Shown here: one piece after another, positions 1 through 32,709 of the stretch
Layout of the letters: the number at the start of each line of letters is the position of its first letter
Numbering within the stretch: position 1 is the stretch's first letter
DNA from: Deltaproteobacteria bacterium
GTDB taxonomy: Bacteria > Myxococcota_A > JAADFL01
Direction: 5' to 3'
Assembly (NCBI GenBank): GCA_013152945.1
Contig: JAADFL010000027.1
Coordinates: 1-32,709 of the forward strand
DNA length: 32,709 bases
Notes under the pieces: model-generated
Seen by the model: only the letters and a program-made list of their open reading frames with translations
Database searches by the model: none
What the model was told of the DNA's origin: nothing
Made by a program: the position numbers and the translations under genes

Positions 1-41
1 TTGCGAACAGCCTGAATCCGTATGGGACGAATCCCCTTCCT

Positions 42-91
42 ACTGACATATTCATTCGGCAGTACCACTGACATTTTAATTCGGCTACCAC
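42..91. repeat. Two imperfect 25-bp direct repeats upstream of the lyase gene
   Basis: Positions 42-66 and 67-91 are adjacent 25-bp units. Both begin ACTGACAT and carry ATTCGGC at the same offset; 17 of the first 19 positions agree by eye. They lie 90-140 bases before the start of the lyase gene. They could be a direct-repeat operator or a promoter-region duplication, but I see no clear -35/-10 pair. Function is inference only. Confidence 0.35.
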
Positions 92-180
92 ATTTCAACA
101 CGGAAGGATTGACCCTTGGCGAAATGGCTGGTATCGATTGGTCGAATAATCGATCTCGTTACATCGTCGGGAGGGAACAA

Positions 181-3100
181 ATGCACGTACTCAAAACAAG
201 GTCAACGGCTCTCTGCCTGGCCTCGGCCCTGTCTCTCTTATTCTTGTCGTTACCGATTCTGTCAGTGCCGGGGATTGCCCTTGCAGGACCTGCAAACATG
301 AGCTTACACGAGTATTTCGTGTATAGAGACAAGGTGCAGGATCTGGGTGGAGCAAAGCTCGAACTCGGTAAGTGGGACTACCACGACGAGAACGGCCACT
401 GGATACCGGTACCCCGCCTGCTTCGGGGAAAGATATCGGGACCGGGCGTGGTCGTGTCGGCACCGTTCAACGGGTTCAACCCGGACCCCGGCTGGACCAG
501 GATCGTTGTACACGGAACATATAACAGCCTTGAGGTACGCGGCGCAGAGGATGACGGGTCCTTGAGAGGGAAACCCGGTCCCTTTGACGCCTTTGTCGAG
601 ATGAAAGACGGCTCGATACCTCAAAACCTTGCAAACGCCCAATACCTGTCGTACAGGATCAACCTCGGACCGGGTGACCAGGTCCAGGGCATTGATCTTG
701 TAATGACCCGGGAAATCAGGGACAGGCACCCAAGACTGCTCGTGGATGACCTGGACTCTGTGAGACAGCGTTGCATGGGCGCGCTTTCGCACCAGTGTGA
801 AATGAACTCGGCCTTTGCAAACTCGAACCACCTCACGGATCCACTGTCAAACTACGACGACTCGAAGCTGGCACGCGTGGCAAAGGTCATGGCCTTCGAG
901 TACATGATGAAAGGGACCAAGGTCCATGCAGACCGGGTCCGCGCCATATTACTCGAGCTGGCGTCCAGGAGCAGGCAACATTGGAAAGACCTCCATGACT
1001 CCATCCAGGACCTCGGGCTCGGATGGATCGGCCTGTCGTGGATGCTGGCCCTGGATTGGACATGGCCGGCCCTGGAGGAAACCCCCGGCGACTTGCAAAA
1101 GATAGTGGACGGCACGGTAGTGTTCGTAGACTACCTGCTTGAAATGTACAAACACACGGACTTCAACAATCACTTCTACTTGGGCCGCTCGCCTGTGATA
1201 CTCGCGGGTCTCGTCCTGTTCGGCGAGGGTTACCGGGATGACAAGGCCGGGGAATACCTGGACAAAGGCCTGGACTTTCTCTTCAACCACGAACACCCGG
1301 CATTGAACAGCGTTGCAGGCGGGGACGGGGGCTGGCATGAGAGCCTGGGATACTTCGATGGAGAGATGGGATACCCGGTGTTCGTGGACATGGACGGGCT
1401 CCGGACCGCCTCGGGCCTGGATTTCTTCCAGGATTCGTCGTTCTTTCGAACCCTGCCTTACTGGTACTTGAGCAGCACCGTACCTTGGGACAAGACACTG
1501 GTGCACTGGGCCGATCAGGGCAAGGACAGGTGGTCCAAGGCATTGGACGGAAGCGAATCGGAGGGGAAGAACACCAGGGACTACATGACAGGGGTCGTGA
1601 AGAACTTGAGGAGACTGCATTACCCCGAGGCCGAGCTGGGCCAGTACCTTCTGGACGACATGATTGGCACGTACTACGACAGTAGCGGCTATGCAGAATC
1701 ATACTACAAGGTGGCTCACATGAACGACGTGTTGTTCTACGAGCCCGGAGCGCCTGCACGCCCCCTTGAGGACAAGCCTTCTTCCAGGTTGTTCGAGCAC
1801 CTGGGCGAGATCATAATGAGACAAGGCAACTCCCGGAGCGCTCCAATGGCCATGTTCGCCTGCGCCGACTTCAGGGGAGGCCACCAGCAATCCGACAACG
1901 GACACTTCTCGATCTGGTACAAAGGATATCTTGCAGTTGACTCGGGTTACTACGACCACTGGGGCTCGGACCACCATATGAACTATGCAAGGAGGACAAT
2001 CGCACACAACACACTAACCATTACCATGCCGGGCGAGACCTTCACCAACACGTCTTACAATGACGGGGGTCAAAATTTCACTTGTGACACATCGTACTAT
2101 AACCTTCCCATGGAAAACACGGATTGCGACGCATGCGACATGACCTTGACCACCAATCAGGATCCGTACTTCGACTTCATACACGCCGACCTCACGAAAT
2201 CGTACTCGAGCGATAAAGTAGACCTGGTTACGAGAGAATTCGTGTGGATCAGGCCCGATTCTTTCGTGGTGTTCGACAGGGTCGAATCAACCGACGCGGA
2301 CTACAAGAAAAGATTCCTGCTGCACGGCCAGGGTCAATTCAACAAGTCGGGTGATACCTACTACGTGGACGACGGCCAGGGCAGGCTGTTTGTCGAGACT
2401 CTGCTTCCAAAAGCGCCCGAGGTGGTCCAGATTGGAGGAGCCGGACACGAGTGGGAGGTGGATTCGGTCAACTACCCTCCATCAAGGGGACAGGAATTCG
2501 CAGGCACGCACAGGCTCGAGATATCACCGCCCGCGCCTTCCAGGTTCGACCTGTTCCTCCACGTGATGCAGGTCTCTGACCAATCGGCATCCAGCATGGA
2601 GCCTTCGACTTCCATGGAGGCTGGCAATGCCGTGGCCGCACTTGCAGGTGACTGGTTGGTCTGGTTTGCAAAAAAGGATCGTCTATCCTCTCTGGAATAC
2701 GAGATTGAATGGCATAAGGCGCAACACGTAATCGTGGGAGACATGGAGCCCCTGGGCGTGTACGTGGTGGAAACAGGCAAGGCCCGGCAGGTGAAAAGGG
2801 CGGACCAGAACGGGGTGCTGTATTTCCTCGACAAGGAGAACGGCAAGCACGTGGTCAGGATCGGTCCTGCCGGCGGCGAGGTGGAGATTCCGGAAACCCG
2901 GGAGGCTGATGCATGGTTGGAGCAGGAGAAAGAAGAGAATGCAGACGCCCTTAATTCAGAACAGTCGGCAGATGCTGACGCAGCCAAAATACCTGATACA
3001 GGAGGTAATACAGAAGAACCTGCCGCGATCAGTGGATTGAACGGCTCGTGCGGGTGTGCCTCTTTTGGGTCACATGGGAACGGATCGGGAATGTTTTCAC

Positions 3101-3198
3101 TGCCGTGGTTGCTCTTCTTGCTGTCACTGGTTGCCGGCAAAAACCGGTTACTTGGCCGTACTGCGCCAAAACATGGGGCCAAGCGGGGACGGAGGTGA
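181..3198 (+). CDS. Secreted heparinase II/III-like polysaccharide lyase with MYXO-CTERM-like tail
   Basis: The 1005-residue protein probably cleaves an acidic polysaccharide outside the inner membrane. I chose the ATG at 181 because GGGAGG sits just before it and a signal peptide follows at once (basic start, hydrophobic run, cut near ALA-GP). The open frame reaches back to 22 but that extension has no leader character. Residues about 190-520 are helix rich with many Trp and aromatic residues, as in an alpha/alpha-toroid lyase domain. Residues about 540-900 match the heparinase II/III-like beta domain, with GHQQSDNGHFS, a following AVDSGYYD and the family's Arg-x(3)-HNT element (RRTIAHNTL). 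The C-terminus has SCGC, then a hydrophobic stretch (PWLLFLLSLV) and a basic end, like a MYXO-CTERM anchor/sorting signal. Its last residues are encoded by a 34-bp tandem repeat. The exact substrate cannot be told. Confidence 0.85.
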   Translation: MHVLKTRSTALCLASALSLLFLSLPILSVPGIALAGPANMSLHEYFVYRDKVQDLGGAKLELGKWDYHDENGHWIPVPRLLRGKISGPGVVVSAPFNGFNPDPGWTRIVVHGTYNSLEVRGAEDDGSLRGKPGPFDAFVEMKDGSIPQNLANAQYLSYRINLGPGDQVQGIDLVMTREIRDRHPRLLVDDLDSVRQRCMGALSHQCEMNSAFANSNHLTDPLSNYDDSKLARVAKVMAFEYMMKGTKVHADRVRAILLELASRSRQHWKDLHDSIQDLGLGWIGLSWMLALDWTWPALEETPGDLQKIVDGTVVFVDYLLEMYKHTDFNNHFYLGRSPVILAGLVLFGEGYRDDKAGEYLDKGLDFLFNHEHPALNSVAGGDGGWHESLGYFDGEMGYPVFVDMDGLRTASGLDFFQDSSFFRTLPYWYLSSTVPWDKTLVHWADQGKDRWSKALDGSESEGKNTRDYMTGVVKNLRRLHYPEAELGQYLLDDMIGTYYDSSGYAESYYKVAHMNDVLFYEPGAPARPLEDKPSSRLFEHLGEIIMRQGNSRSAPMAMFACADFRGGHQQSDNGHFSIWYKGYLAVDSGYYDHWGSDHHMNYARRTIAHNTLTITMPGETFTNTSYNDGGQNFTCDTSYYNLPMENTDCDACDMTLTTNQDPYFDFIHADLTKSYSSDKVDLVTREFVWIRPDSFVVFDRVESTDADYKKRFLLHGQGQFNKSGDTYYVDDGQGRLFVETLLPKAPEVVQIGGAGHEWEVDSVNYPPSRGQEFAGTHRLEISPPAPSRFDLFLHVMQVSDQSASSMEPSTSMEAGNAVAALAGDWLVWFAKKDRLSSLEYEIEWHKAQHVIVGDMEPLGVYVVETGKARQVKRADQNGVLYFLDKENGKHVVRIGPAGGEVEIPETREADAWLEQEKEENADALNSEQSADADAAKIPDTGGNTEEPAAISGLNGSCGCASFGSHGNGSGMFSLPWLLFLLSLVAGKNRLLGRTAPKHGAKRGRR

Positions 3199-3242
3199 CT
3201 TTCATCTTGGGGCCAAGCGGGGACGGAGGTGACTTTCATCTT
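3175..3242. repeat. 34-bp perfect tandem repeat (2 copies) spanning the lyase stop codon
   Basis: Positions 3175-3208 and 3209-3242 are identical 34-bp units starting GGGGCCAAGCGGGGACGGAG and ending in TTTCATCTT. The first copy encodes the last residues of the lyase (GAKRGRR) and its TGA stop. The motif GGGACGGAGGTGAC resembles short dispersed (REP-like) sequences I recall near IS200-type transposases in deltaproteobacteria, but that link is from memory and no such transposase is in the window. Confidence 0.75.
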
Positions 3243-3414
3243 GATATCATTGCTGTTTTTCAAAGCAAGGTATTGATTTCTGGTCTTTTTTTTTTCGCAA
3301 TCGGATTACCGGAAGTAACTTCGTTGTCGCGCCTTGCCGGTTACTCCGAGCACTCGCCCATACGTTCCAAATACTGGGAAAAATTACCGGCAACGACTTA
3401 AAAAGTGAGCGCCG

Positions 3415-4272
3415 CTACTTCTTCTTGCTTCGCCGCCATACCTCGAAGGCATTTTCGAACATGTCGTTCTTTGTCATGTGAACCTGTATCACGTACTCAT
3501 CGTTTACCCACTGCTGCCCTCTTATCACGAAATTTTCGACCTTGTAATCATCATCCGGCTTCTGCGGCACCTGGGCCAGGGCATATGCAACCCTTGTCAT
3601 TTCCTTGACGATTGAATCATGCGCCCTTTTTTGCAGCACCGGACCATATACATCCTCTTTCTTGCCTTTCCACTCTTTTGGATTGAAAGGTGCTGAACCT
3701 TCGCAAACAAAAATCTGTGTTTCCGGGATCCAGTATACCTTGGATCCTGTTTTCTTCAGATGCTCGATCGTCTTTTGAAATCTGGGCATGAGCTCTTTTT
3801 TAACGTATCTCTTGAAGAGGATGTTGTCCTTGTGGCCCTGGATCTCTTCCTCCATGGCCTTTCCCGGCTTGGCTTCGAGAGCCTTGTCATATTCGGCCAA
3901 AGCCTTGTCTCCGGCCCCCTTCAACTGGAAATCATCGCCTCGGTCCATGTGCACCTTGGCGATCGCCTTGCGTGCAGCTTCCTGGGTCTTCCTGTCCTTG
4001 TCGTTCTTTGCAGGCGCCTCAATCACCTTTTGATACCAATCCAGGGCGGTATCTTCCATATCCTGCACGTCGTACATCTTGGCCATACCGGACAGGGCGG
4101 GAATATACGTAGGATTCTTTTCCAGGGCCTTTCTATACGATTTCTCGGCCTGGGCGAAATTACCGGAAATAGTATAGGTATCACCTTGCTCGGTTGCCCT
4201 TTCCGGTGACGTACACCCTGCCAGGACCAGTGTCAGCACAACGGAAAAACAGAAAAAACTCTTATCCTTCAT
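3415..4272 (-). CDS. TPR-containing lipoprotein
   Basis: This 285-residue protein has a lipoprotein signal peptide with lipobox LAGC (Cys20), so it should be lipid-anchored in the periplasm or outer membrane. Residues about 28-70 and 105-140 carry TPR-like helices (Ala/Tyr/Pro spacing such as AEKSYRKALEKNPTY and ALAEYDKALEAKP). The C-terminal half (about 150-285) is a mixed domain I do not recognise, with Trp, Tyr and Lys-rich segments. A strong GGGAGG ribosome site stands before the ATG. It follows the HAD gene on the same strand after about 100 bases, so it may have its own promoter. TPR lipoproteins often scaffold envelope complexes; a specific role is not visible. Confidence 0.8.
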   Translation of the reverse strand: MKDKSFFCFSVVLTLVLAGCTSPERATEQGDTYTISGNFAQAEKSYRKALEKNPTYIPALSGMAKMYDVQDMEDTALDWYQKVIEAPAKNDKDRKTQEAARKAIAKVHMDRGDDFQLKGAGDKALAEYDKALEAKPGKAMEEEIQGHKDNILFKRYVKKELMPRFQKTIEHLKKTGSKVYWIPETQIFVCEGSAPFNPKEWKGKKEDVYGPVLQKRAHDSIVKEMTRVAYALAQVPQKPDDDYKVENFVIRGQQWVNDEYVIQVHMTKNDMFENAFEVWRRSKKK

Positions 4273-4321
4273 TTTCTTCCCTCCCGTGTTCGGAAAAAAA
4301 TAAGTTTGCTTTTAAATATCC

Positions 4322-4357
4322 AAGACCGTGCATCTCCAAAAGACCGTGCATCTCCAA
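4322..4357. repeat. 18-bp perfect tandem repeat (2 copies)
   Basis: AAGACCGTGCATCTCCAA is repeated head to tail at 4322-4339 and 4340-4357. It sits in the gap between the HAD gene stop (4371) and the lipoprotein start (4272). It could be replication slippage or a regulatory duplication; no hairpin is obvious. Confidence 0.6.
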
Positions 4358-4370
4358 AGAGTTCTCCAAT

Positions 4371-5060
4371 TCACCGGCCAATCAACGACTCGACAAGCCC
4401 GGGCTCTGACAGGTCCCTTACAGCATAATCCGCTCCATGCGCCAGAAGCTCGTCCTTTGTATAGTACCCGGTGCCTACTCCGAGCGCCATCACACCGGTA
4501 TCCCTCGCAGCATTAATATCCAACGGAGTATCCCCGGCAATCCATATGTTCTCCGCCGGCGCAGACGAGCCAATAATGCGCCGGGCCTCCTCAACCGCCG
4601 CCTTTGCAACCTGGGCCCTGCTTGGGCCATGTTCTCCGAAACCTCCAAAAGAAAAATAACCTGCTATCCCACCCCGTTCAAGTTTAAGCCTCGCCCCTTG
4701 CTCAAGATTGCCTGTACACAATCCCAAAACAACTCCATGTTTCTTCAACTCATCCAGTATACCGGGAACACCGGGACACAGTTCAAAGTCTACCGCTTCG
4801 GCAAGGGTCTTCTCAAGATGAAAAAGGTATCGCCTCTTAAGCAACAACCCGAAATCTTCCAGACCGTCCGGGCCGAGTCCGAGATTAAATGCTATCTCCT
4901 TGAATATCAGGGGATCCGTCTTTCCGGCAAAACTAATTCCTTCTAGAGCAGCAGGATCATGATGGAATTCATCCAAGGCCCGGCTCAGTGCCTTGAGCCC
5001 TGCCCCGCCGGTGGCAAGCAAGGTCAGATCTACATCGAACAACAGGACGCTCAAGGCCAA
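4371..5060 (-). CDS. HAD-superfamily hydrolase, phosphoglycolate-phosphatase-like
   Basis: This 229-residue protein is a probable small-molecule phosphatase. HAD motif I is DVDLTL near the N-terminus (DxDxT, with Leu where Gly is common), motif II is LCTGN and motif IV is GDTPLDI. Between them is a helical cap domain of subclass IA size. The start is a TTG at 5060 with GAGG about nine bases upstream, 12 nt after the chorismate mutase stop, so it is very likely co-transcribed with that gene and the AroA-like gene. The context hints at a phosphorylated intermediate in an aromatic-type pathway, but the family is promiscuous and the substrate is unknown. Confidence 0.85.
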   Translation of the reverse strand: MALSVLLFDVDLTLLATGGAGLKALSRALDEFHHDPAALEGISFAGKTDPLIFKEIAFNLGLGPDGLEDFGLLLKRRYLFHLEKTLAEAVDFELCPGVPGILDELKKHGVVLGLCTGNLEQGARLKLERGGIAGYFSFGGFGEHGPSRAQVAKAAVEEARRIIGSSAPAENIWIAGDTPLDINAARDTGVMALGVGTGYYTKDELLAHGADYAVRDLSEPGLVESLIGR

Positions 5061-5072
5061 GACAGGCAGCCT

Positions 5073-5366
5073 CTAACTCTTGTCTTTCGAAGAAACCACC
5101 ATTTTCTCCTGTATCTGCAAAGATTCCGCGAGAATCAACGCGAATATCCTCTCTACGAGTTGGGGAGACAATCTCAATGCCCTGGCCTTCTTTTCCGCAT
5201 CAGCCATGACCTTTGCCTGTCTCCTGGGATGTGCGATCGGCAAGCCACGGGCTTGCTTGCGCCTGCCGATGCTATGGACCAGTTCCATCCGCCTGGCTAT
5301 GAGTTCCACGATCTGCTTGTCTATCGAATCTATTTCACGTCTCAGTTCGGGAAGGGTACGTTCCAT
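5073..5366 (-). CDS. Chorismate mutase, AroQ class (stand-alone)
   Basis: The 97-residue protein matches the all-helical AroQ-type chorismate mutase domain, which turns chorismate into prephenate. Visible hallmarks are LRREIDSIDKQIVELIARR at the N-terminus (family pattern LR..ID.ID..l..Ll..R), the following RMELVHSIGRRK, and the closing helix with Q-rich ESLQIQEKM. Its ATG lies 3 nt after the AroA-like stop, with GAGGG seven bases upstream, which indicates an operon. Being single-domain it should be cytosolic; no regulatory ACT domain or fused dehydratase is present. Confidence 0.88.
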   Translation of the reverse strand: MERTLPELRREIDSIDKQIVELIARRMELVHSIGRRKQARGLPIAHPRRQAKVMADAEKKARALRLSPQLVERIFALILAESLQIQEKMVVSSKDKS

Positions 5367-5369
5367 ATT

Positions 5370-6704
5370 TCAACCCTCTTGTCCCCTCCCCAATTTCTTG
5401 AGGCTTTCAAGAAACCCGGGAAAGACTCTGCTCACACATTCCGGTTCATGTATTTTTATCCCCCTGGCTCCCAGCCCGGCAAGCGCAAATGCCATGGCAA
5501 CCCTGAAATCGCCCCGTGGATCCACTGATCCTCCGTGTGGTATACCGCCTTGTACAACCAATACATCACCTTCTCTCTCCGCCCTGATACCCATTGAACG
5601 AAGCCCTTCCACAACAGAAGCCAGCCTTTCCCACTCCCTGTGAGCAAGATGCCCTACACTCAAAAACCTGCTCTTTCCCTTTGCAAAGGAAGCAACCACA
5701 GCCAAAGGCAGAGCCAATTCCCCGGCATCCCTAACATCGACTTCTATGGCCTTCAGTTCACCGCCCTCGACTATGGCACCGTCATCCTGGGGCCAAACCG
5801 CACAGCCCATGCGGCTTAAAAAAGCAGGAAAGAGCTTTTCACCTTGTCTGGAATCAGGGCTCAGGCCCCGCACCCTGACCCGGCCTTCTGTAATAGCCGC
5901 TGCGGCATAGAAGTAAGCTGCAATACCGTGATCTCCCTCGACTCGAAAATGCCCAGGCATATATCGTTGGCCACTTCTGACCCTGAACTCGGAATAGCCG
6001 TTTCTTTCAACTTCGACCCCGAAGGCGCGCATAACCTCGAGAGTCACATCCAGGTATGGTGCCCCCCGCAATCCATGATGGCTGGCAATACTGACGTCAT
6101 TCGAGGCGTAAGGGGCAACTATCAACATCGAGCTCAAAAACTCCGTATGTATTTCGGCCTCCACCATTACCCTTCCCCCCTTGAGGCCCCCGCCCTTCAC
6201 TTCGATTGGCAGTAAACCTCTTTCTCCCGTGCTCCTTGCCCGGCCTCCAAGACCCTTTATCGCAGCTAGCAATGGACCGAACGGACGTTGCCTAAGCCTT
6301 GGCGGTCCATCCACCATCACTGCCTCACCCTTGGGACAAAGGGTAAGTACAGACGTGAGCATCCTTGCGTTCAGTCCCGACCGTCCGGCGAAAAGAGAGT
6401 TACAGGAAGGCCTTGGTCTGCCGCCGAACCCGCTCACCAGCAAATCATCTCCTTGCCTCTGGAAATCAGCGCCGAGACATTCCAAGGCATCCATGGCATA
6501 TTCCTGGTCGGATGCAAGCAGGGGGTTGGAGATTACACTATCGCCCTCGGCCAGTGCCGCAATGAAAAGCGCGCGTTGTGTTACTGCCTTCGACGGCGGC
6601 GCCTCAACCTCGGCGTCAAGCGGGCCGGCAGGAGGTGTTATTTTGGTTTCCACTCGATGCAACCCAGCCCTTGTCCTCCGTTTTCGGAAGATGTTTACTA
6701 CCAT
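5370..6704 (-). CDS. aroA: EPSP-synthase-family (AroA-like) protein with altered active site
   Basis: The fold is clearly that of 3-phosphoshikimate 1-carboxyvinyltransferase: PSKAVTQRAL near the start (Lys39, Arg44), RLRQRPF at 136-142, GDHGIAAYF near 258, and a C-terminal AMAFALAGLG. About 444 residues is normal length. Several positions that bind shikimate-3-phosphate or PEP in the E. coli enzyme differ when aligned by eye: Ser-Ser-Gln becomes His-Thr-Glu (186-188), NAGT becomes RSGL, KE(T/S)DR becomes REWER (356-360), DHR becomes DFR (399-401), and the late Lys becomes Arg. The start is uncertain: ATG 6704 lies 34 nt after the J-protein stop, while TTG 6662 or GTG 6653 would also work. 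It may be a neofunctionalised enolpyruvyl-transferase-fold protein instead of the housekeeping enzyme. Confidence 0.75.
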   Translation of the reverse strand: MVVNIFRKRRTRAGLHRVETKITPPAGPLDAEVEAPPSKAVTQRALFIAALAEGDSVISNPLLASDQEYAMDALECLGADFQRQGDDLLVSGFGGRPRPSCNSLFAGRSGLNARMLTSVLTLCPKGEAVMVDGPPRLRQRPFGPLLAAIKGLGGRARSTGERGLLPIEVKGGGLKGGRVMVEAEIHTEFLSSMLIVAPYASNDVSIASHHGLRGAPYLDVTLEVMRAFGVEVERNGYSEFRVRSGQRYMPGHFRVEGDHGIAAYFYAAAAITEGRVRVRGLSPDSRQGEKLFPAFLSRMGCAVWPQDDGAIVEGGELKAIEVDVRDAGELALPLAVVASFAKGKSRFLSVGHLAHREWERLASVVEGLRSMGIRAEREGDVLVVQGGIPHGGSVDPRGDFRVAMAFALAGLGARGIKIHEPECVSRVFPGFLESLKKLGRGQEG

Positions 6705-6738
6705 AATCACATCTTGGGGATCAATGGTTGAATGACGA

Positions 6739-7275
6739 TCATTTGATCTTAAAACGATCCATCCCGATAGCCTTGTTTGCTTCATCTGCGGCACGTTTGA
6801 ACTTGGGATTGCCGGGCTCATACATCAGGGCGGTTCTGAAGGATTTCTCGGCCAATTGATATTTCTTCATTTTCATCCATCGCATCCCCTCCATGTACGC
6901 CTTTCTTCCCTGGGGAGTCTTGCCGACTTGTTCGACCTGCGCCTTTTTCTTTTCCTTTTCCGTTTCCTCTGTATAACGGACTTTCTTACCGCCACTCTCC
7001 TTCAATGCCCTGTCATATTGCCTTCGTTTCCTGCTGTCGCGCAGTATTACGTACGCCTCGGTAATCCTCTTGGATATCTTGAATATCGCATCCTTCAAGG
7101 GACCGTCAGCCAGGTGATAGACCGTGTCGGGATGAAATTTCCGGGATTCGCTGTGAAAAGCCTCCTTTACTTCCTTTACTCCTGCATCGGGTGATATCTT
7201 CAGTACCTGGTAGTAGTTCAACTGTTCCAAAACTTGTGACAGGATTATTATTTCTTGTTCGTTCAACTCCTGCAT
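6739..7275 (-). CDS. J-domain (DnaJ-like) co-chaperone with C-terminal TPR-like helices
   Basis: This 178-residue protein holds a J domain at about residues 18-88 (LNYYQVLKI, then the HPD tripeptide in SRKFHPDTV, then RKRRQYDRAL). The HPD motif stimulates Hsp70 ATPase. A charged linker follows, then a TPR-like hairpin (about 125-170, with YQLAEKSFRTALMYEPGNP). There is no zinc-finger or glycine-rich region, so it is not canonical DnaJ. It starts 40 nt after the lidless Hsp70 gene on the same strand and is most likely that protein's dedicated partner. Confidence 0.88.
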   Translation of the reverse strand: MQELNEQEIIILSQVLEQLNYYQVLKISPDAGVKEVKEAFHSESRKFHPDTVYHLADGPLKDAIFKISKRITEAYVILRDSRKRRQYDRALKESGGKKVRYTEETEKEKKKAQVEQVGKTPQGRKAYMEGMRWMKMKKYQLAEKSFRTALMYEPGNPKFKRAADEANKAIGMDRFKIK

Positions 7276-7315
7276 CTGTCAAAGTCTCCCATCATCCAAA
7301 ATCAATTGAGTCCAT

Positions 7316-8902
7316 CTACATCTGGATCTCTTCGTCGAATACGAAATCCTGGTTCCTATCAATACTCGACTGGAGTTCGTTTTCACTCAGTCCGCTCGAA
7401 AGCCTTACAACAGTGGACTGGCGCTGGCCTGTTTGAACGTCCCTGGCGGTTACGTTTACTACACCGTCCGTATCTATCTCGAAGGTCACCTCGATTGCCA
7501 CTTCCCCTCTAACCGACGGTCTGAAACCGGAGAACTCGAATTCACCCAGCAATTCATTTTCTTCCCCCCGGTTGGATTCACCTTGATATATTCGTATTTT
7601 TACCTTGTCCTGGTAGTCTTTTGCAGGTGAGAAAGTCCTTGTCTGGTCTATCGGAATGGGGGTGTTCTTTTCGATGATCTTTTCGCAGTACCCTCCGACC
7701 GTCCCCAATTGCAAGGAGAGCGGTGTAACGTCAAGCAGGTACGTATTTTGCTCCGGAGATATTAGCGATGCCGCCTGTATGGCGGCCCCCATTGCAACCA
7801 CCTCGTCCGGATCGATACCCAATTGCGGATCCCTTCCGAAATAACCCTTCACCGATTCCCGTATTACAGGCAGCCTGGTAGGACCTCCAACAAGTATTAT
7901 TCCATCCAACTCGCCTACAGTCAGGCCGGCCCCTCTCATTGCTTCATCGCAGACCTTGAAGGTTCGTTGCACCAGATCCATTACCATTCTATTGAACTCG
8001 GTACTCGATATCTCGGATACCAGTTCCAATGGTTTGCCGTCTTGATCCTGGCAAATGTTGGGTATTTCGATACGCACTGCATCCCGCTCGGAAAATACCT
8101 TTTTCCCCCGCTCCGCCGCATCCTTGAGTTTTTGCATGGCATGCTTGTCACTGCGTAAATTAATACCAGTTTTTGCAAGGAACCTGTCTGCCATGTGATC
8201 CATCAACCTGGCATCAAAATCATCACCTCCCAAGTAGGTATCACCGGCGGTTGACAAGACCTCGTATGTGTCCTTACCCAGTTCCAAGATGGAAATATCG
8301 AAAGTTCCGCCGCCCAGGTCGTATACCGCGACCCTTTGTTCCAGGTTCTTGCCGTACCCATAGGCGAGAGCTGCTGCAGTGGGCTCATTGATTATGCGCA
8401 GCACATCAAGACCGGCGATCCTTCCCGTGTCCTTTGTGGCTTGCCTCTGGTTGTCGTTGAAATAGGCAGGAACCGTGATGACGCATTTGCTCACGGAATC
8501 CCCGAGATAATCTTCTGCAACCGACTTGAGTTCACGAAGTATCAGGGCCTGTATCTCGGGCAGACTGTAATCTTCGTTCATGATCCTGATTCTGACCGAA
8601 CCATTGGGCCCCTCGACAATCTCGTACGGCATGAGTGTCTTGGCCTGCTTGACTTCCTGGGAATGGTAGAAACGGCCGATTAACCTTTTGGCGGAATATA
8701 CCGTATTGGGAGGATCCAGGATAATCTTATCCTTGGCATCATTACCGACTCTTACACGGCCATCGCTAAGAAATGCGACAACCGAGGCCTGAATCCGTTC
8801 ACCCCAGGCATTGGGTATCACCTTTGCCACACCGTCCTCCACAATCGCAATGCAGGACGTCGATGTTCCGAGGTCGATTCCTAACGCTATGTCTCGATCC
8901 AT
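7316..8902 (-). CDS. Hsp70 (DnaK-family) chaperone lacking the C-terminal lid
   Basis: The nucleotide-binding domain is complete: GIDLGTSTSC at the N-terminus (phosphate 1), VYDLGGGTFDIS (phosphate 2), INEPTAAALAYG, and ILVGGPTRLPVI. The substrate-binding beta domain follows (DVTPLSLQLGT, NTPIPIDQTRTF, FEIDTDGVVNVTARD). The protein stops about 20 residues after that at 528 residues, so the helical lid (about 100 residues) and acidic C-terminal tail of housekeeping DnaK are absent. I start it at ATG 8902 because GGAGGGG lies six bases upstream; ATG 8920 is the alternative. It is probably a specialised paralog working with the adjacent J-domain protein. Confidence 0.87.
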   Translation of the reverse strand: MDRDIALGIDLGTSTSCIAIVEDGVAKVIPNAWGERIQASVVAFLSDGRVRVGNDAKDKIILDPPNTVYSAKRLIGRFYHSQEVKQAKTLMPYEIVEGPNGSVRIRIMNEDYSLPEIQALILRELKSVAEDYLGDSVSKCVITVPAYFNDNQRQATKDTGRIAGLDVLRIINEPTAAALAYGYGKNLEQRVAVYDLGGGTFDISILELGKDTYEVLSTAGDTYLGGDDFDARLMDHMADRFLAKTGINLRSDKHAMQKLKDAAERGKKVFSERDAVRIEIPNICQDQDGKPLELVSEISSTEFNRMVMDLVQRTFKVCDEAMRGAGLTVGELDGIILVGGPTRLPVIRESVKGYFGRDPQLGIDPDEVVAMGAAIQAASLISPEQNTYLLDVTPLSLQLGTVGGYCEKIIEKNTPIPIDQTRTFSPAKDYQDKVKIRIYQGESNRGEENELLGEFEFSGFRPSVRGEVAIEVTFEIDTDGVVNVTARDVQTGQRQSTVVRLSSGLSENELQSSIDRNQDFVFDEEIQM

Positions 8903-9017
8903 TCCGTACCCCTCCGACATACCCGGCGGCTTTTTCTTTCCGGCGTAAACCGTTTGTCGACTCTTACCATCATATCAATAACCACCGGTATCAATCCAGC
9001 CCACTTCAGTTTGCATG

Positions 9018-9827
9018 TTAGAGCGTGCCTATTTCTATTCCCATGTCTCTCTCAGCCATCAATATTTGGCCCGGCTTGAGCTTTAACCAGCCTCTTGGTT
9101 CTCCTTCCAGCCCTACCGCTACCGTAATAAATCTAACATGGTACAACATTTCAGGTTTTCCCCGTCTCCGGCAACGATCACAAGACGGAACATTCTCGAC
9201 CAACCTGTAATACATTTTTTCGTTTCCCACGCTGACTCCCACCAACCTGGCACCGTCTGCCAAGACAATTGCAGATGAGATATTATTGCCCGGGCTTTTT
9301 TGTTTCAAATCTGAAAAAACGGCTCGAACAGCGTTCCTTATACAACTGCCCTTCAGCCTTTCCTCTTCCAAACCTCCGCACACATCCTTGATACCGGCCA
9401 ATAGCATGACGAAAAGTAATTCACTGTCGGTATCGCCTCTAATCACCCTTGCCAAGTAATCCGGCAAGGTCTTGATATGCTCTTCCCTGTATTGTTCCAA
9501 TTCAGGAATCGAGCCCATGTGCGCGAATAAAAAACGGGAATATTTAAAAGGATGGGTATTCTCCAGCTTCGGCCTGCCCATGGTTGCACTCCGTACATGT
9601 GCAACTACGAGGTCGCTCGGGTGGCGATCCAGTTCGGAAACCAAATCGACACCGCCTACCGGAACAGCAGGATGCTTGTGAATGAGGGCCTGCTTTTGCT
9701 GGTAGTATCCAATGCCCCAGCCATCGCCCTTTCGTGTTGCGTTGAGTTCCAGGTCGTCGGCTAAAAAGGCGAGAGAACAGCAAAGCGCATGCGGATCATT
9801 ACTTATCAACCCGAACAACCTTGTCAT
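9018..9827 (-). CDS. Class II glutamine amidotransferase-fold protein, Cys2 replaced by Thr
   Basis: This 269-residue protein resembles the YafJ/EgtC-type Ntn amidotransferase family: MTRLFGLISNDP at the start, then GDGWGIGYY, VVAHVRSATMG, ENTHPFKYS, FAHMGSIPEL and GDTDSELLFVMLL. In catalytic members the residue after Met is the Cys nucleophile. Here codon 2 is ACA (Thr), and the start is firm because GGAGG stands five bases before the ATG. A CxxC pair (CDRC, about residue 218) suggests a small metal site. Glutaminase activity is doubtful, although Thr can be a nucleophile in other Ntn hydrolases. The gene lies 115 nt upstream of the Hsp70 gene on the same strand. Confidence 0.82.
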   Translation of the reverse strand: MTRLFGLISNDPHALCCSLAFLADDLELNATRKGDGWGIGYYQQKQALIHKHPAVPVGGVDLVSELDRHPSDLVVAHVRSATMGRPKLENTHPFKYSRFLFAHMGSIPELEQYREEHIKTLPDYLARVIRGDTDSELLFVMLLAGIKDVCGGLEEERLKGSCIRNAVRAVFSDLKQKSPGNNISSAIVLADGARLVGVSVGNEKMYYRLVENVPSCDRCRRRGKPEMLYHVRFITVAVGLEGEPRGWLKLKPGQILMAERDMGIEIGTL

Positions 9828-10060
9828 CTAGACCTCCAGGACTTCCGCCCTTTTTAGAAAGATGACTTTACCAGACAAGCTCCCTTATGGGCAATACCTG
9901 TATTACACAATCCTCGATGATCTTGTAAAAAGTCTAAACGGCATGACAGCACGGCACATTCCCGTCATTTTTACAGACTTGATCTTTTTTTTTTGAGACC
10001 ATGTATTGAAACTTGAAGTCTATTGAACTGAATAGTAGTTTGCTTCCAGGAGGCGAAAAA
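9828..10060. other. Divergent intergenic region
   Basis: These 233 bases separate the minus-strand amidotransferase-like gene from the plus-strand deacetylase gene and should hold both promoters. There are A/T-rich runs, including a T-run at about 9985-9994, but I see no convincing -35/-10 pair, operator palindrome or small gene. Confidence 0.4.
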
Positions 10061-11116
10061 ATGGCAAAAGCCGGCTTCTTTTATCACGAGGAATTCTTGA
10101 AGCACGAACCGAACTCTTATCACCCTGAAACCCCCAAAAGAGTCACTGCCATACTGGATGAACTGAAAAAAAGCGGTCTTTTCGAAAAGCTGCAAAAGAT
10201 ACAACCGAACAAGGCCGGGCAAGACCAAATCTTGAGGGTTCATTCAAAGTCACATTTCGAACGAATAGAAAAATCAGCAGGAGGATCAGGCAACTTCGAT
10301 CCTGATACGTATTACAGTCCCGGGTCCTATGACGCAGCCATGCTCGCCGCAGGCGCCGTTGTCCAGGCAACCGAAGCTGTAACAAGGGGAGACCTGGACA
10401 GCGCCTTCTGCCTGGTGAGGCCTCCCGGGCACCATGCCGAGCAAGACAGGGCAATGGGGTTCTGTCTCTTCAACAATGCAGCAATAGCTGCGGCTCATGC
10501 CAGAGACGAACTCGGGCTTTCCAGGATCATGATTGCAGACCCGGATGTGCACCATGGAAACGGCACGCAACACATTTTCGAAGAAGATTCCAGGGTATTA
10601 TATTTTTCCACGCACCAATATCCGTTCTACCCGGGCACCGGCCACTATACAGAAATCGGAAAGGGCCGGGGCCAGGGATTCACGGCCAACTGTCCCTTGC
10701 CGGGGCGGATGGGCGACCCGGAATACCTTGCCGTGTACAACGGGATCTTCCTGCCTCTTGCACGGGCATTCAAACCTGAATTGCTCATAGTCTCTGCCGG
10801 ATTCGATGCCTTTACCAGGGATCCGATCGGCGGAATGAACGTAACGGAGCAGGGATTCGGCCGAATCGCTGAAATATTGCTGTCACTGGGAATACCAACC
10901 GTATTTTCCCTGGAAGGAGGATACGATCCGGAGGGGCTGGGCAAATCGGTTACAGAGACGGTCCGCCGGATGTTGTCAAGGTCTGGAGGCAAGTTGGAAA
11001 TTGAGAGCCTGGCCTCTGATTCATCCGGCCCTGACAGCCCGATCTCCCGACTCGTAAAACTTTTCCAGGAAAGCATGCAACCCTATTGGCCGAATGCATT
11101 TAAAGCCGATTCCTGA
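10061..11116 (+). CDS. Histone deacetylase/AcuC-family deacetylase or amidohydrolase
   Basis: The 351-residue protein has the zinc-hydrolase signature of the arginase/deacetylase fold: RPPGHHAE (His124, His125), DPDVHHGNGT (Asp162 and His164 as probable zinc ligands), GFDAF (Asp249 as the third ligand) and EGGYDPEG (Tyr288, transition-state Tyr). The active site is complete. Bacterial members remove acetyl or other acyl groups from lysines, polyamines or small amides. I chose ATG 10061 because AGGAGG lies just upstream; the frame extends back to 10013 without leader features. The gene is apparently monocistronic and converges with the proline dehydrogenase gene. Confidence 0.9.
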   Translation: MAKAGFFYHEEFLKHEPNSYHPETPKRVTAILDELKKSGLFEKLQKIQPNKAGQDQILRVHSKSHFERIEKSAGGSGNFDPDTYYSPGSYDAAMLAAGAVVQATEAVTRGDLDSAFCLVRPPGHHAEQDRAMGFCLFNNAAIAAAHARDELGLSRIMIADPDVHHGNGTQHIFEEDSRVLYFSTHQYPFYPGTGHYTEIGKGRGQGFTANCPLPGRMGDPEYLAVYNGIFLPLARAFKPELLIVSAGFDAFTRDPIGGMNVTEQGFGRIAEILLSLGIPTVFSLEGGYDPEGLGKSVTETVRRMLSRSGGKLEIESLASDSSGPDSPISRLVKLFQESMQPYWPNAFKADS

Positions 11117-11157
11117 CAGCGTGGCCTACATGGCTTCACAATCCGGCAAACAAGTAA

Positions 11158-12066
11158 TCAACCGCCTGAAAGCTTTTTGAAAAAATTCTTTATTCCAAAA
11201 GTCATCATCTTGGGATTGGCCGCCAGCCTTCGCCTGGCATAGGCAACTGCATCAGCCCATTTCTTTGCATACGGCACATAAAGCCTGACGACGTGCCCGG
11301 ATTCCACCAACTTATGTTGAAGGTAGGTCCTGGGTACGCCCATCAGCATCTGAAACTCGAACCCGTCCTTCTTGATGCCCAGTCTGTCTGTCAGGACCAG
11401 AGCTTTTTCCACGACCTCTTCATCATGAGTCGCAAACTCCACATAATGGCCGTCCAGGAACAACATCTCGGCATATTCCAAGAGCTTGCGTTTCATGTCC
11501 GTCCTGTCCTGGAGAGCCACTTCGGGTGGTTCATTATAAATACCTATACAGATCCTCACTCTTGCTTCCGTCCCCTTCAGCCCCTTGATATCATTTTCCG
11601 TCCTATGCAACCTGCTCTGGAGAACAACGCCCAGGCCGGGAAACCTCTCGAGTAAGGATTTATATATTTCAAGGGTGAGGCTGGTATACCTGTGGTCCTC
11701 CATGTCTATGGTAATTTTGAGATCATTCTCACGGGCCTTTTCTATCACGGATGCAATGTTCTTTTCACACTCATCACGTGATATGTGTGTGCCGAACTGG
11801 GTCGGTTTCAATGACACTGTGGCGAACTCCTGCCTGCCGAGCATATCCACTACCGTATGATAGGAATTCAGACATTCCTGTACCCCTTCCCTGGTTTCCA
11901 CGTCCTCGCCCAACATGTCGATTGTGGAGCAGATACGTCTCTTTCGCCAGAGCCACCTTGCTGTTTCAACCGCCGACTCTTCACTGTCACCAGCCACGTA
12001 CGGAGCTGCAAACACCTTGATTAACGGATTGGGCAATATTTTTACCATGAACGATCGCAGGCCCAT
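11158..12066 (-). CDS. Proline dehydrogenase (monofunctional, FAD-dependent)
   Basis: The 302-residue protein matches the PRODH barrel, which oxidises proline to pyrroline-5-carboxylate with FAD and feeds electrons to quinones. Visible are ATVSLKPTQFG, KITIDMEDHRY, a central VVLQSRLHRT, EFQMLMGVPR, and the C-terminal RLYVPYAKKW followed by YARRRLAANP, which carries the Arg pair that holds the proline carboxylate. It is the short stand-alone form, without the P5C dehydrogenase half of PutA. ATG 12066 is preferred over the TTG/ATG region at 12105 because GGGGAAACAA precedes it. No P5C dehydrogenase gene is in the window. Confidence 0.9.
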   Translation of the reverse strand: MGLRSFMVKILPNPLIKVFAAPYVAGDSEESAVETARWLWRKRRICSTIDMLGEDVETREGVQECLNSYHTVVDMLGRQEFATVSLKPTQFGTHISRDECEKNIASVIEKARENDLKITIDMEDHRYTSLTLEIYKSLLERFPGLGVVLQSRLHRTENDIKGLKGTEARVRICIGIYNEPPEVALQDRTDMKRKLLEYAEMLFLDGHYVEFATHDEEVVEKALVLTDRLGIKKDGFEFQMLMGVPRTYLQHKLVESGHVVRLYVPYAKKWADAVAYARRRLAANPKMMTFGIKNFFKKLSGG

Positions 12067-12253
12067 TTGTTTCCCCTTTCCATCAATTTCATGACTTCTA
12101 TACATTCCGCCACGGTTTTGGGCAAGAACCGTTCACACGATGCTGAAATTTCCCGCAAAATGTGAGAATTGACCATTTACAGCAAAGGTAATAATATCAA
12201 TCTGTACGTATAAGGCTTGGAAATTTTTCAGCCACGCCTTCTTGGAGCGCCTG

Positions 12254-14062
12254 ATGAAAACAAGAAAATCCATTTTAACGGCCTTGAACATCTTTTTCAT
12301 CTTTTCTCTTTCCCCGGATGCCTTTGCAGCCCCGAAATGGGTGGCTGTAAGCTTTGTAGATCCTGACACGAGCACCATTATGGGTGTAAGCTGGGCAGAC
12401 GATCAGGCTGGAAGCGATACCGTGCAATACGGAATGTCCCCGGACAAGCTGAACCTGACCGCCAAGGCCACAAAAGTGGATGCAACGGATATCGGCACAT
12501 TTCACAATGCCGAACTCAAAGATCTTTCCCCTGACACCGAGTACTTCTACCGGGTCGGCGGTACCTCGGGATGGTCAGAGGTTCACAATTTCAATACTGC
12601 ACCGACAAATCCCTGCGAACCCACGAGGTTCGTGGTCCTTGGAGACGGCAGGTCCGACTTGGCCGGGCCATCCAAGAACTTTGCTCCAAACTACAAGGAG
12701 GCCCTGGCCCTGGGGCCGGAATTCATACTTGACAATGGTGACCTCGTAAAAGACGGAGGCAATGCCTCCGAGTGGAAGGACTGGATGGATGCCACTGAAG
12801 GCCTGCTTCCGTCAGTGCCCCACATGCCTGCAATCGGCAATCACGATGACGGTCCCGGGCAGGGAGACTCGGCAAATTACAATAAGATTTTCTACTTGCC
12901 CAGAAATGATGTGAGCAACACGGAAGACTTCTACTTCTTCACGTACGGTCCTGTGGCGGTCGCGGCTATAAGTTCCCAGACCTTTGACGGCGGAACACCC
13001 AAGTATGAACAACAGGCCCAATGGCTCGACCGCATGTTTACGGAGCACCCGAGGCCGTGGAAATTCCTCATGCTCCACCACCCTATATACGTTAGTAATT
13101 CCTGGGCCGGTCATCCCCCGAACGAGAAAGGTCAAAATGCGGCGCTCACTCCTGTAATAGACAAGCACCATATCGACGTAGTTTGGCAGAGCCATGTCCA
13201 CTGGTACGAACGGCTTGGCCCCCTAAAGGGCAACGGCGGAAAAGATGAAGGCATCCCCGTGGATGACAACAACCAAGGAACCGAGTATATCACCACCGGC
13301 GGTGCAGGCGGAGATATCATATTGGTTCCCTGCTTCTCCGCCATGTCCAAGGCCAAGGGATACAAGGCATGCACCAGTAAGAGGCATTTCATAGTCGTGG
13401 ACATAGAGTTCGACAAGATTTCGATCAAAACCCTGGGAACAATAGCAGGTGGAGCAAGCGGCCAGGTTTACGACGAGGTGAGTTGGACCAAGACAGGACT
13501 GGATCCGAATATCTGCCAAACAGGGGATACTGACACCGATACCGACGTTGACACGGATACTGACATCGATACCGACACAGACACAGACACAGACACGGAT
13601 GCGGACAGCGACACCGATACTGATATTGACACGGATACGGATACCGACACCGGCACTGACATTGATACGGATACCGATACCGACATCGACACGGATACGG
13701 GCACTGACGTTGATACGGATACCGACACTGACACCGATACGGATACCGATACTGACACCGACATCGATACGGATACCGATACCGATAACGACGTTGATAC
13801 GGATACGGATACTGATACTGACACTGACACCGACATCGATACGGATACCGATACCGATAACGACGTTGATACGGATATGGATACTGATACGGACACTGAT
13901 ACAGGAACAGAAACAGGAACAGACACGGATCATGGCGGCAGTGACTCGAAAACAGGGGGAGGCTGCTCGGCAATAGGCATGGATGAAACCGGCCTAATAC
14001 TCGGTGTCAGCGGTATTTTCCTACTTTTTGGACTATTTAACCGGAAAAAGAGAAGCCATTGA
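12254..14062 (+). CDS. Secreted purple-acid-type metallophosphatase with Thr-Asp linker and MYXO-CTERM-like tail
   Basis: The 602-residue protein begins with a signal peptide (cut near AFA-AP), followed by a fibronectin-III-like domain (about 27-120) typical of purple acid phosphatases. The catalytic domain has every expected metal element: VVLGDGRSD, LDNGDLVKDG, IGNHDD, LHHPIY and QSHVHWYER. Residues about 424-556 are an acidic run of Thr-Asp with scattered Val, Ile, Asn and Gly. The end is TGGGCS, a hydrophobic helix (LILGVSGIFLLFGLF) and RKKR, like a MYXO-CTERM signal. ATG 12254 has GGAG six bases upstream. The protein is thus probably displayed on the outside and hydrolyses phosphoesters there. 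The linker may bind calcium or act as a spacer. Confidence 0.9.
   Translation: MKTRKSILTALNIFFIFSLSPDAFAAPKWVAVSFVDPDTSTIMGVSWADDQAGSDTVQYGMSPDKLNLTAKATKVDATDIGTFHNAELKDLSPDTEYFYRVGGTSGWSEVHNFNTAPTNPCEPTRFVVLGDGRSDLAGPSKNFAPNYKEALALGPEFILDNGDLVKDGGNASEWKDWMDATEGLLPSVPHMPAIGNHDDGPGQGDSANYNKIFYLPRNDVSNTEDFYFFTYGPVAVAAISSQTFDGGTPKYEQQAQWLDRMFTEHPRPWKFLMLHHPIYVSNSWAGHPPNEKGQNAALTPVIDKHHIDVVWQSHVHWYERLGPLKGNGGKDEGIPVDDNNQGTEYITTGGAGGDIILVPCFSAMSKAKGYKACTSKRHFIVVDIEFDKISIKTLGTIAGGASGQVYDEVSWTKTGLDPNICQTGDTDTDTDVDTDTDIDTDTDTDTDTDADSDTDTDIDTDTDTDTGTDIDTDTDTDIDTDTGTDVDTDTDTDTDTDTDTDTDIDTDTDTDNDVDTDTDTDTDTDTDIDTDTDTDNDVDTDMDTDTDTDTGTETGTDTDHGGSDSKTGGGCSAIGMDETGLILGVSGIFLLFGLFNRKKRSH
13520..13925 (+). 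repeat. Thr-Asp codon repeat tract with a 55-bp perfect direct repeat
   Basis: This is a run of GAY-ACN codon pairs inside the phosphatase gene. It includes a 55-bp segment present identically at 13751-13805 and 13823-13877 (72-bp offset), a sign of recent segmental duplication. The synonymous third positions vary elsewhere, so most of the tract is old. It is likely to vary in length between strains. Confidence 0.8.
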
Positions 14063-14100
14063 ATGTGCAGATAAATAAATAGAAAGCAGGTCACAAAATC

Positions 14101-14994
14101 ATGAAAAAATATTGGTTCGATTTTTTTGTGACAACCCTTGTCACTTCTCTTTTCATGCTGATAGTTTCATTCCCGGTTCCTGCCGATGCGCAAGGTACTA
14201 CCAATGACGCAAAACCTGCAATCATGGATTGCAACAAGGCGCTCCAACGTTTCGAAGACCTGGTAGGAACCTATATATCCCTGCTGACGCGCGGACAAGG
14301 TGACGAAGCCAGGTTACAAAAGGTAAGAAAAGAGATCAGAGCTCTGGATAATAAAGCAGGCAGGTTTTGCCTACGTTACTACGCCCGCGGCATCGAACTC
14401 TATGACCGCATGAAAAAGGCTGAAAAGGAGGCTGGAAGGCAACCCTTGTTACAGGGATTTCCCAATGAAAAAAAGACAAGAGAAAATGGAGAAACAGCCA
14501 AGTCTCCGCCTACCGGCCTTTTCCAGCAAAAGGCAATTGGTTTTGTCAAGCCGAAGCTGGCAAAAAACAGGCCGGAAATGTGTCTGAATGCACCCATGAA
14601 GCCGGGATCAAGCTTGGTAATCGGACTAACCGGTCTTGCTCTTGGAACCGCGGTAGGTTTTTCATTGTTGAACTTCGATGGTTCAACAGAACACGGTTTC
14701 GGTTACGCCTTCCTGTTAGCCTCGACCACATTCGCCCCTGCTGCAGGGCATTTCCGGGCAGGTGAATCATGGCTCGCATGGCTGCTTAGCGGACTACGGG
14801 CAGGGGCAGGAGGCTTGGCAGTTGCGGGCATAAGCCGGGGCAATGATAGTACGTCGGACAAATGGATGACCTACGGGGGACTGATTTCACTTGGCATACT
14901 GGTTACTGCAGGCTTGGTGGACGGCGTGCTTGCAGTGCACAGGCTCAATGAAAAATGTGGTTTCCCTGGCGGGAAACTACCCGATAAGAAATAG
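14101..14994 (+). CDS. Unknown membrane protein with signal sequence
   Basis: I do not recognise this 297-residue protein. It has an N-terminal signal or anchor (about 8-30, ending PADAQG), a helical charged region with two Cys (IMDCNK and RFCLRYY, about 40-110), a low-complexity stretch, and three to four hydrophobic segments between about 165 and 280 (for example VIGLTGLALGTAVGF and GILVTAGLVDGVLAV). Four Cys in all could form disulfides in the periplasm. It starts 38 nt after the phosphatase on the same strand and may be its operon partner. Confidence 0.7.
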   Translation: MKKYWFDFFVTTLVTSLFMLIVSFPVPADAQGTTNDAKPAIMDCNKALQRFEDLVGTYISLLTRGQGDEARLQKVRKEIRALDNKAGRFCLRYYARGIELYDRMKKAEKEAGRQPLLQGFPNEKKTRENGETAKSPPTGLFQQKAIGFVKPKLAKNRPEMCLNAPMKPGSSLVIGLTGLALGTAVGFSLLNFDGSTEHGFGYAFLLASTTFAPAAGHFRAGESWLAWLLSGLRAGAGGLAVAGISRGNDSTSDKWMTYGGLISLGILVTAGLVDGVLAVHRLNEKCGFPGGKLPDKK

Positions 14995-15044
14995 GCCAAG
15001 CAGCATTTTATTTTTATTTTTGTCAGTGTACCTCACCCGGGCGA

Positions 15045-16049
15045 TCAAATTCTTGCAAGTCCCAGGAATGCAGCATGAATGGATATAACCATGACCAGGA
15101 AGATTTTTCTGGACGTGTCCCTGGACAACCCGAACAGATTATAACCAATGCTGTTTGACCTGCAGGAGTTGATACAGTCGCCGCACAACGTGCAGGACAA
15201 GGCGGGTTTGCGGCGCTCGATATCTTTAGCTCGCAGGGCATTGTACCTGCAAGAGGTTGTACACGCCCCGCACTGCGTGCAACTTTTGGCAATCCGAATC
15301 CTGAAAGGATTGAGCTTGGCCAGGAGCACGGCCACGAGGCCCAATGGACAATAACTGGTGCAATGAACCATCACGCCTGCCCGGCGGGACAGTGCGACCA
15401 TGACTCCAACTCCGGCCAGGCCAAAGCCCCCGGCCAACCAGGCAGCGGTGCAAGGCCCTACTCTAAAGGCTCTCAAGGCTAATGCAGCGACAACAATCAC
15501 TACCAGGCTGAAAATCCTGACGTACCCGGCTGCTTTGGGAATAACCACAGGTTTTTTCCTGGCAGCCGCCGCCATACCGTCGAATGCCCCGACATAACAC
15601 AGGTAGCTACACCATGCAGGCCCAACGAGAAGCACTGTGGCTGAAAAGAGTATCAGCATGAAAAGTCCGCCCCCCCTGTAAAGGGGGCCTGCCACTATCA
15701 AAGCCGGAACCGGCAGGTGAAGTTTCCCTGTCATCAGGAACTTGTCGAAACCGGCAATGCCAAGCCCGAGCTGGAGGAAAAAAACAATGGCAAACAGCTT
15801 CCATGCGAAGAGCCTGAACCTGGGTGCTTGGCCGGGGTCTATTATTTTTCGTGTGAGCCAGGCCGAATACAGGCACAGGAGCAATATCTCAATCCAACCC
15901 GTGCCCTTGACAAACCTCTCGGCCAGCAGCATGGGGGGCCTCACCATCAAGTGAACCGGAACCAATAACAATGAAGTCAGGAAAAATGCTGCAACCAGGG
16001 CTCCTGTACTGCCTCTTCCTGTTCCATCAGCATTCACGCACACCTCCAT
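15045..16049 (-). CDS. NapH/RdxA-like membrane polyferredoxin
   Basis: The 334-residue protein has about five to six membrane segments and two C-terminal 4Fe-4S ferredoxin motifs, CTQCGACTTSC and CTLCGDCINSC, the latter with C-x(3)-S variants nearby (NSCRSNS). The membrane part has the family hallmarks WCSYLCYVGAF and HCTSYCPLGLVA. Such proteins pass electrons across the inner membrane, for example from quinol to periplasmic reductases. No partner reductase lies beside it. ATG 16049 has AAGGAAC upstream; an alternative GTG at 16037 has GGAGG six bases before it, so the first four residues are uncertain. It converges with the unknown membrane protein gene. Confidence 0.85.
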   Translation of the reverse strand: MEVCVNADGTGRGSTGALVAAFFLTSLLLVPVHLMVRPPMLLAERFVKGTGWIEILLLCLYSAWLTRKIIDPGQAPRFRLFAWKLFAIVFFLQLGLGIAGFDKFLMTGKLHLPVPALIVAGPLYRGGGLFMLILFSATVLLVGPAWCSYLCYVGAFDGMAAAARKKPVVIPKAAGYVRIFSLVVIVVAALALRAFRVGPCTAAWLAGGFGLAGVGVMVALSRRAGVMVHCTSYCPLGLVAVLLAKLNPFRIRIAKSCTQCGACTTSCRYNALRAKDIERRKPALSCTLCGDCINSCRSNSIGYNLFGLSRDTSRKIFLVMVISIHAAFLGLARI

Positions 16050-16187
16050 GTTCCTTTTTTTGGTTTACTAGATCTTCGAGGCATGTCAAGATTGCATCAT
16101 GAGCGACTGTAACAGACGGCATCCTTATCAGCAAGCCGACTCCCCACGGAAAAAAAGAGCTGCCTGGAACTTCTCTTGCGTGGATGA
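16050..16187. other. Divergent intergenic region
   Basis: This 138-bp gap lies between the membrane ferredoxin (minus strand) and the NTF2-like gene (plus strand). It must contain both promoters. No clear promoter boxes or inverted repeats could be supported by eye. Confidence 0.35.
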
Positions 16188-16709
16188 ATGAAAATGAGTT
16201 GGGAAATACGCTCCATGGACAATGGAAACGACGTAATAACCAAAAGAGAAATTGAAAATGCACAAACGGAATGGGGTAAGGCAATTTGCGAGATTGGAAG
16301 GAAATATACGGACGGCCTCGATTATCGTATTGTTGCCGAGAACATGATAGATAGTTTATATGCCTTTGAAATCGGACCTGTCCTGTTCAAGCCTACCAAT
16401 GCTTCAAACCGCCAATTTCGCACATCGAGGAAGAGCGCCCTGTCCTACTTCATTTCAGGAGACAATGACTACCCGGAGGACAAGGGATTCGGCCTCCAGC
16501 CGTGGATAAAGGTTCGGTTCGAAAATGTGGCCACTTTCATTCACGGTAATTATGCTGTTGCCATGGGAAACTATTTTTTTACAAATGAAAATGGCCGGGA
16601 AACAAAAGTCGAATTCACGTTCGGATACCTGAAAGATAAGGATGGCAACCTGCGTATTAACCTGCATCATTCTTCCTTGCCATACTTGCCTGCACCGGAC
16701 CCGAGATAG
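16188..16709 (+). CDS. SnoaL/NTF2-like family protein, sometimes labelled phosphoribosyl-AMP cyclohydrolase
   Basis: The 173-residue protein looks like a conserved soluble family with a cone-shaped NTF2 fold: YAFEIGPVLFKPT, SALSYFISG, FGLQPWIKVRFEN, YAVAMGNYFFT, VEFTFGYLKD and a final LHHSSLPY. These blocks recur in a family I recall being mislabelled as phosphoribosyl-AMP cyclohydrolase in automated annotation; none of the Cys/His zinc motifs of HisI is present. The start is uncertain: ATG 16188, 16194 or 16215 are possible and none has a strong ribosome site. No signal peptide. Function unknown, perhaps binding a small ligand. Confidence 0.72.
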   Translation: MKMSWEIRSMDNGNDVITKREIENAQTEWGKAICEIGRKYTDGLDYRIVAENMIDSLYAFEIGPVLFKPTNASNRQFRTSRKSALSYFISGDNDYPEDKGFGLQPWIKVRFENVATFIHGNYAVAMGNYFFTNENGRETKVEFTFGYLKDKDGNLRINLHHSSLPYLPAPDPR

Positions 16710-16799
16710 CGAGTTCTTGAAAATTCGGATAAATTCCAAGGCGTTGATACGAACCATACACCTTCAAAATAGTACTTGACAAGATCGGGATTCAACTGT

Positions 16800-16813
16800 A
16801 CTGACATGTCAGT
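16800..16813. promoter_or_regulatory. 14-bp perfect palindrome before the activase gene
   Basis: ACTGACATGTCAGT is a perfect inverted repeat 32 bases before the activase ATG. A TTGACA hexamer stands at 16776-16781, so the palindrome would overlap the expected -10 region and could be a repressor operator. No good -10 hexamer is visible at the right spacing, so the promoter itself is tentative. Confidence 0.4.
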
Positions 16814-16845
16814 CTAGTTAAAAGAACTGAAAGAGAGGAATCGCC

Positions 16846-19800
16846 ATGGCTGCACATTTTGTCAAACGTTACATCGGAATCGATGTGGGTGCGGAAACGG
16901 TCAAGGTAGTCGAGTTGCTCAAACACGGGGACAAGCTCGAACCCGGCCGAAAACTCATTGCCGAACACCACAAAGAGCCGGAGAAAGTCATACTGGATCT
17001 TTGTAAACAAATCGATATCAACAGCGCGCAGGGAGCTGCGTGCACAGGCAGGCTCGGAAGATTGTTGAACCTCGAGCGTGTGCCTGTCAAAGGTGCCCAA
17101 AAGACAGGGCTCGACATACTGGTTCCGGATCATGGTCCAATGACCATAGTATCCATTGGAAGCCATGGCTTTTCAGTGCTGGAGATCAGGGAATCCGGCA
17201 CCACTGTATTCAGGGAGAACAGCCGGTGTTCCCAGGGAACAGGCAACTTCCTCCGACAACTCGTAGAACGATTCAATATGACCGTAGAGCAGGCAAGCGA
17301 TGTATGCGCCCCTGTCCGGGATCCTGCCCCGCTTTCAGGCAGGTGTCCGGTAATACTCAAGACAGACATGACCCACCTGGCAAACAAGGGGGAACCGAAA
17401 GAAAGGATCCTCGCAGGCCTGTACGACGCAGTATGCGAAAACGTCCAGGTCCTGATCAAGCCAAGGCTTGCCCCTAAAAAGGTCCTGCTTGTCGGGGGAG
17501 TCACAAGGGCCGAACGGATACAAAACCATTTCAAGAGGTTCTTGGACGAAAATTCGATGCAACTAGTGGATACGAACGAGCTTGCCGGAGAAATAGGGAT
17601 CTACCTCGAGGCATTTGGAGCAGCATTTGAGGCGGCTTCAAAAGAGCTCGAAGTCCCAAAATGGGAGGAAATCCTCCTTCCACAGAGTGATGCGACTTTC
17701 GAGACGCTTCCCGGGCTCAAGGATTCGCTGTCCAAGGTAAAACGCATGACACACGTACTACCGGGACTGAAAAAAGACAAGGGCCGCAGGCTCATACTCG
17801 GTTTCGACATGGGTTCCACGGGTTCCAAGGTGGTGGCACTGGACCTGGACCTGAACGAACCCGTCTGGGAGACCTACAGGAACACCAACGGTGACCCCGT
17901 GGGCGCGTCACAGGCCTTGATGCAACGCTTTATCGAGGATGGAGGAAACAACCACAGGCTCGTAGCATTCGGGGCCACGGGCTCGGGAAGGGAAATCGTA
18001 GGATCGTTGCTGGCAAGCTGCTACGGCAGCGACAGGGTATTCGTGTTGAACGAAATTGCAGCCCATGCAGAAGGCGCAATGCACTATGATCCGGCGGTGG
18101 ACACCATATTCGAAATAGGGGGCCAGGACGCCAAGTACGCAAGGCTTAGCGAAGGCCAGGTCTTTGATGCCGCCATGAACGAGGCATGCAGCGCAGGAAC
18201 CGGCTCTTTCATCGAAGAACAAGGCAAGAAATTCGAAGGAGTCGACAACGTGGTACAACTGGGCCAATTGGCCTTGGAGGCAAAGCAGGGAATATCACTA
18301 GGCCAGCATTGTTCTGTATTCATGGCAGAGGTAATTGATTCCGCCGTATCCGCCGGTAAGAACAAGAACACCATCGTAGCCGGTATTTACGACTCGATAA
18401 TCCAGAACTACCTGAACCGGGTAAAGGGCAGCCGGTCGGTAGGCTCCAAGGTCTTCTGTCAGGGAATGCCGTTTTCGTCTGATGCCCTGGCCGCAGCCGT
18501 AGTGCGGCAGACAGGCATGGAAGTGGTAGTACCACCGAACCCGGGCACAGTCGGGGCCTTGGGTATAGACCTCCTTGCCGGGAAGGAACTCGACCTCAAA
18601 AAAGACCTCGAGGCGGCAGACCCTTCGATATTCCTTGAAGCCAAGGTTTTGAAGAAGGACACGTTCGTGTGCAGGTCGAACAAGGGCTGCGGCGGATCAG
18701 GCAACAAGTGCAGGATCGACAGGTTGACAACCTTGGTGGCCGGTGAAACCAAGAAATTCCTCTGGGGAGGCAATTGTTCTTTATATGACAGCGGCGTGGG
18801 CAGAAAGAAAATGCCCGACAGGTCACCCAACCCGTTCAGGGAAAGAAAGGATCTCATCGAACAAATCATGGCCGGGCTTCAAGAGAAAAGACCGGGCAGA
18901 CCGGTGGTTGCAATGACCGATGAGTTCGTGCTCAAAAACCTGTTCCCGTTCTTTTCCACCTTCATCCATGACCTTGGTTTCGACATCGCCCTTCGAACGA
19001 ATGCCGATCACAAGGTATTGAAGAAAGGCATCGAGGAATCCAATGTGCCATATTGCGCTCCCATGCAGCTTTACAGCGGTGTAATCGGCGAACTACTCGA
19101 GCAACACCCGGACTACCTGTTATTGCCGATGTTAAGGGACCTGCCGCGTGCCGGAGACGAAGACGTTTCCACGACCTGTCCACTGTCCCAGGCAAGCGCA
19201 GATCTCCTGCGCCACAACCTTGGTGATACCGGTGTTACGAAAATATTGAGGCCTATAATAGACATGGGAAAGGGGAACCTCGATTCAGACTTGTTCAGGG
19301 AGTCGTGCAGGCGAATGGCCGTCTCACTGGGAATAAAAAACGGGGAATGGAAATATGCCTATGAAAAGGCCAGGCACACCCAGGAGAAATTCTGGGCATC
19401 GTGTTTAGACATAGGCAGGAATGCCCTTGCCTTTTGCAAGGAAAACAAAGTGATACCCATAATTACACTTGGACGCTCGTACACCATCTACAACGACGTG
19501 CTGAATTCCAATGTCCCCAACCTGCTGCGCGAGCAAGGAGCCATGGCTATCCCTGTGGACTGTTATCCCGTACAGGACAATGTTCCGATTTTCAAAGATA
19601 TGTACTGGGGTTACAGTCAGCAGAACCTGAGAGCGGCACACCAGATAAGAAGGACTCCGGGTGTGTACAGCATGTTCTGCTCCAATTACTCCTGCGGGCC
19701 GGATAGCTTCAATCTTCATTTCTATGCTTACATTATGGAAGGCAAGCCTTTTGCCATAATAGAGACGGACGGTCATTCCGGGGATGCTGGCACAAAGACG

Positions 19801-21378
19801 AGGATCGAAGCATTTCTGTACACGGTGGAAACAGACATCAGGTCGGGAATGAAGTCCATGAAACGAAACAAGAACCTGTTGCGAAGAATCGAGGTCGACA
19901 AGTCCAGTATCGAAGATGTGCGGAGACGGGAGGAATTGCTCCTGATCCCGAGAATGGGGCCGGGTGCGGAGGTGCTTGCAGCCGGTTTGCGCGCCGAAGG
20001 TATAAGGGTTGAATCCCTGCCCATGGCGAACAGAGACGATGTGCGCATCGGCAGAAAACACACCTCGGGCAAGGAATGCGTGCCCATGACCATCACCCTG
20101 GGCAGCGTGCTCAAGCGAATAGAGCAAGGAGATGAAGATGAACGCTATGCATTCTTCATGCCCACTGCAGGAGGGCCGTGCAGGTTCGGCGTTTATAACA
20201 CGTACCACAAGATGGTATTTGAAAAGATGGGACTCAAGGACAGGATCAGAGTGGTGTCACAGCCTGACTACGACTATTTCCAGGGAGTCAGCAAGGGCTT
20301 TGCAGTAAAGGCATGGGTCTTGTTCATGGCATCCGACCTTTTGCTCGACATGATGCATGACACGCGGCCCGTAGAAAGACGACCGGGAGCGGCCGAAGAA
20401 CTTTATAAGCGCTACTTCAGGGATCTGGTCGAACTTGCTGAAAGGGAACCTGCGCCGGTGCTCGGAACCGCCCTGGCCGACGTGCCCAAAGACCTGTTTG
20501 GAACAAGGCCACTACTCGAAAGTGCTGCAAGAGCCTTTACGTCAATCAAGGACCATTCAAAGCAGGTGCCGACCGTGGCCATGGTGGGCGAAATCTACGT
20601 GAGGTGTGACCCCTTTGCCAATGATTTCATACTGGACCGGCTGGAGCGCCGGGGCATAAGGGTGAAATTCGGACCCTTCAATGAGTGGCTCGAGTACACT
20701 GACTGGCTTAACTATAAGAAAATAAAAGAAGGCCGGCACGAGTACCCCGGCAATTGGTTCGCCAACAGGATAACAAGCACCGTGCAATATGCCGTTCAGA
20801 ACAGGATGTACAGAATAGTCCAGGAAACCATGGGCTGGCCCGACAGAACCAGGGTCGTAGACTCTGTAAAGGCTGCCTCTCCCTACCTCTCCTCGGACCT
20901 GCACGGCGAGGCGATCTTGACCCTCGGCGGACCTGTTCACGAGTACAAACAAGGAGAAATAACCGGCGTTGTAAGTGTGGGGCCATTGGAGTGTATGCCC
21001 AGCAAAGTCGCCCAAGCCCAATTCTTCCATGCGGCCGAGGACCTGGGGCTGATTCCCTTGAGCATTTCGGTCAACGGTGATTCCGTGGACCCGGAAGTTC
21101 TGGATAATTTCGTATTCGAGGTCAAGTCCAGGTTCGAGGCTCAAAAAAATCAAAAACAGGCTGAAAAGCCAAGGGCTGGGTTCATGATGGGCAAGCCCAT
21201 GGTAACGATCAAGGATTTGATGAGGGGCCCGATGTTGCCCTGGACACCCGGAATCGACTCGCTCGGAAGCGGAGTGGGACATGAGCTGCCGGATACAGGT
21301 GATAATTCTACAAGGCAAGGTCAAAACCTCTTCACCGGACTCTTCAAGGGTTTGGCGACAATTGCCAGATCAAAGTAA
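16846..21378 (+). CDS. Fused 2-hydroxyacyl-CoA dehydratase-type activase with HgdB-like reductase half
   Basis: This 1510-residue protein joins two BadF/BcrA-type ASKHA ATPase domains (about 7-265 and 316-575) to a DUF2229/HgdB-like region (about 650-1440). ATP motifs are GIDVGAETVK and GFDMGSTGSK. Each ATPase half has the two cluster Cys of HgdC-type activators: Cys128 (CSQGTG) with Cys167, and Cys448 (CSAGTG) with Cys489. This suggests an internal pseudo-dimer holding one 4Fe-4S cluster. A further Cys group is at 609, 615 and 622, and Cys737, 778, 945, 950, 1078 and 1112 of the C-terminal half could bind a second cluster. Such systems use ATP to drive electrons to very low potential. The ribosome site is AGAGAGGAA. 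The stop overlaps the start of a histidine kinase gene, an unexpected pairing. The substrate is unknown, and no separate dehydratase subunits are nearby. Confidence 0.88.
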   Translation: MAAHFVKRYIGIDVGAETVKVVELLKHGDKLEPGRKLIAEHHKEPEKVILDLCKQIDINSAQGAACTGRLGRLLNLERVPVKGAQKTGLDILVPDHGPMTIVSIGSHGFSVLEIRESGTTVFRENSRCSQGTGNFLRQLVERFNMTVEQASDVCAPVRDPAPLSGRCPVILKTDMTHLANKGEPKERILAGLYDAVCENVQVLIKPRLAPKKVLLVGGVTRAERIQNHFKRFLDENSMQLVDTNELAGEIGIYLEAFGAAFEAASKELEVPKWEEILLPQSDATFETLPGLKDSLSKVKRMTHVLPGLKKDKGRRLILGFDMGSTGSKVVALDLDLNEPVWETYRNTNGDPVGASQALMQRFIEDGGNNHRLVAFGATGSGREIVGSLLASCYGSDRVFVLNEIAAHAEGAMHYDPAVDTIFEIGGQDAKYARLSEGQVFDAAMNEACSAGTGSFIEEQGKKFEGVDNVVQLGQLALEAKQGISLGQHCSVFMAEVIDSAVSAGKNKNTIVAGIYDSIIQNYLNRVKGSRSVGSKVFCQGMPFSSDALAAAVVRQTGMEVVVPPNPGTVGALGIDLLAGKELDLKKDLEAADPSIFLEAKVLKKDTFVCRSNKGCGGSGNKCRIDRLTTLVAGETKKFLWGGNCSLYDSGVGRKKMPDRSPNPFRERKDLIEQIMAGLQEKRPGRPVVAMTDEFVLKNLFPFFSTFIHDLGFDIALRTNADHKVLKKGIEESNVPYCAPMQLYSGVIGELLEQHPDYLLLPMLRDLPRAGDEDVSTTCPLSQASADLLRHNLGDTGVTKILRPIIDMGKGNLDSDLFRESCRRMAVSLGIKNGEWKYAYEKARHTQEKFWASCLDIGRNALAFCKENKVIPIITLGRSYTIYNDVLNSNVPNLLREQGAMAIPVDCYPVQDNVPIFKDMYWGYSQQNLRAAHQIRRTPGVYSMFCSNYSCGPDSFNLHFYAYIMEGKPFAIIETDGHSGDAGTKTRIEAFLYTVETDIRSGMKSMKRNKNLLRRIEVDKSSIEDVRRREELLLIPRMGPGAEVLAAGLRAEGIRVESLPMANRDDVRIGRKHTSGKECVPMTITLGSVLKRIEQGDEDERYAFFMPTAGGPCRFGVYNTYHKMVFEKMGLKDRIRVVSQPDYDYFQGVSKGFAVKAWVLFMASDLLLDMMHDTRPVERRPGAAEELYKRYFRDLVELAEREPAPVLGTALADVPKDLFGTRPLLESAARAFTSIKDHSKQVPTVAMVGEIYVRCDPFANDFILDRLERRGIRVKFGPFNEWLEYTDWLNYKKIKEGRHEYPGNWFANRITSTVQYAVQNRMYRIVQETMGWPDRTRVVDSVKAASPYLSSDLHGEAILTLGGPVHEYKQGEITGVVSVGPLECMPSKVAQAQFFHAAEDLGLIPLSISVNGDSVDPEVLDNFVFEVKSRFEAQKNQKQAEKPRAGFMMGKPMVTIKDLMRGPMLPWTPGIDSLGSGVGHELPDTGDNSTRQGQNLFTGLFKGLATIARSK

Positions 21379-23291
21379 TGCCTGACCTTTTAAAGACCTC
21401 CATAAAGCAACTACTTCACGGCGCGGCATCCGTCCTGGGTGGAAGTGCCGCAGCCCTGATAGTATTCGATGAAGCACATGACAGCCTGACCCTTTCGCTG
21501 GGCGTCCTAAAAAAGAAATACGGAGAATTGAAGCAAGCCGAGACAATGCTCGGTCTGGATACGTCCGACCTGACGGTACCGATCTCGCTCCTTCCCGGGA
21601 GCATCATCGTAAGATGTTGGAAAAACGCCAAGGTATTCCAAACCCATACCATTTCAGACCTTGTCAGAGGATTGGTGGAAGACGGCGATGCCGCCAAGGT
21701 TGACGAGTTGGTAGGTGAACACACCTATGTCTGTGTACCGGCAATCGGTTCCAAGTACGTCGAGGGCGTAGTCATCTTCGAGAAGGTGGGCAAATGGGCC
21801 TTTGCCCCGGTACAAACAAAGCTGCTTCTCCAGTATGCATCCAGGATCGCCCGCCTGGTCGAGGCGGAACGCCTTGGGAGACAGGCATCGAACATCCTGG
21901 ACATGGAACATTACATGGATCCGGTCATCAGTACGGGATTCATGCTTCTCGACAGGGACATGATGATATTGGAAGCAAACGCTTTGCCGGCCATGATCAT
22001 GCCTGAAAAGGGGACATCACTCGAAAAATGGCTCGACCGGGTACAACCGGGAAAACAAGACAAGATAACACTGCCGGACCTTGAAAAATCAACAAGCGAG
22101 CCGGTCAAGATCGACTTCATCGAGGGGCAAAATAAAACCAAAAAATTGTACGCTGCTCTCTTCAAGCTGGAGTCGAAGGACTCATACCTATTGCAGCTCA
22201 TGGATACCACTGCGGTAGATGCCAAGATATCGGCAGTAGGAGAGCGCCTGCCCATGCTCCTTTCCGGCACGGCATCGGCGGTAATCTGTGTTTCCAGCGA
22301 CCTCGAGATACTCTCGAACAATGAACTCGCGGAACAACTTTTCAAAACCGGACCGGGCCTGCTTGTAGGTAAAAACCTCGCAGACCTGATCGAGCCCGGT
22401 ACGGGTCTCGATGCAATGGGAAAGGGAAAGCTCGGGGCATTCGGTTACCTTGACCAGGTCGCAAACATGAAAAAAAATGACGGGACCGTCTTCCCCGGCC
22501 ACATCATGGGATTACTGCTCGCAGATGAAACAGGCTCCCCCGACGGTGCATTGCTTGCCATCGAAGACCTTGGCGACGTCCCTGCCAGAAGTGAAGAGAA
22601 CGAAAAGTTGGAAAAAAAGGCAATGCAGGCCCAGCGCTTGACCGCAATGGGAGAGATGGCGGCCCAATTGGCGCATGAGCTTCGCAATCCTCTGGTTGCC
22701 CTGGGAGCTTTGCTCCAAAGTCTTGTCGAAGATCCCCCGGAAGCGCCTGAACTCCTGCAGGAACTGGAGGCAGCCAGGAACGAAGTGATAAGATTGGATA
22801 CATTGCTCCAGGACTACCTTGCGTTGTCGGGAAGGATTCCCCTCCAACCCCTGGCAATGGACCTAAAAAAGGTCATACAATCGACAATCGAACTGGCCAA
22901 CGCAACAGCAGCAGCCGACGGCATCAAGATTGAGACAAGCATAGAACCCGAAATGAAAGCCCTCGGCGATCCACAAGGAATCAGGCAGGTCCTGCTGAAT
23001 GTTTTACTCAACTCGATCCAGTTTTCTCCCAGGGGCAGTATCATCAATATTTCCACCACTACTACGGAGAACACCTGCAGACTCAAGGTTCGAGATGCCG
23101 GCCCGGGCCTGGATCCGAAAGTCAGGGAACAGGTATTCGAGCCTTTCTTCACAACCCGCAAGGACGGGACCGGCCTTGGATTAACGGTGTGTAAGCGGAT
23201 AATGGATGAACTGGGAGGAAAGATTTGGTTTGAAGAGGCCTCCGGCCGCAACATTGGATTGACCGTGGTCCTGGAATTGCCGAAGGCCTGA
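21378..23291 (+). CDS. Cytoplasmic sensor histidine kinase (GAF-like, PAS, HisKA, HATPase)
   Basis: The 637-residue kinase has no membrane segment. Residues about 1-165 look like a GAF domain, and two PAS-like regions follow (about 190-270 and 290-400, the second ending in GALLAIEDLG). The H-box is AHELRNPLVAL with phospho-acceptor His433. The ATPase has the N-box NVLLNSIQFSP, DAGPGLDP (G1), an F-box EPFFTTR and GTGLGLTVCKR (G2). Its ATG shares one base with the activase stop (TAATG), so the two proteins are made in coupled fashion. It may sense redox or ligand state linked to the activase. The cognate regulator could be the sigma-54-type gene two genes downstream, although that receiver looks unphosphorylatable. 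Confidence 0.9.
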   Translation: MPDLLKTSIKQLLHGAASVLGGSAAALIVFDEAHDSLTLSLGVLKKKYGELKQAETMLGLDTSDLTVPISLLPGSIIVRCWKNAKVFQTHTISDLVRGLVEDGDAAKVDELVGEHTYVCVPAIGSKYVEGVVIFEKVGKWAFAPVQTKLLLQYASRIARLVEAERLGRQASNILDMEHYMDPVISTGFMLLDRDMMILEANALPAMIMPEKGTSLEKWLDRVQPGKQDKITLPDLEKSTSEPVKIDFIEGQNKTKKLYAALFKLESKDSYLLQLMDTTAVDAKISAVGERLPMLLSGTASAVICVSSDLEILSNNELAEQLFKTGPGLLVGKNLADLIEPGTGLDAMGKGKLGAFGYLDQVANMKKNDGTVFPGHIMGLLLADETGSPDGALLAIEDLGDVPARSEENEKLEKKAMQAQRLTAMGEMAAQLAHELRNPLVALGALLQSLVEDPPEAPELLQELEAARNEVIRLDTLLQDYLALSGRIPLQPLAMDLKKVIQSTIELANATAAADGIKIETSIEPEMKALGDPQGIRQVLLNVLLNSIQFSPRGSIINISTTTTENTCRLKVRDAGPGLDPKVREQVFEPFFTTRKDGTGLGLTVCKRIMDELGGKIWFEEASGRNIGLTVVLELPKA

Positions 23292-23359
23292 ATTCAGAGT
23301 GCTTGCCATATACCGCGATTCCTGGCATGTTCTGCACATTGCCGGGAGGAATGTAAGCC

Positions 23360-24175
23360 ATGAACCTGAAAATACATTTTCATTGTTCAGTCGTCACGTT
23401 CGTCCTTTTGCTTGTACCTGCTGTTGCATCTGCAAAATCAGAGGGCGGCGCTATCTCCAGGTCACCTTCTTTCGTAAGGCTTTCGGCAGGCCTGGGCATA
23501 GACGTGGGAGGCAACCTTTGGACAAAATCCGAGAATGTCCCAAACTACAATCTTACGCCCTTCGACGGGTACGGAGGAGGATGGGCCGCAGGAGGCGGTC
23601 TCACCCTGGAAACAGACATTCTCTGGGGCTTTATGGGACTTGAAATCGATGTTCTGTTCGAACGAAGCACGATCTGGACCGAGATCACTCACAACCTTAT
23701 TGTTGGCGGAAACGAGGTCGAGATCGGAAAAACAAGATGGACCCTCGACGGCATGAACATCAGGCTGCCTTTGCTCCTGAAGGGGATACTCCCTTTGGGC
23801 GCGGTGAGGCTCTTTACGATCATCGGTCCGGAGTTCGTATTCAGCGTTTCTCCAAATACAAACCTCGAAGTCACCGAAGAAACCACGAATGGTGCGCTTG
23901 AAGGGGTTGCAAAGCTCAAGAACCTGTTCAAAGCCAGGAGTCAAAACGACGTGTTCCTTTCCGCAGGAATCGGGTTGTCTGTTGTTGTCTGGCGTACGCC
24001 AATCTCTCTTTCGATCAGGTACGGTTACAATCTCACCCAGCCTTCCGGCTACAACGACCGGGTGAAGTTCAAGACAAACGCCTCCGGTTCAACGTTGGAG
24101 AGCATCGAGGTGATAGACTCCAGCAGCATGGACCTGCGCATCGTCATAAGCGGATCCTATGAAATCGGTTTTTGA
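23360..24175 (+). CDS. Outer-membrane beta-barrel protein (OmpA/PorT-like barrel)
   Basis: The 271-residue protein has a signal peptide (cut near ASA-KS) and alternating aromatic/glycine strands: FVRLSAGLGIDVGG, GGGWAAGGGLTLET, GFMGLEIDVLF, IRLPLLLKGI, LSLSIRYGYNL-like segments and a terminal strand ending in Phe (VISGSYEIGF), as outer-membrane barrels do. It fits an eight- to ten-strand barrel. GGGAGGAA precedes the ATG. It stands between the kinase and the sigma-54-type regulator, 68 and 60 bases from each, so all four genes may form one transcription unit. Its cargo or function is unknown. Confidence 0.8.
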   Translation: MNLKIHFHCSVVTFVLLLVPAVASAKSEGGAISRSPSFVRLSAGLGIDVGGNLWTKSENVPNYNLTPFDGYGGGWAAGGGLTLETDILWGFMGLEIDVLFERSTIWTEITHNLIVGGNEVEIGKTRWTLDGMNIRLPLLLKGILPLGAVRLFTIIGPEFVFSVSPNTNLEVTEETTNGALEGVAKLKNLFKARSQNDVFLSAGIGLSVVVWRTPISLSIRYGYNLTQPSGYNDRVKFKTNASGSTLESIEVIDSSSMDLRIVISGSYEIGF

Positions 24176-24235
24176 ACACGTTGTCGATGTTCATGGTGCA
24201 ATGTAGAATCTATTCATCCAAGAGGAGAATTACAA

Positions 24236-25645
24236 TTGGCGCAACTCCTGATAATCGGCAAGGCCCTTGAACGTTCGACCGATCTGCTCGTCCAGGTTGC
24301 GACAAACCAGGGTTTATCCGTAAAATCCGCCGAAACATTCGAAGAGGGAGCCAGGATACACGCTCAAGGCGACGCGGAAGTCACTTTCCTGTTGTTGCCT
24401 GTACAGGATGCCACCGCGTCTGATGTAATGAAAAAGTTGAAGAGGCAGGACCCGCGATCAATAGTCATCATTTCAGGCAAGGACTCAACGGTCAGCCACG
24501 GCCCTTCGGCGCTGGAGCTGGGCGCGTACCTGTATCTGAAGGATACAGCGGACAAGGAAGAACTCTTGGCCGCCCTCGGACTCGCCATGGAGGCCAGACG
24601 GACCGATGCACAGTTGCGTTACCTGAGGGGCAGGGATGCAGCGGGCTCCGACTGGCAGAGTATCATAGGCCAGAGTAAAGGCATGAGATTGGCCTTTGCC
24701 ATGGTCCGCAAGATATGCCGAAGAACCATGCTCGGCGGCTCGCCCACTGTCCTTATTACAGGTGAAACCGGAACAGGTAAGGGTTTGTTCGCCAAGGCAC
24801 TGCATTACAACGGAGTCAGGAGAAGCAGGGCTTTTGTAGAGCTCAACTGCGCCGCAGTTCCACCCCAATTACTGGAAGCCGAATTGTTCGGCCACGAGCA
24901 AGGAGCATTCACGGATGCAAGAGCTACGAGAATCGGCCTTCTGGAAACCGCCCATCTCGGCACATTGTTCCTTGATGAAATCGGTGCATTGCCGATTGAG
25001 CTTCAGGCAAAGCTACATCTAGTCGTAGAGGAAAAATCTGTCAGGAGGCTCGGCAGTTCCCGGGCCAGGCCTGTCGACGTACAGCTCGTGGCAGCTACCA
25101 GCAAAGACCTCGAATCCATGGTGGAGGAAGGCAAATTCGCAGCCGACCTGTATCACAGACTCAATGTAGTGAGAATTCACCTGCCGCCGCTCCGCGATCG
25201 GGGGGAAGACAAAGTCATGCTGGCCGAAAGTTTCCTCGAATCCCTTTGCCTGGAATACGGCTTGCCTCCGAAGCGCCTATCAGACGAGGCACGAAAGGCA
25301 ATCAATGATTACTATTGGCCCGGAAACGTGCGCGAACTCAAAAATAGGATCGAACGCGTGATCCTGCTCGTCGACGACGAGGTGATTCAAAGAGAGCATC
25401 TCGGGTTGCACACAAAATCCGGCCGGGTCCTGGTATCCATGGGGCAAAAGGGAGATGTCGATGTCGATATACCACGCGGAGGGGTACCGCTTGCGACACT
25501 GGAGCGGGCCGCCATAATGAAAGCACTCGATCTTTCGGACGGCAACGTGTCCAAGGCAGCAAGACTCCTCGACATCTCACGCCATACACTGCTGTACAGG
25601 ATGAAGAAACATAATATTTCCAAATCCCGCATCGTGGAACCATAG
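24236..25645 (+). CDS. Sigma-54-type AAA+ regulator with pseudo-receiver and GAFTDA loop
   Basis: The 469-residue protein has a receiver-like N-terminal domain (1-120), a AAA+ domain (about 145-390) and a Fis-type HTH at the end ([19 protein letters not shown]). Walker A is GETGTGKG (176-183) and Walker B is GTLFLDEIG. The receiver lacks the acidic pair (LLIIGKA in place of the usual DD) and the phosphorylatable Asp (a Leu stands there in [10 protein letters not shown]). The sigma-54 contact loop GAFTGA reads GAFTDA (223-228, Asp227). It starts at TTG 24236, with GAGGAG eight bases upstream. It may therefore be constitutive, controlled by a partner, or unable to use sigma-54. Confidence 0.88.
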
Positions 25646-25705
25646 CAACGGGAACGGCCGGCGGTTTTTACGCCCGGAATCACCAAAAGGAATAATAACG
25701 AAATT

Positions 25706-26239
25706 TCAATTACACAACAGTCTTCGTACGAAGTGGTAGAATTCCCTCGGACCCAGAAATAACAGGTCGACCCGGCCCATGGTTATCTTGGCGCCGGAAC
25801 GCACTTCTTTTTCCTCTCCCACATCCAAGGCGGAATCGTTGAGCATTGTTCCGGCGGCGGATGCATTGTCACGTATAAAGTATTTTTCTCCCCTTTTCTC
25901 TATCCATGCATGTGCACGGGAAACAGATGCATCCCGGATCACTACGTCACATCCATCACCACATCCAATCAAGAACTCATCGGCTTTCGAACCATCTCTC
26001 GACTGAAGCACGAATACCGAGTAATCCACGGCAGGATCGAATTCTTCGGGTATGGATATGGAGGCTTCCCTCTTCATGGCCAACCGGTCCGTTGTCTCGC
26101 CGGGTTCGCCGTTTACAATCAGCAAAGGGTCGAGAACCTGGCAATGCATGAGCACTGCATGAGGATCTTTCTCCATGTACGCATCCACGTCATTTTCATT
26201 GCACAAACTTTTGAATTCGCCTAATGCCTTCAATTTCAA
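25706..26239 (-). CDS. FHA-domain protein, last gene of the HXS-type cluster
   Basis: The 177-residue protein ends in an FHA domain (about 85-165), a phosphothreonine-binding fold: FLIGCGDGCDVVIRD, VSRAHAWIEKRG (family Ser-Arg-x-His), YFIRDNASAAGTMLN and VDLLF. Residues 1-80 are a separate helical segment. It starts at TTG 26239 with GGAG five bases before, 45 nt after the stop of the radical SAM/methyltransferase gene. Co-transcription is likely. The reading frame is open all the way back to that upstream TGA, so it is also in frame with it. The FHA protein may link the peptide system to Ser/Thr kinase signalling, or be unrelated. Confidence 0.83.
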   Translation of the reverse strand: MKLKALGEFKSLCNENDVDAYMEKDPHAVLMHCQVLDPLLIVNGEPGETTDRLAMKREASISIPEEFDPAVDYSVFVLQSRDGSKADEFLIGCGDGCDVVIRDASVSRAHAWIEKRGEKYFIRDNASAAGTMLNDSALDVGEEKEVRSGAKITMGRVDLLFLGPREFYHFVRRLLCN

Positions 26240-26284
26240 TAATTCTCCAAGCTGCTGAAATGCTACGCAGAGGTCATCAAAGTG

Positions 26285-28015
26285 TCAAGAGCGGGTTTTT
26301 CCGAACACGAGCGTGAAAGAAGGCGAACTCCCGGGCCCCGGCTCACGTTTTTCCTTTAACTCGAAACCCAGTAATGTGGTTATCGGCAAGATCTCCGTGA
26401 TCGAAAGATTGTGGTAATGTTCGAATCTTTTTCCTTCGGGCGGCATGTTTTCGGTTATGACCATGAACGGCGAATCCTCGGAAATCACCAGCAAACCGCC
26501 AGGCTTTATAAGCCTCGATATCATAATCAGCGCGCCCAAAGGGTCCTGCATATGATCCAGGCATCTCAATGCAAGAACCGCATCGAAGTAACGGCCCGGA
26601 AGATCAGCTTCCTCAAAACGTGTTTTCAGATACCTGGCGCCGCGCGGCAGATCCACCGGATCGGAAACCGCATCGTCCCCGGGATCCACTGCCCAGTATT
26701 CCATGTCGTGCCTCTCCACCGAATTCCTGACCTGCTCCATGTAGCAAGGAAAGCCTGCTCCAATATCCAGGACCTTGCCACGAATGTTGGCCACCAGTTG
26801 TTTAAGCCATGTTTTTTCCAGGTCGAAAGGTTTCGATTCGCTTACTCGAAATGAAAGGCCCGGCGAACCTCCTGTTTCCTCGAGTTGAACCAGGGCATCG
26901 TCAATACGATCACAACCAGGATCCTGCATGAAATATACCTGTCCACTTTTCACAACCTCATTCAACAGGTCTTCATCGAAATCCATGGAGCACATGGGCA
27001 CACGAAAGGAATTGTTCGGCAGTTTCACCTCGATTGAATCAGCATGTTCACATCCCAACTCCCTGCCCGGCCACAATGCAATGGAATTAGGCCCGGCCCC
27101 CCTTAAAGGCCTAAGCGCCGATTCCCAGATCGTGCCCCTGTATCCCTCGTACAGCCCGGGACAACGCTCCTTCCATGCACAATCGTAACACTTGCCGGGT
27201 GCATAAAACCTTGCGCCCCTGTCCACCGCCTGGAGTTCCTGCTCGAATGTCTCCATCATGAACCTGATTGAATGCGATTCCAGGTTCTGATCGAGAAGGT
27301 CGAATGCCCCAGGTATACACGCGGGAAAACCATCATAACCGACCTGTACGCCCAACCTGTCGGCCAGGGCCACGGCGGCAAGGACTTCGCTTGCAGTTTC
27401 CTTTGGATCCGGCATTAGTTCGGCCAGGTTTTCAAGCGCGAATCCCTTGGGCTCCATCAATGAGAGTTTCAACCCGGCTCTTGGCATGGAAGCAACGAGT
27501 TCCACAATACCGGACAAACGCTTGACATTTACGCTCGTTATTACGGTGTTGACCACCAGCCATCCGATCCCTGTGTCGTGGAGATTCCTTGTGCCGGCAA
27601 GTGTCTGTTCGAATGCTCCATGCACATCGACCAAGCCGTCGTGCTCCTCCGGAACAGCGGAGTGCAATGAAACCAGGGCATAATCCAACCCTTTTTCAAC
27701 CAGCCTTTCAGCAAGCTTCACATATGAAAACATCCTGGCATTGGTCACGATTCCCGGTATCAAGTCCATTTCGGATGCAGCATGCACGAGCATTTCCAAA
27801 TCATCCCTGATGGCCGGTTCGCCGCCTGAAAATACAACACCGTCACATCCCTTCCGAACAGCCAGTTCCATCCTATGTAATATTTCCCTTGTGGCCAGGG
27901 CGGGCTTATCGCCCCTGCCACGACCCACATGACAAAAGGAGCAGTGATTATTACAGGCATAACCCAGTTTCAGCAGGGCGGCACATTCGAAAGACGGGGA
28001 GATCCTTACCGTCAC
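26285..28015 (-). CDS. Radical SAM enzyme fused to class I methyltransferase, in the HxsC position
   Basis: The 576-residue protein starts with a GTG that overlaps the precursor stop (GTGA). The radical SAM cluster motif is Cys21, Cys25, Cys28 (ACNNHCSFC), and SGGEP at 63-67 binds SAM. A second Cys group (Cys276, 279, 285 in KCYDCAWKERC) fits an auxiliary cluster. Residues about 410-576 form a Rossmann methyltransferase: VLDIGAGFP (415-423), acidic VDPGDD, YFDAVLALRCLDHMQDP and LIKPGGLLVISED. It should modify the HXS precursor just upstream, together with HxsB. HxsC family members, as I recall them, carry a CLMCSQPP-type motif that is absent here, so it is a replacement or a distant HxsC. The GTG is preferred over the upstream in-frame ATG (28123), which only reads the repeat DNA in another frame. 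Confidence 0.82.
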   Translation of the reverse strand: MTVRISPSFECAALLKLGYACNNHCSFCHVGRGRGDKPALATREILHRMELAVRKGCDGVVFSGGEPAIRDDLEMLVHAASEMDLIPGIVTNARMFSYVKLAERLVEKGLDYALVSLHSAVPEEHDGLVDVHGAFEQTLAGTRNLHDTGIGWLVVNTVITSVNVKRLSGIVELVASMPRAGLKLSLMEPKGFALENLAELMPDPKETASEVLAAVALADRLGVQVGYDGFPACIPGAFDLLDQNLESHSIRFMMETFEQELQAVDRGARFYAPGKCYDCAWKERCPGLYEGYRGTIWESALRPLRGAGPNSIALWPGRELGCEHADSIEVKLPNNSFRVPMCSMDFDEDLLNEVVKSGQVYFMQDPGCDRIDDALVQLEETGGSPGLSFRVSESKPFDLEKTWLKQLVANIRGKVLDIGAGFPCYMEQVRNSVERHDMEYWAVDPGDDAVSDPVDLPRGARYLKTRFEEADLPGRYFDAVLALRCLDHMQDPLGALIMISRLIKPGGLLVISEDSPFMVITENMPPEGKRFEHYHNLSITEILPITTLLGFELKEKREPGPGSSPSFTLVFGKTRS

Positions 28016-28425
28016 CAGGAACCGTGCGAACCGTGCGAGCCGTGGGAACCATGGGAAGCGTGGGAACCATGGGAGCCGTGGGAACCATGCGAACCGTGGG
28101 AACCATGCGAACCGTGCGAGCAATGTCCGGCCACGTCCCTCTTATAAGGCTGATCATGCATTGAGCCCTGCACTCTCCCGGCATCTTTACCGGTTGAGAC
28201 CGGTTTACTGCCCCTGACAGCATCGACGGCATGCACATCCAGCCTATGCCTGCGGATTGCAGCAGAGCTTCGCCTTGTTGTCAGGGCTACACCTGATGCA
28301 GCCAGAACAGCCCACCCGGTCTTGGAAAGAAAATTCCTCCTCGTAACCTTTGCGCCGTCGGGAGTGAGGAAGGCAGTTGCTTTCTTCTTCAATTTCGGGA
28401 ACCGTTTATCTCCATCACTCTTCAT
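28012..28425 (-). CDS. hxsA: HxsA-like precursor peptide: Tat leader plus C-terminal His-x-Ser repeats
   Basis: The 137-residue precursor starts at ATG 28425, overlapping the hxsB stop (ATGA), with GGGAGGAAGC as ribosome site. Residues 1-28 are basic. TRRNFLSK (28-35, Arg29-Arg30) followed by a hydrophobic stretch (WAVLAASGVAL) is a twin-arginine export signal. Then comes a spacer (about 52-100) and 12 consecutive His-x-Ser triplets at 101-136: one HCS, six HGS, one HAS, four HGS, then a final Trp137. This matches the His-Xaa-Ser repeat substrate HxsA of the HXS system. It is the likely substrate of the two adjacent radical SAM enzymes. The Tat signal implies folding or cofactor insertion before export. 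A passive His-rich metal-binding role is the alternative. Confidence 0.82.
   Translation of the reverse strand: MKSDGDKRFPKLKKKATAFLTPDGAKVTRRNFLSKTGWAVLAASGVALTTRRSSAAIRRHRLDVHAVDAVRGSKPVSTGKDAGRVQGSMHDQPYKRDVAGHCSHGSHGSHGSHGSHGSHGSHASHGSHGSHGSHGSW
28018..28125 (-). repeat. Twelve His-x-Ser codon triplets (core region of the precursor)
   Basis: The 108-bp tract is built from twelve 9-bp units. His codons alternate CAC and CAT, Gly GGT and GGC, Ser TCC and TCG, so the DNA is not a perfect repeat although the peptide nearly is. The drift with constant peptide fits selection on the protein. In a second minus-strand frame it reads as a chance ORF with a repeated Trp-Phe-Pro-Arg pattern. Confidence 0.85.
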
Positions 28426-29900
28426 GTGCTTCCTCCCTCGCCTTGACCAGGCAACGGTCTCGTCCATCTCTCGAAAATGGACAATGTATCCTGGTCTGCA
28501 TTCTGGAGCCTGGAGAACAACTCGTCAAGTACTCCCATTTGAATCTTGCACCGCTGGTTCTCCGGCTGCCTGGCAACCAGTTCTCCTTGTTGGGCATAAT
28601 TATACACGGGGCAGACCCCGCAGAAAAGTGCATAAGCACAGTCGGCACATCCCGGAAGCGCCTCGACACATGAGGCGGCGGCCAAAGCCTTTACAACCGG
28701 TGAGCCCGCAAGGTCACGATATTCGTCATCCTGAACGTGTCCCACCTTGAACAGGTCGTCGCCGGTCCTGGCCAGCATCCTGCCCTCGTCGCAGGTATAT
28801 ACGGAACCATCGAAATCGTACGCCAACTGGCCCAGGCCGGCGCCGCAGGGCGAACGAAGCTCCATGTAATTGGGTTCACGATCAGTCAATATCTTGGTAA
28901 GGTGGAGAGCAGCGGTCCGCTCCTGTATATCCACGCCGTTCAAAGCATGTTCCATGACACGTGCAAGAACTCGTTTGTAGAAAGCCAGGTATTCATCGGC
29001 ATCATAGCTTATTCCCGCCGCCCTGGAAGCCATGCCGAAAGGATTTAAAGGCCTTGCATGAAGGGTATTCAAACCCAAACGGACGTACTCGTCCACTATT
29101 TCCTCCGGCCGATCCAGGGAAGCTCTCGTAACCGTCAACAAGGCATTTACCTTGTACATTCTCGGATCCAGGTCACGCTTCCTGTACGCATCGTTCATTA
29201 CTTCCATGCCCGCCAAAACCGAATCATGGGAAGAGCCGCCCGGCAACGGCCTGTTCATGTCATGTAGTTCCTTTGGACCGTCCAGGCTCGTGCATACGAA
29301 CACCCCGTTGTCGGCCAGGTAATCCGCGGTCTCCCGGTCGAGCATTGACAGGTTGCTGACAAGTGTCAATACGAGTTCCTTGTCCTTTTCTTCAGCCAAT
29401 TTCCATGCATTTTCGACCACTCGCTTTATTACCCGCAGGTTGACCAGAGGCTCTCCTCCCTGGAATTCGATTGTGACTTGCCTTGCAGGTGTTTCAAAGG
29501 CACGCTCGAGCACCTTGTCTGCGGTTTCGGGTTTCATGTCCACGCCCCTGGTTCCCATGGGCGCCCTGCTGGCATGGCAATACACGCACCTGTGGTCACA
29601 TCTCAACGTGACAATCATTATGTGGAGATTTGTACCCGTAAACAGGTGGCTGTTGCGCCTTGCAATGATACGTACCTGCTCATCCGCGCTCATCCCGCCC
29701 TGAACAAAGCCCTTTTCGGCCAGTTCAGCGAATCTTTCGTGTCCATGTACAATCTCACCGTCCAGGAGATCCTGTAGTTCATCTTCGGCAAGAAATGCAT
29801 ACCTCCCGATATCGTTCGTAACCAGGAAAACATCATCTTCAAGTTTCCTGAAACGAAAATAGGGGGCAGTTGCCGGAAGTGATCTTGCAGGAAGTTTCAT
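28422..29900 (-). CDS. hxsB: HxsB-like radical SAM peptide maturase
   Basis: The 492-residue protein begins at ATG 29900, sharing a base with the upstream TGA (TGATG). Residues about 14-85 match the HxsB N-terminal domain (FRFRKLEDDVFLVTND, then RYAFLAEDEL, then LAEKGFV), probably a peptide-recognition part. Cys101, Cys105 and Cys108 (RCDHRCVYC) are the SAM cluster ligands, and QGGEPLVN is the GGEP motif. The C-terminal SPASM-type region (about 358-470) has many Cys (CGAGLGQ, VYTCDEG, ASCVEALPGCADCAYALFC, GVCP, NQRC) for two more clusters. Role: first or main modification of the His-x-Ser core. Its length and order of genes agree with the HXS system. Confidence 0.87.
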   Translation of the reverse strand: MKLPARSLPATAPYFRFRKLEDDVFLVTNDIGRYAFLAEDELQDLLDGEIVHGHERFAELAEKGFVQGGMSADEQVRIIARRNSHLFTGTNLHIMIVTLRCDHRCVYCHASRAPMGTRGVDMKPETADKVLERAFETPARQVTIEFQGGEPLVNLRVIKRVVENAWKLAEEKDKELVLTLVSNLSMLDRETADYLADNGVFVCTSLDGPKELHDMNRPLPGGSSHDSVLAGMEVMNDAYRKRDLDPRMYKVNALLTVTRASLDRPEEIVDEYVRLGLNTLHARPLNPFGMASRAAGISYDADEYLAFYKRVLARVMEHALNGVDIQERTAALHLTKILTDREPNYMELRSPCGAGLGQLAYDFDGSVYTCDEGRMLARTGDDLFKVGHVQDDEYRDLAGSPVVKALAAASCVEALPGCADCAYALFCGVCPVYNYAQQGELVARQPENQRCKIQMGVLDELFSRLQNADQDTLSIFERWTRPLPGQGEGGST

Positions 29901-30118
29901 CAGCCGGCATCTCCGTCTTCTCCGCGGGCCTTTTCCACGGTTCTTGCAATTACATAGTTTCCGAATTCCCAGGCCACGAGATCGGCATCGTATCCCTTGC
30001 GTGAAACAATTTTCAACTTACGCCCCGAATCACCCGGTGCCACTCGTATTGCTGCCACTCCTGAAAATGCATCAACCGCCTCTTCAATTGCCTCATCCGT
30101 GAACAATGAATCATCCAT
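29900..30118 (-). CDS. Small second HxsD-like protein
   Basis: I start this 72-residue protein at ATG 30118, 25 nt after the HxsD stop, since its order of elements then copies HxsD: FTDEAIEEAVDAF (compare YPDDAVMGAAYVF), a beta-strand pair (AIRVAPG, KLKIVSRKG) and EFGNYVIARTV (compare GFENELLHQAW). A longer form from 30220 would overlap hxsD by 77 bases and adds a basic, unpredicted tail. Its TGA overlaps the hxsB ATG. It is probably a truncated paralog that binds precursor or HxsB. The match is by eye and is weak. Confidence 0.62.
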   Translation of the reverse strand: MDDSLFTDEAIEEAVDAFSGVAAIRVAPGDSGRKLKIVSRKGYDADLVAWEFGNYVIARTVEKARGEDGDAG

Positions 30119-30143
30119 GTTTAATATCTTGCTCTTTGCCACG

Positions 30144-30560
30144 TCAACCGCCTTTGCCGTCTTTCCCGAATTTTTCTTCCCATGGAACCGCGATACCCAA
30201 TGGATCCTCGAGGTAGTCACCCGGTTCTTGCCCTATATGTTCTCCCCGGGTCTCTTCTTCGCTGTCGTCGTCCTGCGCGGTCAACAAGGCCCTGGCAAGT
30301 ATGTACTCACGAAGACGCCCCCTGCTCTGCTCCAGCCTGATACGCCAAGCCTGGTGCAACAACTCGTTCTCAAACCCGCCGGCCAGTTCCTCCAGGCCGT
30401 GCCGTCCTGTTTCATTCTTGGCCTTGAGACGCACAACGATCTTTTTCCTGTCTTGTCCGGCCTTTTCGAGCCTCACGTAACACCTGTCGATGAATACGTA
30501 TGCAGCACCCATGACAGCATCATCCGGGTAGATATCTGTATCGATTTCCAGGAGAACCAT
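30144..30560 (-). CDS. hxsD: HxsD-like accessory protein
   Basis: The 138-residue protein fits HxsD of the His-Xaa-Ser system, whose family mark is a late LLNDYxLRE-like element; here it is ENELLHQAWRIRLE (about 65-78), followed by REYILARALL. The N-terminal part reads DIYPDDAVMGAAYVFIDR, then strands YVRLEKAG and KIVVRLKAK. A conserved-looking acidic/aromatic tail ends DPLGIAVPWEEKFG. I choose ATG 30560, with GAGG four bases before it, over 30656, which would overlap the upstream gene. It follows the surface-protein gene by 47 nt. Role is unproven, probably substrate delivery to HxsB. Confidence 0.78.
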   Translation of the reverse strand: MVLLEIDTDIYPDDAVMGAAYVFIDRCYVRLEKAGQDRKKIVVRLKAKNETGRHGLEELAGGFENELLHQAWRIRLEQSRGRLREYILARALLTAQDDDSEEETRGEHIGQEPGDYLEDPLGIAVPWEEKFGKDGKGG

Positions 30561-30607
30561 GGACCTCGAAGGAAAAAACCTTGTCCGACTTGCACCTTTA
30601 CTCTTGC

Positions 30608-32709
30608 TCAAGGACAACCTCCGCCGTTGCGTATCTCCACGACATAGGGATCGCATGTCATCGAAACACCGTCAATCCTGTAAACCTGGAGAAAATACCA
30701 GGCCGTATCGTCATCGCAATGATCCCTGCCGGGCGTCAGGGGTTGGCCGCTTGGTATACAGTTGCATTGGTCCTCGGTATTCGTGCCTCCCCCGGGGTGG
30801 TCGTCCGCCAAGTCTCCCGTCTTCTGCTGAGAACAGAGCATGGTCCTTTTAGAGCAATCGATTGCGGCGCCTTTTTGCTTGTAGAGGTCGAATTGGTACT
30901 GGTTGCCGGGATTGCTTGTAAACTTCACCTGTACCTTGAAATGGTCCTTTCCCTGGTTGTCATCACCACGGCTGTCAACCGCCTTGAACACAAACCAGTC
31001 CGAGGCCCATGCATTTGCAGCCCATGGGATATTGGAACTGACTGTAATGGGGGTATTGTTGTCGGATACATCCGGCAGCCGAACCGCATCGGCACACCCC
31101 CTGCCCCCGGGTGTCCCCTTCTGGAAGCACTCGCAGCCGGTATCGAATACCTTGTCCAGGTCGTAATAACCATCTTCACATCCGAGCAACACGCATGTAT
31201 TGCCGCCCTGGCAATTTATTCCGGTAACATGAGTGCCTTGGGCGAGCCTTCCCCAGCAATCCTGCGTGCACTCGCAACCGTCACCGTATGCACGGTCCAC
31301 GTCAAAGTACCCGTCCTTGCACGATGCAACCTGGCATTGCCCGTCGAGGCAGGCCACGCCATCCGCGTTCTGCGGAATCTGGCATAACTGGTCTGCAGGA
31401 GCGTCGTCTATTTTACCGTTGCAATCATTGTCTTTCTTGTCACAGGCCAATGCAGTCTTGTAACACGGCCCGTACTCGCAGCCATCTGAAAAATCATTGT
31501 TGTTGTCCCATTGGCCCGGATTACAGGCATCGATCTGGCAAGCTCCATCCTTACAGGACACTACGGCCGCGCCGTTCGGAGTTCCACAAAGCTGCGAGAT
31601 CGGCCCTTCGTCCACCTGGCCATTACAATCGTTGTCAACTTTGTCGCAGACCTCCGGTCCTGTCTTTGTACACGGACCATACTCACAGCCATCAGACGGA
31701 TCGTGGTTTGCATCCCAGTAACCTGCCGGGCAACCTACTCCATGTCCCGCCAATGGAATCAACTTGACAGGCCCATCCAGGTCATTGGTGGTTATCTTGA
31801 TGTTGCCCGAAAACATTCCCTCGCCGGCCGGAGTGAAAGTCGCACCGAAGAATATCCTGCTTCCCGGGCTGTCCAGGTTCTTGGGCAGGCCGTTCGGAAT
31901 ACCCGACAGATCGACCTGGAACACCGGATCGGAGTTCGGATCGATCTCGATCTTGAGAACCTGCAGTGTGCCGGAGCCGGTCTTTGATAACTGGAAAGAC
32001 GCAGGTTGCGACGTGGCTCCCTTGAATACATCCTTGAAATCGTACCCGGCCGGATCCACTACGAGTGTGGGGTTTACTCCTGTTCCGGAGATCACCACGC
32101 CCAGTTTATCGTTGTCAGGATCATTGCATTCTATCATCATTCCGCCCGAATCGGTCCCTTCGTCTACAGGCGAATAGGAAAAGGTCACTGTTACATCCTT
32201 GCCAGGGGCGATGGGATCTATCGACTTGGGACTGAAGTCCAACTCCGGAGAAATCCCGGCTGTCAATTCAATCTTGGTAATCTCCAGATCCTGGCCCCCG
32301 ATGTTTGAAATCGTCAGTGTCTTATCCAGCTTTGCACCTACTTGGACCTCTCCGAAATCAACCTGGTTGGCGGACAGCTTTATCGCCGGAGCCTGACTCG
32401 CCCTGCCCTTCAGCAAAAGTTCCACCGGATCCAGCTTATCTGCATCCACCACGATCTTGCCCTGGTCACCGGCAGAAACCAAGGGAGGCGTATACGTGAC
32501 CTTGAATCCTGCCTCGCCGCCGGGATCCAAATCCCATGTAACCTTGCCGCCGGTGTCCAACCCGAACATGGATGTCCCTTCAGTAAGTGTCACTGAAGAA
32601 ACGTGGATGGGACTCGTGCCCTTGTTGGTCATGGTGACATCCAGTTCCTTGGTCTTCCCCACGTAAACCGTGCCGAAATCGACCGGGTTGGGAAGCACGG
32701 AAAGCTCGG
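30608..32709 (-). CDS. Secreted choice-of-anchor-D / MopE-repeat surface protein (5' end outside window)
   Basis: The window holds the last 699 residues; no start is seen and the frame is open to the edge, so it is partial. Three ASH/choice-of-anchor-D-like beta domains come first, each beginning with a motif like NPVDFGTVYVG, NQVDFGEVQVG or GYDFKDVFKG. Two MopE-type metal-binding loops follow (CDKVDNDCNGQVDE and CDKKDNDCNGKIDD), with four modules of the form W/Y-D then DGCE or GCEC (for example YFDVDRAYGDGCEC). The C-terminal 180 residues are a Cys-rich, Asp-rich beta domain that resembles a pre-peptidase domain, ending NGGGCP. It is probably a large calcium- or metal-binding cell-surface protein, lying directly upstream of the HXS genes. 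Confidence 0.82.
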   Translation of the reverse strand, partial: ELSVLPNPVDFGTVYVGKTKELDVTMTNKGTSPIHVSSVTLTEGTSMFGLDTGGKVTWDLDPGGEAGFKVTYTPPLVSAGDQGKIVVDADKLDPVELLLKGRASQAPAIKLSANQVDFGEVQVGAKLDKTLTISNIGGQDLEITKIELTAGISPELDFSPKSIDPIAPGKDVTVTFSYSPVDEGTDSGGMMIECNDPDNDKLGVVISGTGVNPTLVVDPAGYDFKDVFKGATSQPASFQLSKTGSGTLQVLKIEIDPNSDPVFQVDLSGIPNGLPKNLDSPGSRIFFGATFTPAGEGMFSGNIKITTNDLDGPVKLIPLAGHGVGCPAGYWDANHDPSDGCEYGPCTKTGPEVCDKVDNDCNGQVDEGPISQLCGTPNGAAVVSCKDGACQIDACNPGQWDNNNDFSDGCEYGPCYKTALACDKKDNDCNGKIDDAPADQLCQIPQNADGVACLDGQCQVASCKDGYFDVDRAYGDGCECTQDCWGRLAQGTHVTGINCQGGNTCVLLGCEDGYYDLDKVFDTGCECFQKGTPGGRGCADAVRLPDVSDNNTPITVSSNIPWAANAWASDWFVFKAVDSRGDDNQGKDHFKVQVKFTSNPGNQYQFDLYKQKGAAIDCSKRTMLCSQQKTGDLADDHPGGGTNTEDQCNCIPSGQPLTPGRDHCDDDTAWYFLQVYRIDGVSMTCDPYVVEIRNGGGCP

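Follow-up and report, generated by a model that had tools for sequence, protein, structure and literature searches.

A compact HxsA4-type His-Xaa-Ser operon with a radical SAM-methyltransferase fusion in the HxsC slot, and an unnamed C-terminal domain that co-occurs with HxsB in Myxococcota

The window (32,709 nt; GenBank contig JAADFL010000027.1), one whole contig from a 4.8 Mb genome in the phylum Myxococcota, carries a compact His-Xaa-Ser (Hxs) operon with an HxsA4-type precursor and a radical SAM-methyltransferase fusion in the HxsC slot, and directly upstream of it a gene whose product ends in an unnamed domain (UPct) that co-occurs with HxsB across the phylum. Gene identities, coupling, synteny and co-occurrence are established as observations. 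The Hxs system (HxsA, HxsB, HxsC and HxsD; TIGR03976-TIGR03978) was reportedly described by Haft and Basu and is, to our knowledge, a widespread radical SAM system whose product and role are not known.

Five genes lie almost gapless on the minus strand, in the order HxsD (30144-30560), an HxsD-like protein (HxsD_rel; 29900-30142), the radical SAM/SPASM peptide maturase HxsB (28422-29900), an HxsA4-type His-Xaa-Ser precursor of 137 aa (28012-28425) and, in the HxsC slot, an HxsC-like radical SAM protein of 576 aa with a C-terminal methyltransferase (26285-28015). The HxsD-like gene was started at a GTG 1 nt past the HxsD stop, the mechanical ORF's GTG at 30220 being unnecessary, and the fusion gene at a GTG inside the precursor stop region rather than at the TTG at 28123. 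The genes and the junctions TGATG (HxsD-like/HxsB; GCTGATGAA), ATGA (HxsB/precursor; CACATGAAG) and GTGA (precursor/fusion; CTGGTGACG), with overlaps of 1, 4 and 4 nt, were reproduced from the sequence at the places reported in an initial annotation, and its claim that the precursor is coupled to its predicted maturases was confirmed by the 4-nt stop/start overlap on each side of the precursor gene.

In a family-model search, HxsB was matched by TIGR03978 (530.6 bits, cut-off 370), HxsD by TIGR03976 (60 bits, cut-off 50), the HxsD-like protein by NF038315 (45.1 bits, cut-off 41) and the precursor by NF038313 (55.7 bits against a cut-off of 55, a marginal match 0.7 bit over). All four exceed their NCBIfam cut-offs, in agreement with the earlier assignment to Hxs. 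HxsA4, the HxsD-like protein and HxsC4 are already catalogued in NCBIfam, and the operon is a variant rather than a new kind. The gene set had been described as unlike the usual HxsA to HxsD; this is true of the HxsC slot but not of the HxsD-like protein and the precursor type, which belong to known families common in Myxococcota and are therefore not the odd part of the set. What sets the operon apart is the radical SAM-methyltransferase fusion in the HxsC slot. The window shares with classical Hxs systems HxsB and HxsD above cut-off, a His-Xaa-Ser repeat precursor adjoining the maturases and a compact one-strand cluster, but differs in the extra HxsD-like protein and in an HxsC that scores under cut-off and is fused to a methyltransferase. 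With the HxsA4/HxsC4 variant (NF038313, NF038332, NF038315) it shares HxsA4 and HxsD-like proteins above cut-off and the cassette HxsD, HxsD-like, HxsB, HxsA4, but its genome is without HxsC4, its precursor has a signal-like segment and its HxsD tail reads DPLGIAVPWEEK rather than DPLGIA[MQ]SWEEK.

An FHA-domain gene (25706-26239, minus strand; PF00498, 52.3 bits) starts 45 nt past the fusion gene. Its position after the operon was as first reported, but its place as a conserved part was not upheld: no FHA homologue was found in 119 related loci, and the region's highest-scoring sigma-70-like promoter (TTGACA-17-TAGCAT; 26260-26288, minus strand; score 10/12) falls where the fusion gene ends, immediately in front of the FHA gene. 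On these two grounds the FHA gene was rejected as an operon member.

Gene order was compared by genome-neighbourhood search, as had been proposed with the first description of the locus. The identical order HxsD, HxsD-like, HxsB, HxsA4, fusion was seen in locus L133, and the same order from HxsD-like onward in L108; in L156 and L128 the fusion adjoins the HxsB-HxsA4 cassette convergently. In a first layout (L084, L089, L097, L110, L127, L129 and L135), the fusion precedes HxsD, HxsD-like, HxsB, HxsA4 and HxsC4, the precursor is without a strongly hydrophobic segment and the HxsD tail reads DPLGIA[MQ]SWEEK. In a second layout, HxsD, HxsD-like and HxsB are followed by an HxsA4 with a signal-like segment, the HxsD tail is mostly the one found in the window, and the C slot holds either a fusion (the window, L108 and L133; convergent in L156 and L128) or another radical SAM protein (L080 and L081). 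No HxsC4 was seen in this second layout; some loci reach the contig end too early to judge its presence. Many genomes have split systems, with HxsD, HxsD-like, HxsB and an HxsC-like protein together and an orphan signal-type HxsA4 elsewhere.

The fusion scored 88 bits against HxsC (TIGR03977), far under the cut-off of 267.9, and 77.9 bits against HxsC4 (NF038332; cut-off 500). Genome-wide, neither HxsC nor HxsC4 was found over cut-off (the best HxsC4 score elsewhere was 170.9), and the genome holds a single HxsB over cut-off and one HxsA4 gene. This makes the fusion the best candidate to act as HxsC. It carries the Pfam domains Radical_SAM and Methyltransf_11, the class I methyltransferase domain being placed at 26468-26782 (minus strand) by PF08241 (37.3 bits) and Foldseek. 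Radical SAM Cys 21/25/28, twitch-like Cys 276/279/285/322 and methyltransferase Gly 413 and 419 are invariant in 35 homologues, and the cluster cysteines and SAM motifs of the window fusion are intact. Its structure model (pLDDT 87.6) was matched by Foldseek to the radical SAM enzymes BlsE, SkfB and SuiB and to class I methyltransferases. On the tree it sits on a long branch with the protein of L091, closer to HxsC-like enzymes without a methyltransferase than to most fusions, so the fusions may not form one orthologous group. It is quite improbable that the fusion is an unrelated neighbouring radical SAM-methyltransferase and that HxsB alone acts on the precursor: these genomes hold many related enzymes and several Hxs loci are without a fusion, but the 4-nt overlap with the precursor gene and the recurrence of similar fusions beside many other HxsA4 loci speak against it. 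As the candidate for the HxsC role, the fusion would perform a second radical step and a methylation on the same repeats as HxsB.

The repeat core of the precursor (28015-28125, minus strand) reads HCS(HGS)6HAS(HGS)4W and holds 12 consecutive HxS triplets, against no more than two in 2000 shuffles of the same protein. In the HGS, HCS and HAS triplets, an aromatic residue at i is followed by an acceptor at i+2, as the triceptide motif requires. Further toward the N-terminus lies a signal-like segment (TRRNFLSKTGWAVLAASGVAL; 28255-28344, minus strand), for which the Tat signal model TIGR01409 gave 16.0 bits against a cut-off of 16.7; a TRRNFLSK motif is visible in the sequence, and similar segments are common to many other HxsA4 precursors. 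The product may be exported by way of this segment. The Pfam Collagen model also matched the precursor weakly, at 20.7 bits against a cut-off of 27.2 and slightly over cut-off in two relatives, as would be expected if the repeat protein were a collagen-like structural protein merely tuned by the radical enzymes. This explanation is very improbable: any period-3 Gly repeat gives such a match, the repeat is without proline, and the HxsA4 model fits better.

HxsB has the CxxxCxxC motif at Cys101/105/108 and a SPASM-like set of cysteines at 352-451. In triceptides, a radical SAM/SPASM enzyme bonds an aromatic residue i to the C-beta two positions on, at i+2 (PMC11002830). Known cases include a Phe-Ser link by MscB, from Phe C4 to Ser C-beta, and links from His C2 to the C-beta at i+2, which are His-Ala for HaaB and His-Arg for YhhB; ScaB also makes a His-Ala link (PMC11002830). 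The window system shares with the triceptide systems (XncB, OscB, MscB, HaaB, YhhB) a radical SAM/SPASM enzyme and aromatic-x-residue triplets in which both His and Ser are precedented, but HxsB forms a separate family with no known product, and the repeat is much longer and uniform. Since triceptide enzymes link residue i to i+2 and H-G-S fits this spacing, HxsB is proposed to turn the repeat into a ribbon of His-Ser cross-links, with a carbon-carbon bond between His(i) and Ser(i+2) of one HGS triplet after another. The bond type is the weakest step, because HxsB also resembles thioether (PapB, SCIFF) and sulfatase maturases, whose secondary matches score above those of cyclophane enzymes. 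It is possible, if rather unlikely, that this is an ordinary Hxs system in which HxsB makes a different bond or other His/Ser change (an epimer or another cross-link), that the HGS tract serves as a polymer that binds metal and that the UPct lipoproteins described below merely share its niche. The thioether and sulfatase-type matches are in line with this, as are His at each third residue, which suits metal binding, and the MopE-type motifs frequent in UPct proteins, but a thioether array is impossible with the single Cys of the core. In the literature searched, which excluded most subscription journals, no description of the HxsB product or of Hxs chemistry was found, in keeping with the earlier statement that the product is not chemically characterised. 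HxsB and HxsC are named merely as putative maturases in PMC9062424, beyond which the literature searched on Tat-linked RiPPs and radical SAM-methyltransferase fusions gave nothing useful.

HxsD and the HxsD-like protein, both small, may act as a pair that brings the HxsA4 leader to HxsB. The predicted fold of HxsD is beta-alpha-beta-beta-alpha, with weak fold matches (best E 0.036) to S6, Pcc1 and RPB11-type folds. A PqqD-like recognition element was rejected, the model having no winged helix. The C-terminal tail DPLGIA-x-x-WEEK is near-invariant and is the most conserved part of HxsD (D119, P120 and I123 are invariant in 44 sequences); the TIGR03976 model, of 90 positions, matches a stretch that stops short of it. 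The tail was considered as a substrate in HxsD clusters without an adjoining precursor, and this idea was dropped when HxsA4 was found elsewhere in 12 of 13 such genomes tested; the exception, with no HxsA4 gene found, is G001, which is 79% complete. When clusters without HxsA4 were compared all against all for a further conserved ORF, most of the ORFs returned were antisense.

The gene upstream of the operon (30608-32707, minus strand; open at the contig end) lies 47 nt before HxsD and encodes a choice-of-anchor D/MopE-type Cys-rich secreted protein (NF012200, 125 bits; Pfam HYDIN/ASH Ig-like domains and MopE motifs). It falls outside the coordinates of the initial annotation and is the most informative neighbour. 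In L156, L138, L077, L086 and L087, a homologue lies immediately 5' of HxsD or HxsD-like in the same orientation, and the upstream gene probably belongs to the Hxs system. Its C-terminal UPct domain (about 190 aa; 30611-31207, minus strand) was matched by neither Pfam nor NCBIfam in any of 35 members and has no clear relative in the PDB. UPct forms the C-terminal end of its proteins, with conserved Cys and typically a CxxYxLxxSNG motif followed by a few residues, and lipobox-like signal peptides were found on most UPct proteins whose start could be placed. UPct genes often lie at a distance from HxsB; of about 160 UPct copies listed, 7 are within 10 kb of an HxsB, where about 0.7 would be expected (pairs counted by hand; rough Poisson p 1e-5).

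Co-occurrence was scored in 377 genomes of the phylum, with HxsB counted over cut-off (125 genomes, so that Hxs is common in Myxococcota) and UPct at E <= 1e-10. With a UPct profile seeded from HxsB-positive genomes, 121 genomes had both, 4 HxsB alone, 8 UPct alone and 244 neither (phi 0.93, odds ratio 923; Fisher p 5e-83, which ignores kinship). UPct tracked HxsB perfectly within three families, being present in 16/16 genomes with HxsB and 0/19 without in f6, 5/5 and 0/10 in f11, and 16/16 and 0/6 in f22; the association is therefore more than shared descent. The control surface domain, choice-of-anchor D, gave a phi of 0.23 and no tracking inside families. Lipoproteins that merely share a niche should not track HxsB inside families, as the control does not, which argues against that part of the different-bond explanation. 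Of the 8 UPct-only genomes, 7 have an HxsA4 match, which in three lies at the edge of a contig, and HxsB is therefore probably absent from the assembly; twelve genomes with neither HxsB nor UPct had no HxsA4. One of the 4 HxsB-only genomes (G065) is without HxsA4 and belongs to another Hxs type. UPct was absent from genomes labelled Elusimicrobia, Schekmanbacteria and Nanoarchaeota that have HxsA4-like loci, so its link to HxsB holds at most within the phylum. As far as our tools show, within the literature and databases searched, a UPct-HxsB link has not been described before.

Taken as a whole, an HxsA4-type operon in which HxsB makes His-Ser cross-links, the fusion contributes a radical step and methylation, and the product is exported to partner UPct lipoproteins has, in our estimate, about an even chance of being correct. 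The exported product would work with lipoproteins that carry UPct, such as the one whose gene lies immediately upstream of the operon. More tentatively, the Hxs product may be an exported, radical-modified and probably polycyclic and methylated HGS ribbon that surface lipoproteins bind by their UPct domain, with or without a covalent link, and Hxs a surface-assembly system of Myxococcota, not a secreted-antibiotic pathway; we consider this possible rather than probable. UPct proteins could themselves be substrates of HxsB or of the fusion, with HxsA4 as a second substrate or carrier, given that the domain is always C-terminal, has conserved Cys and the CxxYxLxxSNG tail and is tied to HxsB. We hold this to be improbable: it is the precursor that is translationally coupled to the maturases in the window, while UPct genes are often distant from HxsB and their products have lipoprotein signals. 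For the preferred reading, with UPct proteins as partners, the near one-to-one co-occurrence with HxsB provides a first concrete partner through which the role of Hxs can be tested, and some members of the phylum are in culture. For the chemistry of Hxs, sharp mass predictions follow from the methyltransferase in the fusion and from the i, i+2 spacing of His and Ser.

UPct was also compared with the MYXO-CTERM/myxosortase system (PMC11980579). Each is found at the C-terminus of surface proteins in Myxococcota and is linked to a processing system, but MYXO-CTERM is a short tripartite tag, whereas UPct is a Cys-containing domain of about 190 residues on lipoprotein-type proteins.

The presence of UPct, an unnamed C-terminal domain of lipoprotein-type proteins (window 30611-31207, minus strand; alignment A5), was found to follow that of the radical SAM maturase HxsB across Myxococcota, and the domain is a candidate for a new Pfam or NCBIfam model. 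Within HxsD, conservation was highest in the C-terminal DPLGIA-x-x-WEEK tail (window about 30144-30206), although this tail lies beyond the TIGR03976 match. Two HxsD tail types were distinguished and were paired with the two locus layouts (HxsA4 without a strongly hydrophobic segment plus HxsC4, or HxsA4 with a signal-like segment and no HxsC4 seen).

A different Hxs type, in which HRSHSSH repeats are followed by a further C-terminal region, was observed at two loci (L076, L078); genome G065 carried HxsB of this type, with HxsA4 and UPct both absent. In split systems, HxsD, HxsD-like, HxsB and an HxsC-like enzyme were encoded together at one site (loci L069-L072, L098-L103, L106), and HxsA4, bearing a signal-like segment, was encoded by an orphan gene in a different part of the genome (L216-L227). 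The longest tracts among those seen were in a pair of neighbouring HxsA4 genes (L130 6667-8043; 35 and 59 HxS triplets). Contigs bearing the labels Nanoarchaeota, Elusimicrobia and Schekmanbacteria also carried HxsA4-like cassettes (L133, L171, L148), which may reflect transfer or mis-binning. The window's genome contained several more multi-gene radical SAM clusters, each lacking a recognised precursor (G000:C70, C218, C14; L228-L230).

Follow-up and report, generated by a model that had tools for sequence, protein, structure and literature searches.

A His-Xaa-Ser repeat precursor with a candidate twin-arginine export signal, and an unnamed C-terminal domain that co-occurs with its maturase gene in Myxococcota_A

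What is made from a bacterial protein that ends in twelve tandem His-Xaa-Ser triplets, and where does the product act? The question is raised by a 137 aa ORF in a 32,709 nt stretch of DNA (hereafter the window) from a deltaproteobacterial genome of the phylum Myxococcota_A (contig JAADFL010000027.1). The original prediction for this ORF, made from the sequence, was a peptide precursor exported by the twin-arginine translocation (Tat) pathway. The literature that we found under the names HxsA and HxsB contains no characterization of the Hxs product or of its place of action, and within the literature found neither modification nor export has been measured for any HxsA, nor has a cross-link been reported.

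The ORF occupies positions 28012..28425 of the minus strand, stop codon included, running from an ATG at 28425 to a stop at 28014-28012. It is present as originally described, except that the strand had been left unstated, and the plus strand encodes no such protein. A Shine–Dalgarno-like sequence (AGGGAGGA) lies immediately 5′ of the start codon, which shares an ATGA overlap with the 3′ end of hxsB; an in-frame upstream ATG at 28467, giving 151 aa, was judged a less likely start. The twelve tandem H-x-S triplets lie at residues 101–136 (28018..28125, minus strand), with HCS first, as had been claimed, followed by six HGS, one HAS and four HGS; the HAS at triplet 8, set among ten HGS, had been missed. 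Translation also bears out Trp137 (codon TGG, 28015..28017, minus strand) as the last residue. The array DNA contains a 9 bp tandem repeat in 11 copies, and its units differ almost solely by synonymous third-base changes (CAC/CAT, GGT/GGC, TCG/TCC), which indicates that selection keeps the protein pattern.

These silent changes, a match to the HxsA4 family model and the occurrence of HxsA4 in other genomes show that the array is no chance pattern. The match to NF038313 is marginal in score (55.7 bits against a cut-off of 55, and 54.0 bits in a six-frame search) and covers profile positions 47–93 only, reaching the last profile position and leaving the precursor leader outside. Coming from within an hxs operon, this family match supports the predicted identity as a peptide precursor, and it is virtually certain that the ORF, hereafter hxsA4, encodes an HxsA4 precursor. 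Because the HxsA4 is genuine, the precursor is not of a new kind; its kind is known, and common in this phylum, where 125 of 377 genomes have HxsB above its cut-off. Two further readings of the array were rejected, as a collagen-like Pfam match (20.7 bits, below 27.2) reflects composition only, and the residue before the Cys of HCS is His, so that no lipobox is present.

The hxs genes form one tight minus-strand array with 4 nt ATGA and GTGA overlaps, in the 5′ to 3′ order multidomain gene, hxsD, HxsD-like gene, hxsB, hxsA4 and HxsC-like/methyltransferase gene. All of the following coordinates refer to the minus strand. The radical-SAM/SPASM maturase gene hxsB (28422..29900) encodes a CDHRCVYC motif and passes TIGR03978 with 530.7 bits (cut-off 370); the HxsD-like protein (29900..30220), a paralogue of HxsD, passes NF038315 with 44.3 bits (cut-off 41); and hxsD itself (30144..30560), whose reading frame is open from 30656 with a likely ATG at 30560, passes TIGR03976 with 59.2 bits (cut-off 50). 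The locus, with precursor, maturase and both small proteins above their cut-offs in one operon, is the same as the known His-Xaa-Ser system in these respects. The predicted structure of HxsD is beta-alpha-beta-beta-alpha (mean pLDDT 78). Its assignment to a known peptide-recognition domain (RRE) was rejected, as weak Pcc1-like and similar matches were obtained (E 0.018 or worse), with no RRE among the best 50 matches.

The operon differs from that known system in its twin-arginine-type leader signal, considered below, and in the protein that fills the HxsC position, a radical-SAM enzyme with a C-terminal methyltransferase domain (26285..28015; Radical_SAM and Methyltransf_11 matches). Its GTG start overlaps the hxsA4 stop (GTGA), and it falls below the cut-offs of both HxsC (TIGR03977, 87.8 versus 267.9 bits) and HxsC4 (77.9 versus 500). 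Radical-SAM/methyltransferase fusions of this type occur at 26 loci of the phylum without a curated family name, including eight of 34 regions picked solely by hxsB or hxsA4 and not by the fusion protein. The class I methyltransferase domain (26318..26824; PF08241, 37.1 bits) has VLDxGxG, DP and FDxVLxLR motifs that are conserved in the 26 fusions, and suggests an additional methylation. The dual HxsD arrangement 5′ of hxsB recurs in nearly all complete loci, as well as in one Chloroflexi locus (L039, precursor at 8961–9686, plus strand) and one Woesearchaeota locus (L040, precursor at 7383–7760, plus strand). The precursor is very probably modified by the enzymes of this operon. The FHA gene downstream (25706–26239) was left out of the system because no homologue lies beside other hxs loci. 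Elsewhere in the window (12242–14062, plus strand), a metallophosphatase-like ORF continues into a long Asp-Thr repeat linker and then a C-terminal membrane tail.

HxsA4 scored above its cut-off in 41 genomes of a 140-genome sample of the phylum. The first triplet is HCS in 59 of 66 arrays and Trp is last in 62 of 66, so that the Cys and the final Trp singled out in the original prediction are indeed conserved features. First triplets other than HCS read HGS or HAS, and the Cys, originally suggested as a possible link or metal ligand, is therefore not indispensable; at least two of the few arrays without Trp are cut by contig ends. Triplet number ranges from 7 to 49 among the arrays compared, the HxsA4 with 49 being encoded at L065 (5984–6613, minus strand), and L112 carries two near-identical hxsA4 genes in tandem (1718–1993 and 2400–2675, plus strand). 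A search beside orphan hxsA4 copies for conserved neighbours apart from hxsA4 gave only small within-family clusters. In one family, represented by L097, L099, L104, L107 and L110, hxsA4 is on another contig, and the hxsB loci are adjoined by a secreted protein family of ~700 aa (for example, L099:7806-10046).

The leader of the precursor consists of two parts. Residues 9–27 (FPKLKKKATAFLTPDGAKV; 28345..28401, minus strand) carry the motif LPkhKKxxxxFLSsEEGkI, which HxsA4 leaders share whether or not they have a hydrophobic stretch; the conservation of this motif points to a probable maturase docking site. Residues 28–56 (28258..28344, minus strand) make up a Tat-like signal of TRRNFLSK, the hydrophobic stretch TGWAVLAASGVALTT, basic residues and SSAA. 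The twin-arginine leader TRRNFL was thus correctly recognized; it occupies residues 28–33 and, with the hydrophobic stretch behind it, has the form S/T-R-R-x-F-L expected of a Tat substrate. The Tat signal model TIGR01409 gives the precursor 16.0 bits, just under the cut-off of 16.7, and TatC is encoded in the same genome (180 bits; cut-off 132.7).

Beyond the window, motif and hydrophobic stretch are found together in the Chloroflexi and Woesearchaeota precursors. HxsA4 leaders across the phylum mostly have no hydrophobic stretch; some families possess one, with an AxA-like site, behind the leader motif. Among the 66 arrays, RR followed by a hydrophobic stretch occurs only in the window precursor, in L082/L101 and in L035, and the leader of L101, an independent family, reads TRRDFV. 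Signal-type leaders in related families read TRG, TRK or TRS, and may be Sec signals. The original prediction had named loss of the RR motif and of Cys/Trp from homologues as evidence against itself, and on this point the outcome is mixed, with Cys and Trp kept and RR mostly absent. Tat export itself fared likewise: the twin-arginine route fits the leader, but RR is rare in homologues and TIGR01409 is just missed. The product is likely to be exported, and Tat is the probable route, although with less assurance than export as such.

The loss of RR in homologues is informative, because where HxsA4 has no hydrophobic signal, the genome instead has the gene of a distinct protein whose signal contains an invariant RR (MNRRDMIK, MHSRRDLLK or MQSRRDILK). 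This family of ~170 aa, for convenience called TatP, was found by grouping genes around hxsB. It is absent from the genome of the window and present in 16 hxs regions (L059, L060, L063, L065–L068, L100, L109, L153, L157, L159, L165, L170, L176 and L178); L165 has two HxsA4 and two TatP genes. In the 140-genome set, TatP was found in 32 of 47 hxsB genomes, compared with one of 93 others. Among hxsB genomes with a known, scorable precursor, leader hydropathy was 1.21–1.51 in the 12 without TatP and at most 1.20 in the 28 with it, a complete separation with a thin margin (1.21 versus 1.20), in genomes that share ancestry and by a measure picked after viewing the sequences. The separation is also complete at the level of families (6 versus 10). 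A stricter rule based on uncharged runs is less clean, misplacing four TatP genomes and one TatP-less genome.

Another 21 genomes with known leaders gave a similar picture: all three with signal-type leaders lack TatP, and 16 of the 18 with non-signal leaders have it, four of these 18 having served as seeds. The exceptions, G176 and G354, are of the same genus and combine non-signal leaders with no clear TatP; the hxs region L170 of this genus holds a diverged RRRFL protein. As for individual TatP-less genomes, G112 has a precursor with a signal-type leader, G065 encodes an HxsA of the standard type whose N-terminus is signal-like, and in G001 a precursor was looked for and none was found. The plainest reading of this alternation would be that HxsA4 needs export, either through its own signal in cis or through a Tat-signal partner in trans. 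One published study (PMC10924467) describes Tat substrates that travel as heterodimers in which one partner bears the signal peptide, and offers a model for a putative pairing of TatP with signal-less HxsA4. As far as could be found, the cis/trans alternation of the HxsA4 export signal has not been described before, and it lends unexpected comparative support to a Tat reading that we consider plausible.

A second set of proteins connected with the system came from the gene upstream of hxsD. This gene encodes a multidomain protein (30608..32707, minus strand; choice-of-anchor D and MopE-like repeats by family matches) that is cut by the contig end, and within it genome comparison delimits an unnamed C-terminal domain (CTD) of ~200 residues that co-occurs with hxsB (30611..31198, minus strand). 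The CTD had no match in Pfam or NCBIfam, one match only to solved structures (E 1.6, with the CTD profile), and a single-sequence structure prediction of the window copy was unusable (pLDDT 44). Versions of it adjoin many other hxs loci, and at L068 TatP sits between the CTD gene and hxsD, yet the copies, usually several per genome, are mostly unlinked to hxs. Across the 377 genomes, the counts for both, hxsB only, CTD only and neither were 117/8/7/245; in the 237 genomes that the first look had not covered, which include three of the ten CTD profile seeds, they were 72/6/6/153. Part of the mismatch looks technical, since several CTD-only genomes have a completeness of 58–89%, a contig of G208 ends within a fragment of hxsB (L086), and G238 carries a diverged CTD copy beside hxs.

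The association persists inside families in which both states occur (stratified p = 5e-8), whereas a different domain of the multidomain window protein, used as a control, has only a loose relation to hxsB (44/3/55/38). At all 30 of the 30 loci compared, the CTD ends 1–11 residues from the C-terminus, and at least 9 of the 13 CTD-protein ORFs whose N-termini were inspected start with lipobox-like signals, from which most CTD proteins are predicted to be lipoproteins. A search of 12 Hxs genomes from other phyla, a set with no positive control, turned up no CTD. Taken from genome comparison, a functional link between the Hxs system and the CTD proteins is highly likely, and such an hxsB-linked domain is, as far as could be found, previously undescribed.

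The overall explanation that we lean towards is a ribosomally made, radical-SAM-modified Hxs peptide with a two-part leader, exported by Tat and acting in the envelope together with CTD proteins. The motif at residues 9–27 would dock HxsB, probably with HxsD and the HxsD-like protein; HxsB, and probably also the HxsC-methyltransferase, would then modify the array of H-x-S triplets while it is still cytoplasmic. Cyclophane enzymes acting at i/i+2 suggest, by analogy, that the likeliest reaction would link the His ring with the beta carbon of Ser inside a triplet. Known enzymes form i/i+2 bonds between His C2 and the beta carbon of either Ala or Arg, and between Phe C4 and that of Ser (PMC11002830). 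The triceptides, three-residue cyclophanes (HaaB, YhhB and MscB; PMC11002830), resemble the system of the window in having an aromatic residue at i, the target at i+2 and radical-SAM/SPASM enzymes, but the window HxsB lies far below the cut-offs of known cyclophane-forming maturase families (GrrM, 53.1/310 bits; FxsB, 48/370; YhhB, 50.3/445), and a His-Ser cyclophane is a tentative suggestion, with the odds somewhat against it. The modified product would leave through Tat with residues 28–56 as its signal, a route that suits HxsA4 because the cargo would be modified before transport, and outside it would act at the cell envelope with CTD surface proteins, mostly predicted lipoproteins. More speculatively still, Hxs in this phylum may be a Tat-coupled envelope-assembly system, in which a folded peptide, exported by its own signal or a partner's, serves as an attachment or functional partner of CTD lipoproteins.

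Alternatively, the hydrophobic stretch could serve as a membrane anchor or as a signal for Sec, with the modified peptide threaded through Sec and the RR of the window precursor accidental. The TRG, TRK and TRS leaders of related families would suit this, as would the Sec-like appearance of the N-termini of standard HxsA and the precedent of bufferins, modified peptides that are exported by Sec (PMC12452194). The bufferin leader doubles as the export signal, a property that the same paper calls highly unusual for such precursors and that it shares with the present proposal, although bufferins differ in their MNIO enzymes, Cys substrate and Sec signal, and the term Tat is absent from the main text of that paper. 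Against Sec stand the match of TRRNFL to the Tat consensus, TRRDFV in the independent L101 family and the invariant RR of the trans companion TatP in other genomes. The hydrophobic stretch of the window precursor is also followed by a basic RR, and basic residues in this position disfavour Sec. We consider the Sec reading rather unlikely. It is less likely again that the stretch is nothing more than a piece of the maturase-binding leader, removed in the cytoplasm, with the peptide leaving by another transporter or staying inside. Its continuity with the conserved leader motif would fit, as would the majority of leaders in the phylum that have no hydrophobic stretch, but the alternation with a Tat-signal companion and the AxA-like sites would stay unexplained, and standard HxsA has a peptidoglycan-binding domain. 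Standard HxsA (TIGR03979), known from other phyla, resembles the window precursor in its His-Xaa-Ser repeats, signal-like N-terminal sequence and position beside HxsB and HxsC; it differs in that this domain is C-terminal and its repeats are short and mixed, whereas the window precursor ends at the array with Trp.

The array itself might be an unmodified, metallochaperone-like His-rich tail that binds metal, the radical-SAM enzymes acting elsewhere. His-rich repeats generally bind metal, and one relative gave a weak UreE match, but hxsB, hxsD and hxsA lie side by side and are conserved together across many families and phyla, and metal binding needs neither Ser at each third position nor an exact triplet register; this makes the idea very improbable. 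A different view of the CTD proteins, compatible with the Tat-exported Hxs peptide that we prefer, would make them cargo of a sorting system with poly-HxS as anchor or acceptor, as with C-terminal tags. The strictly C-terminal position of the CTD, its several, mostly unlinked copies per genome and its tracking of hxsB are what such a system would predict; however, a sortase-like enzyme was not found, the domain measures ~200 aa with no sign of cleavage, and the 12 Hxs genomes searched in other phyla gave no copy of it, so that we hold sorting to be possible but doubtful.

Overall, Hxs has long been recognized from sequence, and the comparisons presented here make its function testable, through Tat export, in cis or by way of TatP, and through the CTD proteins, which occur almost only where HxsB does. 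If the proposal is true, the product of the window precursor would be, to our knowledge, the first peptide of this class to be exported by Tat, and would give a direct handle on what Hxs does.
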